Source: Paraburkholderia sp. Tr-20389
GTDB lineage: Bacteria > Pseudomonadota > Gammaproteobacteria > Burkholderiales > Burkholderiaceae
Length of the DNA stretch: 64,000 nucleotides
NCBI RefSeq assembly: GCF_017104565.1
Contig: NZ_JAAGPD010000051.1
Location: 1 to 64,000 of the forward strand
Reading direction: 5' to 3'
The notes beneath the pieces are model-generated. The model was not told the DNA's origin. It worked only from the letters and a program-made list of their open reading frames with translations, and ran no database searches. The position numbers and the translations under genes were made by a program. How positions within the stretch are numbered: position 1 is the stretch's first letter; each line of letters begins with the position of its first letter. Below are positions 1 to 64,000 of this stretch, one piece after another.

Positions 1-80
1 TTTACGCTCCACGCTTCCTCCCCACACTCGGTCGCCCTCATGCAGTTGCGCTTCACTTCATTCGCTGTGACCAGCTTATG

Positions 81-122
81 GCGGGACTTGCACCCGCAGG
101 AGTGCGCCCATGCTGGGCGCAC
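81..122. repeat. Two adjacent hairpin-forming inverted repeats downstream of ppiD
   Basis: GCGGG (81-85) pairs with CCCGC (93-97). Immediately after it, GTGCGCCCA (102-110) pairs perfectly with TGGGCGCAC (114-122) around a 3-nt loop. Similar short segments ahead of terminators recur, from memory, in Burkholderia-type genomes, so this may be one copy of a small dispersed repeat. Bases 1-80 hold nothing else I recognise. Confidence 0.4.
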
Positions 123-128
123 AAAAAC

Positions 129-154
129 AAAAGCCCCGCATTTGCGGGGCTTTT
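129..154 (-). terminator. Rho-independent terminator of ppiD
   Basis: AAAAGCCCCGC (129-139) is the perfect complement of GCGGGGCTTTT (144-154) with a 4-nt loop. On the minus strand the stem is followed by a T-rich run, and it lies about 45 bp past the ppiD stop. The symmetric A/T flanks would let it work in both directions. Confidence 0.8.
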
Positions 155-200
155 CTGTGGCGATCAAGAAACCGCACCCAGGCGGCTTCGAGCGAACGGT

Positions 201-2129
201 TTACTCGCCGGATTGCGGGTTATCGAGCGAGCCGTACATCTTCACCTTCGAACGCGCACGCAGCGCGTCGAGATACGCTTCCGCTTCGGCCTGTGCATTC
301 ACCGACGCGATCTGCTGCTGCGCCGACGTCAGACGCTGCGCGTCAGTCGGTGCGGGCTGCACGATCGAGTTCACGCGATAGATCGCATAGCCGTCCGCGC
401 CCAGATCGACACCGACATAAGCCGGGAGTTTTTGCGCATCGGCCTTGTAAATTGCACCCAATGCGGCGGGCGGTACACCCTGCGCATCGTTGCGCGACAC
501 CTTCAGCGCGGATGAGAAGCCATCCGTCGACTTCGACCTCTGCAGATCGGCTAGCTTCGCCTCGCCTTCCTTGCGCGCGAGATCGGCTGCCTGCTGCGCG
601 ACGACCTTCTGACGCACGGCGTCCTTGACGGCCGCCAGCGCCTGCACGGCGGCCGGCTTGTAGTCGGTCACGTGCGCTGCGATCAGCGTGTTGTTGCCGA
701 CGTCGATGGCCTGCGTGTTGTTGCGGTCCTTCGCCGAATCGTTCGCGAAGACAGCAGCAAGGAACTTCGCGTTGTTCAGCGGGCTATCCGGCGGCAACGC
801 GCTGTTGGCGCGCGGCGTGACCGTCGCGGTCTGGATCTGCAGTTTGTATTTGTCGGCAGCCGGCTGCAGGCTCTTCGCCTGTTCGTAGACCGTCGATGTG
901 AAGCCTTCCGAATCGTCGCCGAATGCCTTGGTCGCGAGTTGCGCCTTGAGATCCCTGGCGATCGAGTCTTTTACTTCGTCGAACGGCTTCGTCACCGACG
1001 GCTTCACATCCGTCACCTTGACGATGTGATAGCCGAAGTCCGACTGGATCAGATCGCTGATCTCATCCTTCTTCATCTTGAAGACTGCGTCGTCGAACGC
1101 CTTGCCACCCGCGATCATGCCAGGGCTGAAGTAGCCGAGATCGCCACCCTTCGACGCCGAACCCGGGTCCTGCGAATTCTGCTGCGCGAGTTGCGCGAAC
1201 TGGTCCGGATGCGCTTTCACCTGCGCGAGAACTTCTTGCGCCTTCTGCTTCGCCTTGTCCTTGTCGGCCGCGCTTGCATCCTTCGGCGCGACGATCAGGA
1301 TGTGGCTGGCGCGCACTTCGCCCGTCGTGCGGAAATGCGCGATGTTGTCGTCGTAGTACTTCTTGAGGTCGGCGTCGCTGGGATTCGCCGATGCCGCGAG
1401 CGTCGCGGGCGACATCACCAGATACTGGATCGTCGCCGTTGCGGGCGTCGCGAAGTCATCGCGATGGGCATCGTAGTACGCCTGAATTTGTGCATCCGTC
1501 GGCTGCACCTTGGACTCGTATTCTTTCGCACGGAACGCAAGGCCCTGCACTTCGCGCTGCTGCTCGGCGAGTTCGGTCAGATGCTGTGCGAGCGTCTTCG
1601 GTGTGAACGCCGTTTGCGTGATCGCAGCCGGCAGCTGCTGCATCGACATGCTATAGCGCACCTGCTCCTGGTATTGATCGGGCGTGATGCCCTGCATCGC
1701 AAGGAGTTCTTTGTATTTGTTCACGTCGATCGAGCCGTCCGGATTCTTCAACGATCCGATCACGGGATCCGCAAGCAGCGCGCGACGCAGTGCATCGTCG
1801 GACACCGTCAGGTGCATGCGCTGCGTTTCGTCGGCCAGCACACGCTGCTGGATCAGACCGTCGAGCATGTCCTTGCGGCGCTCCGGCGTGTCGAACATTT
1901 TCGAGTCGAACTGGGCGCCGAGCATCTGACGCGCGCGGTCCATCTGCTGGCGCCATGCGTTGTCGAACTCGCTGCGCGTGATCTTGTGTCCATTGACGCT
2001 CGCGACGTTTGCGCTCTCGTCAAAGAAACCACGGAAGCCCTGGATACCGACAAAACCCAAACCCGGCAGGATGACCAGGATGAGCATGAACATCATCAGA
2101 CGTTGGTGATTACGGAAGAAATCGAGCAT
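201..2129 (-). CDS. ppiD: Peptidyl-prolyl cis-trans isomerase PpiD (SurA/parvulin-type periplasmic chaperone)
   Basis: The 642-residue protein is anchored in the inner membrane and assists folding of secreted and outer-membrane proteins in the periplasm. A short cytoplasmic start (MLDFFRNHQR) is followed by one membrane segment at about residues 12-32. Next come a SurA_N-like chaperone region and a parvulin domain at about 270-365, with its hallmark blocks ASHILI, GGDLGYF and FGYHIVKV. The start at 2129 was chosen because the frame stays open upstream only by reading through tRNA-Asp in antisense; MLDFFR is the usual PpiD start. No clear Shine-Dalgarno sequence precedes it. It is the last gene of a minus-strand series hupB, tRNA-Val, tRNA-Asp, ppiD, and it ends just before a strong terminator. 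Isomerase activity of PpiD parvulin domains varies between species, so the chaperone role is the safer call. Confidence 0.95.
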   Translation of the reverse strand: MLDFFRNHQRLMMFMLILVILPGLGFVGIQGFRGFFDESANVASVNGHKITRSEFDNAWRQQMDRARQMLGAQFDSKMFDTPERRKDMLDGLIQQRVLADETQRMHLTVSDDALRRALLADPVIGSLKNPDGSIDVNKYKELLAMQGITPDQYQEQVRYSMSMQQLPAAITQTAFTPKTLAQHLTELAEQQREVQGLAFRAKEYESKVQPTDAQIQAYYDAHRDDFATPATATIQYLVMSPATLAASANPSDADLKKYYDDNIAHFRTTGEVRASHILIVAPKDASAADKDKAKQKAQEVLAQVKAHPDQFAQLAQQNSQDPGSASKGGDLGYFSPGMIAGGKAFDDAVFKMKKDEISDLIQSDFGYHIVKVTDVKPSVTKPFDEVKDSIARDLKAQLATKAFGDDSEGFTSTVYEQAKSLQPAADKYKLQIQTATVTPRANSALPPDSPLNNAKFLAAVFANDSAKDRNNTQAIDVGNNTLIAAHVTDYKPAAVQALAAVKDAVRQKVVAQQAADLARKEGEAKLADLQRSKSTDGFSSALKVSRNDAQGVPPAALGAIYKADAQKLPAYVGVDLGADGYAIYRVNSIVQPAPTDAQRLTSAQQQIASVNAQAEAEAYLDALRARSKVKMYGSLDNPQSGE

Positions 2130-2223
2130 GAGGAGGCAAAAGTCGGATGCCAAAAACGGAACGCCCGATAGTACAACAGCGGGCAATAAAAAAGGCGAAC
2201 CGGAGTTCGCCTTTCTAGGATAC

Positions 2224-2300
2224 TGGCGGAGTGGACGGGACTCGAACCCGCGACCCCCGGCGTGACAGGCCGGTATTCTAACCGACTGAACTACCACTCC
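2224..2300 (-). tRNA. tRNA-Asp (anticodon GTC)
   Basis: The 77-nt cloverleaf includes an encoded CCA end. Acceptor GGAGTGG pairs with CCACTCC, the anticodon loop reads CTGTCAC, and the T-loop GTTCGAGTC is intact. It sits 41 bp downstream of tRNA-Val and 94 bp upstream of ppiD. Confidence 0.97.
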
Positions 2301-2341
2301 TTTTGCTGCAGATCCTGCAGCGTGTCACTTCAATCTGGAAC

Positions 2342-2417
2342 TGGTGGGTGCTGAGAGGCTCGAACTCCCGACCTACGCCTTGTAAGGGCGCCGCTCTACC
2401 AACTGAGCTAAGCACCC
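2342..2417 (-). tRNA. tRNA-Val (anticodon TAC)
   Basis: The 76-nt cloverleaf includes an encoded CCA. Acceptor GGGTGCT pairs with AGCACCC, the anticodon loop is CTTACAA and the T-loop is GTTCGAGCC. It lies 68 bp downstream of the hupB stop and is probably transcribed together with tRNA-Asp. Confidence 0.97.
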
Positions 2418-2485
2418 GCTCCGAGATTGCTGCTACCTGATTGCTTATCGATTTACATCGACACTTTCATCAAGCAGCAAGCCCG

Positions 2486-2758
2486 TTAGTTTAACGCATC
2501 CTTCAGCGCTTTGCCAGGCCTAAATTTAGGAACCTTGGCTGCCTTGATCTTGATTGCTGCGCCCGTGCGCGGATTGCGGCCCGTGCGCGCCGTGCGCTTG
2601 CCGACGGCGAACGTGCCGAAGCCGACCAGCGTCACCGAACCACCCTTTTTCAACGTGCCTTTGACGCCACCGATCACAGCATCCAGCGCGCGCCCTGCTG
2701 CCGCTTTCGAAATGTCGGCTTGCTGCGCGATGTGATCGATCAATTCCGTTTTATTCAT
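2486..2758 (-). CDS. hupB: DNA-binding protein HU-beta
   Basis: A 90-residue histone-like nucleoid protein that dimerises, and binds and bends DNA without sequence specificity. The whole HU fold is present: the N-terminal helical part starts [18 protein letters not shown], and the arm region carries [12 protein letters not shown], where the proline intercalates into the minor groove. Length is standard for the family. The start at 2758 has a GGGGG ribosome-binding site 8-12 nt upstream; the longer open frame to 3064 crosses the promoter and the lon terminator and is not used. Lon-hupB order is typical of proteobacteria. A good sigma-70-like promoter lies at 2846-2874, and the leader contains a 12-bp palindrome at 2796-2807. 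Confidence 0.97.
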
Positions 2759-2845
2759 TCCAAGCCCCCGAGAATGTTGTTGGGCAATCATGAAAGCGCT
2801 TAAGCGCCCGGTTATATACGGCACGGCAGAATTTGCCGGCCACTC

Positions 2846-2874
2846 ATTAGAATGGTCCGAAACCCTTGTGTCAA
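2846..2874 (-). promoter_or_regulatory. Probable sigma-70 promoter of hupB
   Basis: Read on the minus strand this is TTGACA (2874-2869), a 17-nt spacer, then TCTAAT (2851-2846). Transcription would start about 80 nt upstream of the hupB ATG. A TATATA block nearer the gene (2812-2818) and the palindrome GCGCTTAAGCGC (2796-2807) lie in the leader. Confidence 0.65.
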
Positions 2875-3047
2875 GCGGGATTGAGCCTGATTCGAGGGGC
2901 TCGTCGGGGGGGCGATCGATCACAAAATCTTGCAAGCGATCGATGTGAGTGCAACCAGTTTGAGACGCGCCGCGCGGCATCCTGGATAGCGGGTGAATCG
3001 CGCGATCTAACAAGTACACGATCAAACGTTTGCGTCGTCCGGACATA

Positions 3048-3079
3048 AAAAAACCCGCGGACAAAGCCGCGGGTTTTTG
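3048..3079 (-). terminator. Rho-independent terminator of lon
   Basis: AAACCCGCGG (3051-3060) pairs with CCGCGGGTTT (3067-3076) around a 6-nt loop. On the minus strand it ends in a run of T. It lies about 28 bp past the lon stop, separating lon from hupB. Confidence 0.85.
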
Positions 3080-3106
3080 ATCGCTATGGACTGAGCGAAC
3101 TGACGT

Positions 3107-5524
3107 TCAGTGCTTCACGACATCGCTTGCGCCGGCGTCTTTCGATTCACCGACGGGCGCTTCCGCCTTCGGCTCCTCATCAGGCAAAGCGGATGGCGCG
3201 CGTTCGAGCGCCAGCTCCAGCACCTTGTCGATCCAGCGAACGGGGACGATCTCGATCGCGTTCTTCACGTTGTCCGGAATCTCCGTCAGATCCTTGACGT
3301 TTTCTTCCGGGATCAGCACGAGCTTGATACCGCCGCGATGCGCTGCAAGCAGCTTCTCTTTCAGCCCGCCGATCGGCAGCACTTCGCCGCGCAGCGTGAT
3401 CTCACCCGTCATCGCAACGTCGGCACGCACGGGGATGCCCGTGAGCACCGACACCAGCGCCGTCGTCATCGCGATACCGGCGGACGGACCGTCCTTCGGC
3501 GTCGCGCCTTCCGGCACGTGGATGTGGATGTCCTGCTTCTCGAACGCTTCGTCCTTGATACCGAGACGGCGCGAACGCGAACGCACCACTGAGCGCGCGG
3601 CTTCGACGGATTCCTTCATCACGTCGCCGAGCGAACCCGTGCGGATCACGTTGCCCTTACCCGGCATCACAGCTGCTTCGATCGTCAGCAGATCGCCGCC
3701 GACTTCCGTCCATGCCAGACCCGTAACCTGACCGATCTGGTTTTCCTTCGCGGCCAGACCGAAGTCATACTTGCGCACGCCGAGGAACGTGTCGAGGTTG
3801 TTGCCGTCGACCGTCACTGCCTTGTCCGCCTTCTTCAGCAGAAGCATCTTCACGACCTTGCGGCAGATCTTCGATACTTCACGCTCGAGCGAACGCACGC
3901 CCGCTTCACGCGTGTAGTAGCGAATGATGTCGCGGATGGCTGCTTCCGTGACTTCGATCTCGCCTTGCTTCAGGCCGTTGTTCTTCTTCTGCTTCGGCAG
4001 CAGATAACGTTGCGCGATGCTGACCTTCTCGTCTTCCGTGTAGCCCGACAGACGGATCACTTCCATCCGGTCGAGCAGCGGCGGCGGGATGTTCAGCGAG
4101 TTCGACGTCGCGACGAACATCACGTCCGACAGGTCGAAGTCGACTTCGACGTAGTGGTCGGCGAACGTGTGGTTCTGTTCCGGGTCGAGCACTTCGAGCA
4201 GCGCCGACGACGGATCGCCGCGGAAATCCATGCCCATCTTGTCGACTTCGTCGAGCAGGAAGAGCGGATTGCGCACGCCGACCTTGGTCAGGCTCTGCAG
4301 GATTTTGCCCGGCATCGAACCGATGTACGTACGACGGTGGCCGCGAATTTCGGCTTCGTCACGCACGCCACCCAGCGCCATGCGAACGAACTTGCGGTTC
4401 GTTGCGCGCGCAATCGACTGGCCCAGCGACGTCTTACCAACACCCGGCGGCCCGACGAGGCACAGGATCGGCGCCTTCACCTTGTCCACGCGCTGTTGAA
4501 CCGCGAGATACTCGAGAATGCGTTCCTTGACCTTCTCGAGACCGAAGTGGTCTTCGTCCAGCACGCGCTCTGCATTCGAGAGGTCGTTGTTGACCTTGCT
4601 CTTCTTGCGCCACGGCAGGCCGATCAGCGTGTCGATATAGTTGCGCACGACGGTCGCTTCCGCCGACATCGGCGACATCAGCTTGAGCTTCTTCAGCTCG
4701 GCGTCGGCCTTCTTCTTGGCTTCCTTCGGCATGCGCGCGGCGGTGATGCGCTTCTCGAGTTCTTCGAGATCGGCACCCTCTTCGCCTTCGCCCAGTTCCT
4801 TCTGGATCGCCTTGACCTGTTCGTTCAGGTAGTACTCGCGCTGGCTCTTTTCCATCTGACGCTTGACGCGTCCGCGGATGCGCTTTTCGACCTGCAGGAT
4901 GTCGATCTCGGCTTCGAGTTGCGCGAGCAGATGCTCGAGGCGCTCGATGACCGGGAACATTTCGAGGATCTGCTGCTTCTGGTCGAGCTTGAGCGGCAGA
5001 TGCGCAGCGATGGTATCGGCAAGACGACCGGCTTCGTCGATGCCCGACAGCGACGTCAGGATCTCCGGCGGGATCTTCTTGTTCAGCTTCACGTACTGGT
5101 CGAACTGCGAGACGATCGCCCGGCGCAGCGCTTCCGTTTCAGCGCTATCGGCGTGATCGGGCTCGAGCGGCATGACTTCGCACGAGAATTGCGTTTCCTG
5201 CTCTTCGATCGACAGCGTCTTCGCGCGCTGCAGACCTTCGACCAGCACCTTCACGGTGCCGTCGGGCAGCTTGAGCATCTGCAGGATGTTGGCGATACAG
5301 CCAACTTCGTACATGTCCTTTTCGGTCGGCTCGTCTTTGGCCGCCGTTTTCTGGGCAACAAGCATGATGTGCTTGCCGCCTTCCATCGCGGCTTCCAACG
5401 CCTTGATCGACTTCGGGCGACCCACGAAGAGCGGGATCACCATGTGAGGGAAAACGACTACGTCGCGCAGCGGGAGCAGCGGAAGTGTGACGCGTTCCGG
5501 CGGGAGGAGTTGGGTTCCTGACAT
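3107..5524 (-). CDS. lon: ATP-dependent protease La (Lon)
   Basis: An 805-residue cytosolic AAA+ serine protease that degrades misfolded and short-lived regulatory proteins. Domain order is the Lon substrate-binding N domain (about 10-210), a coiled linker, the AAA+ module with Walker [10 protein letters not shown] near residue 358 and Walker [10 protein letters not shown], then the protease domain. The catalytic serine is S681 in PKDGPSAGI and the lysine is K724 in GGLKEKL, a spacing of 43 as in E. coli Lon. Length is slightly above the usual 784 because of a charged C-terminal tail. A GGGG ribosome-binding site precedes the start. It is followed by its own terminator and preceded by the clpX terminator, so it forms its own transcription unit. 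Heat-shock control is likely from knowledge of the family, but I see no convincing sigma-32 promoter. Confidence 0.98.
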
Positions 5525-5653
5525 TTCATTTCCCCATGAGTGGAATCAGTTTGTTCGATAGTTGAGGCCGCCAAAAAAGATTGCAAGCCTTCGCGTGTGG
5601 GAAAAAGTTCAGTGACTCCAGAAAAACGGCCCATCCTGTCGACACGATAAACG

Positions 5654-5690
5654 AAAAAAGCCGTTCACGTCGCCATGAACGGCTTTTTTT
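5654..5690 (-). terminator. Rho-independent terminator of clpX
   Basis: AAAAAAGCCGTTCA (5654-5667) pairs with TGAACGGCTTTTTT (5675-5688), giving a 14-bp stem. The arms are A/T tracts on both sides. It follows the clpX stop by about 20 bp on the minus strand. Confidence 0.85.
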
Positions 5691-5708
5691 CAAAAATCGG
5701 GAAGCCGA

Positions 5709-6980
5709 TCAATTCGAACCCGCTACCTTCGGCGCGTCTTCGTAGATCAGTAAAGGCTTTCCGTCACCATCAATGACATTGTCGTCAATAATGACTTTGC
5801 TCACGCCCTTCATTGCCGGCAATTCGTACATCACGTCGAGCAACGCCTGTTCCAGGATCGAGCGCAAGCCGCGTGCCCCTGTCTTACGACGGATGGCCTT
5901 GCGGGCTATGGCTTGCAGCGCGGCGGGACGAATCTCCAGCTCGACGCGTTCCATGTTGAACAGCTTGTGATACTGCTTGATGAGTGCGTTCTTCGGCTCC
6001 ACCAGAATCTTCATCAGCGCGGCTTCATCCAGCTTGCCGAGCGTTGCCACGACGGGCAAACGTCCGATCAGTTCTGGAATCAGGCCGAATTTGATGAGAT
6101 CTTCCGGCTCGACTTCGCGCAGCACTTCGCCCGCATCGCGATCCTGCTTGCTCTTGACGCTGGCGCCGAAACCGATGCCCGTCTTTTCCGTACGGTCGAC
6201 GATCACCTTCTCGAGACCGTCGAAAGCGCCGCCGCAGATGAACAGGATGTTGGTCGTATCGACCTGGATGAAATCCTGGTTCGGATGCTTACGACCGCCT
6301 TGCGGCGGCACCGACGCCATCGTGCCTTCGACGAGCTTCAGCAGCGCCTGCTGCACGCCCTCGCCCGACACGTCGCGGGTGATCGACGGGTTGTCCGACT
6401 TGCGGCTGATCTTGTCGATTTCGTCGATGTAGACAATACCGCGCTGCGCCTTGTCGACTTCGTAATTGCAGTTTTGCAGCAGCTTCTGAATGATGTTCTC
6501 GACGTCTTCACCGACATAGCCGGCTTCCGTCAGCGTGGTCGCGTCAGCGATCACGAACGGCACATTCAGAAGGCGCGCGAGGGTCTGCGCGAGCAGCGTC
6601 TTGCCGGAACCCGTCGGGCCGATCAGCAGGATGTTGCTCTTCGACAGCTCGACATCGTCCTTCTTGTCGAGATGCTTCAGGCGCTTGTAGTGGTTGTAGA
6701 CCGCGACCGCGAGAATTTTCTTCGCGCGCTCTTGCCCGATCACGTATTGATCGAGAATGTCGCGGATTTCCTGAGGACTCGGCAGGTCGGACTTGGACAG
6801 GCCCGTTTCCAGACCCGCGCCCGCTGCTTCGTCGCGAATGATTTCGTTGCACAGGTCGATACATTCATCACAGATGAATACCGACGGGCCAGCAATCAGT
6901 TTTTTGACCTCGTGCTGGCTCTTGCCGCAGAACGAGCAATACAACAGCTTCTCGCTGTTCGAACCTTTTTTGTCCGCCAT
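5709..6980 (-). CDS. clpX: ATP-dependent Clp protease ATP-binding subunit ClpX
   Basis: A 423-residue AAA+ unfoldase that recognises tagged substrates and feeds them into ClpP. The N-terminal zinc-binding domain has four cysteines at C15, C18, C37 and C40. The AAA+ core carries Walker A GPTGSGKT, the pore loop GYVGED, Walker B IVYIDEID and an arginine-rich sensor segment GARGLRS. The start at 6980 (MADKKGSN) matches the normal ClpX N-terminus and has GGAGG 11 nt upstream; the frame is open 17 codons further but without homology. It is downstream of clpP and tig on the same strand, the classic tig-clpP-clpX order, with a 207-bp gap to clpP that could hold its own promoter. Confidence 0.98.
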
Positions 6981-7187
6981 AGATGTGTGAGCCTCCGGAC
7001 ACTCGAATGACATGATACGCCGTTTGCCCACCTCGTTCAGTCCGGGGCGGGACGGATGCGCAAAAGCTGTGACGGCGTTTGCCGCAGGCGTTCAGACGGG
7101 TCTTATTATTTCACAAGGCTTTGCGCCGGCGCTCTTCCCCCAATTTGAGGAAAAAGCGCACCGGATCAGCCATGTTTCAGCGATTGC

Positions 7188-7847
7188 TTACGGACGCTTG
7201 TGCAGAACCTGGTCAACGAGACCGTAAGCCTGCGCGTCGTCGCCCGACATGAAGTTGTCGCGGTCCGTGTCGCGCTGGATGCGCTCGACGGGTTGACCGG
7301 TATGGTGCGACAGCAACTGGTTCAGGCGCTCCTTCAGATACAGGATTTCGCGCGCCTGGATTTCGATGTCGGATGCCTGGCCGCGCGCGCCGCCCAGCGG
7401 CTGGTGAATCATCACGCGTGCGTTCGGCAGCGCGAAACGCTTGCCCTTCGCGCCGGCCGCCAGCAGGAACGCGCCCATGCTGGCCGCGAGACCCATACAG
7501 AGCGTCGAGACGTCCGGCTTGATGAACTGCATCGTGTCGTAGATAGCCATGCCTGCCGACACCGAGCCGCCCGGGCTGTTGATGTAGAAGCTGATGTCCT
7601 TGTCCGGATTTTCGCTTTCGAGGAACAGCAACTGCGCGATCACGAGGTTGGCGGTCTGGTCGTTCACTTCGCCGACCAGGAACACCACGCGCTCCTTCAG
7701 CAGGCGCGAGTAGATGTCATACGAACGTTCACCGCGGCCGCTCGTTTCGACCACGATCGGCACGAGGCCGAGCGCTTGCGCTTCGAGATCCCGATCTCGC
7801 GACGACTGCGAGGTCAACGTGTCCAGCATTTGAGCGCGAAAGGTCAT
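7188..7847 (-). CDS. clpP: ATP-dependent Clp protease proteolytic subunit ClpP
   Basis: A 219-residue serine peptidase that forms the double-heptamer chamber of ClpXP. The catalytic triad is complete: S123 in GLAASMGA, H148 in MIHQPLGG and D197 in DTDRDN, with the spacings 25 and 49 found in E. coli ClpP. The first 20-30 residues (TSQSSRDRD region) are extra relative to mature ClpP and include the expected propeptide. The gene lies 182 bp downstream of tig and upstream of clpX on the same strand, so the three probably form one regulon. Confidence 0.98.
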
Positions 7848-7973
7848 GCAATGGATCCTTGTCAGGAAATGTTCTGATAATCGGTTCTGGACAAGTGGGT
7901 GCGGCCGCGCGTTTCTTCAAGAGCTGCGACGGCCGACAGGCGTTGTTTTAGCATGAAGACCGTGCGCAAATGT

Positions 7974-8018
7974 AAAAACGGCGTGCGGGCCGTCGTTCGG
8001 ACAGCCGGCACGCCGTTA
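7974..8018 (-). terminator. Probable terminator or attenuator after tig
   Basis: AAAAACGGCGTGC (7974-7986) pairs with GCACGCCGTTA (8008-8018), enclosing a weaker inner stem. On the minus strand the hairpin is followed by TTTTTAC. It lies between the tig stop and clpP and may partly uncouple them. Confidence 0.6.
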
Positions 8019-8029
8019 CAGCGATGCTA

Positions 8030-9376
8030 TTACGCTTGCGCCGTTGCGCTTGCCAGCTCTTCGAAGCTCACTTCCTTGTCCGTCACCTTCGCCTTGCTCA
8101 GGACGAAATCGACGACGTTGGATTCAACGACATACGCTTCCATCTCTGCCAGGCGCTGCTGGTTCGAATAATACCAGCGCACGACTTCCTTCGGGTCTTC
8201 GTAGCTCTTCGCGAATTCGTCGACTTCCGCGCGAATCTGCTCCGGCTTCGCCTGCAGTTCGTTGGCCTTCACCAACTCGGCCAGCACGAGGCCCAGCTTG
8301 ACGCGGCGCTCTGCCTGCTCGGCGAACATTTCGGCGGGGATCGGTGCGTCCTTGGCGTTCGGCACGCCGCGTTGCGCCAGATCCTGACGCGCCATTTCGA
8401 CGAGGCGCTGCTGATCCTGCTCGATCAGTGCCTTCGGCACGTCGAGTTCGGAGATCTTCAGCAGAGCATCCATCACCTGGTTCTTCACGACAGCCTGCGT
8501 GCGACGCTTCGCTTCGCGCTCCAGGTTGTCCTTGATTTCATTGCGCATCTTCGTCAGGTCGCCGTCTTCGATGCCGAGCGACTTCGCGAATTCGCCGTCG
8601 ATTTCCGGCAGGTGCGGCCACTCGATCTTCTTCATCGTGATCGTGAACTGCGCGGTTTTGCCGGCGACTTCCTTGCCGTGATAGTCCGCCGGGAAGGCCA
8701 GGTCGAATTCCTTCGACTCGCCGACCTTCAGGCCGAGCGCGGCCTTTTCGAATTCCGGCAGCATGCGGCCTTCGCCCAGGACAAACGCGAAGTCGTCCGC
8801 GCTGCCGCCCTCGAATGCGTCACCATCGATCTTGCCGACGAAGTCGACCGTCACGCGGTCGCCGTCCTTGGCTGCCGTGTCCGCGCCGCCGTCGCCGTGC
8901 TCGCCGGCTTCGCCGCGAGCGTGGTAGTGCACGCGCTGCTTGCGCAGGATGTCCAGCGTGCGGTCGATTTCCGCGTCGCTGATGGTGGTCTTCGTGCGTT
9001 CGATCTCAGCCGTTGCGACATCGCCCAGCTTCACGTCCGGGTAAACCTCGAACGTTGCGTCGAACGCGTAGTCGCCTTCCACGGCGTCCGTCTTCGGGCT
9101 GAAGCTCGGCTGGCCAGCAACGCGCAGGTTTTCCGCGCGGCTGATATCGAAGAATTCCTTGCCAACCTTGTCGCTCAGCACTTCGGCTTCCACCTGACCC
9201 GCGTACTGCTGCGTCACCATCTTGAGCGGAACCTTGCCCGGGCGGAAACCCGGCATGCGCACGTTCTTCGCGAGTTGACGGATACGCGAGTCCACTTCCT
9301 TCTGCACAGTGTCCTTCGGCAGGGAAATCGTCACGCGGCGTTCGAGCTTGCCGAGGTTTTCAACAACGTTAGCCAT
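8030..9376 (-). CDS. tig: Trigger factor (ribosome-bound chaperone and prolyl isomerase)
   Basis: A 448-residue chaperone that binds the ribosome exit tunnel and holds nascent chains. The N-terminal ribosome-binding domain has the signature GFRPGKVP near residues 43-50. The FKBP-type isomerase domain spans about 165-250 ([13 protein letters not shown] and [15 protein letters not shown]), and the rest is the helical substrate-binding arm region. A loop with [16 protein letters not shown] just ahead of the FKBP core is longer and more acidic than usual. The start has AGGA upstream. It heads the tig-clpP-clpX series. Confidence 0.97.
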
Positions 9377-9885
9377 GGCTTCAATCGTCCTAAAATTATT
9401 CGAGCGAATCAGTTATCTTGTGTGCGCCGCCTGTCGATGTCCGCTTTGCGTTGTGCGCCCGACGCTGCGTGTTGCACACGCTCTTGCGCAGGGTCGCCGC
9501 TTCGCTTCGCTCACTGAGGTGTGACATCGATCGCGTGCCTCTCTCCGCGGGCTGTGAGGCCGCCGGCAGCACAGTTTGGGTCAGAGAGCCAAATATTTTA
9601 GCAAACTATTTGCGCGCCTAGCCGGATTCGCTGTTTCGCGGCTTCTGGCGCCTTGCCGGGCGCGCGGAAGACAGCTCGAAACGCTTCGATGCCCCGCGCC
9701 GATCGCCGTTCAGCTGTGAATCAAAGTCAATTCTGCCTATACCTTCCGGTATATTCAGTCGCGCGCCGCATGCTGATAAGCTTCATCACATCCTGACACG
9801 CCTGCCCTTCATGGACCGGCGTCCCGGCGCTTCAGCATCGCGGTAGCGGTAGCGATGCCTCCTCATACCAAACATCTGAGACACC
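9377..9885. other. 509-bp divergent intergenic region between tig and the glycerate kinase gene
   Basis: No open frame here looks like a gene, and I see no tRNA or strong terminator. It must hold the tig promoter on the minus strand; a TAAAAT block near 9597 is a possible -10. It also holds the promoter of the plus-strand kinase; a small inverted repeat ATACCTTCCGGTAT near 9738 precedes a TATATT block. Neither has a convincing -35. Confidence 0.5.
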
Positions 9886-11031
9886 ATGCCGAATACGTCG
9901 TCCGCGCCCATCGTCGTCATCGCCCCTGATTCGTTCAAAGGTTCGCTCTCGGCCGAGCAGGTCGCGCAATCCATCGCGACGGGCATTCTGCGCGCGCGGT
10001 CCGACGCCACGATCCGCATCTGCGCCATGGCCGACGGCGGAGAAGGCACGCTCGACGCCATGCTGACCCGTGGCGGCGAGCGCCGCATGCTGACCGTGCG
10101 CGGCGCGGCGGGCCCCGCCCGCGAGGCTGCGACGGGCTTGCTCGCGGACGGCAGCGCAATCGTCGAAACGGCGGAAGTCGTCGGCATCACGGATCCGGTC
10201 GGCATGGGCGTTCCCGTCGACAAGCGCAGCACGCGCGGCATGGGCGAGGCGATCCGCTCGCTGCTCGACGCCGGCGTGCGGCGCTTCTTCGTCGCACTCG
10301 GCGGCAGCAGCACGAACGACGGCGGCGCAGGCCTGCTGGTCGGGCTCGGCCTCAAGCTGTTCGACGCGCAGGGACACGAACTCGACGCCACACCCGAGCA
10401 GCTTGCGCAACTGGCACGTGTCGACGCGTCGGGCCTCGATGCGCGTCTGCGTGAAGCGACGTTCGTCGGCATGTCGGATGTCGACAACCCGCTTACCGGC
10501 GATCACGGTGCAACCGCAGTCTTCGGTCCGCAGAAAGGCGTGCAGCCGGAGCAGGTCGCAACCATCGACGCCGCCCTCGCCCGCTTCGCCGATCTCGTCG
10601 AGCCGGCCATGAATCGTGTCGCGCGCAACCAGCCCGGCGCGGGCGCCGCGGGCGGCCTCGGGTTCGCGCTGCATATGCTCGGCGCGGACTTCGAGCCGGG
10701 CGCCGAAGTGGTCGCGCGCGAGGTCGGCCTGGATGCCGCGCTCGAAGGCGCCAACTGGCTCATCACGGGTGAAGGCCGTTCGGACGTACAGACACTGCAT
10801 GGCAAGGCGCCCTTCATCGCATGCCGGCATGCGCGCGCGGCAAGCGTGCCGGCCACGCTGCTCTCGGGTGCCGTCGACTCATCCGCGTTGCCGAAGCTCG
10901 CCGAATATTTCAGCGGATGCTTCTCGCCAGCCCCCGGCCCGATCACGCTCGAAGTGGCGATTCGCGACGCAGCCACGCTGCTTGCGAACGAAGCCGAACA
11001 GATGACGCGACTCAGGTACGGCCCGCGTTGA
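9886..11031 (+). CDS. garK: Glycerate kinase, GarK/GlxK family
   Basis: A 381-residue cytosolic enzyme that phosphorylates D-glycerate, feeding glycerate from glyoxylate, tartrate or sugar-acid breakdown into glycolysis. Family blocks are clear: IAPDSFKGSLSA at the N-terminus (residues 12-23), MADGGEGT near 48, GGSSTNDGGAG near 143, and GAGAAGGLGFAL with ITGEGRSD in the C-terminal half. Length is normal for the family. No glyoxylate carboligase or tartronate semialdehyde reductase gene is adjacent. A MarR-type regulator follows 63 bp downstream on the same strand and may be co-transcribed. Whether the product is 2- or 3-phosphoglycerate cannot be read from the sequence; the family is usually a 2-kinase. 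Confidence 0.9.
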   Translation: MPNTSSAPIVVIAPDSFKGSLSAEQVAQSIATGILRARSDATIRICAMADGGEGTLDAMLTRGGERRMLTVRGAAGPAREAATGLLADGSAIVETAEVVGITDPVGMGVPVDKRSTRGMGEAIRSLLDAGVRRFFVALGGSSTNDGGAGLLVGLGLKLFDAQGHELDATPEQLAQLARVDASGLDARLREATFVGMSDVDNPLTGDHGATAVFGPQKGVQPEQVATIDAALARFADLVEPAMNRVARNQPGAGAAGGLGFALHMLGADFEPGAEVVAREVGLDAALEGANWLITGEGRSDVQTLHGKAPFIACRHARAASVPATLLSGAVDSSALPKLAEYFSGCFSPAPGPITLEVAIRDAATLLANEAEQMTRLRYGPR

Positions 11032-11094
11032 CCGCGCGAGCGGATGCAGCAACAATCACATCGCGGGACTGCATTCACTCACAACAGGAAGACC

Positions 11095-11550
11095 ATGAAG
11101 GCCTCCGACAAAGCCGGACTCGAACAGTTTCTGACGTATCGTCTGCACGTGCTGAATAAACTTTCCGAGCGGGGCATCAGCGAACGGTATATGGCCAAGC
11201 TTGACGTGACGCTGCCTGAGGCGCGCGTGATTGCATCGGTCGGATCGTTCGGGCCGTTCTCGATCATGGATCTCGCGCGCCACGCGAACCTCGACAAAAG
11301 TCAGGCGAGCCGCGCAGCCGAGGCGTTGATCAGACAAGGCCTCGTGCAACGCGAAGCGAGCGCGGAAGACGGCCGCGTGGTGCTCGTATCGTTGACCACG
11401 GAAGGCCGGGCGCTCTATCGCAAAGTGATGCCCATCGCGCGCAAGTGGAATGTCGATCTCTTTGATTGCCTCGACGATCGCGAGAAGGTCGCGCTCAGCG
11501 AAGCACTCGACAAGGTGATCGAAAACGCCATCGCGCGTAACGCAGCGTAG
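11095..11550 (+). CDS. MarR-family transcriptional regulator
   Basis: A 151-residue winged-helix dimeric repressor. The DNA-binding core is visible: helices around LPEARVIASVGSFGPFSIMD, the recognition helix region DKSQASRAAEALIRQGLV (about residues 66-83) and the wing ASAEDGRVVLVSLT. The start at 11095 was preferred over an upstream ATG at 11044 because AGGAAG lies 3-8 nt before it and the extra 17 residues look non-coding. Its ligand is unknown. Being just downstream of the glycerate kinase, it may regulate that gene, but MarR proteins more often act on divergent genes, and none is present here. Confidence 0.85.
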   Translation: MKASDKAGLEQFLTYRLHVLNKLSERGISERYMAKLDVTLPEARVIASVGSFGPFSIMDLARHANLDKSQASRAAEALIRQGLVQREASAEDGRVVLVSLTTEGRALYRKVMPIARKWNVDLFDCLDDREKVALSEALDKVIENAIARNAA

Positions 11551-11947
11551 TTGGGACAGACGAGGTCCGGGTTAGTCCAGTGTCGGCGCTTGCGCGGCGC
11601 CGTTGAATTCCTCGTTGCCTAATTTCTTAAACACTCATTCACAAGCCGCCCGCGCACAGCACCCATCCGCTCAGTCTCGATACGACGGATCGATCCTGTC
11701 CATCTGACGCAGCAATGCGTTCAACACATCAAAATAGAAATTGTTGTTGACGAGGTCGGCCTGCGAGCAGGAAAAAATCTGGTTGCTCGCGCAACCAGAT
11801 GCCAAATGTTGGAAAGCGGTCGACGAGCGAGCGAAAAGCCAAAGACATACAGCGCATTGCACTTTTCGAACGACCGATCTCAAGGAAATCGTAATGCTGC
11901 CTTGCTACGATCGCCGCTCGCTTTCTCTCTGACTTCGAGGATTCAAA
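11551..11947. other. 397-bp intergenic region with a coding-like minus-strand remnant
   Basis: It holds the leader of the small His-rich gene and a clear minus-strand terminator at 11771-11800. On the minus strand, from about 11752 down to the stop at 11671, the frame reads NNNFYFDVLNALLRQMDR and beyond. This looks like the tail of a real protein but has no credible start, so I treat it as a possible gene remnant only. Confidence 0.35.
11771..11800 (-). terminator. Orphan rho-independent terminator on the minus strand
   Basis: ATCTGGTTGC (11777-11786) pairs perfectly with GCAACCAGAT (11791-11800) around a TCGC loop. On the minus strand the stem is followed directly by TTTTTT. No annotated minus-strand gene ends just upstream of it; the nearest is the LamG remnant that stops at 12315. 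It therefore may end an unannotated small RNA, possibly antisense to the leader of the gene at 11948. Confidence 0.65.
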
Positions 11948-12085
11948 ATGAAGAAGGTTGTTCTGGCACTGGTCGCTGCGGCCGCTGGCTTCATGAGCAT
12001 GTCGTCGGCATTCGCAAACGGCAATCATCATCACGAGTGCCACAAGGTGCGCGTGCATCACCACTGGGAAAAGCGCTGCCACTAA
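11948..12085 (+). CDS. Very small secreted histidine-rich peptide
   Basis: The 45-residue product begins with a textbook signal peptide (MKKVVLALVAAAAGFMSM, cleavage expected after AFA near residue 23). The mature part would be about 22 residues, of which 8 are histidine and 2 are cysteine (NGNHHHECHK, then VRVHHHWEKRCH). The ribosome-binding site GAGGA lies 6-10 nt before the ATG, and a strong terminator follows at 12118, so this is a complete monocistronic unit. His and Cys density suggests binding of copper, zinc or nickel in the periplasm, but that is inference. I recall similar short His-rich peptides in Burkholderia proteomes without known function. Confidence 0.75.
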   Translation: MKKVVLALVAAAAGFMSMSSAFANGNHHHECHKVRVHHHWEKRCH

Positions 12086-12117
12086 GCAGGCTTTTGCAGC
12101 GTCGGTGCGATGCATCG

Positions 12118-12142
12118 AACCCCGCCTTCGCGCGGGGTTTTT
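12118..12142 (+). terminator. Rho-independent terminator of the His-rich peptide gene
   Basis: ACCCCGC (12119-12125) pairs with GCGGGGT across a short loop CTTCGC and is followed by seven T residues on the plus strand. It lies about 33 bp after the stop at 12085. Confidence 0.8.
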
Positions 12143-12314
12143 TGTGGGTATCGATTCTGGATTTGGAGTGAGCACCTCCACTGTCAGGCGGAGGTACGGC
12201 AGACTGCGAATAAAGAGGGGGCACGCGAACACGCAAGTCTCACGAAACAGACATCGCCGCCTCACGATCAGCCACCAGCCGGGCAGCCAGCGGTATTGGT
12301 CAGTCGAACAAGAC

Positions 12315-12866
12315 TTACGCGCCGGCACCCTCGCCAGGCGTCGCTGTCCCGCCGACGCCCGGAACAGAAGTCTGCATCAGATTCGCGATCTCCGACGCGC
12401 TGAGCGCGCGGTTGTAGACATGAACCTCATCCAGTGCTCCCGTATAGGTGCCGGCGACTGTACGGCCAATTGAATCGATATTGAGCGCGCCATTGAACGT
12501 ACCTTCCGCGGTTTTGACGCCGTTCACGTAAATCGACATTGCACCGCTTGAGCGCGTCAATGCAACGTGTGTCCACAGCCCCTTCCGCACAGCCGCAGAC
12601 GAAATCAGCACGTCGCGCGAGTCGCCCCAAAAGCGGGGATAGCCAGCATAAAAGTTGAAGTCGTACCCTTCTGCAGTATGGAAAACACCGTCCTGATTGG
12701 TCGGAGGGTTCAAGGTGTTGACCCAGGCATCGACCGAGAAATCGCCACTCAATGTGATCGGAGCAATCGACAGGTAGCCGCCGCCGGACAACGACAGGGC
12801 ATTGTGCGAGATGCCGGTCAAGGTCTTCGCCAAATTGTTTCGAAAACCAGGAAGGATCGAGTCCGA
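12315..12866 (-). pseudogene. LamG/concanavalin-like domain fragment, probably 5'-truncated
   Basis: The frame runs from a stop at 12867 to the stop at 12315. It encodes a nearly complete LamG-type jelly-roll domain: LSLSGGGYLSIAPITLSGDF, then FSVDAWVNT, RKGLWTHVALTRSSGAMSIY, VNGVKTAEG and ALDEVHVYNRALSASEIANL. Such domains belong to secreted or surface sugar-binding proteins. There is no ATG at the head of the frame (only TTG at 12833), no ribosome-binding site and no signal peptide. I therefore read it as the 3' end of a larger gene whose front was lost. The tail PGVGGTATPGEGAGA is a Gly/Pro-rich end. A functional small intracellular protein cannot be excluded. Confidence 0.55.
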
Positions 12867-13556
12867 TTAATTTTGTAGCATACCTATCTTTTTTAAAAAT
12901 TCGCATCGGATCGCAGGACTCAGCACGCGAATGTCTCTGCACGTCTCCATGGCCGCTGGAGCGTCCAGCTCACCCGATACACGGCTGAAGCCCGCTGAAA
13001 TTTCTGGACATTTACTTAGCAAAACGAATCATATAACGGCGTCGTCGGGAGCGTGGTGATGGTCGCGCATGCTTTCCGTTCATCGTGTGGGTCACGGCGT
13101 CATCTGGAAGCGACAAATCACCGACGAACCAACATCTTTGACGTGACGAAAGATGAACTGTCGGACACACGGACGAAATCAGGCGCCCGGTTCCTGCTGA
13201 ATCGTGCGTTCCGGCTATCCGTTTCCTGATTCCCGGCGAATCTCGTCAAGCACACCCCTTGCCTACAGAATGCGGCAGAGTGCGGTCACACCCACGCATC
13301 GACGATGCACTCAGCAGGGAAATAGCCGACGTAGACCAGGACCCAGACGGTCTTTCGGCCGGGACGATGGCCGCGCGTGCGGTTTATGATTGGATGCGTT
13401 GAGCGGACACGAGGCGGGCGATCGCGCGGTCAGCGCGATCGAGAAGTCTGCATCGGATGCGGGCGAATTTGCTGGCACATCACCGCACGCCCGGTAAAAG
13501 CTGGCTGAATTTTTAACGTTCGCGAGCGCGCCTTGCGTTAAAAATCAAATACTTGA
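12867..13556. other. 690-bp gene-poor region next to tRNA-Leu
   Basis: No intact gene is visible. On the plus strand one frame stays open from about 13157 to a stop at 13400-13402 and ends DDALSREIADVDQDPDGLSA then GTMAARAVYDWMR, which looks like a coding remnant with codon use less GC-rich at third positions than the neighbours. There is a perfect 9-bp inverted repeat, CGATCGCGC (13419-13427) with GCGCGATCG (13433-13441). A 10-bp inverted repeat, ATTTTTAACG (13509-13518) with CGTTAAAAAT (13536-13545), lies just past tRNA-Leu and may end its transcript. The region resembles a decayed insertion. Confidence 0.4.
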
Positions 13557-13643
13557 TGGTGCGAGGAAGGGGACTCGAACCCCTACACCCTTGCGGGCGT
13601 CAGGACCTAAACCTGGTGCGTCTACCAATTTCGCCATCCTCGC
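13557..13643 (-). tRNA. tRNA-Leu (anticodon TAG)
   Basis: An 87-nt class II tRNA with a long variable arm. Acceptor GCGAGGA pairs with TCCTCGC, CCA is encoded, the anticodon loop is TTTAGGT between CAGG and CCTG, and the T-loop GTTCGAGTC is intact. Its 3' end borders the gene-poor region at 12867-13556, as expected where islands integrate into tRNA ends. Confidence 0.95.
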
Positions 13644-13929
13644 AGCCGGGCGCATGCGGAAAAAAGCATGCAGCACCGATGTCTTGCCGGCCACCGCATT
13701 CTTCAGCGCGATGTCATTCACATGGATAACTCTGACCCGGCAGGATCAGACTCGTCGTGGCCGCGAACGCTTGCGCAACAAAGCACGTCCGAAAGCGTAA
13801 GCGCGAGATTCTAACCGATTGCCCTGCACTTGTCTGCATATGTCGAATTCCGTCGATGCTACAATTTTCGGTCTTTCGTGCAGCCCCGCGCACAGCCGTG
13901 CGCGACCGCCTTCCTCACAAGCCAATCCC

Positions 13930-14763
13930 GTGAACTTCGACGAATATTGCCAGCAGAAAGCGGCGCCTCCCGGTTCGAGCACCTACTACGCGTTGCGCCA
14001 GGCGCCCGTCGCACGGCAGCCGCTGCTCACCGCGCTGTTCGCGCTGCGTCGCGAGTTCGAGGAGACGGTGAAGGAAACGACGGATCCGACCATCGGCCGC
14101 ACCAAGCTCGCCTGGTGGCAAAAGGAAGCGGCGGCGCTCGCGGCCGGCGAGCCGACGCATCCTGTGTCGCAGGCGCTCGCCGCGCATCTGCCCGACGTGC
14201 AGGCCGAGTATCCGGCGCTGCAGAGCATGATCGCGGGCTTCGAGATGGATCTCGATCAGGCGCGCTATCTCGACTATCCGAATTTGCGTCGCTATGTGGC
14301 GGGCGTCGGCGGCACCTTCGCGTCCGTGGTCGCGCGCGCGACGGCACGCGATCCGTCGCAGGCAGCCTTGTGGGCTGCGCCGCTTGGCGAGGCGTTGATG
14401 CTCGCGCAAATCGTGGTGGAACTCGGCAACGACGCGCGGCACGGACGTATCTACATCCCCATCGACGAGATGCAGCGCTTCAACGTGACGGCCGCGGACA
14501 TCATCAACCGCAAGTACACGGACGCGTTCACGGAGATGATGCGCTTCCAGACCGCGCGTGCCCGCGACGCGATTCGCAAGGCGCTCGATGCGCTACCCGT
14601 CGGCGAGCGCCACTCGCAGAGCACGCTGCGCGCGTTGGCGGCGCTGGCGCTGGCGTTGCTCGATGAGATCGAGCGCGACGGCTACCACGTGCTTCATCAG
14701 CGCATCGCGCTCACGCCGATCCGCAAGCTGTGGGTCGCGTGGCGAGCGGCGCGCAGGCACTGA
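13930..14763 (+). CDS. Squalene/phytoene synthase-family protein (HpnD-like) with altered aspartate motifs
   Basis: The 277-residue protein has the all-alpha isoprenoid synthase fold. Recognisable HpnD-like blocks are EYCQQKAAPPGSSTYYALR, RTKLAWW and NDARHGRIYIP. Active members use two Asp-rich motifs to bind Mg-diphosphate. Here the first reads EFEETVKE (residues 43-50) where HpnD has about EVDDTVDE, and the second reads ELGND (164-168) where DVGED is usual, so several metal-binding Asp are Glu, Lys or Asn. It may be a non-catalytic relative or have a changed reaction. No hpn or shc hopanoid genes are adjacent. A GTG start at 13930 gives the normal family length; an in-frame ATG at 13840 would add 30 residues without homology. 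It is convergent with the DUF1501 gene, 3 bp between stops. Confidence 0.75.
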   Translation: MNFDEYCQQKAAPPGSSTYYALRQAPVARQPLLTALFALRREFEETVKETTDPTIGRTKLAWWQKEAAALAAGEPTHPVSQALAAHLPDVQAEYPALQSMIAGFEMDLDQARYLDYPNLRRYVAGVGGTFASVVARATARDPSQAALWAAPLGEALMLAQIVVELGNDARHGRIYIPIDEMQRFNVTAADIINRKYTDAFTEMMRFQTARARDAIRKALDALPVGERHSQSTLRALAALALALLDEIERDGYHVLHQRIALTPIRKLWVAWRAARRH

Positions 14764-14766
14764 CTA

Positions 14767-15921
14767 TCACGCGCGCAGCAGCGGCAACGGCTTCACGTCG
14801 TCGAGCAGCACGGCGTTCGCGTCCAGCTTCCAGAATGAAGCGAGTGCGGTTGCATAGAGCCGCCTGAAGTCGATCTCGACGGGCAGTCTTCCATCGGCAT
14901 CGAGTCTGGTCAGATCGGGCGGCTGGCCATACACGCCGCCCTGCACCCCGCCGCCCATCACGAAGTGCGCCGCAGCGCCGCCATGCCCGGTGCCGCGATC
15001 GACGTTCTCATGCGCGGAACGGCCGAATTCCGAATACGTCATCACGAGCGTGTCGCGCCAGCGGCCGCGCCGCGCGAGTTCTGCACGAAGCGTCGCACAG
15101 CCGTCGGCGAGTTGCGTAAGCAGCGCGGCATGACGTGCGAGCTGATTGCGATGTGCGTCGAAGCCATCGAGCGTCACGCGAATCGCAGCGCTCGTGTGCG
15201 GCTGCATCGTATCGACCGCGCGCAGCGCAGCGTCGATCGAATCGCGAAACGTGCGTACGTCGGGGTGAGACGCTTGCACAGCAGCGAATGTCGTGCTCGA
15301 CCCTGGATCGTCTTCGTCCCGGGAGACGTGAGGATCGGGATCGTCGACACGCACCCACGAACATTCCGCCCCGGAGCGATGCGCGATTTGCGCAAACGGC
15401 CCGGGCTCGTCGCAGCCGAACGACGCGGTTATGAAGCGTCTGCCTGCAGCACTGCACTGCCCGGCCGCACGCGTCAGCCAGCCATCGCGCCGATAAACAT
15501 CGGCACGCGATGCGGTGTCCCAGATCTCTCTCGAGCGGAAATGCGATGCATCGTCCTGCTCGCAACCGATGCCCTGCACGACGGCCAGTTGCCCATCGCG
15601 CCACGAGGAAAGCAGCGGACGCAGCGCCGGATGCAGCGCCGTTCGACCGTCGAGCACGAGCCCGTGGTCGCGCGGTATCGCGATGTGCCTGCGCAGCGCA
15701 TAGTAAGTGGAGTCGGTGAACGGAATGACGGTGTTCAATCCGTCGTTGCCGCCCTTCAGTTCGATCAGGATCAGCAGCTTGCCGGACCCGTCGCGAGCGG
15801 TTGCGGCCGCATCGAGTTGCGACGATATGCCGCCGGCTGGCTGTGGCGTTGCGAACACGCGCGACATCGATAACGAAGCGCCTGCGGCCGCTGCCATCGA
15901 AATGAAGTCGCGTCGTTTCAC
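14767..15921 (-). CDS. DUF1501 family protein with twin-arginine signal
   Basis: The 384-residue exported protein starts with a Tat signal: KRRDFISMAAAAGASLSM, where RRDF is the twin-arginine motif. The body matches the DUF1501 family, which is related to alkaline phosphatase/sulfatase folds: ILIELKGGNDGLNTVIP, the block DDASHFRSREIWD, and MTYSEFGRSAHEN followed by GTGHGGAAAHFVMGG. Biochemical function of the family is not established. The start is GTG with GAGAGG 5-6 nt upstream. DUF1501 genes are normally paired with a DUF1800 gene; none is present here. A small secreted-protein gene lies 63 bp upstream on the same strand. Confidence 0.85.
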   Translation of the reverse strand: MKRRDFISMAAAAGASLSMSRVFATPQPAGGISSQLDAAATARDGSGKLLILIELKGGNDGLNTVIPFTDSTYYALRRHIAIPRDHGLVLDGRTALHPALRPLLSSWRDGQLAVVQGIGCEQDDASHFRSREIWDTASRADVYRRDGWLTRAAGQCSAAGRRFITASFGCDEPGPFAQIAHRSGAECSWVRVDDPDPHVSRDEDDPGSSTTFAAVQASHPDVRTFRDSIDAALRAVDTMQPHTSAAIRVTLDGFDAHRNQLARHAALLTQLADGCATLRAELARRGRWRDTLVMTYSEFGRSAHENVDRGTGHGGAAAHFVMGGGVQGGVYGQPPDLTRLDADGRLPVEIDFRRLYATALASFWKLDANAVLLDDVKPLPLLRA

Positions 15922-15984
15922 CTACGCCTCTCGGGATAGATCACAGCCATTGCCGCCCACGGCCTGCGCGCGGCCACCACGGCG

Positions 15985-16320
15985 TCAGCGCTTGTACAGT
16001 TCGCGAACGGCGTCTTCGATATGCTGGCGCAACAGACGCCGTTCTTCAGGCGTCATATGTCCGTCGCGCCGGCGCTGATCCAGATCGGGCGGCACGGCAG
16101 TCGTGCGCATGATCGTGTCGGATGCGGGGCGATCGGTGTTGGGATTATGCGGCTGGCGACCCTGGCGCATGTGCGGACGCTGGGGCGGGCGCGTGTCGGT
16201 ATTGCGTTCCGTCGAGGAATCGGCATAGGCGGAGACCGGGCTCAACGCGCTAGCGAACACGATCGCAACAGCTACTGCGATCACGCTCAGGCGCATGTTC
16301 GGCCAGACCCCTCCCTTCAT
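15985..16320 (-). CDS. Small secreted protein of unknown function
   Basis: A 111-residue predicted periplasmic protein. A signal peptide (MRLSVIAVAVAIVFASA to about SAYA) is followed by a basic, Pro/Arg/His-rich disordered middle (RPPQRPHMRQGRQPHNPN). It ends in a short helical block MTPEERRLLRQHIEDAVREL that probably is the conserved part. I chose 16320 because AAGGGA sits 5 nt upstream; a second ATG at 16296 with AAGGGAGGGG before it would give a more standard signal peptide. It precedes the DUF1501 gene and may share its transcript. I do not recognise the family. Confidence 0.65.
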   Translation of the reverse strand: MKGGVWPNMRLSVIAVAVAIVFASALSPVSAYADSSTERNTDTRPPQRPHMRQGRQPHNPNTDRPASDTIMRTTAVPPDLDQRRRDGHMTPEERRLLRQHIEDAVRELYKR

Positions 16321-16486
16321 CTTGTTCCCTTCGTGGCGCGGCAACCGGCAACCTCAGATACGTGTATTGACTCCGGCTTGAAACCGGGTGCGAGAGCTTT
16401 ATTCGAGTGAAGTATCTACCGAACTGGCGCAAACAGTAAAGGAGTGTAAGCGCCAAGGCTTTACGCCGTGCCACAGGCCGGGTAAA

Positions 16487-16505
16487 TTTTGTAACTGACT
16501 GTTAC
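16487..16505 (+). promoter_or_regulatory. Possible OmpR-type operator upstream of ompR
   Basis: TTTTGTAAC runs into a perfect inverted repeat GTAAC (16491-16495), 5-nt spacer, GTTAC (16501-16505), 45 bp upstream of the ompR start. E. coli OmpR sites contain GTAAC/GTTAC half-sites, so autoregulation is plausible. This is pattern similarity only. Confidence 0.35.
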
Positions 16506-16549
16506 GTGATAAATGGTGCAAACGCGCACCTCTTTCTAATCGCGCTAAG

Positions 16550-17284
16550 ATGCCGACCATGGAAACCAAAAACCCTTCGAAAATCCTCGTCGTCGATGAC
16601 GACCCGCGTTTGCGTGACCTGCTGCGCCGTTACCTCGGCGAGCAGGGTTTTAACGTTTATGTCGCCGAGAACGCACCCTCGATGAACAAGCTGTGGGTGC
16701 GCGAACGTTTCGATCTGCTGGTGCTCGACCTGATGCTGCCCGGGGAAGACGGTCTTTCTATCTGCCGGCGTCTGCGCGGCAGCAACGACCGCACGCCGAT
16801 CATCATGCTGACGGCCAAGGGTGAGGACGTGGATCGTATCGTCGGCCTCGAAATGGGCGCCGACGACTATCTGCCGAAGCCATTCAATCCGCGCGAACTG
16901 GTCGCGCGCATTCACGCGGTGCTGCGCCGCCAGTCGCCGTCCGAACTGCCGGGCGCGCCGTCGGAAACGTCGGAAGTCTTCGAGTTCGGCGAGTTCGCGC
17001 TGAACCTCGCCACTCGCACGCTCACCAAGGCCGGCCAGGAAATCCCGCTGACGACGGGCGAGTTTTCCGTGCTGAAGGTGTTCGCGCGTCATCCGCGCCA
17101 GCCGCTGTCGCGTGAAAAGCTGATGGAACTCGCGCGCGGCCGTGAATATGAAGTATTCGACCGCAGTCTCGACGTGCAGATCTCCCGTCTGCGCAAACTG
17201 ATTGAACCGGATCCGGGCAGCCCGCGCTTCATCCAGACGGTCTGGGGTCTCGGCTATGTGTTCATTCCCGACGGCGCTGCCTGA
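16550..17284 (+). CDS. ompR: OmpR-family response regulator (osmolarity response regulator)
   Basis: A 244-residue cytosolic transcription factor. The receiver domain (about 10-125) has the acidic pocket VVDDDPR, phospho-acceptor D60 in VLDLMLPGEDG, T/S in MLTAKG and the conserved lysine in YLPKPF. The C-terminal winged-helix DNA-binding domain (about 145-240) shows LTTGEFSVLKVF, the recognition segment DRSLDVQISRLRKLIE and the wing IQTVWGLGYVFIPDG. It is very like E. coli OmpR. An ATG three codons downstream (16559) is equally possible. envZ follows after 43 bp, so the two form an operon. It controls porin and osmotic-stress genes in relatives; the actual regulon here is unknown. Confidence 0.92.
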   Translation: MPTMETKNPSKILVVDDDPRLRDLLRRYLGEQGFNVYVAENAPSMNKLWVRERFDLLVLDLMLPGEDGLSICRRLRGSNDRTPIIMLTAKGEDVDRIVGLEMGADDYLPKPFNPRELVARIHAVLRRQSPSELPGAPSETSEVFEFGEFALNLATRTLTKAGQEIPLTTGEFSVLKVFARHPRQPLSREKLMELARGREYEVFDRSLDVQISRLRKLIEPDPGSPRFIQTVWGLGYVFIPDGAA

Positions 17285-17327
17285 GTTTGCCGTTCCAGTT
17301 GTCTCTCTTTTTTGACACGAAGGCCGC

Positions 17328-18677
17328 ATGCGGATCGACCGGCGCCTCCTGACGCTCGCATTCGGCGGCCTGTTCTGGCGAACGTTTCTGCTGATCGCGC
17401 TCCTGATCGCGGTCAGCCTCGCCGCATGGTTCCAGAGCTTCCGGGTGATCGAGCGCGAGCCGCGCGCGCAGCGCGTCGCGCTGCAACTGGTCGCGATCGT
17501 GAAACTCACGCGCACCGCACTCCTCTATTCCGATCCCGATCTGCGGCGCGCATTGCTGCAAGACCTGGAAAGCAACGAGGGCGTGCGCGTGTACCCGCGC
17601 GAGACCACCGACAAATACAAGCTCCAGCCCGACGAATCGCTCAATCGTTTGATCGAGCATGACATACGCGGGCGTCTCGGCGACGACACGATCATCGCGC
17701 AGTCGGTCAACGACATTCCCGGCGTGTGGATCAGCTTCAAGATCGACGACGACGACTACTGGGTCGCCCTCGACCGCGATCAGCTCGACAGCGTAACGGG
17801 CCTGCAATGGGCCGGCTGGGGCATTTTCGCGCTCGCGCTGTCGCTGTTCGGCGCGGCGTTCATCACAAGCCTGGTGAACCGGCCATTCGCGCGCCTCGCG
17901 ATGGCCGCGCGCAAAGTCGGTTCGGGTCAGGCGCCCGAAAAACTGCCCGAGCGCGGCATGGGCGTCGCCGCCGAAACCAACCGAAGCTTCAACCAGATGG
18001 TGCAGGATCTGGAACAACTCGATGCGGACCGCGCGCTGATGCTCGCGGGCATTTCGCACGACCTGCGCACGCCGCTTGCTCGTCTTCGACTGGAAACGGA
18101 AATGAGTCCGTCGGATCAGGCGACCAAGGACGCGATGATCGACGACATCGAACAGATGGACATGATCATCGGGCGCTTCCTCGATTACGCGCGTCCTGTG
18201 CAAAGAAATCCGGAACCTGTCGACCTGTCGGTGATCGCAGGAGAACTGGCTGCGCGCATGTCGAGCGAAGACGGCATGCGGCTGGTCACGCGGCTTGCTC
18301 CCTCTGCTGTGATCGAGGCAGACGAGACGGATATCCGGCGCGTCGTCGGCAATCTGATCGAGAACGCCCGCAAGTACGGGCTGTCCGAATCCGATGGCAT
18401 CCCGCATGTGATCCTGGAAACGCGGGTGTCGCATTCGCGCGTCGAGCTTTCGGTGGTCGACGAGGGTCCGGGCATTCCGGAAGACCAGCTTCCGCTCGTC
18501 ACGCGTCCGTTCTACCGCGTGAATTCGGCGCGCACCCAGGCGAACGGCACGGGCCTCGGCATGGCGATCGTGCAACGGCTCGTCGGACGTTATCGGGGCG
18601 CGCTTCGTCTGCGCAACCGGACGCCGCTGCCAGGCCTCGAAGTGACGATCGAGTTCCCGCTCGCGAAGAGCATCTGA
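17328..18677 (+). CDS. envZ: EnvZ-type sensor histidine kinase
   Basis: A 449-residue inner-membrane kinase. It has a short cytoplasmic start, TM1 at about 17-35, a periplasmic sensor of about 120 residues, and TM2 at about 161-182. A HAMP linker (NRPFARLAMAARKV onward) leads to a dimerisation/phosphotransfer domain with H244 in AGISHDLRTPLARL, then the ATP-binding domain with N box NLIENARKYG, G1 box DEGPGIPE and G2 box GTGLGMAIV. This is the EnvZ arrangement, and it follows the ompR gene directly. It phosphorylates and dephosphorylates OmpR in response to osmolarity or pH in relatives. The 250 bp after it carry the ahpC promoter. Confidence 0.92.
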   Translation: MRIDRRLLTLAFGGLFWRTFLLIALLIAVSLAAWFQSFRVIEREPRAQRVALQLVAIVKLTRTALLYSDPDLRRALLQDLESNEGVRVYPRETTDKYKLQPDESLNRLIEHDIRGRLGDDTIIAQSVNDIPGVWISFKIDDDDYWVALDRDQLDSVTGLQWAGWGIFALALSLFGAAFITSLVNRPFARLAMAARKVGSGQAPEKLPERGMGVAAETNRSFNQMVQDLEQLDADRALMLAGISHDLRTPLARLRLETEMSPSDQATKDAMIDDIEQMDMIIGRFLDYARPVQRNPEPVDLSVIAGELAARMSSEDGMRLVTRLAPSAVIEADETDIRRVVGNLIENARKYGLSESDGIPHVILETRVSHSRVELSVVDEGPGIPEDQLPLVTRPFYRVNSARTQANGTGLGMAIVQRLVGRYRGALRLRNRTPLPGLEVTIEFPLAKSI

Positions 18678-18809
18678 CGGAAACTGACGCCCATTGCGGT
18701 TGCCGCATGCCAGGGGATCCTCTTCCCCGATTTCGTGCAAAGCGAATATGCAGACGCTGCACGATCGATCGTTTCGAGAAAATCCATCTCAATCGTTAGA
18801 CAAAAACTA

Positions 18810-18838
18810 TTGAATGGATTTACCTATAGAGTTATAGT
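18810..18838 (+). promoter_or_regulatory. Probable sigma-70 promoter of ahpC
   Basis: TTGAAT (18810-18815), a 17-nt spacer, then TATAGT (18833-18838), placing the start about 85 nt ahead of the ahpC ATG. The region is AT-rich with several CTAT/ATAG tetramers, as OxyR sites have, but their 7-nt spacing does not fit the consensus, so I do not call an OxyR operator. Confidence 0.6.
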
Positions 18839-18928
18839 TTTTCTGTGTAACGCGTTCGTTACAGCCAGCAGGTAGTTTGAGCGGGTTGTTTATCGAATCT
18901 CATTTGCCAATTCTCAAGGAGCAAACGC

Positions 18929-19477
18929 ATGAAAACTGTCGGCGATAAACTCGAAGCTTTCACCGTCACCGCTGCCAAGCCGGGTTTCAACAACCACGAA
19001 GAGAACGGCGTGTCGGCGTTCGAAGAAATCACCGAATCGTCGTTCCCGGGCAAGTGGAAGATCATTTATTTCTACCCGAAGGACTTCACGTTCGTTTGCC
19101 CGACGGAAATCGTCGAGTTCGGCAAGCTGGCAAAGGACTTCGAAGAGCGCGATGCCATTCTGCTCGGCGGCAGCGTCGACAACGAATTCGTCAAGCTCGC
19201 ATGGCGCCGTGAGCACAAGGACCTCAACAAGCTGAACCACTACGCGTTCGGCGACGTGAAGGGCGAACTGATCGACCAGCTCGGCGTGCGCGACAAGGAA
19301 GCCGGCGTCGCACTGCGCGCGACCTTCGTCGTCGATCCGGACAACACGATCCAGCACGTGTCGGTGAACAACCTGAACGTCGGCCGCAACCCGGAAGAAG
19401 TGCTGCGTATTCTCGACGGCCTGCAAACCGACGAACTGTGCCCGTGCAACCGCGCAGTCGGCGGCGCAACGCTGTAA
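18929..19477 (+). CDS. ahpC: Alkyl hydroperoxide reductase subunit C (2-Cys peroxiredoxin, AhpD-dependent type)
   Basis: A 182-residue cytosolic peroxiredoxin that reduces hydrogen peroxide, organic peroxides and peroxynitrite. The peroxidatic cysteine is C57 in DFTFVCPTE. The C-terminus has two more cysteines, C171 and C173, in ELCPCN. This CPC pattern is that of mycobacterial AhpC, which is recycled by AhpD rather than by the flavoprotein AhpF, and ahpD follows 75 bp downstream. A terminator between the two genes suggests that ahpC is made in excess over ahpD. A strong ribosome-binding site (AAGGAG) precedes the start. Confidence 0.96.
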   Translation: MKTVGDKLEAFTVTAAKPGFNNHEENGVSAFEEITESSFPGKWKIIYFYPKDFTFVCPTEIVEFGKLAKDFEERDAILLGGSVDNEFVKLAWRREHKDLNKLNHYAFGDVKGELIDQLGVRDKEAGVALRATFVVDPDNTIQHVSVNNLNVGRNPEEVLRILDGLQTDELCPCNRAVGGATL

Positions 19478-19490
19478 GAATGTGCAGTCG

Positions 19491-19527
19491 AAAGCCCGCT
19501 AAGCTCGAAAGGCCAGCGGGCTTTTTT
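19491..19527 (+). terminator. Intra-operon terminator between ahpC and ahpD
   Basis: AAAGCCCGCT (19491-19500) pairs with AGCGGGCTTT (19515-19524), followed by TTT. It lies 14 bp after the ahpC stop and probably lets only part of the transcripts reach ahpD. Confidence 0.75.
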
Positions 19528-19552
19528 ATCGGCAACCTGATAGGAGATATCG

Positions 19553-20077
19553 ATGGAATTCATCGCGACGATTAAGGAAGCAATTCCCGACTACGCCAAA
19601 GACATTCGCCTGAATCTGGACGGCACAATCGCGCGCTCGTCGCTGGAAGGCAACGACGCCGTCGGCGTCGCGCTGGCTGCCGCGTTCGCTGCGAAGAGCC
19701 CGAAGATCATCGCCGCGATCCGCGAAGCGGGCGTGCTGTCGCCCGAAGAAGTGAACGGCGCGCTGACGGCCGCCGCGTTGATGGGCATGAACAACGTCTG
19801 GTATCCCTACGTCGAGATGACCGACAGCGCCGATCTGAAATCGCAGCCGGCGGGCTTGCGGATGAACGCTTACGCGTCGCACGGCGGCGTCGACAAGCGC
19901 CGCTTCGAGATGTACGCGCTGGCTGCGTCGATCATCGGCAAGTGCCATTTCTGCGTGAAGTCGCACTTCGACACGCTGGTCAACGAGGGCATGAGTTCGA
20001 CGCAGCTGCGCGACGTCGGCCGGATCGCAGCTGTCGTCAATGCGGCGGCGCAAGTGATCGTTGCTGAAGGCAAGTAA
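19553..20077 (+). CDS. ahpD: Alkyl hydroperoxide reductase AhpD (carboxymuconolactone-decarboxylase-like)
   Basis: The 174-residue all-helical protein has the AhpD redox centre KCHFCVKSHF, with C131 and C134 forming the CXXC pair, H138 as the nearby histidine and E119 upstream as the likely proton relay. In mycobacteria AhpD takes electrons from dihydrolipoamide (Lpd/SucB) and passes them to AhpC. The adjacent CPC-type AhpC makes the same circuit likely here. The ribosome-binding site is TAGGAG. It ends before a strong bidirectional terminator. Confidence 0.95.
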   Translation: MEFIATIKEAIPDYAKDIRLNLDGTIARSSLEGNDAVGVALAAAFAAKSPKIIAAIREAGVLSPEEVNGALTAAALMGMNNVWYPYVEMTDSADLKSQPAGLRMNAYASHGGVDKRRFEMYALAASIIGKCHFCVKSHFDTLVNEGMSSTQLRDVGRIAAVVNAAAQVIVAEGK

Positions 20078-20097
20078 GCGACCCACAGCTCCATGAA

Positions 20098-20126
20098 AAA
20101 ACGCCACGCGATCCGCGTGGCGTTTT
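20098..20126. terminator. Bidirectional terminator between ahpD and ispF
   Basis: AAAACGCCACGCG (20098-20110) pairs perfectly over 13 bp with CGCGTGGCGTTTT (20114-20126) around a 3-nt loop. It serves the convergent genes ahpD (plus) and ispF (minus). Confidence 0.85.
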
Positions 20127-20166
20127 CGCTCTTACGGGCGTTGGATATGCGCCCTGACCCGCGAGT

Positions 20167-20646
20167 TCAGACGCGCAGCAACAGCGCGGCCGCTTGCGCT
20201 TCGATGCCCTCGCCTCGTCCCAGATAGCCGAGCTTCTCGTTGGTCTTCGCCTTCACGTTGACACGGTCGATGGGCAGGTTGAGGTCTTCGGCGATATTCG
20301 CGCGCATGCCGTCGATGTGCGGCGCGAGCTTCGGCGCCTGCGCGATCACAGTGCTGTCGACGTTCTGGATCGTGAAGCCTGCCTTCGCGATGCGCGCCGC
20401 GCATTCGCGCAGCAGCACACGGCTGTTCGCGCCTTTGAATTCCGTCGCGGTATCGGGGAAATGGCGGCCGATATCGCCGAGCGCGGCGGCGCCGAACAGC
20501 GCGTCGGTGATCGCGTGCAGCAGCACGTCGGCATCCGAGTGGCCGAGCAGCCCGCGCTCGTACGGAATCGTCACGCCGCCGATGATGAGCGGCCGTCCCG
20601 GCACCAGTGCGTGAACGTCGTAGCCTTGTCCGATTCTCAAATCCAT
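20167..20646 (-). CDS. ispF: 2-C-methyl-D-erythritol 2,4-cyclodiphosphate synthase
   Basis: A 159-residue enzyme of the non-mevalonate isoprenoid pathway that converts CDP-methylerythritol 2-phosphate to the cyclic diphosphate. The zinc-binding start [11 protein letters not shown] provides Asp and His ligands, and [14 protein letters not shown] provides the third His and the substrate loop. DIGRHFPDT and [19 protein letters not shown] are also family blocks. Length is typical. It follows ispD by 71 bp on the same strand, so ispDF is an operon. Confidence 0.97.
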
Positions 20647-20717
20647 ATGCGTGGGGTTCCGTTGTTTCGTGAAAGCGTTGTGGCCAGCGCGAAGCCGGCT
20701 CGATGAGCGTGTTTGAG

Positions 20718-21428
20718 TCAGCCCGCCGCGCCGCGCCCGACGATGGCTTCGGCCAGATCGAAGTCCTCGGGATACGTGACCTTGAAATTGCGCAGACTGC
20801 CCTGAACCAGTTTAGGCGCGTGGCCGCTCCATTCGATCGCGCTGGCTTCGTCGGTGAGATCGTGGCCGTCGCTTTGCGCGCGCAGAATCGCGTCGCGCAA
20901 CATGCCGATGCGGAACATCTGCGGCGTTTGCGCCTGCCACAGGCCGTCGCGCGGTTCCGTGTGATCGATGCGGTTGTCGGTGTTGGGCGTCACGCGCTTG
21001 AGCGTGTCGGCGACGGGCAGCGCCATGATGCCGCCCACGGCGTCGTCCTTCAGCGCGCCGACCAGCGCGCGGATCAGCGCAGGCGTAATGCCGGGCCGCG
21101 CGGCGTCGTGCACGAGCACCCAGTCGTCGTCGTGCGCTCCGAACCCGGCGAGCGCGTGCAGCCCGTTGAGCACCGACGCCTGCCGCGATGCCCCGCCGCA
21201 GCGCTGCACGGCGAAGCGCAGGCCGCCGAAGCGGCGCGCGTCGAAGTGCTGGTCGTCGGGCGCGATCACGACGAGCGTTTGCGCGAACTCGCTGCAGGCG
21301 TCGAACGCGGCGAGCGAATAATGCAGCATGTCGCGGCCCGCGACGGTGCGATATTGCTTGGGCATCGGCGCGCCGGAACGGCTGCCGGTACCGGCGCAGG
21401 GAATCAGTGCAAAGAGGCGGGAAGTCAC
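20718..21428 (-). CDS. ispD: 2-C-methyl-D-erythritol 4-phosphate cytidylyltransferase
   Basis: A 236-residue enzyme that joins MEP and CTP, the step two before IspF. The CTP-binding loop is [19 protein letters not shown], and [11 protein letters not shown] and VADTLKRV are further family blocks. The start is GTG at 21428; this gives the standard length, while the frame stays open another 44 codons with no homology. No strong ribosome-binding site is visible. It is divergent from mfd across a 271-bp region that must hold both promoters. Confidence 0.95.
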
Positions 21429-21699
21429 AGAACGGGCGCGTTGCAGGTCAAAGTGAAGGACGGATTTTATAATAGGTCTTCGGCACGCACGTCCCGGCGC
21501 GCTTAAACTTGCCGATTGCTCCCGATTGCTTGCCGATCGCGCCTTCCAGCGACGCGCCAACCCGGCGTCCGCTGGCGGCTGTCATTGGCGCGTCGCGAGC
21601 CGCTGGCCGTGCGTTTGCTGTAGCCCGTTGCATCCTTATGTTCGCAGTCGATCGTTGATCCGTCGTTCATTGGCGTCACCCAAAGGCCGTTTCCCTTTT

Positions 21700-24600
21700 A
21701 TGCCCGACATCGCCGCATCCACGCAGTCCTCTTCTTCAACGCCTGTCGCGCTCGTCAAGACCGGCCAGCGTTTTGTGTTCGACGGCACGCACGGCTCGTC
21801 CGACGCGCTGCTGATCGCCCGCTATCACCACGCGCACAAGGCGCAGATGCCGCTGCTCGCAGTCGTCTGCGCGAGCGCCGTCGATGCGCAGCGGCTGTCG
21901 CAGGAACTCGCGTTCTTCGCGCCGAACGCGCGCGTCCGTCTGCTGCCCGACTGGGAAACGCTGCCCTACGATTCGTTCTCGCCGCACCAGGACCTCGTGT
22001 CCGAGCGGCTCGCCACGCTTCACGATCTCGGCGAAGGCCGCTGCGACATCCTGCTCGTCCCGGCGACGACGACGCTCTACCGGATGCCGCCCGCCTCGTT
22101 CATGGCCGCGTACACGTTTTCGTTCTCGCAGGGCGAGCGTCTCGACGAAGCGAAGCTGAAGGCACAGTTGACGCTCGCCGGCTACGAACACGTGAGTCAG
22201 GTCGTGCGGCCGGGCGAATACTGCGTGCGCGGCTCGCTGATCGACCTGTTCCCAATGGGCTCGCCGCTGCCGTACCGGATCGACCTGTTCGACGATCAGG
22301 TGGATTCGATCCGCGCGTTCGATCCCGACTCGCAGCGCAGCCTGTATCCCGTGAAGGACGTGCGTCTGTTGCCGGGCCGCGAGTTTCCGTTCGACGAAGC
22401 CGCGCGCACCGCGTTTCGCAGCCGCTGGCGCGAGGTGTTCGAAGGCGATCCGAGCCGCGCGTCGATCTACAAGGACATCGGCAACGGCGTGCCGTCGGCG
22501 GGCATCGAATACTATCTGCCCCTCTTCTTCGAAGAGACGGCGACGCTCTTTCACTACCTGCCCGAGAACGCGCAACTGGTGTTCGTCGGCGATCTGGATG
22601 CCGCCATCCGGCGCTTCACGGCGGACACGAAACAGCGCCACGGTTTCCTGTCCCACGATCGCGACCGGCCAATTCTCGAACCGAAGCGCCTGTTCCTGTC
22701 GGACGACGACTTCTATACGTTCGCCAAGCCGTTCGCGCGCCTGTCGCTGCCCGGCAACGCGGGCGGCGGCTGGGCCGTGCCGCTGCCGAATCTCGCCATC
22801 GACCGCCATGCCGACGACCCCGTCGCCGCATTGCGTGCCTGGCTCGTCACGACGCCGAACCGCGTGCTGTTCGCGGCGGAATCGGCGGGCCGCCGCGAAA
22901 CGATCGCGCAGCTGCTGGCCGACAACGAACTGCGCCCCTCTTCCGCCGACAGCTACGAAGACTGGCTGACTTCCGATGCGCGTTTCGCGCTCGGCGTCGC
23001 GCCGCTATCGAACGGGTTCGCGATTCCCGCCGAAGGCGTCGCGATCCTGACGGAAACGGAACTGTACGGCCCGCTCGCGCGCAAGGCAGGACGCCGCCGC
23101 CAGGAGCAGGCGAGCAACGTCGATTCGATGGTGCGCGATCTGTCGGAGCTGAAGGTCGGCGACCCGGTCGTCCATTCGCAGCACGGCATCGGCCGCTACA
23201 TGGGCCTCGTGACGATGGATCTCGGCGAAGGCGAAACCGAGTTCCTGCACCTCGAATACCAGGGCGACAGCAAGCTCTACGTGCCCGTGTCGCAACTGCA
23301 CGTCATTTCGCGCTACAGCGGCGCCGATCCCGAAAGCGCGCCGCTGCACGCGCTCGGCTCGGGCCAGTGGGAAAAGGCCAAGCGCAAGGCCGCGCAGCAG
23401 ATTCGCGACACGGCCGCCGAACTGCTGAACCTGTACGCGCGCCGCGCGCTGCGCGAAGGCCACGCGTTCCCGCTCGAACCGCGCGACTACGTGAAATTCG
23501 CGGAAAGTTTCGGCTTCGAGGAAACGCCCGACCAGGCGGCCGCGATTGCCGCCGTGATCGGCGACATGACGAGCGGCAAGCCGATGGATCGCCTGGTGTG
23601 CGGCGACGTCGGTTTCGGCAAGACGGAGGTCGCGTTGCGCGCGGCCTTCATCGCGGTGATGGGCGGCAAGCAGGTCGCGCTGCTCTCGCCCACCACGCTG
23701 CTCGCCGAACAGCATACGCAGACCTTCACCGACCGCTTCTCCGACTGGCCCGTGCGCATCGCCGAACTGTCGCGCTTCAAGACGGGCAAGGAAGTGAGCG
23801 CGTCGATCCAGCAGATCAACGAAGGCAGCGTCGACATCGTGATCGGCACGCACAAGCTGCTGTCGTCGGATGTGCAGTTCAAGCGGCTCGGACTCGTGAT
23901 CATCGACGAAGAGCACCGTTTCGGCGTGCGCCAGAAGGAAGCGCTCAAAGCGCTGCGCGCCGAAGTCGACGTGCTGACGCTCACCGCGACGCCGATTCCG
24001 CGTACGCTCGGCATGGCGCTCGAAGGCCTGCGCGACTTTTCCGTGATCGCCACGGCGCCGCAAAAGCGCCTCGCGATCAAGACCTTCGTGCGCCGCGAGG
24101 AAGACGGCGTGATCCGCGAAGCCATGCTGCGCGAACTGAAACGCGGCGGTCAGGTGTACTTCCTGCACAACGAAGTCGAAACCATCGAGAACCGCCGCCA
24201 GATGCTCGAAGCGCTCGTGCCCGAAGCGCGCATCGCGGTAGCGCACGGTCAGATGCACGAGCGCGAACTCGAACGCGTGATGCGCGATTTCGTCGCGCAG
24301 CGCGCGAACGTGCTGCTATGTACGACGATCATCGAAACCGGCATCGACGTGCCGAGCGCGAACACGATCCTGATTCATCGCGCCGACAAGTTCGGTCTCG
24401 CGCAGCTACACCAGTTGCGCGGGCGCGTCGGGCGTTCGCATCACCAGGCGTATTCGTATCTGCTCGTGCACGATCCGCAAGGTCTCACCAAGCAGGCGCA
24501 ACGACGTCTCGAAGCGATTCAGCAGATGGAAGAACTCGGCGCGGGCTTCTATCTGGCGATGCACGACCTCGAAATTCGCGGCACGGGCGAAGTGCTCGGC

Positions 24601-25194
24601 GACAAGCAGTCGGGCGAGATCCACGAGATCGGTTTCCAGCTTTACACCGACATGCTCAACGACGCGGTGAAGGCATTGAAGAACGGCAAGGAGCCGGACC
24701 TCACGGCGCCGCTGGCGGCCACGACCGAGATCAACCTGCATACGCCCGCGATTCTTCCCGCCGACTATTGCGGCGACGTGCAGGAGCGTCTGTCGCTGTA
24801 CAAGCGTCTGGCGAACTGCGAGCACAACGATTCGATCGACGGCATTCAGGAAGAACTGATCGACCGCTTCGGCAAGATGCCGCCGCAGGCCCACGCGCTC
24901 GTCGAAACACACCGTCTGCGCCTCGCGGCGAAACCACTCGGTATTTCGAAGATCGACGCGGGCGAAGCCGTAATCGGTTTACAGTTCATTCCGAATCCGC
25001 CCATCGACGCGATGCGGATCATCGAAATGGTTCAGAAGCACAAGCACATCAAGCTCGCGGGCCAGGACAAGCTGCGCATCGAAACGCGCAGTCCCGATTT
25101 CACGGTGCGCGTCGCGACCGTGAAGGAGACGTTGCGCGCGCTCGGTACGCCGTCGAAGGGCGCGGCCGATCAGCGCGTCGCGTCGTCGCGCTAG
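21700..25194 (+). CDS. mfd: Transcription-repair coupling factor
   Basis: A 1164-residue DNA translocase that removes RNA polymerase stalled at DNA damage and recruits UvrA. The N-terminal third is the UvrB-like module. It is followed by the RNA-polymerase interacting (CarD-like) domain, about 480-560, seen in GDPVVHSQHGIGRYMGLV. The helicase motor carries Walker A GDVGFGKTEVALRAAF and the DEEH box VIIDEEHRFGV. The motifs TATPIPRTLGMALEG and RGRVGRSHHQAYSYLL (translocation region) and a C-terminal TRCF domain complete it. The start at 21700 was chosen because family homology begins just after it; the frame extends 58 codons upstream. The M20 gene starts 4 bp after its stop. Confidence 0.97.
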   Translation: MPDIAASTQSSSSTPVALVKTGQRFVFDGTHGSSDALLIARYHHAHKAQMPLLAVVCASAVDAQRLSQELAFFAPNARVRLLPDWETLPYDSFSPHQDLVSERLATLHDLGEGRCDILLVPATTTLYRMPPASFMAAYTFSFSQGERLDEAKLKAQLTLAGYEHVSQVVRPGEYCVRGSLIDLFPMGSPLPYRIDLFDDQVDSIRAFDPDSQRSLYPVKDVRLLPGREFPFDEAARTAFRSRWREVFEGDPSRASIYKDIGNGVPSAGIEYYLPLFFEETATLFHYLPENAQLVFVGDLDAAIRRFTADTKQRHGFLSHDRDRPILEPKRLFLSDDDFYTFAKPFARLSLPGNAGGGWAVPLPNLAIDRHADDPVAALRAWLVTTPNRVLFAAESAGRRETIAQLLADNELRPSSADSYEDWLTSDARFALGVAPLSNGFAIPAEGVAILTETELYGPLARKAGRRRQEQASNVDSMVRDLSELKVGDPVVHSQHGIGRYMGLVTMDLGEGETEFLHLEYQGDSKLYVPVSQLHVISRYSGADPESAPLHALGSGQWEKAKRKAAQQIRDTAAELLNLYARRALREGHAFPLEPRDYVKFAESFGFEETPDQAAAIAAVIGDMTSGKPMDRLVCGDVGFGKTEVALRAAFIAVMGGKQVALLSPTTLLAEQHTQTFTDRFSDWPVRIAELSRFKTGKEVSASIQQINEGSVDIVIGTHKLLSSDVQFKRLGLVIIDEEHRFGVRQKEALKALRAEVDVLTLTATPIPRTLGMALEGLRDFSVIATAPQKRLAIKTFVRREEDGVIREAMLRELKRGGQVYFLHNEVETIENRRQMLEALVPEARIAVAHGQMHERELERVMRDFVAQRANVLLCTTIIETGIDVPSANTILIHRADKFGLAQLHQLRGRVGRSHHQAYSYLLVHDPQGLTKQAQRRLEAIQQMEELGAGFYLAMHDLEIRGTGEVLGDKQSGEIHEIGFQLYTDMLNDAVKALKNGKEPDLTAPLAATTEINLHTPAILPADYCGDVQERLSLYKRLANCEHNDSIDGIQEELIDRFGKMPPQAHALVETHRLRLAAKPLGISKIDAGEAVIGLQFIPNPPIDAMRIIEMVQKHKHIKLAGQDKLRIETRSPDFTVRVATVKETLRALGTPSKGAADQRVASSR

Positions 25195-25198
25195 ACGC

Positions 25199-26377
25199 AT
25201 GACGGGCGCGGTCGACACGGCATCCATCGTCGAATTGTTGACGGCGCTCGTGCGCCTGCCGAGCCGCGGCGGTATCGATACGTGCGCGCCCGTGCTCGAA
25301 TGTGCCGAAGCGTGGCTCGTCGCGCATGCGGTCGGTACGCGCCGGCTGCTTTCCGCCGATGGCGAGCCGCTCGCGCTCTACGCCGAAATTCGCGGCGCCG
25401 CGCCAGGGCCACATTACGTGCTCGACGCGACGCTCGACACGGCCAGCTTCGGCGACGAATCGACGTGGCGTTATCCGCCCCTCAGCGCGCAAGTCGTCGA
25501 CGGCTGGCTGCATGGACGCGGCAGTGCCGACAGCAAGGCGGCCGTCGCGATCTTCGCGCACCTCGCCGCGGCGTTCGCGCGCCGCACCGATACATTCGCC
25601 GGCACGCTCGGCGTGCTGTTCGATCTCGACGAGCACACAGGGCGTTTCGGCGGCGCTCGCGCGTTCTTCGACGGAACGAATGCGTCCAGGCCCGACGGCG
25701 TGTTCATCGGCTATCCCGGCATCGACCGCATCGTGGTCGGCGCGCGCGGATTCATGCGCGCGAAACTGGTTGTGCGCGGCATCGCCGCGCATTCGGGCGC
25801 GAGCAGCACGCGCGGACTCAACGCGGCGATACGCGGCGCGCAGCTTGCCGCCGCCTTGAACGACACGTCGCTGCCCGTCGATCATGCCTTCGGACGCCCT
25901 GCCCAACTCACCGTGACGGGCATCCGTGCGGGCGACGGCACCTTCACCCGCGTTCCCGACCGTTGCGAACTCGACATCGATTGCCGCCTCACGCCAGACT
26001 TCGATGCAGCGCGAGCGCAGCGTGTGATCGAAGACATCGTTCGCGAACAGGACGCGCTATACGATGCATCGCTCGCAACGTCGATTGAATGGATGCCGGG
26101 CTGGCCCGCGTATCGCGTGACGGATTCGCATCCGCTCGCGAGTGCGCTGTATCGCGCGGCACACGACGAACTTGGTGTAGAACTGCCGCGCGTCGTCGCC
26201 GGTCCGTCGAACATCGGCAATTACCTGGCGTCGCTCGGCATCCCCGCGCTGTGCGGCTTCGGCGTGCAATGCGCCGGCATCCACGCCGCCGACGAACGCA
26301 TCGAACTCGCCTCCATCGAACCCGTCTACCGCACTTACGAACGCGCGCTGCTCACCTTGCTTGCCGCCGCGAACTGA
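25199..26377 (+). CDS. M20-family hydrolase with substituted metal ligands
   Basis: The 392-residue protein has the M20 (ArgE/DapE/carboxypeptidase G2) fold: catalytic domain, inserted dimerisation domain containing IAAHSGASSTRGLNAA, and the blocks WRYPPLSAQ and LHGRGSADSKAAVA. The metal centre is unusual. The His of the GHxD motif is T78 (DATLDT), the Glu of the EPT motif is Y172 (IGYPGI), and the second Glu of the DEE motif is H146 (LDEHTG). Retained are D111, the catalytic E145 and C-terminal H362 (CAGIHAADE). So one of the two zinc sites seems lost and the other altered. The start is 4 bp after mfd, indicating co-transcription. The substrate is unknown. The next M20 gene, argE, has all ligands. 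Confidence 0.8.
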   Translation: MTGAVDTASIVELLTALVRLPSRGGIDTCAPVLECAEAWLVAHAVGTRRLLSADGEPLALYAEIRGAAPGPHYVLDATLDTASFGDESTWRYPPLSAQVVDGWLHGRGSADSKAAVAIFAHLAAAFARRTDTFAGTLGVLFDLDEHTGRFGGARAFFDGTNASRPDGVFIGYPGIDRIVVGARGFMRAKLVVRGIAAHSGASSTRGLNAAIRGAQLAAALNDTSLPVDHAFGRPAQLTVTGIRAGDGTFTRVPDRCELDIDCRLTPDFDAARAQRVIEDIVREQDALYDASLATSIEWMPGWPAYRVTDSHPLASALYRAAHDELGVELPRVVAGPSNIGNYLASLGIPALCGFGVQCAGIHAADERIELASIEPVYRTYERALLTLLAAAN

Positions 26378-26530
26378 CGATTCCGGTCGTCGGCGATATC
26401 GATTTCACGGTTCACGATCAATTGCTGCATCGCGCAAAGCCCCGCCGCGCGGGCGTCTGCCGTGATGAGCTTTGGCTAGTTAAGCGTTTTTTGGGTATCA
26501 TCGAAAGACACCCAAGCTGGAGTTCAAGTC

Positions 26531-27778
26531 ATGTCACAGGTCGCTGACAAAGCGCTGTCCGAACAATCGTCCACCCCTTCCGCTGCTTCCGCCAACGCTT
26601 CGTCTCCCGCTTCGCTTCCCTGGATCACGCGTCTCGTGTCGATGGACACGGTCAGCCGCAATCCGAATCTCGGACTGATCGAAACGGTGCGCGATTCGCT
26701 GCGCGAGCGCGGTATCGAAGCGACGCTCACGCACGATGAAAGCGGCAAGTGGTCGAACCTGTTCGCGACGATTCCGGCGCATGACGGCGAGACCCATGGC
26801 GGCATCGTGCTGTCGGGCCACACGGACGTGGTGCCCGTCGACGGCCAGAAATGGGACAGCGACCCGTTCAAGCCGGAAGTGCGCGGCGACAAGCTCTATG
26901 GGCGCGGTACCTGCGACATGAAAGGCTTTATCGGCGCCGCGTTGACGCTCGTGCCGCGGATGCAGCAGACGAAACTTGCGAAGCCGATCCATCTCGCGTT
27001 CTCGTTCGACGAAGAAGTGGGCTGCGTCGGCGCGCCGCTGATGATCGCCGACCTGATGAAGCGCGGCATCAAGCCGGACGGCTGCATCGTCGGCGAACCG
27101 ACCAGCATGCGCCCCATCATCGCGCACAAGGGCATCAATGCTTACCAGTGCTGCGTGCGCGGCTTCGCGGCGCATTCGTCGCTTACGCCGAAGGGCTTGA
27201 ACGCAATCGAATACGCGGCGCGCCTGATCTGCTTCATCCGCGACATGGCCGACCAGTTCCGCGACCAAGGTCCGTTCGATCAACTCTACGACGTGCCGTT
27301 CACGACGGCGCAGACCAGCACGATCAAAGGCGGCAACGCGATCAACACGGTGCCCGCCGAATGCAGCTTCGAGTTCGAATTCCGCAATCTGCCCACGCTG
27401 GATCCCGAGCCGATCTTCGCGCGCATCGATCAATACGCGCGCGAAACGCTGCTGCCCAAGATGAAGCGCGAGCACGAAGCGGCCGCGATCGAGTTCACGA
27501 AGATCGCCGCGGCGCCGGGGCTCGACGCAACGGAGCAGGCGGCCATCACGCAACTGGTGCGCGCGCTCACGGCGGATCAGGACAAGCGCAAGGTCGCGTA
27601 TGGCACGGAAGCCGGCCTGTTCTCGCTGGCGGGCATTCCGAGCATCGTGTGCGGCCCCGGCGACATCCAGCAGGCGCACAAGGCGAACGAGTTCGTCGCG
27701 CTCGATCAGATCGCGCAGTGCGAACGGTTCCTCGAGAAATTCATCCACAGTATGTCGGTCGATGCGCACGCACATTGA
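26531..27778 (+). CDS. argE: Acetylornithine deacetylase
   Basis: A 415-residue cytosolic zinc enzyme that releases ornithine from N-acetylornithine in arginine synthesis. All M20 metal ligands are present: H97 in SGHTDVVP, D129 in GRGTCDMKG, catalytic E161 and ligand E162 in FDEEVGC, E189 in GEPT, and the histidine in QQAHKANEF. GEPTSMRPIIAHKG is typical of ArgE rather than DapE. The first 28 residues are Ser/Ala-rich and not part of the fold. GGAG precedes the start. Because acetylornithine can be recycled by ArgJ in many relatives, its essentiality is not given. Confidence 0.92.
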   Translation: MSQVADKALSEQSSTPSAASANASSPASLPWITRLVSMDTVSRNPNLGLIETVRDSLRERGIEATLTHDESGKWSNLFATIPAHDGETHGGIVLSGHTDVVPVDGQKWDSDPFKPEVRGDKLYGRGTCDMKGFIGAALTLVPRMQQTKLAKPIHLAFSFDEEVGCVGAPLMIADLMKRGIKPDGCIVGEPTSMRPIIAHKGINAYQCCVRGFAAHSSLTPKGLNAIEYAARLICFIRDMADQFRDQGPFDQLYDVPFTTAQTSTIKGGNAINTVPAECSFEFEFRNLPTLDPEPIFARIDQYARETLLPKMKREHEAAAIEFTKIAAAPGLDATEQAAITQLVRALTADQDKRKVAYGTEAGLFSLAGIPSIVCGPGDIQQAHKANEFVALDQIAQCERFLEKFIHSMSVDAHAH

Positions 27779-27857
27779 CCGAAGCAGTTGAGAAGGCAAC
27801 AAGCACAACAACACGGCACAAGAACGCGGACCTCACCCACATACGAGTACGCACGCC

Positions 27858-28880
27858 ATGTCCACTGCCACGCCGCAACACACCGACCGCACGATCGACG
27901 GCGAGGCGATACCGACGCTCGACGATATCGCCTCGCAGCACTTCGCGTTGACGCCGTGGGTCGTGCGAACGCCCGTGTTCGACCGGATGGATTTTCCGAC
28001 GCTCGAAGGCACGCTCGTCAACTTCAAGTTCGAACTGCTGCAGGCAGGCGGCAGCTTCAAGGCGCGCGGCGCGTTCACGAATCTGCTCGCGCTCGACGCG
28101 GCGCAACGCAGCGCGGGCGTCACCTGTGTGTCGGGCGGCAATCATGCCGTGGCCGTCGCGTATGCGGCGATGCGCACGGGCATCAGCGCGAAGGTCGTCG
28201 TGATGCATGCGGCGAATCCGGCGCGGATCGCGCTGTGCCGCCAGTACCGCGCGGAAGTCGTGATGGCCGACAACGTGAACGAAGCGTTCGAGATCGTGAG
28301 GCGCATCGAAGCGGAGGAAGGCCGCTATTTCGTGCATCCGTTCAACGGCTACCGCACGGTGCTCGGCACCGCGACGCTCGGCTACGAGTGGGCGACGCAG
28401 ACGCCCGACCTCGATGCCGTGATCGTGCCCGTTGGCGGCGGCGGACTCGCGGCGGGCATTTCGACGGCGCTGCGCCTCGCCAATCCGCGTGTGCATGTGT
28501 ACGGCGTCGAGCCGGAAGGCGCGGACGTGATGAGCCGAAGCTTCGCCGCGAATCACACGGTCAAGATGAGCCACATGCATTCGATCGCCGATTCGCTGAT
28601 GGCGCCGCACACGGAGCAATACAGTTACGAACTGTGCCGCCGTCATGTGGACCGTCTCGTTACGGTCACGGACGACGCGCTGCGTGCCGCGATGCTGACG
28701 CTCTTCACGCAACTGAAGCTCGCCGTCGAGCCGGCTTGCGCGGCCGCCACGGCCGCCCTGCTGGGGCCGTTGCGCGAGCAACTGCAAGGCAAGCGCGTCG
28801 GTGTGCTGCTGTGTGGGACCAACACCGATCCCATCACGTTCGCCGCGCACATAGAACAGGCTCGGGCCGCCGAGGTCTGA
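27858..28880 (+). CDS. PLP-dependent threonine/serine dehydratase family protein
   Basis: A 340-residue fold-type II enzyme. The Schiff-base lysine is K68 in GGSFKARGAF, the cofactor-carboxylate loop is VSGGNHAVAVAYAA, and the phosphate cup is VPVGGGGLAAG. It is close to catabolic threonine dehydratase/serine racemase proteins: no C-terminal ACT domain, so no isoleucine feedback control. Expected reaction is deamination of threonine or serine to a 2-oxoacid; related ectoine-pathway (EutB) enzymes share the fold, so the substrate is not certain. It lies 79 bp downstream of argE on the same strand. Confidence 0.85.
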   Translation: MSTATPQHTDRTIDGEAIPTLDDIASQHFALTPWVVRTPVFDRMDFPTLEGTLVNFKFELLQAGGSFKARGAFTNLLALDAAQRSAGVTCVSGGNHAVAVAYAAMRTGISAKVVVMHAANPARIALCRQYRAEVVMADNVNEAFEIVRRIEAEEGRYFVHPFNGYRTVLGTATLGYEWATQTPDLDAVIVPVGGGGLAAGISTALRLANPRVHVYGVEPEGADVMSRSFAANHTVKMSHMHSIADSLMAPHTEQYSYELCRRHVDRLVTVTDDALRAAMLTLFTQLKLAVEPACAAATAALLGPLREQLQGKRVGVLLCGTNTDPITFAAHIEQARAAEV

Positions 28881-29083
28881 GCCGCCTGGTTTGAGCCGCT
28901 CGATGCGCCTGTTTCTTGCAGGCCCGGCGTTTGCGGACACTGACAGCTCTTCGTCACTTCTGCGACATATCTGCCGAACGAATCGGCCATTTCCATGCGT
29001 CGTGGCGATCGGACGCTAAATCATTTCACGCTGCACCGATCGTTGGCTATTATGTCGCCATCGACTTCAAGGAGAACTGCCCG

Positions 29084-29533
29084 ATGAGCTTAGTCACGGA
29101 ATTCAAGGAATTTGCCCTCAAAGGCAACGTAATGGACCTCGCAGTCGGTGTGATCATCGGCGGCGCGTTCTCGACGATCGTCAACTCCGTCGTGAAGGAC
29201 CTGATCATGCCTGTCGTCGGCGTGGCGACGGGCGGCCTCGATTTCTCCAACAAGTTCGTCCTGCTCGGACACATACCCCCGAACTTCAAGGGCAATCCCG
29301 ATTCGTACAAAGACCTGCAAACGGCAGGCGTCGCCGCGTTCGGTTACGGCTCGTTCATCACGGTCGCGATCAACTTCGTGATTCTCGCGCTGATCATCTT
29401 CATGATGGTCAAGTTCATCAACAAGCTGCGCGCTCCGGAGCCGGCCGCACCGGCTGCGCCGCCGCCCACGCCGGAAGACGTGCTGCTGCTGCGCGAAATC
29501 CGCGATTCGCTGAAGAATTCGCCGCGCGTCTGA
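29084..29533 (+). CDS. mscL: Large-conductance mechanosensitive channel
   Basis: A 149-residue inner-membrane channel that opens under membrane tension and releases solutes after hypo-osmotic shock. The amphipathic start [20 protein letters not shown] leads into TM1 ([17 protein letters not shown], lining the pore), a periplasmic loop and TM2 ([20 protein letters not shown]). A Pro/Ala linker and the C-terminal helix [13 protein letters not shown] follow. Length is slightly above the usual 136. AAGGAG precedes the start, and the longer frame upstream to 28916 has no homology. It is followed by a strong terminator. Confidence 0.97.
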
Positions 29534-29580
29534 CGGCGCAACGCTGACGCGGCACTCACGCAGTGCCGCCTGCAAATGAC

Positions 29581-29614
29581 ACAAGGGCCTGTCGAGCGAC
29601 AGGCCCTTGTCGTT
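29581..29614 (+). terminator. Terminator between mscL and the hybrid kinase gene
   Basis: ACAAGGGCCTGTC (29581-29593) pairs with GACAGGCCCTTGT (29598-29610), followed by CGTTTT. It lies 48 bp after mscL and 24 bp after the convergent kinase stop at 29638, so it may serve both. A further hairpin GGCACT/AGTGCC lies at 29551-29567. Confidence 0.75.
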
Positions 29615-29637
29615 TTCATACGCGGCGAAGGGCGCTG

Positions 29638-31632
29638 CTAGCCCGTCCGCGCTTCGCCGCCCGCCTCCTTCTGTAACTTGGCCACCGCCGCCCCCTCCAT
29701 CACCTGCTCGAGTTGCGAAAAGTTGACGGGTTTGGTCAGATGCGACGTGAAGCCCGCTTCAAGGCAGCGCCGGATGTCCTCGTCGCTGCCGAAGCCCGTC
29801 AGCGCAACGGCAGGCGCATCGTCGCGTTCGCGGAATACCTTGATGAAATCGAGGCCCGTGCCGTCGGGCAGACCCACGTCGCTGACGATCAGATCGAAGC
29901 CGGCGCTTTGCGTCGCGGCGAGCGCATCGGCCACGCGACCGACCACAGTCACTTCGTGGCCGAGCGCGCGCATCAGTTGCGCCATCACTTCGGCCGTGTC
30001 CGCGTGGTCTTCGATCAGGAGGATAGTCAGCCCGCCCGCTGACTGCACGCTCGCGGCTTCGGGCGCGGCAGGCTCGGCGAGCGGCTCTTCGGCCGTGGGC
30101 AGCGTGATCGTGAAGGTGGCGCCGCAGTGCGCGCCCGGGCTTTGCGCGGTCACGGCGCCGCCGTGCGCGTCGGTGAGCGCCTTCGTGATCGCGAGCCCGA
30201 GACCCAGCCCGCCGAACTGCCGCGACATGTTCTGACTGCCCTGCTCGAACGCATTGAAGAGCTTGCCGATCTGCTCAGGCTCGATGCCGACGCCCGTATC
30301 TTCGATCGAAATCTGCACCTGCATCCGTTCGTCACGCGTGCGCACATAGATGTGGCCGCCGTCCGGCGTGAACTTCGCGGCGTTGCGGATGAGGTTCCAC
30401 AGCATCTGCTGCAGTCGCGCACGGTCGGCGAGCACGAAATGATGCTGTGCGCGCGTGTCGACATGCACGTCCTGCTGCTTGGTCTGGATTTCGCTGCGAA
30501 ACAGTTCGAGCACGCTGTCGATCACGTCGTGCACGTCGACGGTTTCCAGCGACAGCCGCAGCTTGCCGTTCGCCACCCGCGTGAGATCGAGCAGATCGTC
30601 GATCAGCCGCGCTTCGAGTTCGACGTTCCGGCGAATCATCACGACGCCTGCGCGCACCGCGTCGGGCAGATCCGGCATGATTTCGAGCATGCGCGCACCC
30701 GCCAGCACGGGCGTGAGCGGCGTGCGCAATTCGTGCGACAGCATCGCGAGGAAACGGTCCTTCGCGCGGTTCGCCTCTTCGGCCGTTTGACGCGCGGCCT
30801 GCTCGGAAGCGAGCAGGCGCTCGCGCTCCTCGATGGCTTCGCGTTGCGAATGGACGTCCGTGCAATTGCCGAACCACTTGCTGATGACGCCGCCCGCGTC
30901 GTGCACCGCGGCGATGCGCACATCGAACCAGCGATACGCACCGTCGCGCCGGCGAATCCGGATCTCGCTACGGAAGTCGCTGCCGTCGCCGCGCGCCGTT
31001 TTGAGCCAGTTGCGGCGCGTGTCTTCGCGATCGTCGGGATGCACGGCATCGAGCCACGCAAGGCCCAGCGCGTTCGGACCGTCCAGCCCCGTGTATTCGA
31101 CCCATTGCTTCGAAACGAAATCGCAGTCGCCGTTCGCACTGCACGTGAAGACGAGGTGCGGCAGCGCCTCCGACAGCATCCGATAATGCGCCTCGCGCTC
31201 GCGCAGCAGCAGCGCTTCCGCCGACTCCCGCTGCAGCCGCATCTGCGACAGCACCCGTTCGACGGCTTCGGGCAGATAGTCGAGATAGTCGCCCGCTTTC
31301 GGTACCACGTCGGACACGCCCGAGCGCAGCGCTTCGATCACGCGCGATTCGTCCGTGAAGCCGGTGACGAGAATCGCGGGAATGCGTACGCCTTCGCCGC
31401 GCAGGCGCCGGAAAAAGTCGAGCCCCGTCTCCGCGCCGTCGAGCTGATAGTCGAGCACGATCAGATCGGGCGGACTCGCGGCGATCGAGCGATGCGCAGC
31501 CTCGACGCTGCTGCTCAGTTCGACCCGGCAGCCTGCGCGCTCCAGCGACTTGCGCGCAAGGCGCAAGATCCCTTCGTCGTCGTCGACGACGAGCACGAGC
31601 GCTGCGGGTGGCGTGAATACGTGTTCTGTCAT
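29638..31632 (-). CDS. Cytosolic hybrid histidine kinase: receiver, PAS, kinase, receiver
   Basis: The 664-residue protein has no membrane segment. Domain order is: N-terminal receiver (12-125, phospho-acceptor D61 in LIVLDYQLDG), PAS with PAC (about 148-262, FGNCTDVHSQRE at its end), and a short coiled coil. Then come HisKA with H300 in FLAMLSHELRTPLTP, HATPase with N box NLIRNAAKF, G1 EDTGVGI and G2 GGLGLGLAI, a Pro/Ala linker, and a C-terminal receiver (535-650, D585 in LIVSDVGLPDG). The N-terminal receiver probably gates the kinase; the C-terminal one may act as phosphatase sink or relay. It is the last gene of a three-gene minus-strand set with a single-domain regulator and a CHASE3 kinase. 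No output or Hpt gene is next to it. The signal is unknown. Confidence 0.9.
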   Translation of the reverse strand: MTEHVFTPPAALVLVVDDDEGILRLARKSLERAGCRVELSSSVEAAHRSIAASPPDLIVLDYQLDGAETGLDFFRRLRGEGVRIPAILVTGFTDESRVIEALRSGVSDVVPKAGDYLDYLPEAVERVLSQMRLQRESAEALLLREREAHYRMLSEALPHLVFTCSANGDCDFVSKQWVEYTGLDGPNALGLAWLDAVHPDDREDTRRNWLKTARGDGSDFRSEIRIRRRDGAYRWFDVRIAAVHDAGGVISKWFGNCTDVHSQREAIEERERLLASEQAARQTAEEANRAKDRFLAMLSHELRTPLTPVLAGARMLEIMPDLPDAVRAGVVMIRRNVELEARLIDDLLDLTRVANGKLRLSLETVDVHDVIDSVLELFRSEIQTKQQDVHVDTRAQHHFVLADRARLQQMLWNLIRNAAKFTPDGGHIYVRTRDERMQVQISIEDTGVGIEPEQIGKLFNAFEQGSQNMSRQFGGLGLGLAITKALTDAHGGAVTAQSPGAHCGATFTITLPTAEEPLAEPAAPEAASVQSAGGLTILLIEDHADTAEVMAQLMRALGHEVTVVGRVADALAATQSAGFDLIVSDVGLPDGTGLDFIKVFRERDDAPAVALTGFGSDEDIRRCLEAGFTSHLTKPVNFSQLEQVMEGAAVAKLQKEAGGEARTG

Positions 31633-31717
31633 GCCAGATGATTCAGATCAATGGAACGAACGAGGACTTCAGTGGCGCAACGACTACGTGGACGATCTTC
31701 GACGCGAGCCCTGGTGC

Positions 31718-32209
31718 TCAAGCCGGTGCATAGCGCTGCCCCGGCGGCAGCTTCACGACCTGCAGGAAAAAGCCCAGGCGCCGCACGGCCTCGATAAACG
31801 CATCGTATTCGACCGGCTTCGTGATGTAGACGTTGCAGCCGAGTTCGTAGCAGCGCTCGATTTCGCGCGGATCGTCGGTGGTCGTGAGGACGATCACGGG
31901 CATCGACGCCGTCGACGGCGATTCCTTCAGCCGCCGCAGCACCTCGAAGCCGTCGACGCGCGGCATCTTCAGATCCAGCAGCACGACGTAATTCGCCAGT
32001 TCGTCACGCGACGGACGGCCGTCGGTGCAATTGCCCGCGCGCGGCTCGCCGAAGAAATAATCCAGCGCCTGCTGGCCATCGGTAAAGCGGATAAACCCGT
32101 TTGAAATACCCGCGCGCCGCAGATTGCGCTCGACGAGCGTCGCGTGCCCGTCATCGTCTTCGACCAGTACGATGCCAACCGACTTACCGACCGCTTCCCC
32201 GTGTGACAT
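31718..32209 (-). CDS. Rcp1-like single-domain response regulator
   Basis: The 163-residue protein is a receiver domain and nothing else. It has the acidic pair VLVEDDDGH, phospho-acceptor D79 in VVLLDLKMPRVDG, T in VLTTTDD and K in YITKPVEY. The insertion between beta2 and alpha3 (FFGEPRAGNCTDGRPSRDEL) is typical of the Rcp1 class that partners phytochrome-type kinases in cyanobacteria and proteobacteria. An excellent ribosome-binding site GGAGGGAAC lies right before the ATG at 32209. It sits between two kinase genes, so it likely receives phosphate from the kinase upstream and signals by protein contact, perhaps to the N-terminal side of the hybrid kinase. Confidence 0.9.
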   Translation of the reverse strand: MSHGEAVGKSVGIVLVEDDDGHATLVERNLRRAGISNGFIRFTDGQQALDYFFGEPRAGNCTDGRPSRDELANYVVLLDLKMPRVDGFEVLRRLKESPSTASMPVIVLTTTDDPREIERCYELGCNVYITKPVEYDAFIEAVRRLGFFLQVVKLPPGQRYAPA

Positions 32210-32363
32210 GTTCCCTCCGGCGCCTTGTTGCACCTGCATTTATGCGCTGCGCGTTGGCTGCGACCGCGTCCAATGGTACGACCCACTGCCCGATATTATG
32301 CGGGTGTTGGCTTACGGCTTCTTGCACGTTTGCACATGCGCGCGGCACGCCTTCATGCGTGTA

Positions 32364-33974
32364 TCAGTGGCGCAGCGGGTGATCGGGCAGTGTGACGAAG
32401 AACGTCGAGCCCGCGCCCTCCGCCGATTCGACCCACACGCGTCCGCCATGACGTTCGACGGTGCGCCGCACGAGCGCGAGGCCGACGCCCTCGCCTGGCG
32501 CGACATCGCCGTGCAGCCGCTGGAACGCGCGAAATACTTTCGACATATACGCGGCGGGAATCCCGAGTCCATTGTCGCGCACAAAGTAGGTGCGTGTGGG
32601 AGAAGCCGAGCCGTGCGCGCTGTCTTCCTGCTGCCCGTCGAGCGCGCCGATTTCGATGCGACCCGGCCGAGACGGATCGAGAAAGTTGATCGCATTCGAC
32701 AGCAGCTGGCTGAACACCTGCTCGATCGCGAACGGATCGCCCCATGCCGTCGGCAGTTCACGCACGACGACGACGGCATGGCGCTCGTCGATGCGCGGTT
32801 GCAGCGTATCGACGACCCGCGCGACCGCGCGCCCGACGCTCACGCGCTGCCATTGATATTCGAGCCGGCCCGCACGCGAAATAAGCAGCAGCGCTTCGAT
32901 GATGGCCGCCGCGCGCGTCACCGACGAGCGCACGAAGCGCAGCGATTCCTGCACGTCCCCATCGAGCACATCCGCAAGCCGCTTGTACTCGTCAGCGGGC
33001 AAACGGGCCTCGACGACGGTTGCGCGCAGCTCGTCGCACGAAACCTGCAGTTCCTTCGAGAAGCCCTGCATGTTGACGAGCGGCGAGCGCAGGTCGTGCG
33101 ACACGCTATAGATGAACATCTCGTTGTCCTGCGTCTCCTGGCGCAGCGTGTCGTTGACGCTTGCCAGTTCCGCCGCGCGCGCCTGCAGCGAGACCTTCAG
33201 CGCGGCCTGATTCTGGTCCGCGACGCGCAGCAGCCCGCTCGTTCGATGCAGCGCGGCATCGAGCGCCGCGATTTCGTCGTTTCCCGCCAGCGGTGCGGGC
33301 AGCGGCCGCCCGTCGGCGAGGCGCTGCGCATTGTCCGCCAGCACGTCGAGCCGCCGCCCGATGCCGCGCGCGAACGCGAACGCGGTGCCCGCCCACAGCA
33401 GCATCGAGCCGATCACGGCGCCCACCAGCGCATATTGCTGGCGCTGGCGCGTGCGAGTGAGCGTTGCGTTACGCTCGCTTTCGAGCCGCGATGCTTCGTC
33501 AATGAACGTGTGCAACTGCTCGCGAAAGCCCACCACCTGCGCGGGCAACTCGCCGCCTTCGAGCGTGACGAACGGCCTCATCGTCGCGCCCGTGCGCAGC
33601 GACTGCGCGACGGACAGCGCCTGCTGCCGGTAGCTGTCGACGGCCTCGCGCATGCGCTGCACGCGTGCGGCCTGATCGGGCGTATCGGCGACCGCCTGTT
33701 CGAGACGCCCGAGCCGGTCGCCGATATCGACCCACGCCGCATGACGCTCCATGAACGACAGATCGCCTGCCGCGATGCCCGCGCGCACGCGCGCGACCTG
33801 CCGCAGCACGGGGTTTTCGAGCGCGGCCGCCTGATAGAGGATCTGCTTGCTGTCCGACGAGCGCTCGACGGCGGCCGCCGTCTGCGCCTGCATGTCGAAG
33901 ACGACGCCGAGCAACGCCAGTTCGATGGCGCTCGGCAACGCAATCAGCAATAGACCTTTGGTGAACAGTTTCAT
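32364..33974 (-). CDS. Membrane sensor histidine kinase with CHASE3-type sensor and HAMP
   Basis: A 536-residue kinase. TM1 lies at about 6-26. A helical periplasmic region of about 150 residues is similar to CHASE3 (SKQILYQAAALENPVLRQ, SFMERHAAW, QRMREAVDSYRQQAL). TM2 is at about 181-203, followed by HAMP (204-256). A coiled coil leads to HisKA with H293 in IYSVSHDLRSPLVNMQGF, and HATPase with N box LLSNAINFL, G1 DNGLGIP and G2 GEGVGLALV. The SVSHDLRSPL kinase type is found in bacteriophytochromes, the usual partners of Rcp1-like regulators. ATG at 33974 was preferred over an in-frame TTG at 34007. It is the first gene of the cassette; signal unknown. Confidence 0.88.
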   Translation of the reverse strand: MKLFTKGLLLIALPSAIELALLGVVFDMQAQTAAAVERSSDSKQILYQAAALENPVLRQVARVRAGIAAGDLSFMERHAAWVDIGDRLGRLEQAVADTPDQAARVQRMREAVDSYRQQALSVAQSLRTGATMRPFVTLEGGELPAQVVGFREQLHTFIDEASRLESERNATLTRTRQRQQYALVGAVIGSMLLWAGTAFAFARGIGRRLDVLADNAQRLADGRPLPAPLAGNDEIAALDAALHRTSGLLRVADQNQAALKVSLQARAAELASVNDTLRQETQDNEMFIYSVSHDLRSPLVNMQGFSKELQVSCDELRATVVEARLPADEYKRLADVLDGDVQESLRFVRSSVTRAAAIIEALLLISRAGRLEYQWQRVSVGRAVARVVDTLQPRIDERHAVVVVRELPTAWGDPFAIEQVFSQLLSNAINFLDPSRPGRIEIGALDGQQEDSAHGSASPTRTYFVRDNGLGIPAAYMSKVFRAFQRLHGDVAPGEGVGLALVRRTVERHGGRVWVESAEGAGSTFFVTLPDHPLRH

Positions 33975-34428
33975 GGATGCCTGGCGCAGTGCGGCACGAA
34001 CGTCCAAAGCGACGTGTGCCGCGTTCCCGACATGTGGAACGGGCGCGCGAATGATGAGTCGCGCGCATGCATCGTCGCCGTGCGCGGCGCGTTTAGCGTC
34101 GACGCGCGGCGGACGCCATCGATATTTTCACTCATGCACTGCGTCCGGCGCCCGGACATGCCGGCCTGATGCGCGTCAAAAAGCGCGCCGCAACTGGGAC
34201 GCCGCCATTATCAGCGGGCGCAACGGATATTTCAATTCGCGCGAAGAAGGTGCTGGCGCACATAAAAATGTCTTTTTTTAAGGGTCCGGAAACACGCGCA
34301 GCGCGGGTGAGTCTATTATTGAGACCAGATGCACAGGGGATGCGAAAGCGCACGGCGACGCGATTCGGCCTGATTCGCACGGACGATGGAGTGAGACAGA
34401 CGAATCACCGTGTATCCGGCATTTTCGT
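33975..34428. other. Divergent intergenic region, about 450 bp
   Basis: It separates the CHASE3 kinase (minus) from the plus-strand gene at 34476. I see no gene, tRNA or strong terminator. A T7 run at 34272-34278 and AT-rich patches near 34260 and 34310 break the otherwise high GC content and may mark the kinase promoter. Confidence 0.4.
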
Positions 34429-34438
34429 ATGCTATAAA
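34427..34438 (+). promoter_or_regulatory. Probable extended -10 promoter of the gene at 34476
   Basis: TATGCTATAAA contains a TGN-TATAAA extended -10 element (TG at 34429-34430 region, TATAAA at 34433-34438). There is no good -35, as expected for extended -10 promoters. The leader would be about 30 nt. Confidence 0.45.
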
Positions 34439-34475
34439 AGATCGACGTGCGGCGCGCGAAGCCGGGAGTGGTCGC

Positions 34476-34973
34476 ATGAGGACGCTGCGTTTCTTGCAAT
34501 TCTTTTTCAGGCGAGTTTTTATGTCCTTCCCGAAAAAGCGCAGGCGCGCGAAGGTGGACGGCGACGAGTCGTTCCTCGCCGTGCTGCGACACTTCAAGCC
34601 ATTCGGTCAGCTCGACACCAAGATTGCACGCGCCCGCGCGCAGGACGAGCCTGTGCTGTACGCGCATGTGCTGCCGGGACTCGACGTCCTGCTGTGCAGC
34701 GTGCGCGGCGCCCATCCGCCCTATCCTGCTGTCGCCGAATTGCGCAGGCGCTGCATCGAATCGATTGCCAACGCGCTTGAGCAACCGCTTGACGGACTCG
34801 AGAACGGCGGCTACTGGTACGAGGCGGACGGCTTCGGCTTCCTGGTGTTCGCGAGCCGCGCGAGAGCGCGCATCCTGCCCGAGTTCGGTGCGACACGCAC
34901 GGCGGCCAGCACGCGACGCGGCGTGCGCCGTCAGGACGCGGCGGGCGACGCGACACCGCGCTCGCTGCGCTGA
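34476..34973 (+). CDS. Conserved-looking protein of unknown function
   Basis: The 165-residue cytosolic protein has a very basic N-terminus (RRVFMSFPKKRRRAKVDG). A compact middle of about 100 residues contains FLAVLRHFKPFGQLD, EPVLYAHVLPGLDVLLCSVR and GGYWYEADGFGFLVFASRAR. It ends in an Arg/Ala-rich tail. There is no signal peptide or membrane segment. The ATG at 34476 has GGGAG 7-11 nt upstream and a -10 element at a sensible distance; an ATG at 34521 (MSFPKK) is an alternative. I do not recognise the family. Its own promoter and a terminator at 35009 make it a monocistronic gene. The basic ends suggest nucleic-acid or ribosome contact, but that is only a guess. Confidence 0.7.
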   Translation: MRTLRFLQFFFRRVFMSFPKKRRRAKVDGDESFLAVLRHFKPFGQLDTKIARARAQDEPVLYAHVLPGLDVLLCSVRGAHPPYPAVAELRRRCIESIANALEQPLDGLENGGYWYEADGFGFLVFASRARARILPEFGATRTAASTRRGVRRQDAAGDATPRSLR

Positions 34974-35008
34974 ATCCCGTTCATACCTTCACGCAATTCA
35001 CATAAAGA

Positions 35009-35036
35009 CACGGCCGCGAGATTTCGCGGCCGTGTT
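35009..35036. terminator. Bidirectional terminator
   Basis: CACGGCCGCGA (35010-35020) pairs with TCGCGGCCGTG (35025-35035) over 11 bp. It lies between the convergent genes ending at 34973 (plus) and 35083 (minus); T-rich sequence follows on the plus side. Confidence 0.75.
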
Positions 35037-35082
35037 GTTTTGCGAGCGCCTCTCGTCGAACCGAAAGCGACGCTCGCGTGTA

Positions 35083-37560
35083 TCAACTCCCCTTGTAATC
35101 CGCTGCGTGCGCAGGTCCCGGCAGCGACGCGCCATTGACGGGCGCCGCCGGTTTCTTCGACGGCGCCGCCGACGGTTCGGCCTCCGATGCGCCCGGCGTC
35201 CCCGCCGGCAGCTTCACGCCCTTGCCGGCTTTCTCGCGCTGCCCCGGCGGCGGGGCAGTCGGATGCTCGGCCTGCATCGCCGCCATCAGTTGCTGACACG
35301 GCAGCGGCTTGTTGTTGCTCGGCGCGATCAGCGGAATCAGCGCCGCGAATGGATTGATCAGACCGAGGCCGATCATCGCGCCGCCACGCGCTGCAAGCGC
35401 CGCAGCATTCACGCCGACGTGCGGATCCTTGAAGGTGCCTTTCACATAGAGCGGCGAGCGCAGCGAAAAAATGCGGAAGCCCTTCGTATGCGGGTGCACA
35501 CCGAGATCCATCGACTCGTTCTTCATGTTCACCGTGCCGTCGACGTTGATCACGGCGTCCTGCGTATCGAGCGCGAATACGCGCGAATCGAGCACGCCGT
35601 CCGTGACGACGAAGTCACCCGCCGCGCAATTGATCTGCACATCGCGATTGCCGAACAGCTTTTCGTAGACGACGTTCGCGACGTTCAGCCCGGCCGCTTC
35701 CATCAGCAGACGGCTGACGGCGCCATCCGTGACGAGCAGCTTCACTTCGCCGTTCGACGTGCCCGCGAGCGCCGCGGGCGAATTACCCGTCGCCGACAGC
35801 GCCGCATCGCCGTTGATTTCGCCGAGCGCGTTCTGCATCGTCTTCGCCGTCGGCATCAGTTGCTTGAGTTTCAGGTGACGCGCTTCCGTCGAGAAGCGGC
35901 CTTGGAGCGGCGTCGTGCTGCCGTCGAGATGAATATTCGACGAAAGAGAGCCGCCCGCGACGCCGAATTTCAGCGGCTCCAGCGACAGCACGCCATCCGT
36001 CATCACGAGGTGCGTATAGAGATCGGTGATGGGCAGCGCGGGGTCCTTGATGATGCGGCGGCCCGTGAATTTCACGTTCGCGTCGATCGCCTTCCAGCGG
36101 TCGGTCTTGAACTCCTCGGTCGGCAGCGCCTTGTCCGATGGCTGACGCGAGGTGTCGCCGCGCTTCTTCTTGCTCGCGTTGCTATCCGCGCCGATGATCG
36201 GCGCGAGATCCTTGAACTGCAACAGATTCGAGACAAGCGCCCCTTCGAGCAACGGACGCGTCGGACGTTGTGTATAGACGACCGTGCCGTTCACATCGCT
36301 GCCGCCGACGCGGCCTGTAAAATTTTCATACCGGAACACGCTCGCACCTGGCTTGAAATTGCCGATCAGGTGGCCTTCCGTCGCGTATGGCGGCGTCTCG
36401 GGCAGCGTGATGCCCGTCAGGTCGTACAGATGGTCGAGGCTCGTGCCTTGCAGCCACAGGCGCAGGTCGACGGCGGCCAGATGCGCGGGGTCCGTGACGG
36501 TGCCGACAAGGGCGATGCGCAGATCGCCCGCCTTCACGTCGGCCTGCACCGGGAACGGCCGCGACATGTCCTGCAACGCGAGCACGCCGCCGAGTTTGCC
36601 GTTGCCCGATACGGGAGAGCGGTTGTAGGTGCCCTTCACCGTCCAGCCGATGCCGTATTGCGGCGCGGAAGGGCGCTGCGCGACGGCCGTGCCTGCGGGT
36701 GTGCCCGTCGTCGAACTGGCCGGTGCGCCCGATGCGGCAATGGCGGTGGATGCGCCCGCACTTGCAGTTGCGACGGGCGTGGATGCTGATACCCCCGACG
36801 CAGCAGGAACACCAGGCGCCACCGCCGACGCGGCCGATGCCTCAGACGCCGCCGCCGCTTTCGCCTGCGCGGTCAACTGCTTCGCGCCCCGCTGGCCGAC
36901 CACTTCCGCCGACGCTTTACGCGACGCCTCTTCCTGCTGCTTCATGGCTTCGCCGATGGGTATCGGCTGGCCCAGCGTATCGACGACCGCCTGCATCTCG
37001 ATCTTCTTCTGCTGATCGGAGAGCGCGATGTTGCCTTTGTTCAGCTGGATGTCGTGCAGATCGAGCTTCCACTCGGACGGCTGCGCGGACGACTTCAGCT
37101 TGAAGGTCCAGTTGTTGCGTCCGTCGAGCAGCCGTTCGAGATCGATCGAGGGATTCACCAGATTGATCGCGGGAATCACGATGTCGTGCGCGAGCAGCGG
37201 CAGCACCTTCACCTGGAAGTCGATCTCGTCGAGCGTCGCGAAGTGTTTCTGCCGGGTCCAGTCGGGATTGGCGATCGTGATGTTCTGCGCCGAGAAGCGC
37301 GGCCACGGCACCCACGCATGCCAACCCGTTTCGCCGATGGGATGCCGCCAGCCCACCTTGAGATCGCCCTCGATCGCAAACGGCCGTCCGATCGCTTCGC
37401 TGACCTTTTCGTTCACATAGGGCCGCGCGCGATTCCAGTCGAAGGTGAGAATGAAGACCGCGAGTACCGCGATCAGTATGAGCAGCACGGCGATGAGCCA
37501 TGCGAGGGTCTTGCCTATCGTCTTGCCGATCGTCATGCCAGCCGAATGCAGCACAGCCAT
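35083..37560 (-). CDS. AsmA-family inner-membrane protein
   Basis: The 825-residue protein is anchored by one N-terminal membrane segment (about 19-40) with most of the chain in the periplasm. The start of the fold, NEKVSEAIGRPFAIEGDLKV followed by TGWHAWVPWPRFSAQNITI, is typical of AsmA/YhjG/YicH proteins. The C-terminal AsmA_2 region (NGEVKLLVTDGAVSRLLMEA, DQAV-like VDGTVNMKNESMDLGVHPHT) is also clear. Recent work places such proteins as bridge-like lipid transporters between the membranes; that role is inferred here. A low-complexity Ala/Ser/Thr/Val linker of about 75 residues (roughly 235-310) interrupts the conserved part. GGAG precedes the ATG at 37560. Confidence 0.85.
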   Translation of the reverse strand: MAVLHSAGMTIGKTIGKTLAWLIAVLLILIAVLAVFILTFDWNRARPYVNEKVSEAIGRPFAIEGDLKVGWRHPIGETGWHAWVPWPRFSAQNITIANPDWTRQKHFATLDEIDFQVKVLPLLAHDIVIPAINLVNPSIDLERLLDGRNNWTFKLKSSAQPSEWKLDLHDIQLNKGNIALSDQQKKIEMQAVVDTLGQPIPIGEAMKQQEEASRKASAEVVGQRGAKQLTAQAKAAAASEASAASAVAPGVPAASGVSASTPVATASAGASTAIAASGAPASSTTGTPAGTAVAQRPSAPQYGIGWTVKGTYNRSPVSGNGKLGGVLALQDMSRPFPVQADVKAGDLRIALVGTVTDPAHLAAVDLRLWLQGTSLDHLYDLTGITLPETPPYATEGHLIGNFKPGASVFRYENFTGRVGGSDVNGTVVYTQRPTRPLLEGALVSNLLQFKDLAPIIGADSNASKKKRGDTSRQPSDKALPTEEFKTDRWKAIDANVKFTGRRIIKDPALPITDLYTHLVMTDGVLSLEPLKFGVAGGSLSSNIHLDGSTTPLQGRFSTEARHLKLKQLMPTAKTMQNALGEINGDAALSATGNSPAALAGTSNGEVKLLVTDGAVSRLLMEAAGLNVANVVYEKLFGNRDVQINCAAGDFVVTDGVLDSRVFALDTQDAVINVDGTVNMKNESMDLGVHPHTKGFRIFSLRSPLYVKGTFKDPHVGVNAAALAARGGAMIGLGLINPFAALIPLIAPSNNKPLPCQQLMAAMQAEHPTAPPPGQREKAGKGVKLPAGTPGASEAEPSAAPSKKPAAPVNGASLPGPAHAADYKGS

Positions 37561-37662
37561 GAGGGCTCCGGTGAAATGCCTGCGTCATTGGTCTGCGCAG
37601 CACGTCGTGTGCCCGCGTGCCTGCTTCGCTATGATGATGCGCTGCGACAGTTTTCAACGACC

Positions 37663-38397
37663 ATGCCCCACAATACAGACCCCACGGACGCGCCCATCGT
37701 CGAGGCGCATGACATCATGCGGCGCGACCCGACGCGCGGCCAGACGCTGCTGCATCCAACCCGCATCGCCATTCACCCGGGCGAGCGCATCGCGATCACG
37801 GGCCCGTCGGGTTCGGGCAAGAGCGTGTTCATGCGTGCGCTCGCGCTACTCGATCCGCTCGACGGCGGCGAGGTGCGATGGCGCGGCCAGCGGATTGCGC
37901 GCGCAACGATCCCGCGCTATCGGCGCCACGTCGCATATATCCGTCAGCGCCCGGCACTGCTCGACGGGAACGTCGAAGACAATCTGCGCTACCCGTACAC
38001 GCTGCACGCGTATCGCGACGTGCGCTTCGATCGCGCTCGCGCCGCGGCGCTCGCGTCGCAGGCGGGCCGCGCGAGCGATTTCCTCGACCGCTTCGCGAAC
38101 GAGCTGTCGGGCGGCGAAGCGCAGATCGCCGCTTTGATCCGCGTGCTGCAACTCGAGCCTGACGTGCTGCTGCTCGATGAACCGACGGCGTCGCTGGATC
38201 CCGAATCGGCGCTTGCCATCGAAGGACTCGTACGCGCGTGGTTCGACGCCGCACCGCAGGCGCGCGCGTGGTTGTGGGTGTCGCACGATCCTGCGCAGGC
38301 GGCGCGCGTCAACAACCGTCATCTGACGATGCGCGCAGGCGTACTCGACGATCCGCATGCCGCGCCGTCCTTTCATGTCACGGAGGCCCCGCGATGA
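37663..38397 (+). CDS. fetA: ABC transporter ATP-binding protein, FetA (YbbL)-like
   Basis: The 244-residue ATPase has Walker A GPSGSGKS (about 47-54), a Q-loop near YIRQRPALLDG, signature LSGGEAQIAAL, Walker B VLLLDEPTASLD and the H-loop WVSHD. Its stop codon overlaps the start of a FetB-like permease (ATGA), so the two are translationally coupled. In E. coli FetAB exports iron and protects from peroxide stress. The start at 37663 gives the usual length; the frame is open far upstream as the shadow of the AsmA gene. The ribosome-binding site is weak. Confidence 0.8.
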   Translation: MPHNTDPTDAPIVEAHDIMRRDPTRGQTLLHPTRIAIHPGERIAITGPSGSGKSVFMRALALLDPLDGGEVRWRGQRIARATIPRYRRHVAYIRQRPALLDGNVEDNLRYPYTLHAYRDVRFDRARAAALASQAGRASDFLDRFANELSGGEAQIAALIRVLQLEPDVLLLDEPTASLDPESALAIEGLVRAWFDAAPQARAWLWVSHDPAQAARVNNRHLTMRAGVLDDPHAAPSFHVTEAPR

Positions 38398-39200
38398 GCC
38401 TGCAGAACCTCAGTCTCTGGGACGTCGCGCTCGCGGCGCTGCTGATCGTCGTGAACGGCGCGGTGTCGGTGGCGCTGAAGCTCGATCTCGAACGCAAGCT
38501 CGCGTGGGCCGCCGTGCGCACCGTCGTTCAGTTGCTGGCGATCGGCTATGTGCTCGCGTGGGTGTTCGCGTACAACCGCTGGTACGTGGTGCTGCCGTTG
38601 ATGTTCGTGATGACGCTGATCGCGGGATTCGCCGGCGCGGGACGCGGCACGCGTACCTACGCGGGGCAACGCGCGGACAGCATCATGTCGATCTGGGCGA
38701 GCGCGTGGCTGGTCGCTGCGGTCGGACTGTTTCTGGTGATCCGCATTCGCCCGTGGTACGAGCCGCAATATGCGATTCCGATTCTCGGGATGATTCTCGG
38801 CAACACGCTGACGGGCGTGTCGCTCGGTATCGAGCGGATGACGGAGGAACTGACGGCGCGCCGCGACCGCGTCGACATGGCGCTCGCGCTCGGTGCGACG
38901 CGTTGGGAGGCCGCGCAGGGACCGGCACGCCAGGCCGTGCGCGCGGGCATGATTCCGACGCTGAACCAGATGGCTGTGGTGGGCGTCGTGAGCCTGCCCG
39001 GCATGATGACGGGTCAGGTGCTCGCGGGGCAGTCGCCCGTGCAGGCCGTGCGCTATCAGATCGTGATCATGTTCCTGATCGCGGCGGCATCGGCGCTCGG
39101 CACGGTGGGCGCCGTGCTGCTCACTTATCGGCGGCTGTTTGCGCCGGAGCACCGGTTTCTCGCGTCGCGGCTGATCGAGCGTCGTCCAGGACGCAGTTGA
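38394..39200 (+). CDS. fetB: ABC transporter permease, FetB (YbbM)-like
   Basis: The 268-residue membrane protein belongs to the UPF0014/FetB family, with about seven hydrophobic segments (DVALAALLIVVNGAVSVALK and VRTVVQLLAIGYVLAWVFAY at the start). Diagnostic blocks are IPILGMILGNTLTGVSLGIE, MALALGATRWEA and PGMMTGQVLAGQSP. A GGAGG ribosome-binding site lies inside the end of fetA, and the genes overlap by 4 bp. Expected role is metal (iron) export with FetA; substrate is inferred from the family. Confidence 0.85.
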   Translation: MSLQNLSLWDVALAALLIVVNGAVSVALKLDLERKLAWAAVRTVVQLLAIGYVLAWVFAYNRWYVVLPLMFVMTLIAGFAGAGRGTRTYAGQRADSIMSIWASAWLVAAVGLFLVIRIRPWYEPQYAIPILGMILGNTLTGVSLGIERMTEELTARRDRVDMALALGATRWEAAQGPARQAVRAGMIPTLNQMAVVGVVSLPGMMTGQVLAGQSPVQAVRYQIVIMFLIAAASALGTVGAVLLTYRRLFAPEHRFLASRLIERRPGRS

Positions 39201-39315
39201 CGCTGGCTCTGACACTCATCCGTCCGGCATAGGGCGCATCGCATGTGCGACGTGCATGCCGGATGCAACCGATGCGTGTGCGTCACGGATTCGCCATGTC
39301 ACCTGTGCCACCTTG

Positions 39316-39876
39316 TCACCGTTTCGCCGACACCGCCACCTGCGAGCCGTCGCTTAACGTGAGGGTTTTCGTGCTGCCGTTGGTGGGCATTGTGAAGCGC
39401 AGCACCTGGCTCACGCTCGTATAGTTTGGACACTTGAGCGACTTGCCGTTGTTCGACACGGTCTTGGTGCCCTTGGGCGTTTGTGCCTGGAAGTTCATCT
39501 GCACGGTGGCCGTGCCGTCTTTCGCGACGACGGGTGCGAAGCGGATCTGCGTCTGCCGGATCATCGCGCCGTTGGGATCGAGGGGCAGCGACGACAGGTC
39601 CGGGCAATCGCCGTCGACGGCGACGGGGCCGCCGGGCGGCACGGTTTTCCAGGTGAAGTCGTCGGACTCGCCCGAGCGGATGGTGCGTGTTTCCTGCGAG
39701 TTGCCGAACTGCTTCGACGTGACCTTGACGGTATAGCGGATGGGACCATCCGTGGCTGCCTGCGACGTGACGGTGATCGGCGTCGCTGCGTGCGCCGGCA
39801 ACACGGCGAGCGCAAGCGTTGCGCATGCGAGAGAAGCCACAACAGAAACGGCGGGAAGTTTGACGCTGATGCTCAT
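39316..39876 (-). CDS. Secreted protein of unknown function
   Basis: A 186-residue protein with a clear signal peptide (SVVASLACATLALAVLPAHA, cleavage after AHA near residue 30). The mature part is beta-rich and polar (ATPITVTSQAATDGPIRYTV, GESDDFTWKTVPPGGPVAV) with two cysteines, in DGDCPDLSS and SLKCPNYTS, that could form a disulfide. It resembles small periplasmic proteins seen in Burkholderia, but I do not know a function. GAGG lies 8 nt before the ATG at 39876; the frame continues upstream into the repeat element and those residues are not real. The large palindrome at 40036-40845 occupies its upstream region, so its promoter must lie in the 160 bp between, or within the repeat. Confidence 0.75.
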   Translation of the reverse strand: MSISVKLPAVSVVASLACATLALAVLPAHAATPITVTSQAATDGPIRYTVKVTSKQFGNSQETRTIRSGESDDFTWKTVPPGGPVAVDGDCPDLSSLPLDPNGAMIRQTQIRFAPVVAKDGTATVQMNFQAQTPKGTKTVSNNGKSLKCPNYTSVSQVLRFTMPTNGSTKTLTLSDGSQVAVSAKR

Positions 39877-40035
39877 ACTGTCACCTCGTTGTTGGGCAGC
39901 TGCTTGGGCATCTGGTGCGGTGTTGTCGCGCTTTTTGCCTGGCAGCGGTTTTTTTTGCATGATGCACGTGAAGTCTAACGCCAAGTGTGGCGTGTGTGGC
40001 GCGGTGTTTCCCCCGCTTGTCATGAGGTCGTTTTT

Positions 40036-40845
40036 CTTTGTCTGCGACGTAGTCGCCGGTTTGGTTTTGTTGCTGGCGGGCGCCTTGGTTTCGCTGGCAT
40101 CCGCGGTTTCCAGCGCTGGCATCCGCGCGATGTTGTCTTGTTTCATGCGTTGCCCCTGTGCGGGGCGGCACCTACTTTTCTTTGCAGCGGCAAAGAAAAG
40201 TAGGCAAAAGAAAGCCGCTAACACCGCTAGCCCTTGTTCCTGCCTGCGGGACCCCGACGGTTCTTACGCTTCACGCGGCAACCCACTTGTTTGCGCCCGT
40301 TGCCAGCGGGCTACCTGCACGCATCACCCGCTTCACACTCCCGCGTCGCCGACTGCGTTACCAGACGTCTACCGCCGCCCAGGTGGCAAACTGTGTGTAG
40401 GCTGTCGCGATGGAAGTGCACCACTCCGGACTGAAAAGCGGATCGGTGTCGTAGTATCGCCAACGCATACGGCGCGACAAGCTACACACAGTTTGCCACC
40501 TGGGCGGCGTAGACGAATCGCTGCCGCTAGCTGCGCTACGGGTGACTGGAGTGGGTGATGCGCCTGTTCGAGGCGCTGGCAACGTGCACAAAACAAAGTG
40601 TTGCCGTGTGGAGTGCGGGACCGGTTGGGGGCCCGCAGGCAAGTACAAAAGCTGGCGGTGTGAGCGGCTTTCTTTTGCCTACTTTTCTTTGCCGCGGCAA
40701 AGAAAAGTAGGTGCCGCCCCGCACAGGGGCAACACCAGCAAACCAGAAGCAAAACGCGGATGCCAGCGCCAGAAATCGCGAATGCCAGCAAAACCAAGGC
40801 GCCCGCCAGCAAAAAATCCAAACCGGCGACTGCGTCGCAGACAAA
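40036..40845. repeat. Large imperfect palindrome (two ~375-bp inverted arms)
   Basis: The left arm (about 40036-40409) and right arm (about 40474-40845) are inverted copies around a unique 64-bp centre. The best-kept block is 40149-40219 against the complement of 40663-40733: one mismatch in 71 bp. A second is GCCGCCCAGGTGGCAAACTG (40375-40394) against 40489-40508. Each arm contains a nested hairpin, CCTACTTTTCTTTGC with GCAAAGAAAAGTAGG (40171-40204 and 40678-40711), the right copy a perfect 34-bp palindrome. Each also has GCCCC..GGGGC (40152-40166 and 40716-40730). The right arm ends a few bases from the stop codon of the dehydrogenase gene. Open frames inside it on both strands encode near-identical peptides and are artefacts of the symmetry. 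From memory the core is dispersed in Paraburkholderia genomes. Confidence 0.85.
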
Positions 40846-40849
40846 AAAA

Positions 40850-41866
40850 TCAAAACCCGGTCAACACCAGCTTCCCAATCGCCCGCCCTTCTTCAAGCAG
40901 CTTGTGCGCGCGCCGCACATTCTTCGCATTGATCTTGCCAAGATCCTCCCCAACGGTAGTACGCAAAATCCCCGCGTCGATCAGACGCGCCACTTCCGTC
41001 AGGAGCTTATGCTGTTCGATCATGTCAGCCGTGCCGAACATCGACCGCGTAAACATGAACTCCCAGTGAAATGCCGCGCTCTTCGACTTCAACAGCTCGA
41101 TGGGAACCGGCTTCGCATTCTCGACGATCGTCGCAATGCCACCCTGCGGCTTGATGACGGCAGCCGCCGCCGGAAAATGCCGATCGGTGTCGTTGAACAT
41201 CAACACGTAATCCACCTGCTCGAAGCCAATCTGCTTCATCTGCGCAGGCATGTCGCCGAAGTGATCGACGATGTGATCCGCGCCCAACTCCTTCGCCCAC
41301 TTCGCCGACTCGGGCCGCGACGCCGTCGCAATCACCGTCAGCTTCGCCAGCTGCTTCGCGAGCTGGATGCCGATCGACCCAACCCCGCCCGCGCCGCCGA
41401 TGATCAACACCGTCTTGCCCGCGTCCGTACCCTGCGGCGACACGCCCAGACGGTCGAACAGCGCCTCCCACGCAGTGATCGCTGTCAACGGCAACGCAGC
41501 AGCGTGTGTGAAATCGAGCGACGCCGGTTTGCGGCCCACAATCCGCTCGTCGACCAGATGAAACTCGCTGTTCGCGCCCGGCCGCGTAACGCTGCCCGCA
41601 TAGAACACGGAGTCGCCCGCCTTGAACAACGTCACGTCCGGCCCGACGGCTTCGACGATCCCCGCCGCGTCCCAACCGAGCACGCGCGGCGTCTTCTCAA
41701 CCGTGTCCTTCGGCGAGCGAACCTTGTAGTCCACCGGGTTCACGGAAATCGCCTCGACCTTCACGAGAATGTCGTGGCCCGTCGGCTGCGGTTTGTCGAG
41801 TTCAAGGTCGACAAGCGACTCGGGATCGTCGATGGGAAGGTATCGGGTCAGTCCAACGGCTTTCAT
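40850..41866 (-). CDS. Zinc-type alcohol dehydrogenase-like / quinone oxidoreductase family protein
   Basis: A 338-residue medium-chain dehydrogenase/reductase. The N-terminal GroES-like domain is recognisable in VKVEAISVNPVDYKVR and LGWDAAGIVEAVG, and the NADPH-binding Rossmann domain in VLIIGGAGGVGSIGIQLAKQ. The structural-zinc cysteines and catalytic zinc ligands of true alcohol dehydrogenases are absent, as in quinone oxidoreductase-like members, so it probably reduces quinones or enones with NADPH. AAGGAG lies just before the ATG. It is divergent from a LysR gene 176 bp away, which likely controls it. Its stop abuts the palindromic repeat, which may end its transcript. Confidence 0.85.
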   Translation of the reverse strand: MKAVGLTRYLPIDDPESLVDLELDKPQPTGHDILVKVEAISVNPVDYKVRSPKDTVEKTPRVLGWDAAGIVEAVGPDVTLFKAGDSVFYAGSVTRPGANSEFHLVDERIVGRKPASLDFTHAAALPLTAITAWEALFDRLGVSPQGTDAGKTVLIIGGAGGVGSIGIQLAKQLAKLTVIATASRPESAKWAKELGADHIVDHFGDMPAQMKQIGFEQVDYVLMFNDTDRHFPAAAAVIKPQGGIATIVENAKPVPIELLKSKSAAFHWEFMFTRSMFGTADMIEQHKLLTEVARLIDAGILRTTVGEDLGKINAKNVRRAHKLLEEGRAIGKLVLTGF

Positions 41867-42042
41867 GACGGCTCCTTGATTGGTGTGATGTTTTCTGAAC
41901 GGTGTCGCTAACGGCGGCCTGTTTTCTGTTCAGAGCCAGGCTCAACGGGCCGCCGATCGCGTTGACTCCACTGTAGAAAACTCTTTACGCTGCGAGAAGC
42001 GACATAATCACTGAAACATTTTCTGGAATTTCCAAATAATCG

Positions 42043-42984
42043 ATGGACACGGTGTCCCAGACAGCACCCGGCGATCGCGACCGGCTCGACCTGCTCGACG
42101 TCGCGCTGTTCATGCGCGCCGCCTTGCTCGCGAACGTATCGGCGGCGGGACGGGAATTTGGACTGTCGGCCGCCGTCGCGAGCGCGCGGATTGCGAACCT
42201 GGAAAAACTGCTGGGCGCGCGTCTGCTGCATCGGACGACGCGCCGCGTCAGCCTCACGCAGGAAGGCGAAGTGTTCATGGCGCGCGCCCAGACGCTGCTG
42301 GACGCGGCGGCCGCCGCGCGTGCGTCGGTCGGACGCGGCCAGGCCGAGCCGCAAGGTCGTCTGCGCGTGTCGATGCCGTCGTCGTTCGGGCGGCAGCATG
42401 TGTCGCCCGTGATCGCGGCGTTCTTGCGGCGCTATCCGGGCGTCAGCGTCGACTTGCGGCTCACCGATACCATCGTCGATCTCGTCGATGCCGGCGTCGA
42501 TGTCGGCATCCGGCTGGGCGCGCTGAAAGATTCGACGCTGGTCGCCCGGCGGCTCGCGGCGAACCGGCGCGTGATCTGCTGCGCGCCGTCGTACCTCGCC
42601 GAACGCGGCACGCCGCATCATCCGTCCGATCTCGCGCAGCACGAATGCGTGATCCTCGCCGATCAGCGCGACTGGTCCTTCGTCACGCCGGCAGGCCCGC
42701 TGAACGTGCGGGTCGGTGGACGACTCGCGACCGACAACGGCGAAGTGATCCGCGATGCGTTGCTGGCGGGATTCGGCATCGCGCTCAAATCGACGTGGGA
42801 CGTGGCGCCCTATCTGCGCAGCGGCGAACTGGTGACCGTGCTCGACTCGTATCCGCTCGCCGAAACGGTCGCGATCTGGGCGGTGTACCCGTCGCGCACA
42901 TTCGTGCCGCCGAAAACCGTCGCGTTCATCGACTTCCTCGCCACGCACTTCGGCGATCCGCCGTATTGGGACCGCGCACGCTGA
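42043..42984 (+). CDS. LysR-family transcriptional regulator
   Basis: A 313-residue regulator. The N-terminal winged helix-turn-helix is seen in LDVALFMRAALLANVSAAGR, SAAVASARIANLEKLLGARL and LHRTTRRVSLTQEGE. The rest is the periplasmic-binding-like effector domain (RLRVSMPSSFGRQHVSPVIA, VDVGIRLGALKDSTLVARRL, LLAGFGIALKSTWDV). It resembles the CrgA/DsdC-like group that often controls a divergent oxidoreductase, here the dehydrogenase at 40850. An AT-rich stretch at 42000-42040 fits a T-N11-A LysR box. No clear ribosome-binding site precedes the start. Confidence 0.9.
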   Translation: MDTVSQTAPGDRDRLDLLDVALFMRAALLANVSAAGREFGLSAAVASARIANLEKLLGARLLHRTTRRVSLTQEGEVFMARAQTLLDAAAAARASVGRGQAEPQGRLRVSMPSSFGRQHVSPVIAAFLRRYPGVSVDLRLTDTIVDLVDAGVDVGIRLGALKDSTLVARRLAANRRVICCAPSYLAERGTPHHPSDLAQHECVILADQRDWSFVTPAGPLNVRVGGRLATDNGEVIRDALLAGFGIALKSTWDVAPYLRSGELVTVLDSYPLAETVAIWAVYPSRTFVPPKTVAFIDFLATHFGDPPYWDRAR

Positions 42985-43020
42985 CGGCCGCTACTTCAGA
43001 GTCAGGCTCAAGTGCATCCT

Positions 43021-43335
43021 TCAGCGGCGCTTGTTACCCGTTCCCGCGGAATTCTCGTTGGCATGCGCATCGTTCTGCGTGCGCTCCTGGTAGTCGTCGC
43101 CGCCGCGCCGGTCGGTATCTTCCAGCCCGTGCTCCAGATCGCTATGCGCCTGCTTGCCGACGCCGCGCGGCTCGTGCTCGTTCTGCGAGTCCGCGCTCTG
43201 ATCGGATTCGTGCGGCAGCGGCGCAGCCTGTTCGCCGAACGGACGCTTCGGCACGTTCGATTGATCGTTGCCTTCGGGGCGCGTCGCGTGCTCTTCGTGC
43301 TCGTCGCCCGTCGCGTGTTGCTGCGATGTCTTCAT
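43021..43335 (-). CDS. Hydrophilin-like disordered protein downstream of ligD
   Basis: The 104-residue, extremely polar protein (MKTSQQHATGDEHEEHATRP at the start) is rich in Asp, Glu, His, Gln, Asn and Gly: I count 10 Gly, 2 Val, 3 Leu, 1 Phe, 1 Tyr and no Ile, Trp or Cys. This meets the composition idea of hydrophilins (high Gly, high hydrophilicity), proteins made under water stress. GGAGGGAGAG precedes the ATG at 43335, a strong translation signal that argues it is real. It lies 73 bp after ligD on the same strand, so ku, ligD and this gene can form one operon. No domain is recognised. Confidence 0.7.
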   Translation of the reverse strand: MKTSQQHATGDEHEEHATRPEGNDQSNVPKRPFGEQAAPLPHESDQSADSQNEHEPRGVGKQAHSDLEHGLEDTDRRGGDDYQERTQNDAHANENSAGTGNKRR

Positions 43336-43408
43336 GATGCTCTCCCTCCTCTGCGCGCGATGACGCTCGCGCGTTTCGCGACTTGCCCGTCCGCCGATAC
43401 ACCGCCGC

Positions 43409-46228
43409 TCAATCGTGCTCCGCCGTATCGAGCCTGCGCCGCATCGCGGCTGTGATGCGCTGCTTCGTTTTCGCGTAGTCGGCCCACGGATCGCGCTCCA
43501 GCGCGTCGAGCCGCTCGTGTACGTTCGCGATATTCCATTGATCGCCCGCCGTGGTCTCGGGCACTTCGTCCCACGTGAGAGGAACCGACACGCCCAGGCC
43601 GGGCCGCGCACGCAGCGAATACGCGCAGACGGTGCTCGATCCGCGGTTGTTGCGCAGATAGTCGACGAAAATCTTGCCCTTGCGATTCTGCGCGCCCATC
43701 TTCGCGGCGAAGTGCTTCGGCAGCGCGGTCGCCATGTGCTGCGCGACGGCTTGCGAGAACGCCTTCACGTCGTCCCAGCCCAGCTGCTTCGCAATCGGCA
43801 CGACGACGTGCAGCCCCTTGCCGCCGCTCGTCTTGCAGAACGACACGAGGCCCAGTTCCGCAAGCAGCTCGCGCGTGAGTTGTGCCGCTTCGATCATCCG
43901 CTTCCAGCCAAGCGACGGGTCCGGGTCGAGATCGAACACCATGCGGTCGGGCTTCTCGATGTTCGCGGCCACAGCGTTCCACGTATGCAGTTCGATCGTG
44001 CCCATCTGTGCCGCGCCGACCAGCGCCGCTTCGCTCTCGATCGTCAGCAGCGGCGGATGACCCGGGTCCAGCCCCGGATGCTGCGTGATGTCAGGAATCG
44101 CAAGCTTCTGGCTGTGCTTCTGGAAAAACAGTTCGCCGCCAATATCCTCCGGCGCGCGCACGAGCGCGACGGGCCGGTCCTTGAGATACGGCAGCATCCA
44201 CGTCGCAACCGACGCGTAGTGTTCCACCAGTTCGATCTTTCGCACGCCGGTGCTCTTGTCGATTACGCGGTCGGGGTGCGAGATGCGCACGCCGGAGACG
44301 GTCGTCGTGCCCGCCTTGCTGGATGATTTCGCGGCTGCGCTGCCTGAAGCTCCGCTAGACGCGCTCACGCGCTTCGTCGTCCTGGGTTCGGCCTGAACAT
44401 CGGCCGTCTTCGACGCGCGCTTTTTCGCCGCCGATGTCTTCGCCTGATGGGCGCCCGATTCTTCCGTGATGTGTTGCACGTCAGCCCCCTTGCGCGGCGC
44501 TTCGTGGACGATCTGCTTCGCGGGCTTGTCGCTGCGCAGGCTGACGAACGACGCCTGCCGCACGACGCCGTCGCTCGTCCATTCCGCGAAGTTGCATTCG
44601 GCGACGAGTTCCGGCTTCACCCAATGCACAGGCGTGCGGCTTCGTTCGCGCGGCTCGCTCGCGAACGGCATCGTCGCCGTCGCGCGCGCGTCGAGTTCCT
44701 TCTTGATCGAGCGCAACCGGCTCGCGTCGAAACCCGTGCCGACCCGCCCCGCGTATTGCAGCTTGCCCTTCTTGTCGTAAACGCCGAGCAGCAGCGCGCC
44801 GAACGCCTCGCGGCTGCCCGCCGGTTCCGTATAGCCGCCGATCACGAACTCCTGCCGACGCCGGCACTTGAGCTTGATCCACGCAGGCGAGCGTCCGGAC
44901 ACATAGAGACTGTCGCGGCGCTTGCCGATGATGCCTTCGAGCTGCATGTCGCAGGCGCTCTTCAGCAACTGATCGGCGTCGAAGCCGAAGTCCGACGAGA
45001 AGCGCAGCGTGTCGTCGTCGACGGTGTCGAGCAGCGCGCGCAGAATCGCGCGACGCTGTTCGAGCGGCACGCCGCGCAGGTCGTAGCCGTTGAGGTACGG
45101 CAAATCGAACAGATACAGCGTGATGTCCTGCGGACGGTTCGCGTCGAAGGCGTTTTGCAGCGACTGAAAGTTCGGCACGCCGCGGCTGTCGAGCACCACG
45201 GCTTCGCCGTCGAGCCACGCACTGTCGACGCCGACGCGCGCGATCGCCTTCATCTGCTTGCTGAACTTCGCGCTCCAGTCGTTGCCCGCGCGCGTGAAAA
45301 TCTTCACAGGCTCTTTCGATGCGTGATCGATGCGCGCCAGCACGCGGTAGCCGTCGAACTTGATCTCGTAGAGCCAGTCGTCGCTGGCGGGCGCGCTGTC
45401 GACGAGCGTCGCCAGTTGCGGCTTGAGCGCGGCGGGCAGCTTCGCCTCGACGGCGCCTTCGATGGACGGGTGCTGCGCGAGTTCTCTCAGCGACTGCGCG
45501 TTGCGCGTCGCGACGATGTCGGGGCGATCGGCGGGCGTGCCTTTGGCCTTGCGTGACGACGCAGCCTTCGACGCCTTGATCGATGCGCTCTCGCCGTTCG
45601 CACGGCCGCCGCGCGCACCCGGCGCATCGGACAGCACGCTGCCCTGCCGCAGTTCGAGCACGTCGAAGTCGGCTTCGCTGCGCGCTTCGTCGTCACGCTC
45701 CTTGATGAGCAGCCATTGCTCCTTGTCGTTGCTGCCGCGCATATGGCTGCGCACGAGCGTCCAGCCGCCGTGCAGCTTGTGACCATTCAGATGGAACTTG
45801 AGCTTGCCTGCCTGGTACGCGTCGCGCGCGCCCGCTTCGCCGCCCACGGGCTCCCATGTGCCGCGATCCCAGACGATCACCGAACCCGCGCCGTAGTTGC
45901 CCTCGGGAATGTCGCCTTCGAACGAGCCGTATTCGATGGGGTGATCCTCGACGTGCACGGCGAGCCGTTTCACGGAAGGATCGAGGCTCGGTCCTTTCGG
46001 CACCGCCCATGATTTCAACGTGCCGTCGAGTTCGAGCCGGAAATCGTAGTGCAGGCGCCGCGCGTCGTGTTCCTGAATCACGAACGACAGGTCGTGCTGC
46101 TTCGCTGTCTTTCTCGCGGGCGTCGTCTTCGTCGCGTGCCTGCTCTTTCCGCGTGAGGCAACACCCGACGGCTCCGGGGTTTCATTGAAGCGGCGCTTGC
46201 GCTGATAGGTCTCGAGCTTGTCGGTCAT
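43409..46228 (-). CDS. ligD: ATP-dependent DNA ligase D (multi-domain NHEJ enzyme)
   Basis: A 939-residue enzyme for repair of double-strand breaks by end joining. The domain order is phosphoesterase, ligase, polymerase. The 3'-phosphoesterase is at about 35-190 (SFVIQEHDARRLHYDFRLEL, HVEDHPIEYGSFEGDIPEGN). The ligase core with OB fold is at about 265-560, with nucleotidyl lysine K290 in EIKFDGYR and motifs DGEAVVLD and EGIIGKRRDS. After a basic Lys/Ala/Ser linker comes the primase-like polymerase at about 640-930 (VFDLDPDPS with the metal Asp pair, KTSGGKGLHVVVP). It works with Ku, encoded 68 bp upstream on the same strand. AGGAAAG lies about 10 nt before the start. Confidence 0.96.
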   Translation of the reverse strand: MTDKLETYQRKRRFNETPEPSGVASRGKSRHATKTTPARKTAKQHDLSFVIQEHDARRLHYDFRLELDGTLKSWAVPKGPSLDPSVKRLAVHVEDHPIEYGSFEGDIPEGNYGAGSVIVWDRGTWEPVGGEAGARDAYQAGKLKFHLNGHKLHGGWTLVRSHMRGSNDKEQWLLIKERDDEARSEADFDVLELRQGSVLSDAPGARGGRANGESASIKASKAASSRKAKGTPADRPDIVATRNAQSLRELAQHPSIEGAVEAKLPAALKPQLATLVDSAPASDDWLYEIKFDGYRVLARIDHASKEPVKIFTRAGNDWSAKFSKQMKAIARVGVDSAWLDGEAVVLDSRGVPNFQSLQNAFDANRPQDITLYLFDLPYLNGYDLRGVPLEQRRAILRALLDTVDDDTLRFSSDFGFDADQLLKSACDMQLEGIIGKRRDSLYVSGRSPAWIKLKCRRRQEFVIGGYTEPAGSREAFGALLLGVYDKKGKLQYAGRVGTGFDASRLRSIKKELDARATATMPFASEPRERSRTPVHWVKPELVAECNFAEWTSDGVVRQASFVSLRSDKPAKQIVHEAPRKGADVQHITEESGAHQAKTSAAKKRASKTADVQAEPRTTKRVSASSGASGSAAAKSSSKAGTTTVSGVRISHPDRVIDKSTGVRKIELVEHYASVATWMLPYLKDRPVALVRAPEDIGGELFFQKHSQKLAIPDITQHPGLDPGHPPLLTIESEAALVGAAQMGTIELHTWNAVAANIEKPDRMVFDLDPDPSLGWKRMIEAAQLTRELLAELGLVSFCKTSGGKGLHVVVPIAKQLGWDDVKAFSQAVAQHMATALPKHFAAKMGAQNRKGKIFVDYLRNNRGSSTVCAYSLRARPGLGVSVPLTWDEVPETTAGDQWNIANVHERLDALERDPWADYAKTKQRITAAMRRRLDTAEHD

Positions 46229-46296
46229 GATCGATTTGCGCTTTCCTGTTGCTTCGCCCTTGCCGCAACCCGTCTGGTCGATGGCGCAATCCGTGC

Positions 46297-47274
46297 TCAG
46301 GCGGCGCGACGCTTGCGTGCAGCACCCGACGCGCTGCCGGATGTGCTCTTGCGCGCGGTCGTTCCTGTTGCGCGTCGCGTGGTTTTCCTCGCCGCTGCAC
46401 GACGTTTCGTGGGTGCTGCGGCTTCGTCTGCCTCGCTTTCGCCGCTTGTTGCCGCGCGCACCGCAGATTTGCCTTTTCCGCCGCGCCCGAGGCTGCGCTT
46501 GAGCAGATCCGACAAGTCAAGAATATCCGCGGACGGACGCGTTTCGCGAGGCGTTTCGAACTCCATCACTTCTTCCGTCATGCCCGCCTGAATCTTCCTG
46601 TCGACCAGCGCGAGGATGTCGTCGCGGAAGGTGTCCTTATAGTCGGCCGGGTTCCACTTGCCGCTCATATCGGCGATCAGCTTCTTCGCCATGTCCAGTT
46701 CGCGCGCCGTCACGCCGGACTTCTTCGCGCTTTCGCCGGGCAACTTGAATTCATCGAATGAGCGTACCTCGTCGGCCCAGCGCAGCGTGTTGAGCGCGAG
46801 CATCGGCCCGACGGGAATCAGCGCGGCCAGATGCTGCTTGTTGTGCATCACGACGTTCGCGACGCCGATCTTGCCCGTCGCCTTCATCGCGTCGCGCAGC
46901 AACGCATAGACCTTCTCGCCTTTACGGTCGGGTGTCAGGTAGTACGGCGTGTCGAGATACAGAAAGGGAATCTCGGGCGCCTCGACGAACGCGATGATGT
47001 CGACCGTCTGCGTCGTTTCGGGATTCGCCGCATGGATCTCCTCGTCGGTCAGTACGACGTATTTGTCCTTCTCGTACTCGTAGCCGCGCACGATGTTGTC
47101 GCGCGTCACTGCCTTGCCCGTGCGCTTGTTGATCTGCCGATAACCGATGGGATCGATCGAGCGTTTGTCGAGCAGATTGAAGCCGACCTTCTCCGACTTC
47201 GTAGCCGGATACAGTTGCACGGGTACATGGACGAGACCGAAGCTGATCGCGCCTTTCCAGATCATGTGAGCCAT
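46297..47274 (-). CDS. ku: Ku protein (bacterial NHEJ DNA-end-binding factor)
   Basis: A 325-residue homodimeric ring protein that threads onto broken DNA ends and recruits LigD. The Ku core starts MAHMIWKGAISFGLVHVPVQ and includes GYEYEKDKYVVLTDEE and FVEAPEIPFLYLDTPYYL. The C-terminal 60 residues are a Lys/Arg/Ala/Thr-rich tail (KRRAAARKTTRRATGTTARK), a feature of Ku in many soil bacteria that helps DNA binding and threading. ATG at 47274 has GGGGAG upstream and is the normal family start; the frame is open 13 codons further. It is the first gene of ku-ligD. Confidence 0.96.
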   Translation of the reverse strand: MAHMIWKGAISFGLVHVPVQLYPATKSEKVGFNLLDKRSIDPIGYRQINKRTGKAVTRDNIVRGYEYEKDKYVVLTDEEIHAANPETTQTVDIIAFVEAPEIPFLYLDTPYYLTPDRKGEKVYALLRDAMKATGKIGVANVVMHNKQHLAALIPVGPMLALNTLRWADEVRSFDEFKLPGESAKKSGVTARELDMAKKLIADMSGKWNPADYKDTFRDDILALVDRKIQAGMTEEVMEFETPRETRPSADILDLSDLLKRSLGRGGKGKSAVRAATSGESEADEAAAPTKRRAAARKTTRRATGTTARKSTSGSASGAARKRRAA

Positions 47275-47438
47275 CGCGCGCTCCCCGAAGATGAACTCCA
47301 TGCGAAGCAGCAAGTGTGCCCAGCAGGCAGACGCGCCGCACTGCGCGCTGCGCGTGCGGCACGCCGCAGCGCGGCGCGATCTCGCTGTAAGACTTGCTTC
47401 GCTGCGGAAAAAGCTACGGACGCCCGATCATGCTCATC

Positions 47439-48662
47439 TCATTCGACCACGCACGGCACGGCCGCATAACCGCGAAACCGGACGCGTCCGCCGCGTGTCG
47501 GCTCGCCGTCGATCCGATACGACGGAAAGCGCCGCACGAAACGCCCGATCGCAATCCGCGCTTCGAGCCGCGCAAGCGACAGACCCGCGCATTGATGAAT
47601 GCCGAAGCCGAACGCAAGATGCCGGTTCGGCGTGCGGCGGATATCGAAGCGGTCGGGCTCGGCGAACTGCTCGGGATCGCGGTTCGCCGCGCCGATGCAC
47701 AGCGTGACGGGCGTGCCCGCCGTCACCGGCACGCCGCCGATTGCCGTGTCGAGCATCGTCATGCGGTTACCGAGCTGGTTCGAACTCTCGAAGCGCAGGC
47801 ACTCTTCGACGGCGCTCTCGATCAGTTCCGGCTCGCGCAGCAACGCATCGCGTTCTTCCGTCCAGGTGCTCAGCGTGACGAGGCCGTTGCCGATCAGATT
47901 GGTCGTCGTTTCGTGACCGGCGTTCAGGATGAAGATGCAGTTCTGCAGCAGTTCGATCTCGGACAACTGCTCGCCGCCCGCCTCGCCCTGAATCAGGCGC
48001 GTGAGCACGTCATGCTGCGGGTCGCCGGGCGCCGCGCGGCGTCGCGCGACGAGATCCTTCAGATACGCGACGAATTCCGTCACCGCGAGATTGCCGCGTT
48101 CGTGCTGCGCGGGCGTGAGCGAGGGTTCGAGCGCGCCGAGTATCGCGAGCGACCAGTCGCGCAAGGGCGCGCGTTCGTCGTGCGGCACGTCGAGCAGATT
48201 GCCGATCACTTCGACGGGAATCGCCGCCGCGAAGTCGCCGATCAGATCGATCTCGCCACGCGCGGCCGCACGATCGAGCAAGCCCTCGACGAGCCGCACG
48301 AGGCCATCTTCCATCGCGGCGATTGCGCGCGCCGTCAGCGCGCCCGCGATCAGCTTGCGCACACGCGTGTGCAGCGGCGGATCATTGAACACGAGGCTCG
48401 TCGTGTGATGCTCGAAGAGCGGCGTCGCACCGTATTTCGGCGCGAATTCGACTTTTTTGTCAGAGCTGAAGGTCTTCGGATCGCGATAGACGGCCTGCAC
48501 GTCGCGATAGCGCGTGAGAAACAGCGATCCGTCCGGCATGCGCTTGACGGGCTCGTGCGTGCGCAATGCGTGATAGACGGGATACGGGTCCGCGTGAAAC
48601 GACGCGTCGAGATGCAGTAGATCGAAGTCGCGGGCGATGTCGGCCTCGCGGGACGGGTTCAT
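47439..48662 (-). CDS. Cytochrome P450
   Basis: A 407-residue soluble bacterial class I P450. The I-helix oxygen-activation motif is AGHETTTN, the K-helix EXXR is ECLR in VEECLRFESSNQ, and the haem ligand is C358 in FGFGIHQCAGLSLAR. It has no membrane anchor. No ferredoxin or ferredoxin reductase gene is adjacent, so it depends on redox partners elsewhere. The family resembles CYP107/CYP109-like hydroxylases, but I cannot name a substrate. GGAG precedes the start. It is divergent from serB with a 174-bp gap. Confidence 0.93.
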   Translation of the reverse strand: MNPSREADIARDFDLLHLDASFHADPYPVYHALRTHEPVKRMPDGSLFLTRYRDVQAVYRDPKTFSSDKKVEFAPKYGATPLFEHHTTSLVFNDPPLHTRVRKLIAGALTARAIAAMEDGLVRLVEGLLDRAAARGEIDLIGDFAAAIPVEVIGNLLDVPHDERAPLRDWSLAILGALEPSLTPAQHERGNLAVTEFVAYLKDLVARRRAAPGDPQHDVLTRLIQGEAGGEQLSEIELLQNCIFILNAGHETTTNLIGNGLVTLSTWTEERDALLREPELIESAVEECLRFESSNQLGNRMTMLDTAIGGVPVTAGTPVTLCIGAANRDPEQFAEPDRFDIRRTPNRHLAFGFGIHQCAGLSLARLEARIAIGRFVRRFPSYRIDGEPTRGGRVRFRGYAAVPCVVE

Positions 48663-48836
48663 GGGTGTCTCCAGGTGTTGTCTTCGCCGCTATCGCGGCT
48701 GATTGTTTGAAGCATCAGTATGAACCATGCCGCGAGGTGTCCAGCGCTAGCCGGGCAACGCGAGCGGAACCGTTACAATAAGCGGATTTTCCGCGCCGGC
48801 TTGTTGCCCGTCCTGTTGCCCACTTCCCGCGTCGAC

Positions 48837-49676
48837 ATGAATCTCGTCATCCAAAGCCTCACCCCGATTGCCGCCGAACACCACAAGCCGCTGCTCGCGC
48901 TGTCGCGCGGCGCGAAGCTCTCCGCGATCGATGCGTGCGCCGTGCGCATCGACGACGCCGCCGTCGCGCAACGTCCCGACCTCGACGTGTACTGCGGCGC
49001 GCATGCGCTCGACTACGCGTTCGTCGAAGCGGGCCGCCGTCTGACGGATTTCGGCCTCGTCGCGATGGACATGGATTCGACGCTGATCACGATCGAGTGT
49101 ATCGACGAAATTGCGGATTTCTGCGGGCTGAAAGCGGAAGTGGCCGCGATCACGGAAGCGTCGATGCGCGGCGAAATCAAGGACTTCAACGAGAGTCTCA
49201 CACGCCGCGTCGCGCTGCTGAAGGGCCTCGACGCGGGCGCGCTGGAAAAGGTCTATGAACAGCGGCTGCAACTGTCGCCGGGCGCGGAACAGATGCTGGC
49301 GGGCGCGAAGGCTGCGGGGATGAAGACGCTGCTGGTGTCGGGCGGCTTCACCTTCTTCACCGAAAAACTGCAGGCGCGTCTCGGCCTCGATTTCGCGCGC
49401 GCCAACACGCTGGAGATCGTCGACGGGAAGCTGACGGGCCGTGTGCTCGGCGAGATCGTCAACGCCGACGTGAAGGCCCGCACGCTGCGCGAAGCGTGCG
49501 ACAAGCTCGGCATCGAGCCGACGCGTGCGATCGCGATGGGCGACGGCTCGAACGATCTGAAGATGATGGCGGCGGCGGGCCTGTCCGTCGCGTTCCGCGC
49601 GAAGCCCGTGGTGCGCGAAGCGGCCAGCGTCGCGTTCAACCATGTCGGGCTCGACGGCTTGCTGCGGCTGTTCTGA
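48837..49676 (+). CDS. serB: Phosphoserine phosphatase
   Basis: A 279-residue HAD-superfamily enzyme for the last step of serine synthesis. Motif I is AMDMDSTLI with nucleophile D78 and acid/base D80, motif II LLVSGGFTFF, and motif III/IV GDGSNDLKMMAAAG. The N-terminal about 70 residues correspond to the shortened ACT-like regulatory region found in proteobacterial SerB. The start at 48837 gives normal family length; the frame continues 39 codons upstream with no homology. It ends at a bidirectional terminator. Confidence 0.96.
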   Translation: MNLVIQSLTPIAAEHHKPLLALSRGAKLSAIDACAVRIDDAAVAQRPDLDVYCGAHALDYAFVEAGRRLTDFGLVAMDMDSTLITIECIDEIADFCGLKAEVAAITEASMRGEIKDFNESLTRRVALLKGLDAGALEKVYEQRLQLSPGAEQMLAGAKAAGMKTLLVSGGFTFFTEKLQARLGLDFARANTLEIVDGKLTGRVLGEIVNADVKARTLREACDKLGIEPTRAIAMGDGSNDLKMMAAAGLSVAFRAKPVVREAASVAFNHVGLDGLLRLF

Positions 49677-49703
49677 ACGCCGCTTGCTGAAGCGGCAGAT
49701 GTG

Positions 49704-49733
49704 AAAAAGCCCGCTCAGTTCAAGGCGGGCTTT
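49704..49733. terminator. Bidirectional terminator between serB and metC
   Basis: AAAGCCCGC (49705-49713) pairs with GCGGGCTTT (49725-49733). T-rich sequence follows on the plus strand and TTTTTC on the minus strand, so it serves both convergent genes. Confidence 0.8.
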
Positions 49734-49764
49734 GGTTTGAATCCGCAGATAAAACGCTACGCGC

Positions 49765-50949
49765 TCAACCCAGCGCGACGAGACAGCGCTCGATATCTTT
49801 GCGCAGATCCGCTTCGTCTTCGAGACCGATGTAGAAGCGCACCAGCGTGCCGCGATGCGGCCACTGCGACTCGGTGCGCATCGACGCGACGTTGTACGGC
49901 ATCGCGAGACTTTGCGCCCCGCCCCAGCTCCAGCCGAGCGAGAACAGTTCCAGCGATTCGCAGAACCTGTCGATCTGCTCCGGCGTGTAATGCGCGTCGA
50001 ACACGACCGAAAAGAGTCCGCCCGCGCCTGTGAAATCGCGCTTGTAGAACTCGTGGCCCGGACAATCGGACAGCGCCGGGTGCAGCACGGTGGCGATTTC
50101 GGCGCGCGTCTTCAGCCACGTGGCGAGTTCGAGTGCGCTCTTGTCGTGCTGCTCGAAACGCACTTTCATCGACGGCAGGCTGCGCAGGATCAACGAGCAA
50201 TCGTCCGCCGACACGCCGATGCCCATGCGCATGCGCGCGAGCTTCAGCTTCAGATGCAGTTCGCGGTCCACCGTGATGGTCGCGCCCATCAGCACGTCGC
50301 TGCCGCCCGACTGGTACTTCGTGAGCGCCTGCATCGAAATGTCGACGCCGTGATCGAACGGCCGGAACGCGAGACCCGCCGACCACGTGTTGTCGATCGC
50401 CGTGACCACGCCGCGCGCGCGGGCGACGGCCGTGATGGCGGGGATGTCCGACACTTCCATCGTCACCGAGCCGGGCGCTTCGAGCCAGATCAGCTTCGTG
50501 TTCGGCTGGATCAGATCGGCGATGCCCGCGCCGATCATCGGATCGTAGTAACGCGCGCTGATGCCGAAATCCTTCGCGAGCCATTCCGCGTGATCGCGGT
50601 TCGGCGAGTAGACGTTGTCGGGAATCAGCACGTCGTCGCCCGCTTTCACGAGGCCGAAATAGACGTTCGAGATCGACGACAGGCCGGACGGCTGCAACAG
50701 CGCGTGATTGCCGCCTTCGAGCGCCGCGAGCCGCTGCGCGAGCGCGATCGACGTCGGCGTTGCGTGCAGGCCGTAGCGCCATTGCGCGTCGTTCTTCCAG
50801 TCGAGCGCGCGCATGGTCGCGAGGTCGGGAAACACGACCGTCGACGCCCGCGCCACGGGCACCGAGAAAGATTCCCAACCGGGCGTCATCTGATCGGTCG
50901 GCTGGACGATACGAGTCTGCAAGCCGTGCTTCGGAGTCTTTGGAGTCAT
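49765..50949 (-). CDS. metC: Cystathionine beta-lyase
   Basis: A 394-residue PLP enzyme of the Cys/Met-metabolism family that cleaves cystathionine to homocysteine, pyruvate and ammonia. The Schiff-base lysine is K211 in ALTKYQSGGSDVLMG. WRYGLHATPT and LQPSGLSSISNVYFGLVKAG are cofactor-binding blocks, IDNTWSAG carries the PLP-pairing Asp, and the C-terminus shows LFSLGWSWGGAQSLAMP, which is typical of MetC rather than MetB. The ribosome-binding site is weak. A secreted-protein gene lies 40 bp upstream on the same strand and may share a transcript. Confidence 0.92.
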   Translation of the reverse strand: MTPKTPKHGLQTRIVQPTDQMTPGWESFSVPVARASTVVFPDLATMRALDWKNDAQWRYGLHATPTSIALAQRLAALEGGNHALLQPSGLSSISNVYFGLVKAGDDVLIPDNVYSPNRDHAEWLAKDFGISARYYDPMIGAGIADLIQPNTKLIWLEAPGSVTMEVSDIPAITAVARARGVVTAIDNTWSAGLAFRPFDHGVDISMQALTKYQSGGSDVLMGATITVDRELHLKLKLARMRMGIGVSADDCSLILRSLPSMKVRFEQHDKSALELATWLKTRAEIATVLHPALSDCPGHEFYKRDFTGAGGLFSVVFDAHYTPEQIDRFCESLELFSLGWSWGGAQSLAMPYNVASMRTESQWPHRGTLVRFYIGLEDEADLRKDIERCLVALG

Positions 50950-50989
50950 GGTCAGAGAGAATTGGGTTCGTCAGTGATACGCGCGGCGC

Positions 50990-51598
50990 TCATTCGCCTA
51001 TCGTCAGATTGCTCACGCCGTTGACGGCCTGCCCGTGCGACGGGGCGGGCTGCGGCGCCGGCTTCTGGGCCTGGACAGGCGCCGGTGCGCTCTGTCCTGC
51101 CGCGACGGACGGTTTCTGTCCCGCAGCAAGCGGCCGCAGCGAAAATTCGAGCGGATCGGAGTCGTCGACGTTCATCCGCTCGCCTTCGAGCGAACCATCG
51201 GCGGCGAACTTGCCGACCCAGTTGCCCGTGATATGCGTGCCGTCGTTCGACTCTTCGACTTCGAGCGTATCGCCGTCGCGGTCGCCCGCGATCAGGATCA
51301 CTTCGCCCGTGTCGGCGTACTGATATTCGCCGTGGACGCCGCCGGCATCGTCGCGATCGGTTTTCGCGCCGAGGCGCAGCACGATCTGCCGCTTGCCGAG
51401 CGTGCCCGCGTATTGCGGAAACTTCGCGAATTCGGGGCTCGGCTTCAGCGGCAACTGCATCGCCGGGGGCGCCGCCAGTTGTTTGACGGCATCGCTTTGC
51501 GCATGCGCCGCGCCAGACAGCACCGCTGTGACGGTCAATGCCGCGGCGGCGATCATCGCGAGCCGCGACGCCCTGTGTTTCGACCTTGCTTCCTGCAT
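50990..51598 (-). CDS. Secreted protein of unknown function
   Basis: A 202-residue protein with a signal peptide (LAMIAAAALTVTAVLSGAAHA, cleavage near residue 33). A middle beta-rich domain (QIVLRLGAKTDRDDAGGVHG, DTGEVILIAGDRDGDTLEVE, HITGNWVGKF) is followed by a Pro/Ala/Gln-rich tail (APAPVQAQKPAPQPAPSHG). The middle looks like a small lipocalin-like or one-domain beta barrel, but I do not recognise a family. AAAGGAAAG lies 4-12 nt before the ATG. It is 40 bp upstream of metC on the same strand. Confidence 0.75.
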   Translation of the reverse strand: MQEARSKHRASRLAMIAAAALTVTAVLSGAAHAQSDAVKQLAAPPAMQLPLKPSPEFAKFPQYAGTLGKRQIVLRLGAKTDRDDAGGVHGEYQYADTGEVILIAGDRDGDTLEVEESNDGTHITGNWVGKFAADGSLEGERMNVDDSDPLEFSLRPLAAGQKPSVAAGQSAPAPVQAQKPAPQPAPSHGQAVNGVSNLTIGE

Positions 51599-51624
51599 CC
51601 GTTCTTTCCTTTCAACCGGTTTGA

Positions 51625-51664
51625 TGACGCTCAGTGACGCTCAGTGACGCTCGATGACGCGCAT
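51625..51664. repeat. Short tandem repeat, 10-bp unit
   Basis: Four head-to-tail units starting at 51625, 51635, 51645 and 51655: TGACGCTCAG twice, then TGACGCTCGA and TGACGCGCAT. It lies in the 156-bp gap between the secreted-protein gene and bktB, so copy-number change would not affect a coding sequence. Confidence 0.8.
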
Positions 51665-51711
51665 GACGTCGAGCACCCGCTTCGACCGGTTATACCGCAA
51701 GTTCGTTCAGA

Positions 51712-51741
51712 GACAGGGGCGGCGCGGCGGCCGCCCCTGTC
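51712..51741 (-). terminator. Strong hairpin after bktB
   Basis: GACAGGGGCGG (51712-51722) pairs perfectly with CCGCCCCTGTC (51731-51741). It is 13 bp past the bktB stop. No T run follows on the minus strand (TCTCTG), so it is a weak terminator or an RNA-stabilising 3' hairpin. Confidence 0.45.
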
Positions 51742-51754
51742 CCGAGCGAGCGGA

Positions 51755-52939
51755 TCAGATCCGCTCGAAGATGGCGGCGATGCCTTGCCCGCCGCCGATG
51801 CACATCGTCACGAGCGCATAACGCCCGCCGATGCGCTGCAGTTCGTACAGCGCCTTCACGGTGATCAGCGCGCCCGTTGCGCCGATCGGATGGCCCAGCG
51901 AAATGCCCGAGCCGTTCGGGTTCACCTTCGCGGGATCGAGGCCGAGTTCCTTGCTGACGGCGCAAGCCTGCGCGGCAAACGCCTCGTTCGCCTCGATCAC
52001 GTCGAGATCGGCGACCGTCAGGCCCGCGCGTTCGAGCACCTTCTGCGTCGCCGGCACGGGGCCGATGCCCATGTAGTTCGGATCGACGCCCGCGTGCGCG
52101 TAAGCGACCAGTCTGCCGAGCGGCTTCATGCCGCGCTTTTCAGCGACGCTGCGTTCCATCAGCACGACGGCGGCCGCCGCGTCGTTGATGCCCGACGCGT
52201 TGCCCGCCGTCACCGTGCCGTTTTCCTTCGCAAACACCGGCTTCAGTTTCGAGAAGTCGTCGGGCGTCGCGTTCAGGCGCACGTGCTCGTCCGTGTCGAA
52301 CACGGTGTCGCCCTTCTTCGACGCGATCGTGATGGGCAGAATCTGTTCCTTGAAGTAGCCGGCTTCAATCGCCTTTGCGGCGCGGCGGTGCGATTCGAGT
52401 GCGAGCGCATCCTGCGCGTCGCGCGAGATGTCGTACTTCTTCGCGACGTTCTCGGCCGTCACGCCCATGTGGATCGTCTGAAACGGATCGTGCAGCGCGC
52501 CGAGCATCATGTCGACCATGCTCGCGTTGCCCATGCGCTGGCCGAAGCGCGCCGACGGCATGATGTACGGCGCACGGCTCATGCTTTCCGCACCGCCGCC
52601 GATCGCGACGTCCGCGTCGCCGAGCAGCACCGACTGCGCCGCCGACACGATAGCCTGCAAGCCCGAGCCGCACAGGCGGTTCACGGTCAGCGCAGGCGCA
52701 TGCTGCGCGACGCCGCCGTTCAATGCCGCGACGCGCGCGAGGTACATGTCCTTCGGCTCGGTGTGGATCACGCTGCCGAACACGACATGGCCGACTTCGT
52801 CGCCGGCGACGTTCGCGCGCGACAACGCCTCGCGTACGACACGCGCGCCGAGATCCGTCGGCGCGAAATCTTTCAGGCTGCCGCCGAAGTCGCCGATTGC
52901 CGTGCGGACGCCGCTCACTACCACCACTTCACGTTGCAT
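51755..52939 (-). CDS. bktB: Beta-ketothiolase BktB
   Basis: A 394-residue thiolase with C90 in NRLCGSGLQA, H350 in GISLGHPIGATG and C380 in TMCIGGGQG. Length and these three positions equal those of Cupriavidus necator BktB, which condenses acetyl-CoA with propionyl-CoA or longer acyl-CoA and supplies 3-hydroxyvalerate-type monomers for PHA. The start at 52939 has GAGGAG upstream; the frame continues 15 codons without homology. It lies 2.9 kb from the phaCABR operon in the same orientation and is the second thiolase of this region. It could also act in degradation of fatty or aromatic acids. Confidence 0.9.
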   Translation of the reverse strand: MQREVVVVSGVRTAIGDFGGSLKDFAPTDLGARVVREALSRANVAGDEVGHVVFGSVIHTEPKDMYLARVAALNGGVAQHAPALTVNRLCGSGLQAIVSAAQSVLLGDADVAIGGGAESMSRAPYIMPSARFGQRMGNASMVDMMLGALHDPFQTIHMGVTAENVAKKYDISRDAQDALALESHRRAAKAIEAGYFKEQILPITIASKKGDTVFDTDEHVRLNATPDDFSKLKPVFAKENGTVTAGNASGINDAAAAVVLMERSVAEKRGMKPLGRLVAYAHAGVDPNYMGIGPVPATQKVLERAGLTVADLDVIEANEAFAAQACAVSKELGLDPAKVNPNGSGISLGHPIGATGALITVKALYELQRIGGRYALVTMCIGGGQGIAAIFERI

Positions 52940-53101
52940 CGCTTGCTCCTCTTCTCTGTCTCGGTTGGATATCGCGCGCGGCATGGTTGCCGCGCGCGAC
53001 TTTGTCTTTCAACATACCGGAGTTGCCGGATTTGCGCGCTGAGTCCCACGCGTCTGACGTTATTGTGCAGCGGCGCCTGCGAGGTGCGATCGAGTGAGAG
53101 A

Positions 53102-54040
53102 TCAGGCGCCGAGCAATTTTTCGACCGTCGCGCGGTCGGGAATCGGCGCGACGGCGCCAAAGCCTTGCGTCGACAGCGCAGCCGCGACGTTTGCGTAGCG
53201 CGCCGCCTGGAACGGATCGTCGCCCGCCACGATGCGCGCGATGAACGCACCGCCGAAACAGTCGCCCGCGCCCGTTGCGTCGACGGCATTGACGACGTGG
53301 CCGGACACAACGCGGCGCTCCTGCGGCGTCGCGATGTACGAACCTTCCTTGCCGAGCTTCAGTGCGACCACACGCGGCCCTTGCGTCAGCAGGAAATCGA
53401 CGATGTCGTCGCGCGCGGTGAGGCCAGTCAGTTCCGTGACGTCGTCCCAGCTAGGCAGACAGATGTCCGTCTGGCGAATCGCTTCGAGCATCACCGCGCG
53501 CGCCCGCGCGAGCGGCCACAGCTTGAGGCGCAGATTGGTGTCGAAGCTCACGAGCACCTCGTTCGCGCGCGCGTGTGCGATGGCGGCGAGCGCCGCGTCA
53601 CAGGCGTTCACGCCGATCGCGAGACTGATCCCCGACAGATGGATGACCTTGGCGGCCGCAATCGCATCGAGCGGCAGATCGCGCGGCGCGTAACGGCTCG
53701 CGGCCGAGCCCGCGCGCAGATAGTCGAACTGGTGGCCGGCCGGACCGTGCGACACGAAATACACGCCCGTCGGCGCCTGATCGTCGATGCGCACATATGC
53801 GGTATCGACCTGCTCGCGCTGCCACAGGTCGAGCAGCAGGCGGCCGAACTGGTCGCTGCCGACGGCGGACACGAAGCCCGCCGACGCACCCTGCCGCGCA
53901 GCCGCGATGCAGAAGTTCGACGTGTCGCCGCCGAAGCCTTGCAGATACGTCGGCTGATTTTTGCCGGACTGGTTGAATTCGACCATCGCCTCGCCGAGCG
54001 CGAGGATGGACGGCGTGCTGGCGACCGTGTTCGACGTCAT
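53102..54040 (-). CDS. kdgK: PfkB-family sugar kinase, probably 2-dehydro-3-deoxygluconokinase
   Basis: A 312-residue ribokinase-fold enzyme. The N-terminal PfkB block is LQGFGGDTSNFCIAAARQGA, and the C-terminal signature is DATGAGDCFGGAFIAR with catalytic D260. LGEAMVEFNQ at the start and YLRAGSAASRYAPRDLP resemble KdgK, which phosphorylates KDG in the Entner-Doudoroff branch for uronates. Other sugar substrates are possible. It starts 4 bp after the rimO stop, so it is co-transcribed with rimO, a pairing that does not itself suggest function. Confidence 0.8.
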   Translation of the reverse strand: MTSNTVASTPSILALGEAMVEFNQSGKNQPTYLQGFGGDTSNFCIAAARQGASAGFVSAVGSDQFGRLLLDLWQREQVDTAYVRIDDQAPTGVYFVSHGPAGHQFDYLRAGSAASRYAPRDLPLDAIAAAKVIHLSGISLAIGVNACDAALAAIAHARANEVLVSFDTNLRLKLWPLARARAVMLEAIRQTDICLPSWDDVTELTGLTARDDIVDFLLTQGPRVVALKLGKEGSYIATPQERRVVSGHVVNAVDATGAGDCFGGAFIARIVAGDDPFQAARYANVAAALSTQGFGAVAPIPDRATVEKLLGA

Positions 54041-54044
54041 TGCG

Positions 54045-55436
54045 TCAGACCTCGCCCCACAGGTCGTGGCCGTCCGCGCCCGTGATCTTCACCGACACGA
54101 AATCGCCGACCTTGTAGCGCTTCGACGCCTTGGTCGCAGGCGCGATATAGACGACACCGTCGATCTCCGGCGCATCCGCCGCCGTGCGGCCAATGCCGCC
54201 GTCGGGGTTGATTTCGTCGACGAGCACCTTCAGCGTCTTGCCGACCTTGCGCGCGATGCGCTTCGCCGACACTTCTTCCGCGACTTCCATGAAGCGCGCG
54301 CGACGTTCTTCGCGGACTTCGTCGGGCAGCGCGCCGTCGAGTTCATTGGCCGTCGCGCCTTCGACGGGCGAATACGCAAAGCAGCCGACGCGATCGAGTT
54401 CCGCCTCGCGGATGAAGTCGAGCAGCGTTTCGAACTGCTCTTCCGTCTCGCCGGGGAAGCCCGCGATGAACGTGCTGCGGATGGTCAGGTCCGGGCAGAT
54501 TTCGCGCCATGCGCGCACTCGCTCGAGTACCTTCTCGGCGTTCGCCGGGCGCTTCATGCGCTTGAGCACTTCGGGATGTGCGTGCTGGAACGGCACGTCC
54601 AGATACGGCAGCACGTGGCCCTTGAATGGGCCTTCCGCCATCATCGGAATGACTTCGTCCACGCTCGGATACGGATACACGTAGTGCAAACGCACCCACG
54701 CGCCATACTGCGCGGCGAGTTCGCCGAGCGCGCCGACGAGGTCGGTCATGCGCGTCTTGATCGGCTTGCCGTTCCAGAAGCCCGTGCGGTATTTGACGTC
54801 GACACCGTACGCGCTCGTGTCCTGCGAGATCACCAGCAGTTCCTTCACGCCCGACTTGAAGAGGTTTTCCGCTTCGAGCATCACTTCGGCGACGGGACGC
54901 GACACGAGGTCGCCGCGCATCGACGGGATGATGCAGAACGTGCAGCGGTGATTGCAGCCTTCGGAAATCTTCAGATACGCATAGTGACGCGGCGTGAGCT
55001 TGACGCCCGCAGCGGGCACGAGGTCGACGAACGGATCGTGCGGCTTCGGCAGGTGGCTGTGCACGGCCTGCATCACTTCGCCGACGGCATGCGGGCCCGT
55101 CACGGCGAGCACCTTCGGGTGCACTTCCTCGATCAGGTTCGACCCGCTCGCGCTCTGCTTCGCGCCGAGGCAGCCGGTGACGATCACCTTGCCGTTTTCG
55201 TTCAGCGCTTCGCCGATCGCGTCGAGACTTTCCTGCACGGCTTCGTCGATGAAGCCGCAGGTGTTCACGACGACGAGATCCGCGCCGTCATACGTGCCGG
55301 AGATTTCGTAACCCTCGGCGCGCAGTTGCGTGATGATCTGTTCGGAATCGACGAGGGCTTTCGGGCATCCGAGTGAAACGAATCCGACCTTCGGAATCGA
55401 AGCGGTCGGCGCGGCGGGGATCGAAGTCTGCGACAT
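54045..55436 (-). CDS. rimO: Ribosomal protein uS12 methylthiotransferase RimO
   Basis: A 463-residue radical-SAM enzyme that adds a methylthio group to the conserved aspartate of ribosomal protein S12. The N-terminal UPF0004 domain holds the second iron-sulfur cluster through C24 ([12 protein letters not shown]), C60 and C89. The radical-SAM cluster is C161, C165 and C168 in [16 protein letters not shown]-terminal TRAM domain ([11 protein letters not shown] onward) binds the target. [12 protein letters not shown] and the YVYPYPS motif mark RimO rather than MiaB. The ribosome-binding site is weak. Confidence 0.96.
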
Positions 55437-55813
55437 AGAAAATGGTCCGGCGAGAAGCGATGAGTGACGCGATGTGCGAGGGCTTGGGCGTGCAGCCCGA
55501 ACGCCGGAATCTCGGCAAACGTGGGCGCACCATGCGGCGCCCTCTAGCGAGGGCCGTCGCGAAATGGGGCCATGTGGATCTTGTGGGAATCGGCGGGGCC
55601 CCGCGCAAGCAACCTCATATTATACCGTGGAGGCGGATGCCCAGGCGCCGCGCGGACGGCGGAGGCGCCCCGCTCCGGCAAGCTCGATGGACGCTCGTGC
55701 TCGACACGAATCGACGCCCATCGTCCGAAAAAGGGAACAGAAACAGCGTGCGGTCTGCCGGGCTCGCTACCCGGGCAGACTCACATCGAAAGACCGGCGA
55801 TGGGAAGAACCGC
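55437..55813. other. 377-bp region between rimO and phaR
   Basis: It contains the rimO promoter region on the minus strand and the end of the pha operon. A hairpin at 55753-55780 (GTCTGCC-GGG against CCC-GGGCAGAC, one bulge) lies 34 bp after the phaR stop. It is followed, after a gap, by the T-rich stretch TGTTTCTGTTCCCTTTTT on the minus strand, so it may end the phaCABR transcript. No gene is seen. Confidence 0.45.
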
Positions 55814-56392
55814 CTACTTCTTCTCCGGTTCCGGATTCCCCTGCGGCGCAGGCTGCGTAAACGGGAACGTGCTGAACATCGTCTTCGCCTGGTTCTGCAT
55901 CTGCTCCTGCATCTGCACGAACATGTTTTTCGACTGTTCGATATAGCTCGTCATCATCCCCTGCATCATCGGGGCCTGCATATTCATGAATTGCGACCAG
56001 ACTTCCGGATTCATCGTCTTGCCTTCGTACAGGCCCTTCGACTGATCCGCGAGCTTGTTCTGGATATCGATGAACGCCTGGATGTTCTTTTCCAGGTACG
56101 TGCCCATCATGCCCTGCATCGCGTGCCCATAGAAACGGATGATCTGCGACAGCATCAGCGACGAGAACATCGGCAGGCCGCCGCTCTCTTCTTCGAGAAT
56201 GATCTGCAGCAGAATGCTGCGCGTCAGGTCTTCGTTGCTCTTGGCATCGATGACCTTGAAATCCTCCTGATCCAGCACGAGCTGCTTCACATCGGTCAAC
56301 GTGATGTAAGTGCTGGTCTCTGTATCGTACAGTCGACGGTTCGGATATTTCTTAATGAGTCGTTCGGCTGTTTTCTTTGTAGTAGTGGTCAT
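55814..56392 (-). CDS. phaR: Polyhydroxyalkanoate synthesis repressor PhaR
   Basis: A 192-residue regulator that binds both PHB polymer and DNA and represses phasin genes until granules form. The N-terminal DNA-binding domain is unmistakable (RLIKKYPNRRLYDTETSTYI, LTDVKQLVLDQEDFKVIDAK). The accessory PHB domain follows (SILLQIILEEESGGLPMFSS), then a Met/Gln-rich C-terminus (MFVQMQEQMQNQAKTMF) that may contact polymer. The start at 56392 is the normal one; 21 further upstream codons have no homology. It is the last gene of phaC-phaA-phaB-phaR. Confidence 0.95.
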   Translation of the reverse strand: MTTTTKKTAERLIKKYPNRRLYDTETSTYITLTDVKQLVLDQEDFKVIDAKSNEDLTRSILLQIILEEESGGLPMFSSLMLSQIIRFYGHAMQGMMGTYLEKNIQAFIDIQNKLADQSKGLYEGKTMNPEVWSQFMNMQAPMMQGMMTSYIEQSKNMFVQMQEQMQNQAKTMFSTFPFTQPAPQGNPEPEKK

Positions 56393-56540
56393 GTAACGCC
56401 TTTGAGCGCGAATGAAGCGCAGAAACGGCGTCCTGTCGCACGCACAGCTTGACACTGCGCGTACAAGACGCCGCCAGAAACATCTGAACCATGCAACGTC
56501 CTGCTTTGTCCATGCTGCGACAAGACAGGACGCTCACGGA

Positions 56541-57281
56541 TCAGCCCATATGCAGGCCGCCGTTCAGCGAGAAGTCGGCCCCCGTCGAGAAGCCCGACTC
56601 GTCCGACGCCAGCCATGCAACGATCGACCCGATTTCATCCGGCGTGCCGAGACGGCGCACCGGAATCGTCGCGACGATCTTTTCCAGCACGTCGGCGCGA
56701 ATCGATTTCACCATGTCCGTGCCGATGTAGCCCGGCGAAACGGTGTTGACCGTCACGCCCTTGGTGGCCACTTCCTGCGCGAGCGCCATCGTGAAACCGT
56801 GAATGCCCGCCTTCGCGGTCGAGTAGTTCGTTTGACCGAACTGACCTTTCTGGCCGTTCACCGACGAAATGTTGATCACGCGGCCCCAGCCACGCTCGAC
56901 CATGCCGTCGATCACCTGCTTCGTCACATTGAAGAGGCTGGTCAGGTTCGTGTCGATCACGGCCGTCCAGTCTTCATGCGTCATCTTGCGGAACACGACG
57001 TCGCGCGTGATGCCCGCATTGTTCACCAGCACGTCGACTTCGCCGGCTTCCGCCTTGACCTTGTCGAACGCGATCTTGGTCGACTCCCAGTCGCCCACGT
57101 TGCCTTCCGAAGCAATGAAGTCGAAGCCAAGGGCTTTCTGATCTTCGAGCCACTTCACGCGGCGCGGCGAGTTCGGGCCGCAGCCCGCGATCACCTTGAA
57201 GCCGTCCTTGTACAGACGCTGGCAAATGCTCGTGCCGATGCCACCCATGCCGCCCGTTACGTACGCAATTCGTTGTGACAT
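56541..57281 (-). CDS. phaB: Acetoacetyl-CoA reductase
   Basis: A 246-residue NADPH-dependent short-chain dehydrogenase that makes (R)-3-hydroxybutyryl-CoA. The cofactor loop is TGGMGGIG (9-16), NNAG lies at 87-90, and the catalytic residues are S140, Y153 and K157 (NISSVNG, NYSTAKAG), the same numbering as in C. necator PhaB. GGAG lies 8 nt before the ATG at 57281. It sits 168 bp after phaA in the pha operon. Confidence 0.97.
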   Translation of the reverse strand: MSQRIAYVTGGMGGIGTSICQRLYKDGFKVIAGCGPNSPRRVKWLEDQKALGFDFIASEGNVGDWESTKIAFDKVKAEAGEVDVLVNNAGITRDVVFRKMTHEDWTAVIDTNLTSLFNVTKQVIDGMVERGWGRVINISSVNGQKGQFGQTNYSTAKAGIHGFTMALAQEVATKGVTVNTVSPGYIGTDMVKSIRADVLEKIVATIPVRRLGTPDEIGSIVAWLASDESGFSTGADFSLNGGLHMG

Positions 57282-57449
57282 AAAACACACTCCATTATCG
57301 TTTTACGAGACGCCAGCCGCCTCGTGCTTCGCCTTCCAATCTGCCGGGTGCACAGCGCTCGCTCACGCGATGCGCACCGGACCGCGTCACGCTGCCGATC
57401 GCCCTCGACGGACAACGGACGCGTGACGGCCTCCTCGTGCAACGTCCTC

Positions 57450-58631
57450 TTACGGACGCTCGACCGCGAGCGCCACACCCATGCCGCCGCCGATACACAA
57501 CGACGCCAGACCCTTCTTCGCGTCGCGCTTCTGCATTTCGTGCAGCAGCGTGACGAGAATCCGGCAACCGGATGCGCCGATCGGGTGACCGATCGCAATC
57601 GCGCCGCCGTTCACGTTGATCTTCGACTGATCCCAGCCCATCTGCTTGTGCACGGCCAGCGCCTGTGCCGCAAATGCCTCGTTGATTTCCATCAGGTCGA
57701 GGTCGTTCACGCTCCAGCCTGCGCGTTCCAGACAGCGGCGCGACGCCGGCACGGGACCCATGCCCATCACCTTCGGATCGACGCCCGCGTTCGCGTACGC
57801 CTTGATGCGCGCGAGCGGCGTGAGACCCAGCGCCTCGGCCTTCTTCGCCGACATCACGACGACAGCCGCTGCGCCGTCGTTGAGACCCGACGCGTTCGCC
57901 GCCGTCACCGTGCCTTCCTTCGAGAAAGCCGGCTTCAGGCCAGCGAGCGATTCGGCCGTCACGCCGTGGCGCACGAATTCGTCCGTCGCGAACGACAGCG
58001 GATCGCCCTTCCTCTGGGGAATCTGGATCGGCACGATTTCATCATCGAAGCGGCCGGCCTTCTGTGCGGCTTCCGCCTTATTTTGCGAAAGAGCCGCAAA
58101 CGCGTCCTGATCTTCGCGCGTGATGCCGTATTCCTTCGCGACATTCTCGGCCGTCACGCCCATGTGGTACTGGTTGTACACGTCCCACAGGCCGTCGACG
58201 ATCATCGTGTCGATCAGCTTCGCGTCGCCCATGCGAAAACCGTCGCGCGAGCCCGGCAGCACGTGCGGCGCGGCACTCATGTTTTCCTGGCCGCCCGCGA
58301 CGACGATGTCCGCGTCGCCCGCGATGATCGCGTTGGCCGCGAGCATCACGGCCTTCAGGCCCGAACCGCACACCTTGTTGATGGTCATGCCCGGCACTGC
58401 CATCGGCAGACCGGCCTTGATCAGCGATTGACGCGCCGGGTTCTGGCCCGAGCCTGCCGCCAGCACCTGACCGAGGATGACTTCGCTCACCTGCTCGGGC
58501 TTCAGGCCCGAACGCTCCAGCACGGCGCGGATCACCGTGGCGCCCAGTTCCGGCGCCGCAATCTTCGCCAGCGACCCACCGAATTTGCCGACAGCCGTAC
58601 GGGCCGCCGATACGATCACTACGTCAGTCAT
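57450..58631 (-). CDS. phaA: Acetyl-CoA acetyltransferase (beta-ketothiolase PhaA)
   Basis: A 393-residue biosynthetic thiolase that condenses two acetyl-CoA. The catalytic residues are C88 in [13 protein letters not shown]349 in [12 protein letters not shown] and C379 in LCIGGGMG, matching PhaA of C. necator in length and position. GGAGG lies 8 nt before the ATG at 58631. It is second in the operon, 192 bp after phaC. It shares the fold with BktB encoded at 51755 but has the short-chain thiolase motifs. Confidence 0.97.
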
Positions 58632-58823
58632 TTGAGTTTCCTCCGGGGCTGCGGCGACATGCTCCACAGTAGCCCGTCAAGTTGTTAATCCGGTCAAGTC
58701 AGCGTTACTGCGATACAGCGTCTGTCTCACTCCACCCGTCTTCACCCGGTGTTCGTGCGGCGGCGGTCGCTCATTGCCCTTCACCGGCGACCGCTCGCAA
58801 ATGATGATTCCGCAGCGCGACGC

Positions 58824-60812
58824 TTATTCGCGCTGCTGCACGTAGCGGCCAGGCGCGGGTTCGATCACGGGGAACTCGGCCGAGCCTGCCTTCGCTGCCG
58901 GCTTCACCTTCTTGCCGCCGTACTGTTCGAGCCACTTGGTCCACTCGGGCCACCAGCTGCCGGGCGTTTCCGTCGCGCTGTCGAACCAGTCGTCGGGATT
59001 CTCGGGCAGCGCCTTGTCGTCGCCTTCCACCGACCAGTAACTACGCTTGTTCTTCGACGGCGGATTGATCACGCCGGCAATATGGCCCGACGCGCCGAGC
59101 ACGAACTTGCGCGGCCCCGTCAGGAGCGGCACCGATGCATACGCCGATTCCCACGGCACGATGTGGTCCTCGCGCGAACCGTAGATGAATGTCGGCACGT
59201 CGATGCGCGACAGATCCACCTTCTCGCCGCACGTGGTCAGCGCACCCGGCTCGCGCAACTTGTTGGCGAGATAGGTGTTGCGCAGATACCAGACGTACAT
59301 CGGACCGGGCAGGCTCGTCGAATCGCTGTTCCAGTACAGCAGGTCGAACGGCATCGGCGTGCGGCCCTTCAGATAGTTGTCGACGACGTAGTTCCACACG
59401 AGGTCGTTCGGACGCAGGAACGAGAACGTGTTCGCGAACTCGAGGCCGCGCATGAGCCCCGGCGGCGTGCCGTTCTTGCCGCCGATGGTCTGCTCGCGCA
59501 TCTGCACATGCGCTTCGTCGACGAAGATGTCGAGCACGCCCGTGTCGGCGAAATCGAGCATCGCGGTGAGCAGCGTCATCGACGCAGCGGGATGCTCGCC
59601 GCGCGCCGAGGCAACGGACAGCGCCGTCGCGAGCAGCGTGCCGCCGATACAGAAGCCGAGCGTATTGATCTGCTCGCGGCCGCTGATCTGGCGCGTGGTG
59701 TCGATGGCAGCCAGCACGCCGTCGGCGATGTAGTCGTCCCACGACTTATGCGCGATCGACTGGTCCGCGTTGCGCCACGAAATCAGATACACCTGATGAC
59801 CCGAGTCGAGCGCATGCGCCACCAGCGAGTTCTCGGGCTGCAGATCGAGAATGTAGTATTTGTTGATGCAAGGCGGCACGATCAGCAGCGGACGCTCGTG
59901 CACGGTGGCCGTGCGCGGGGTGTACTGGATCAGCTGCATCAGCTCGTTCTCGAATACGACGGAGCCTTCCGTCATCGCGAGATTCTTGCCGACGCCGAAG
60001 CGCGACTCGTCCGTCTGCGAAATCTTGCCGCGCTGCATGTCGTTGAGCAGGTTCATCACGCCCTGCCGCAGGCTTTCGCCATTGCTTTCGAGCAGCGTCT
60101 TCTGCGCCTCGGGATTCAGCGCGAAGAAGTTGCTCGGCGATGCAGCGGCTGTCCACTGCTGCACGGCGAAACGGATGCGCTCGCGGGTCTTCTGGTCGGT
60201 GTCGATGGCGTCGACCAGTTCCTGCAGATAACGCGCGTTCAACAGATACCACGCAGCCGTGTACGTGTAGATAGGCGTCGTCTTCCAGGCTTCGGAGCTG
60301 AAGCGCCGGTCCTTGAGTTCGATGCCCGACGCGGTGGCCTGTGCCGCCTGTTGCAGCAACTGCATCGCTTCACGCGAATAGTCGGACTGCAACTGCTGCA
60401 GACGGTTCGAAGGAATCGATGCGCTCGGCATCTTCAGGCCTGCGATCTGCTGCGTGAACTGCTGTGCGAACTGCGGGTTGAATGCCTGACCGAACAACGC
60501 GTTGAACGGCTGGCCCGCGGCCTCGCCATTCGGTTGGCCTTGCGGCTGCGCAAACTGTCTGGCTATTTGCTCGAACAAGGGATTGGAAAACGGCAGCGAG
60601 CCTGCCTGCGCCGTCGCCGCTTTCGCGAAGTCGGGCATGGATGGAACGCTAAAAGGATTGCCGTTTGCTGCGGCTTGCGCGCCCAGCGAACGCCATGCGT
60701 TCATCCAGGCGTCGAACCATTGTTGCACCCCTGCCGCATTCGCTTGCTGCTGCGTGCGGTCCGACGAGGTGTCCGTGCGAGAAGAAGTCGAGGAAGTGTG
60801 AGATGCAGCCAT
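58824..60812 (-). CDS. phaC: Class I poly(3-hydroxyalkanoate) synthase
   Basis: A 662-residue polymerase that makes PHB from 3-hydroxybutyryl-CoA at granule surfaces. The lipase-like box GFCIGG holds nucleophile C388; D549 (REDHIVPW) and H577 (ASGHIAG) complete the triad. Spacings 161 and 189 equal those of C. necator PhaC (C319, D480, H508), so this protein has 69 extra N-terminal residues, rich in Ser, Thr, Gln and Ala. WWPEWTKWLEQYGG near the C-terminus is the usual end of the class, followed by a short tail. ATG at 60812 was preferred; a frame extension to 60878 is possible. It heads phaCABR. Confidence 0.97.
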   Translation of the reverse strand: MAASHTSSTSSRTDTSSDRTQQQANAAGVQQWFDAWMNAWRSLGAQAAANGNPFSVPSMPDFAKAATAQAGSLPFSNPLFEQIARQFAQPQGQPNGEAAGQPFNALFGQAFNPQFAQQFTQQIAGLKMPSASIPSNRLQQLQSDYSREAMQLLQQAAQATASGIELKDRRFSSEAWKTTPIYTYTAAWYLLNARYLQELVDAIDTDQKTRERIRFAVQQWTAAASPSNFFALNPEAQKTLLESNGESLRQGVMNLLNDMQRGKISQTDESRFGVGKNLAMTEGSVVFENELMQLIQYTPRTATVHERPLLIVPPCINKYYILDLQPENSLVAHALDSGHQVYLISWRNADQSIAHKSWDDYIADGVLAAIDTTRQISGREQINTLGFCIGGTLLATALSVASARGEHPAASMTLLTAMLDFADTGVLDIFVDEAHVQMREQTIGGKNGTPPGLMRGLEFANTFSFLRPNDLVWNYVVDNYLKGRTPMPFDLLYWNSDSTSLPGPMYVWYLRNTYLANKLREPGALTTCGEKVDLSRIDVPTFIYGSREDHIVPWESAYASVPLLTGPRKFVLGASGHIAGVINPPSKNKRSYWSVEGDDKALPENPDDWFDSATETPGSWWPEWTKWLEQYGGKKVKPAAKAGSAEFPVIEPAPGRYVQQRE

Positions 60813-60917
60813 GCCTGCTTTTGACCGAAAAGTCCTCGCGGACGGGTTGAGAGGCAGGTACTTGCGCGGGAACAGCACTGCATCGCGACCGCGTTACGCC
60901 CTTGCCCAGGTGGGAAC

Positions 60918-60947
60918 ATTCTTGCGCCCCATCGCAAGGCATGTCAA
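60918..60947 (-). promoter_or_regulatory. Probable promoter of the phaCABR operon
   Basis: On the minus strand TTGACA (60947-60942), an 18-nt spacer, then AAGAAT (60923-60918). The leader would be about 100 nt. Upstream, an imperfect hairpin at 61105-61161 (GCTTATGCACTGCGC with GCGCAGTGCAACATAAGC) lies in a region with several TGC/GCA repeats, of the kind bound by PhaR in some species, but I cannot confirm a site. Confidence 0.45.
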
Positions 60948-61051
60948 TGCTTGCTCCCGATTTTGCCGCAGTGCGATATTTTTTTCATTATCGTTTTCCC
61001 GATGTATCGCAACGTGATCTGACAGCGGAAGAACGATCGTGCTGTGCAATG

Positions 61052-61076
61052 CAAAACAAGCCCGCCACGACGGGCT
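61052..61076 (-). terminator. Probable terminator after pgeF
   Basis: AGCCCG (61059-61064) pairs with CGGGCT (61071-61076). On the minus strand the stem is followed by TGTTTTGC. It lies 171 bp past the pgeF stop and ahead of the phaC promoter, so it would insulate phaC from pgeF transcription. Confidence 0.55.
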
Positions 61077-61246
61077 CGTCTGACATGTCAGTCATGCTCG
61101 GAACGCTTATGCACTGCGCAACCGCGTAGGTCTTCTTAGGTTCGCGCAGTGCAACATAAGCCCACGCGAGAGACGGCTTCGGGTCATTTCCCGTGCAGCA
61201 AATTTGTCTTTGCGCAGCGGCACTTAGGTCTTTCGTGATGGACCGG

Positions 61247-62086
61247 TTACTGATCCGCAAGCCAGATCAGCGCGGCCATTCTGCCCGTCTCCCGATCGCG
61301 TCGATACGAGTAAAAACGTTCGCGTTCAGTGACCGTGCAATGACCCCCGCCCACCACATTCGCGATACCGATCTGGGCAAGACGGAAACGTGCGAGGCGC
61401 GGCAGATCGGCGAGGTATTTGCCCGCATTCACGGGATGGTCGACGAAGGCTCCGGCGATGTCGTCGCGTTGTGCGCCGCCGACAGCATTCATGAAGGCGT
61501 CACGCACGTCTGGTCCCACCTCGAAAGCCTGCGGGCCGATGCAGGGGCCGAGATATGCATGCAACGCTGACATGTCAGTGCCCGCGAGCGACGCGACACG
61601 CTGCGCCGTCTGCTCGACGACACCTGACGCGAGACCGCGCCAGCCGGCATGCGCAGCACCCACGGCGCGGCCTTCGCGGTCGCACAGCAACACGGGCATG
61701 CAGTCGGCGATCATCACGACGCACACCGTGCCCGACCGGTCGGTCACGCTCGCATCGGCTTGCGCGAGCGGCTCGCCGCGCTTTGTAGCGGCCAGCACGT
61801 CGTCGGCATTCACGACGGTCGCGCCATGAACCTGCGACAGCCATGCGGCTTCATCGCGCCCTGTGAGCGTCATCAGACGCGCGCGGTTCGCTTCGACGTG
61901 CGCGAGATCGTCGCCAGACTTGCGGCCGAGATTCAGCCCGCCTGCACCGTCGACGCCGTCGCGCCACGTACCGAACGGCGGCAGGCTCACGCCGCCGTTA
62001 CGCGTCGTGACGAGCGCCTGCACACGCGGCGACACGGACCACTCGGGGTGCAGCACATCGTTGAAGGTGAGTTCAGGCAACGTCAT
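61247..62086 (-). CDS. pgeF: Purine nucleoside phosphorylase / polyphenol oxidase family protein (PgeF, YfiH)
   Basis: A 279-residue protein of the multicopper-oxidase-like DUF152 family. The conserved metal/active-site residues are in [18 protein letters not shown] and [11 protein letters not shown], with [13 protein letters not shown] further on. Family members act on purine nucleosides, and E. coli PgeF removes misincorporated L-serine from peptidoglycan precursors. The ATG overlaps the rluD stop by 4 bp, so the two are translationally coupled, as commonly seen in proteobacteria. Confidence 0.93.
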
Positions 62087-63393
62087 GCGCGATCGTCCTC
62101 GTCGTCTGCGTCTGCGTCTGCGTCTGCGTCGAGATCGTCTTCTTCGTCGTAGCCTTCTTCGAGGGCAGCATCGTCGTCGTAGTGATCTTCGTAATCGTCG
62201 TACTCGTCTTCGTGCTCGCGGCCGAGCCCCAATGCTTCGGACAATTCAGCGATGTCGTCCGGCACGTCGGCGCGCCATTGCATCGTGCGCCCCGTCTTCG
62301 GATGAACCAGCGCGAGGCGCCATGCATGCAGTGCCTGGCGCGCGAAGCCGCCCGGCAACGGCGCGACGGAACGCTTGCCGCGTGCGCGGCCGTAGACCGG
62401 GTCGCCCAGCAGCGGATGACCGATATGCGCGCAATGCACGCGGATCTGATGGGTGCGGCCCGTTTCCAGATCGCAGTGAATCGCGGACAGGGGCTGCCGC
62501 TCCCACACCGTCGAATCGATGCGCCGGAAGTGCGTGCGCGCGTGCTTGCCCGCTGCGCCCGTGACCACGGCCATACGTGTGCGTTCACGCGGATCGCGGC
62601 CGATGGGCGCGTCGATCGTCCCTTCTTCCGGCATGTTGCCCCACACGAGCGCGAGATAGCGGCGCTTCACGGTACGGGCCTGCAACTGGCGCACGAGATC
62701 GGTTTGCGCTTCGAGCGTGCGCGCGACCACCATCAGCCCCGAGGTCTCCTTGTCCAGCCGGTGCACGATGCCCGCGCGCGGCAGGCCCGCTGCCGCGTCG
62801 CCATAGCGATGCAGCAGGCCGTTGAGCACCGTGCCGCTCCAGTTCCCTGCGGCGGGATGCACGACGAGGCCAGCCGGCTTGTTGATCACGACGAGCGTGT
62901 CGTCTTCGTAGACGATATCGAGCGGCACGGGTTCGGGCGTGAAGGCAAGCTGCTCCGGCAGCAGATCGGGCACCAGTTCGATCGAGGCGCCGAGCGGCAC
63001 CGGCTGGCGTATCTTTGCCGGCCGCCCGTCGACGCGCACGCGCTGCGCCTCGATCCAGCTTTGCAGCCGGCTGCGTGAAAACTCCGGAAAGACTTTCGCC
63101 AACACCTTGTCGAGACGCTCGCCGGCGAGTTCGGACGGCACCGTGACGATGCGCGGCGGTTCGTCCGCGCGCGCCGTCCCGCCTTGCGCGGCGGGCGATG
63201 CGGCGGTGCCGGCCAGCGCGTCGCCGACGAGGTCGTCGTCGAGGTTATCGGCCCCCGTCGCTGCGGCGGCATTACCTGCTGATGCGTCGGCGGGGTCGGC
63301 GCTTGGGCTATAATCTTTGTTGCTCTTCCGCGCGCCCTGGTCGGGATGCTGAGCAGCAGACTGAGCGGGACGCGGAGTATTGGAACGGGTCAT
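62083..63393 (-). CDS. rluD: 23S rRNA pseudouridine(1911/1915/1917) synthase
   Basis: A 436-residue enzyme that modifies helix 69 of 23S rRNA. After an Ala/Asp-rich disordered N-terminus (about 80 residues) comes the S4 domain ([20 protein letters not shown] onward), then the catalytic domain with D214 in [14 protein letters not shown] and [20 protein letters not shown]. The C-terminus is an unusual 45-residue acidic tail, part of which (DADADADAD) is encoded by a 6-bp tandem repeat. E. coli RluD lacks both extensions. It is divergent from bamD, whose promoter lies inside its 5' end. Confidence 0.93.
62104..62130. repeat. Hexanucleotide tandem repeat inside rluD
   Basis: GTCTGC is repeated four times with a further GTC (62104-62130). 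On the coding strand it encodes alternating Asp-Ala in the acidic tail of RluD. A 6-bp unit means copy-number change would alter tail length without frameshift. Confidence 0.85.
63309..63314 (+). promoter_or_regulatory. Possible -10 element of bamD
   Basis: A perfect TATAAT lies 119 bp upstream of the bamD ATG, within the 5' coding end of rluD on the other strand. No good -35 is found at 16-18 bp, so this is a tentative call. Confidence 0.3.
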
Positions 63394-63432
63394 CGAGACT
63401 GGGTCACCTGGACGTAAAAGCTAGACTGGAAA

Positions 63433-64000
63433 ATGCGAGCCTTGAACATCATTACTCAAACTGTTCGAAAGACGGTGGCCCACAAGCTGGCCAGGAAAGC
63501 GGCCCTCTATGGCGCCTGCGTGGCAGCCGTGACGTTGGTGGCGGCCTGTCATGGCCTGCCGGAAAAGACGGACGAAACGGCCACGTGGACCAACAATAAA
63601 TTATATACGGAGGCGCAGGACGCCTTGAGCGGCGGGGACTTCGGCAAGTGCGCGAAATACTTCGAAGCGCTCGAAGGCCGCGACCCGTTCGGTCACTTCG
63701 CGCAGCAGGCGCAGATCAACGTCGCGTACTGCAACTGGAAGGACAGCGAAACGGACGCTGCCGACCAGGCCGTCAACCGCTTCATCCAGCTGCACCCGGA
63801 TCACCCGGACATCCCCTACGCGTACTACCTGAAGGGCATGATCCACTTCAACGACGATCTGGGCCTGTTCGGCCGCTTCTCGGGCCAGGACATGAGCGAG
63901 CGCGATCCCAAGTCGCTGCGCGAGTCGTATGACGCGTTCAAGGTCGTGGTCGACAAGTATCCGCAGAGCAAGTACGCGCCGGATGCCGCGCAGCGCATGC
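63433..64000 (+). CDS. bamD: Outer-membrane assembly lipoprotein BamD, partial (3' end outside window)
   Basis: The first 189 codons are present. A basic start and hydrophobic segment lead to the lipobox LVAAC (cysteine at about residue 39), so the protein is lipidated and placed in the outer membrane. TPR-like helices follow: NKLYTEAQDALSGGDFGKCA, YFEALEGRDPFGHFAQQA, RFIQLHPDHPDIPYAYYLKG and DKYPQSKYAPDA. This is BamD (ComL), an essential partner of BamA. The ATG at 63433 gives a signal peptide somewhat longer than usual. It is divergent from rluD, as in many Burkholderiales. Confidence 0.95.
   Translation, partial: MRALNIITQTVRKTVAHKLARKAALYGACVAAVTLVAACHGLPEKTDETATWTNNKLYTEAQDALSGGDFGKCAKYFEALEGRDPFGHFAQQAQINVAYCNWKDSETDAADQAVNRFIQLHPDHPDIPYAYYLKGMIHFNDDLGLFGRFSGQDMSERDPKSLRESYDAFKVVVDKYPQSKYAPDAAQRM

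Follow-up and report, generated by a model that had tools for sequence, protein, structure and literature searches.

What kind of element is the palindrome of about 810 bp that lies between a DUF6013 gene and an alcohol-dehydrogenase (ADH)-type gene of Paraburkholderia sp. Tr-20389, in the 64,000-nucleotide stretch of DNA analysed here (the window), and how do its copies come to be alike? The first-pass annotation had offered three readings: a passively mobilised element, perhaps moved by a RAYT-type transposase, a transcription insulator, or a source of structured RNA.

Anatomy of the palindrome

Comparison of the two halves confirmed that the palindrome is real: positions 40149-40219 match the reverse complement of 40663-40733 over 71 bp with 1 mismatch, an A/C difference within a hairpin loop. 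The near symmetry described by the first-pass annotation holds, with the ends of the symmetric element moved from 40036-40845 to 40033-40849. Its arms are indeed inverted copies around a unique centre, although they measure 377 bp and not 375 bp, and the centre (40410-40472) 63 bp and not 64 bp. With one arm turned over, 40033-40409 and 40473-40849 are identical at 312/377 positions (83%), and this identity is as uneven as had been noticed, reaching 101/119 in the tail, 70/72 in the core, 106/149 in the interior and 35/37 in the centre stem. Each arm carries the GCCCC/GGGGC stem and a 34-bp hairpin (40171-40204 and 40678-40711) that had been reported, the loops of the two hairpins not being the same (AGCG versus CGCG). 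The right end, placed earlier a few bases from a stop codon, directly adjoins that of the ADH gene (40849, next to the complement of 40850-40852). The features are as follows.

40033..40849, no strand: whole palindromic element, two 377-bp inverted arms and a 63-bp centre, with relatives genome-wide
40033..40151, + strand: left outer tail, with a T-rich run, GTCTGCGACGTAGTCGCC, a T/G-rich stretch and two copies of CGCTGGCATCCGCG
40152..40223, + strand: left arm core, A type, with a GCCCC hairpin (40152-40166) and a 15-bp hairpin (40171-40204, loop AGCG)
40206-40213, + strand: putative mirror third strand of the left arm core, AAAAGAAA
40214-40219, + strand: lock of the left arm core, GCCGCT, complementary to AGCGGC at 40186-40191
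40224..40372, + strand: left interior, which varies more than the rest of the arm and matches the right interior at 106/149 positions
40373..40409, + strand: left strand of the conserved centre stem, CGCCGCCCAGGTGGCAAACTGTGTGTAGGCTGTCGCG, 95% complementary
40410..40472, no strand: centre loop, with the conserved CACTCCGGACTGAAAAGCGGATCGGTGTCGTAG
40473..40509, - strand: right strand of the centre stem, by inverted-repeat match
40510..40658, - strand: right interior, from the pair build and the arm comparison
40659..40730, - strand: right arm core, A type, loop CGCG, with a hairpin (40678-40711) and a GCCCC hairpin (40716-40730)
40663-40668 and 40669-40676, - strand: lock and putative third strand of the right arm core, in the same layout as in the left arm
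40731..40849, - strand: right outer tail, with GTCGCAGACAAAAAAA at its end, adjoining the ADH stop codon
40850..41866, - strand: alcohol-dehydrogenase-type gene whose stop is abutted by the element (Pfam PF13602, PF08240, PF00107)
39316..39876, - strand: DUF6013 gene downstream of the element (Pfam PF19476)

The string CCTACTTTTCTTTGC occurred 4 times (at most 2 mismatches) versus 0.05 expected from shuffles. Folded as RNA, the whole element reached -607.7 kcal/mol versus -328 +/- 9 for 20 shuffles, an energy that a long inverted repeat gives by construction. Open frames are present on both strands of the window element, and a coding function was rejected, no gene of at least 70 aa being called by our own gene finder inside any of the 104 elements described below.

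A dispersed family at shared sites

The core is not confined to the window, and the proposed dispersed family was borne out by 247 arm cores in the own genome (G000; 8,997,065 bases, 9.0 Mb, in 129 contigs). The 32-bp core of the A type was found in 100 copies (46 on one strand and 54 on the other), of which 96 were exact and four had one mismatch when three were allowed, and the same pattern read backward gave zero matches in this genome. A second arm type, B, had 147 copies, exact in all of those listed (100 of 147), and a 25-bp stretch common to both types had 251 copies with at most one mismatch. Among the loci fetched around these cores, 104 distinct complete elements were recognised, their arms paired facing outward, together with 19 unpaired arms, several of them at contig ends or beside insertions. 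As B cores were fetched among the matches listed (100 of 147), some BB elements of the own genome are absent from this set; from the 247 arms, we estimate roughly 120 elements in all.

Analysis of the 104 elements revealed a fixed build of outer core, interior, centre stem-loop, interior and outer core, with a pair span, both cores included, of 571-580 bp in 102 of them and of 558 and 600 bp in the remaining two. The arms were paired as AB or BA in 61 elements, as BB in 29 and as AA in 14. We rejected the whole-element hairpin as the constrained unit, since A arms combine with B arms almost freely, mixed pairs being slightly in excess, and linkage between distant sites is near background.

An autonomous long version was also discarded, the 1.73-kb copies at two own loci (L116 and L071) being elements with an insertion sequence inside, which we take to be of the IS5 type. 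This insertion lies within the B-arm hairpin in the two own copies (L116, about 1313-2489, and L071) and in six elements of the relative G139 (L212, L214, L215, L216, L222 and L223); in L116 it holds a 317-aa transposase frame and is flanked apparently by a CTTA duplication. The element is thus a landing site for this insertion sequence. Tandem or nested partial elements, such as unequal exchange would leave, were seen at L028/L029, L074 and L063. Several cores were also located no more than a few hundred bases from contig ends in G170, G728, G165 and the own contigs C21, C36, C41 and C57, and the elements seem to break genome assemblies.

The spread of the family was followed in nested samples. 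The 20-bp common core occurred in 82 of 98 genomes of the genus, with 0 to 479 copies per genome and 16 genomes without any, and a looser A-type pattern in 38 of 200 genomes of the family, distributed over 4 of 25 genera. The sister genus g357, which we take to be Burkholderia, had two to four copies in 19/22 genomes, among them a low-copy palindrome of the same plan (L273, about 1500-2151) located 3′ of a transporter gene, presumably encoding an ABC-transporter ATPase. The spacing of the arms in this genus is 0.6-0.7 kb or 2-4 kb, depending on the genome. Among 120 genomes of the order, the 25-bp stretch common to both arm types was found in one genome besides the own, as a single match in the same family, and among 369 genomes of the class, hardly any of them of the own order, the exact A-type palindrome was found in the own genome only. 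A wide taxonomic spread was therefore rejected as far as sampled, the order and class samples being nearly empty outside the family. Megaplasmids of P. caribensis, P. largidicola, sp. PGU19 and sp. 22B1P carried the element at at least 39-40 places each and that of P. phymatum at four, plasmids of Caballeronia and Burkholderia and small P. terrae plasmids gave partial matches, and the phages searched gave none.

Mobilisation by a RAYT, as suggested by the first-pass annotation, found no support because the sole Y1-transposase gene found in the genome (PF01797, at C12:60223) is unlinked to the elements and is present in zero-copy genomes. No core, hairpin or centre motif was detected with up to 3 mismatches in its 3.3-kb locus (L203), where it occupies about 1459-2166 as a lone RAYT-like gene beside another gene, presumably glutamate-synthase-like. 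PF01797 was recognised in 97/98 genomes of the genus, mostly over model stretch 8-109, versus 82/98 for the core, and G128-G130 and G143 possess the gene and have no core copy. The lone RAYT-like gene looks domesticated.

The available text of Nunvar et al. 2010 (PMC2817692) describes REP, BIME and REPIN sequences, associated with RAYT, as abundant intergenic palindromes with inverted pairs and complementary stem changes, all of which recur in the present family. REP/REPIN-RAYT is thus the nearest known kind, yet the defining features that were tested fail. The inverted pair usual for a REPIN measures about 100 bp, whereas that of the window family spans 571-580 bp, and no rayt flanks its elements. 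A REP carries a GTAG/GGAG head at the foot of a 20-40-bp palindrome; before the GCCCC hairpin, A arms read GTAGGTGCC and B arms GTAAGTGCC, the latter lacking a GTAG head. Unlike a REP, finally, the arm core combines a hairpin with a putative mirror third strand and a lock.

Whether the elements still move was approached through the sites occupied in relatives. In G139, at least 18 of 20 element sites were also occupied in the own genome: flanks on both sides matched an own element locus in 17, and the 18th (L228) was occupied by a further own element. In G172, at least 11 of 20 sites were shared. The remaining sites were L214 and L223 in G139 and nine in G172, and both counts are lower bounds because B cores were fetched only among the matches listed (100 of 147). 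Flanks at shared sites were about 82-96% identical, and at one G139 locus (L225) both matched the window's own site. Recent mobility was thus not seen, and independent re-insertion at the same gene ends seems far-fetched given the number of shared sites.

The sequences of the elements did not follow their positions. In the 18 site pairs in which the element was intact on both sides, out of 28 matched (the other ten having an interrupted, partial or missing element on one side), the same-site element took ranks anywhere from 3rd to 95th in the set of 104 own copies. Its mean rank was 44.9 for G139 (n=10) and 49.6 for G172 (n=8), and the ranks were indistinguishable from a uniform distribution (KS p=0.75). 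Mean identity within three genomes was 0.860, 0.865 and 0.844 (200, 66 and 120 pairs) and between them 0.843, 0.781 and 0.776 (200 pairs each), the difference for the nearest relative being small (0.860 versus 0.843, sd 0.02-0.04). Linkage at 93 two-state sites of the 104 copies fell from an r2 of 0.335 at 1-5 bp to 0.077 at 31-60 bp and, beyond 100 bp, to 0.016-0.020, near the 0.010 (1/n) of independence; the strongest distant pair of sites had an r2 of 0.28. Because same-site copies were no closer than random ones and linkage was lost beyond 100 bp, positions shared across species and sequences homogenised within each genome amount to concerted evolution by short exchanges, in tracts that these sequences place at the order of 100 bp or less. 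The uneven conservation, attributed earlier to gene conversion or selection on structured blocks, fits either or both. Among the G139 elements (L209-L228), the top within-genome identity was 1.0, two copies at different places being identical.

These data bear on a non-autonomous, MITE-like or REPIN-like mobile element copied by a transposase that is perhaps now silent, the likeness of copies then reflecting bursts of transposition. Such an origin would account for the range of copy number between species (0 to 479), for the paired inverted ends and for the window site. At that site, one of 80 named loci fetched for relatives of the adjacent dehydrogenase gene has the element: in Burkholderia sp. 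Ac-20365 it stands immediately behind the same stop codon, with a different gene beyond. Two sites, in P. piptadeniae and P. fungorum, read as empty, with a native 3′ spacer where the element stands here. The elements at sites shared with relatives are nevertheless no closer kin than random copies, conservation inside copies is uneven, recombination between sites is near-free, the sole RAYT-like gene is unlinked and also present in zero-copy genomes, and comparison by eye of the window with P. piptadeniae and P. fungorum revealed no direct repeat, hence no target duplication, at this one site. We consider this origin unlikely. MITEs, ERIC, Correia and NIME elements are short, non-coding and dispersed, with inverted ends and mosaic arms. 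The window family resembles all four in being short, non-coding and dispersed with mosaic arms, and MITEs in its terminal inverted repeats (arms 83% inverted copies, many tails ending in GTCTGCGACGC after a T run). It departs from these elements in that no target duplication was found at the one site studied and in its conserved sites with concerted evolution.

The arm core and its predicted fold

The outer core was the most uniform part of the copies. Over the 47 nt compared, one sequence was common to 74/89 A arms and 110/119 B arms, and diversity over the 104 copies was 0.231 in the interior versus 0.002 in the first 20 columns, which include the GCCCC hairpin. The core was also kept in elements of G214 (485-489 bp), G134 (470-473 bp) and G191 (488-489 bp), the interiors of which gave local scores of 21-22 against the own interior, versus 20-21 for shuffled sequence and 487 for own against own. 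Since it is kept where interiors align no better than shuffled sequence, the core is constrained beyond homogenisation.

Covariation was assessed in 39 of 45 distinct arms, six being left out, including the insertion-interrupted L212 and L214; the rows are related and the structure model was drawn from the same sequences. Pairing of the hairpin reached 98.5%, and both partners had changed at 4 of its 13 pairs; the GCCCC stem is uninformative here because it never varies. The stretch following the hairpin would pair with its loop and the first two bases of its 3′ strand, forming a lock, and both-side changes occurred at lock pairs 40-67 (14 sequences) and 41-66 (10 sequences). The covariation score was 0.175 versus 0.075 in shuffles and 0.011-0.084 with the partners slid, while two of the five measures were not above shuffles (7 versus 5.9 both-side-changed pairs, 14 versus 16.1 further pair types). 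Pairing of the lock was 78.9%; of its outer pairs, 36-70 was unpaired in 29 of the 39 rows and 38-69 in 16, and lock pairing failed in the types with a TCTTC loop. In an independent count over 28 distinct pairs of loop and lock strings, mean complementarity was 3.32 versus 2.62 +/- 0.18 when the strings were redealt, with 0 of 1000 redeals as high. Covariation therefore supports retention in the core of a 13-15-bp hairpin, the loop of which would pair with a downstream strand in a lock of the pseudoknot type.

A purine run separates the hairpin from the lock, and in 35 of 38 parsed rows it is a mirror image of the hairpin's purine strand. It takes three states (AAAGAAAA with AAAAGAAA, AAAGAGAA with AAGAGAAA, and AAAGAAA with AAAGAAA) in related rows, so that these are not 35 independent events. 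Mirror and direct repeat could be distinguished in 23 of the 35, and no parsed row showed a direct repeat that was not also a mirror. By triplex geometry, this order would fit, on one DNA strand, a third strand running antiparallel to the purine strand; on the other, it would fit a U/C-rich third strand running parallel to it. The mirror layout would thus permit a pinned triple helix, for which 7-8 mirrored bases or triads are short if it is to be stable. H-DNA mirror repeats and U-A-U triple-helix RNAs such as the MALAT1 element likewise involve a purine/pyrimidine mirror repeat and a third strand. The window family is like them in having a mirror repeat beside a hairpin and a geometry that fits a third strand, and unlike them in having only 7-8 mirrored bases.

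The core also bears on whether the elements are purely selfish or neutral recombination-prone palindromes, persisting by exchange alone and of no benefit to the host. Concerted evolution, the microsatellite-like tails and the 16/98 genus genomes without a core copy, with many others having few, would be expected of such repeats. They would not be expected to retain the core in subfamilies whose interiors cannot be aligned, to show compensatory changes in both hairpin and lock, or to persist at low copy number (2-4) in 19/22 sister-genus genomes, and we regard this explanation as possible but somewhat doubtful.

Gene 3′ ends and candidate roles

The preference for gene ends suggested by the first-pass annotation was confirmed, a stop codon facing 89 of 96 elements. 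In these 96 of 104 elements, whose neighbours were callable with a home-made codon-usage gene finder, flanking genes were convergent in 42, tandem in 47 and divergent in 7, versus 7, 33 and 8 among the 48 gene junctions of the window, a small set that includes the element's own junction. For the 137 sides with a gene end facing the element, the median distance from stop to core was 125 bp, about the length of a tail, and many tails begin with a T run and GTCTGCGACGC shortly after the stop codon. A TTTT was present within 20 nt after the stop on 71/104 element sides (nearer than 260 bp) versus 2/38 other gene ends of the window. The tail motif GTCTGCGACGCAGTCGCC had 92 copies in the genome with at most 2 mismatches, versus 6 for its backward control, and in the fetched own loci, which were chosen around cores, it appeared in 84 distinct contexts, all within 400 bp of a core.

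A terminator-like hairpin followed by a T run was found in 37 of 104 tails read inward and in 0 read outward, compared with 13% of shuffled tails and 11/38 ordinary gene ends. As this exceeds the shuffles and is about the level of ordinary gene ends, termination is not specially supported. In some longer tails, inspection by eye revealed an ordinary hairpin-plus-T-run terminator between the stop codon and the element.

Each arm might instead encode a small RNA, the palindromes then forming a structured regulatory RNA family, as suggested by Rfam RF02421, which aligns over 40701-40815 with 36 bits (E 9.2e-7 in a 221-base search). RF02421 (Bp1_684) corresponds to the Burkholderia sRNA candidate Bp1_Cand684_SIPHT of an sRNA screen, the available text of which includes Bp1_Cand684 in its RT-PCR panel (PMC3521395). 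The arm shares AGAAAAGU....GCCGCCCCGC.CAGGGGCRACGC with it. Differences are that, in the accessible part of that source, the candidate is listed at one B. pseudomallei locus, shown with pdhB and lpdA, and is not called an arm of a palindromic repeat (PMC3521395). The two scores, however, were 36.0 and 33.9 bits, below the curated gathering cut-off of 44, and some 250 arms in a single genome are unlike a trans-acting sRNA, which makes a regulatory RNA family quite unlikely. Sub-threshold miRNA and snoRNA matches of the element were taken as chance. RF02421 is the only relative found in the literature searched. Core strings and topic searches of open PubMed Central papers (PMC7186790 included) retrieved no relevant paper in the text available, and the part available of a study of stem-loop families in 40 genomes (PMC2267715) does not contain the word Burkholderia.

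Taken with the shared sites and the constrained core, the position at gene ends leads us to favour, as the probable reading, a high-copy non-coding Paraburkholderia family that undergoes concerted evolution, has a structural core and is kept by the host as two-sided 3′ boundaries. The arm core would fold as a locked hairpin or a triple helix, in DNA or in RNA at 3′ ends, and the folded core could pause or break replication or transcription. A stalled or broken core might then seed RecA-type repair from another copy; exchange would be densest around the cores, which would explain why they are the most uniform part. The host may retain the elements as a terminator, an insulator or an mRNA end for the genes on both sides, and this boundary retention is weaker than the sequence of fold, stall and repair. 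The arrival of copies at new sites, reflected in copy numbers from 0 to 479 in the genus, lies outside the model. A narrower form, in which every arm core makes up a pinned intramolecular triple helix that stalls polymerases at gene ends, marks both 3′ boundaries and, on breakage, triggers copying from other elements, is tentative and rather doubtful. If true, more than 100 dispersed boundaries would be kept alike, the structure itself sustaining a structural code in nucleic acid throughout the genome.

Gene conversion of dispersed bacterial palindromic repeats has been a question since the early REP work, and Higgins reportedly asked in 1988 whether REPs evolve in this way. In the present family, species can be compared site by site, with position shared, sequence exchanged sideways within the genome and linkage lost near 100 bp, so that it becomes directly testable how fast, by what machinery and to what end ectopic exchange occurs in bacteria. 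The covarying hairpin, the lock and the mirrored third strand provide a concrete candidate for a folded motif. The family also explains why an Rfam sRNA matches below threshold and may explain gaps in the assemblies of these genomes.

Lastly, the outer tails (for instance at L020, L089 and L217) contain short tandem repeats of TTTTGG, GATGGCATCCGGTTCTGTTGCC and others, and these repeats vary between species at the same site.
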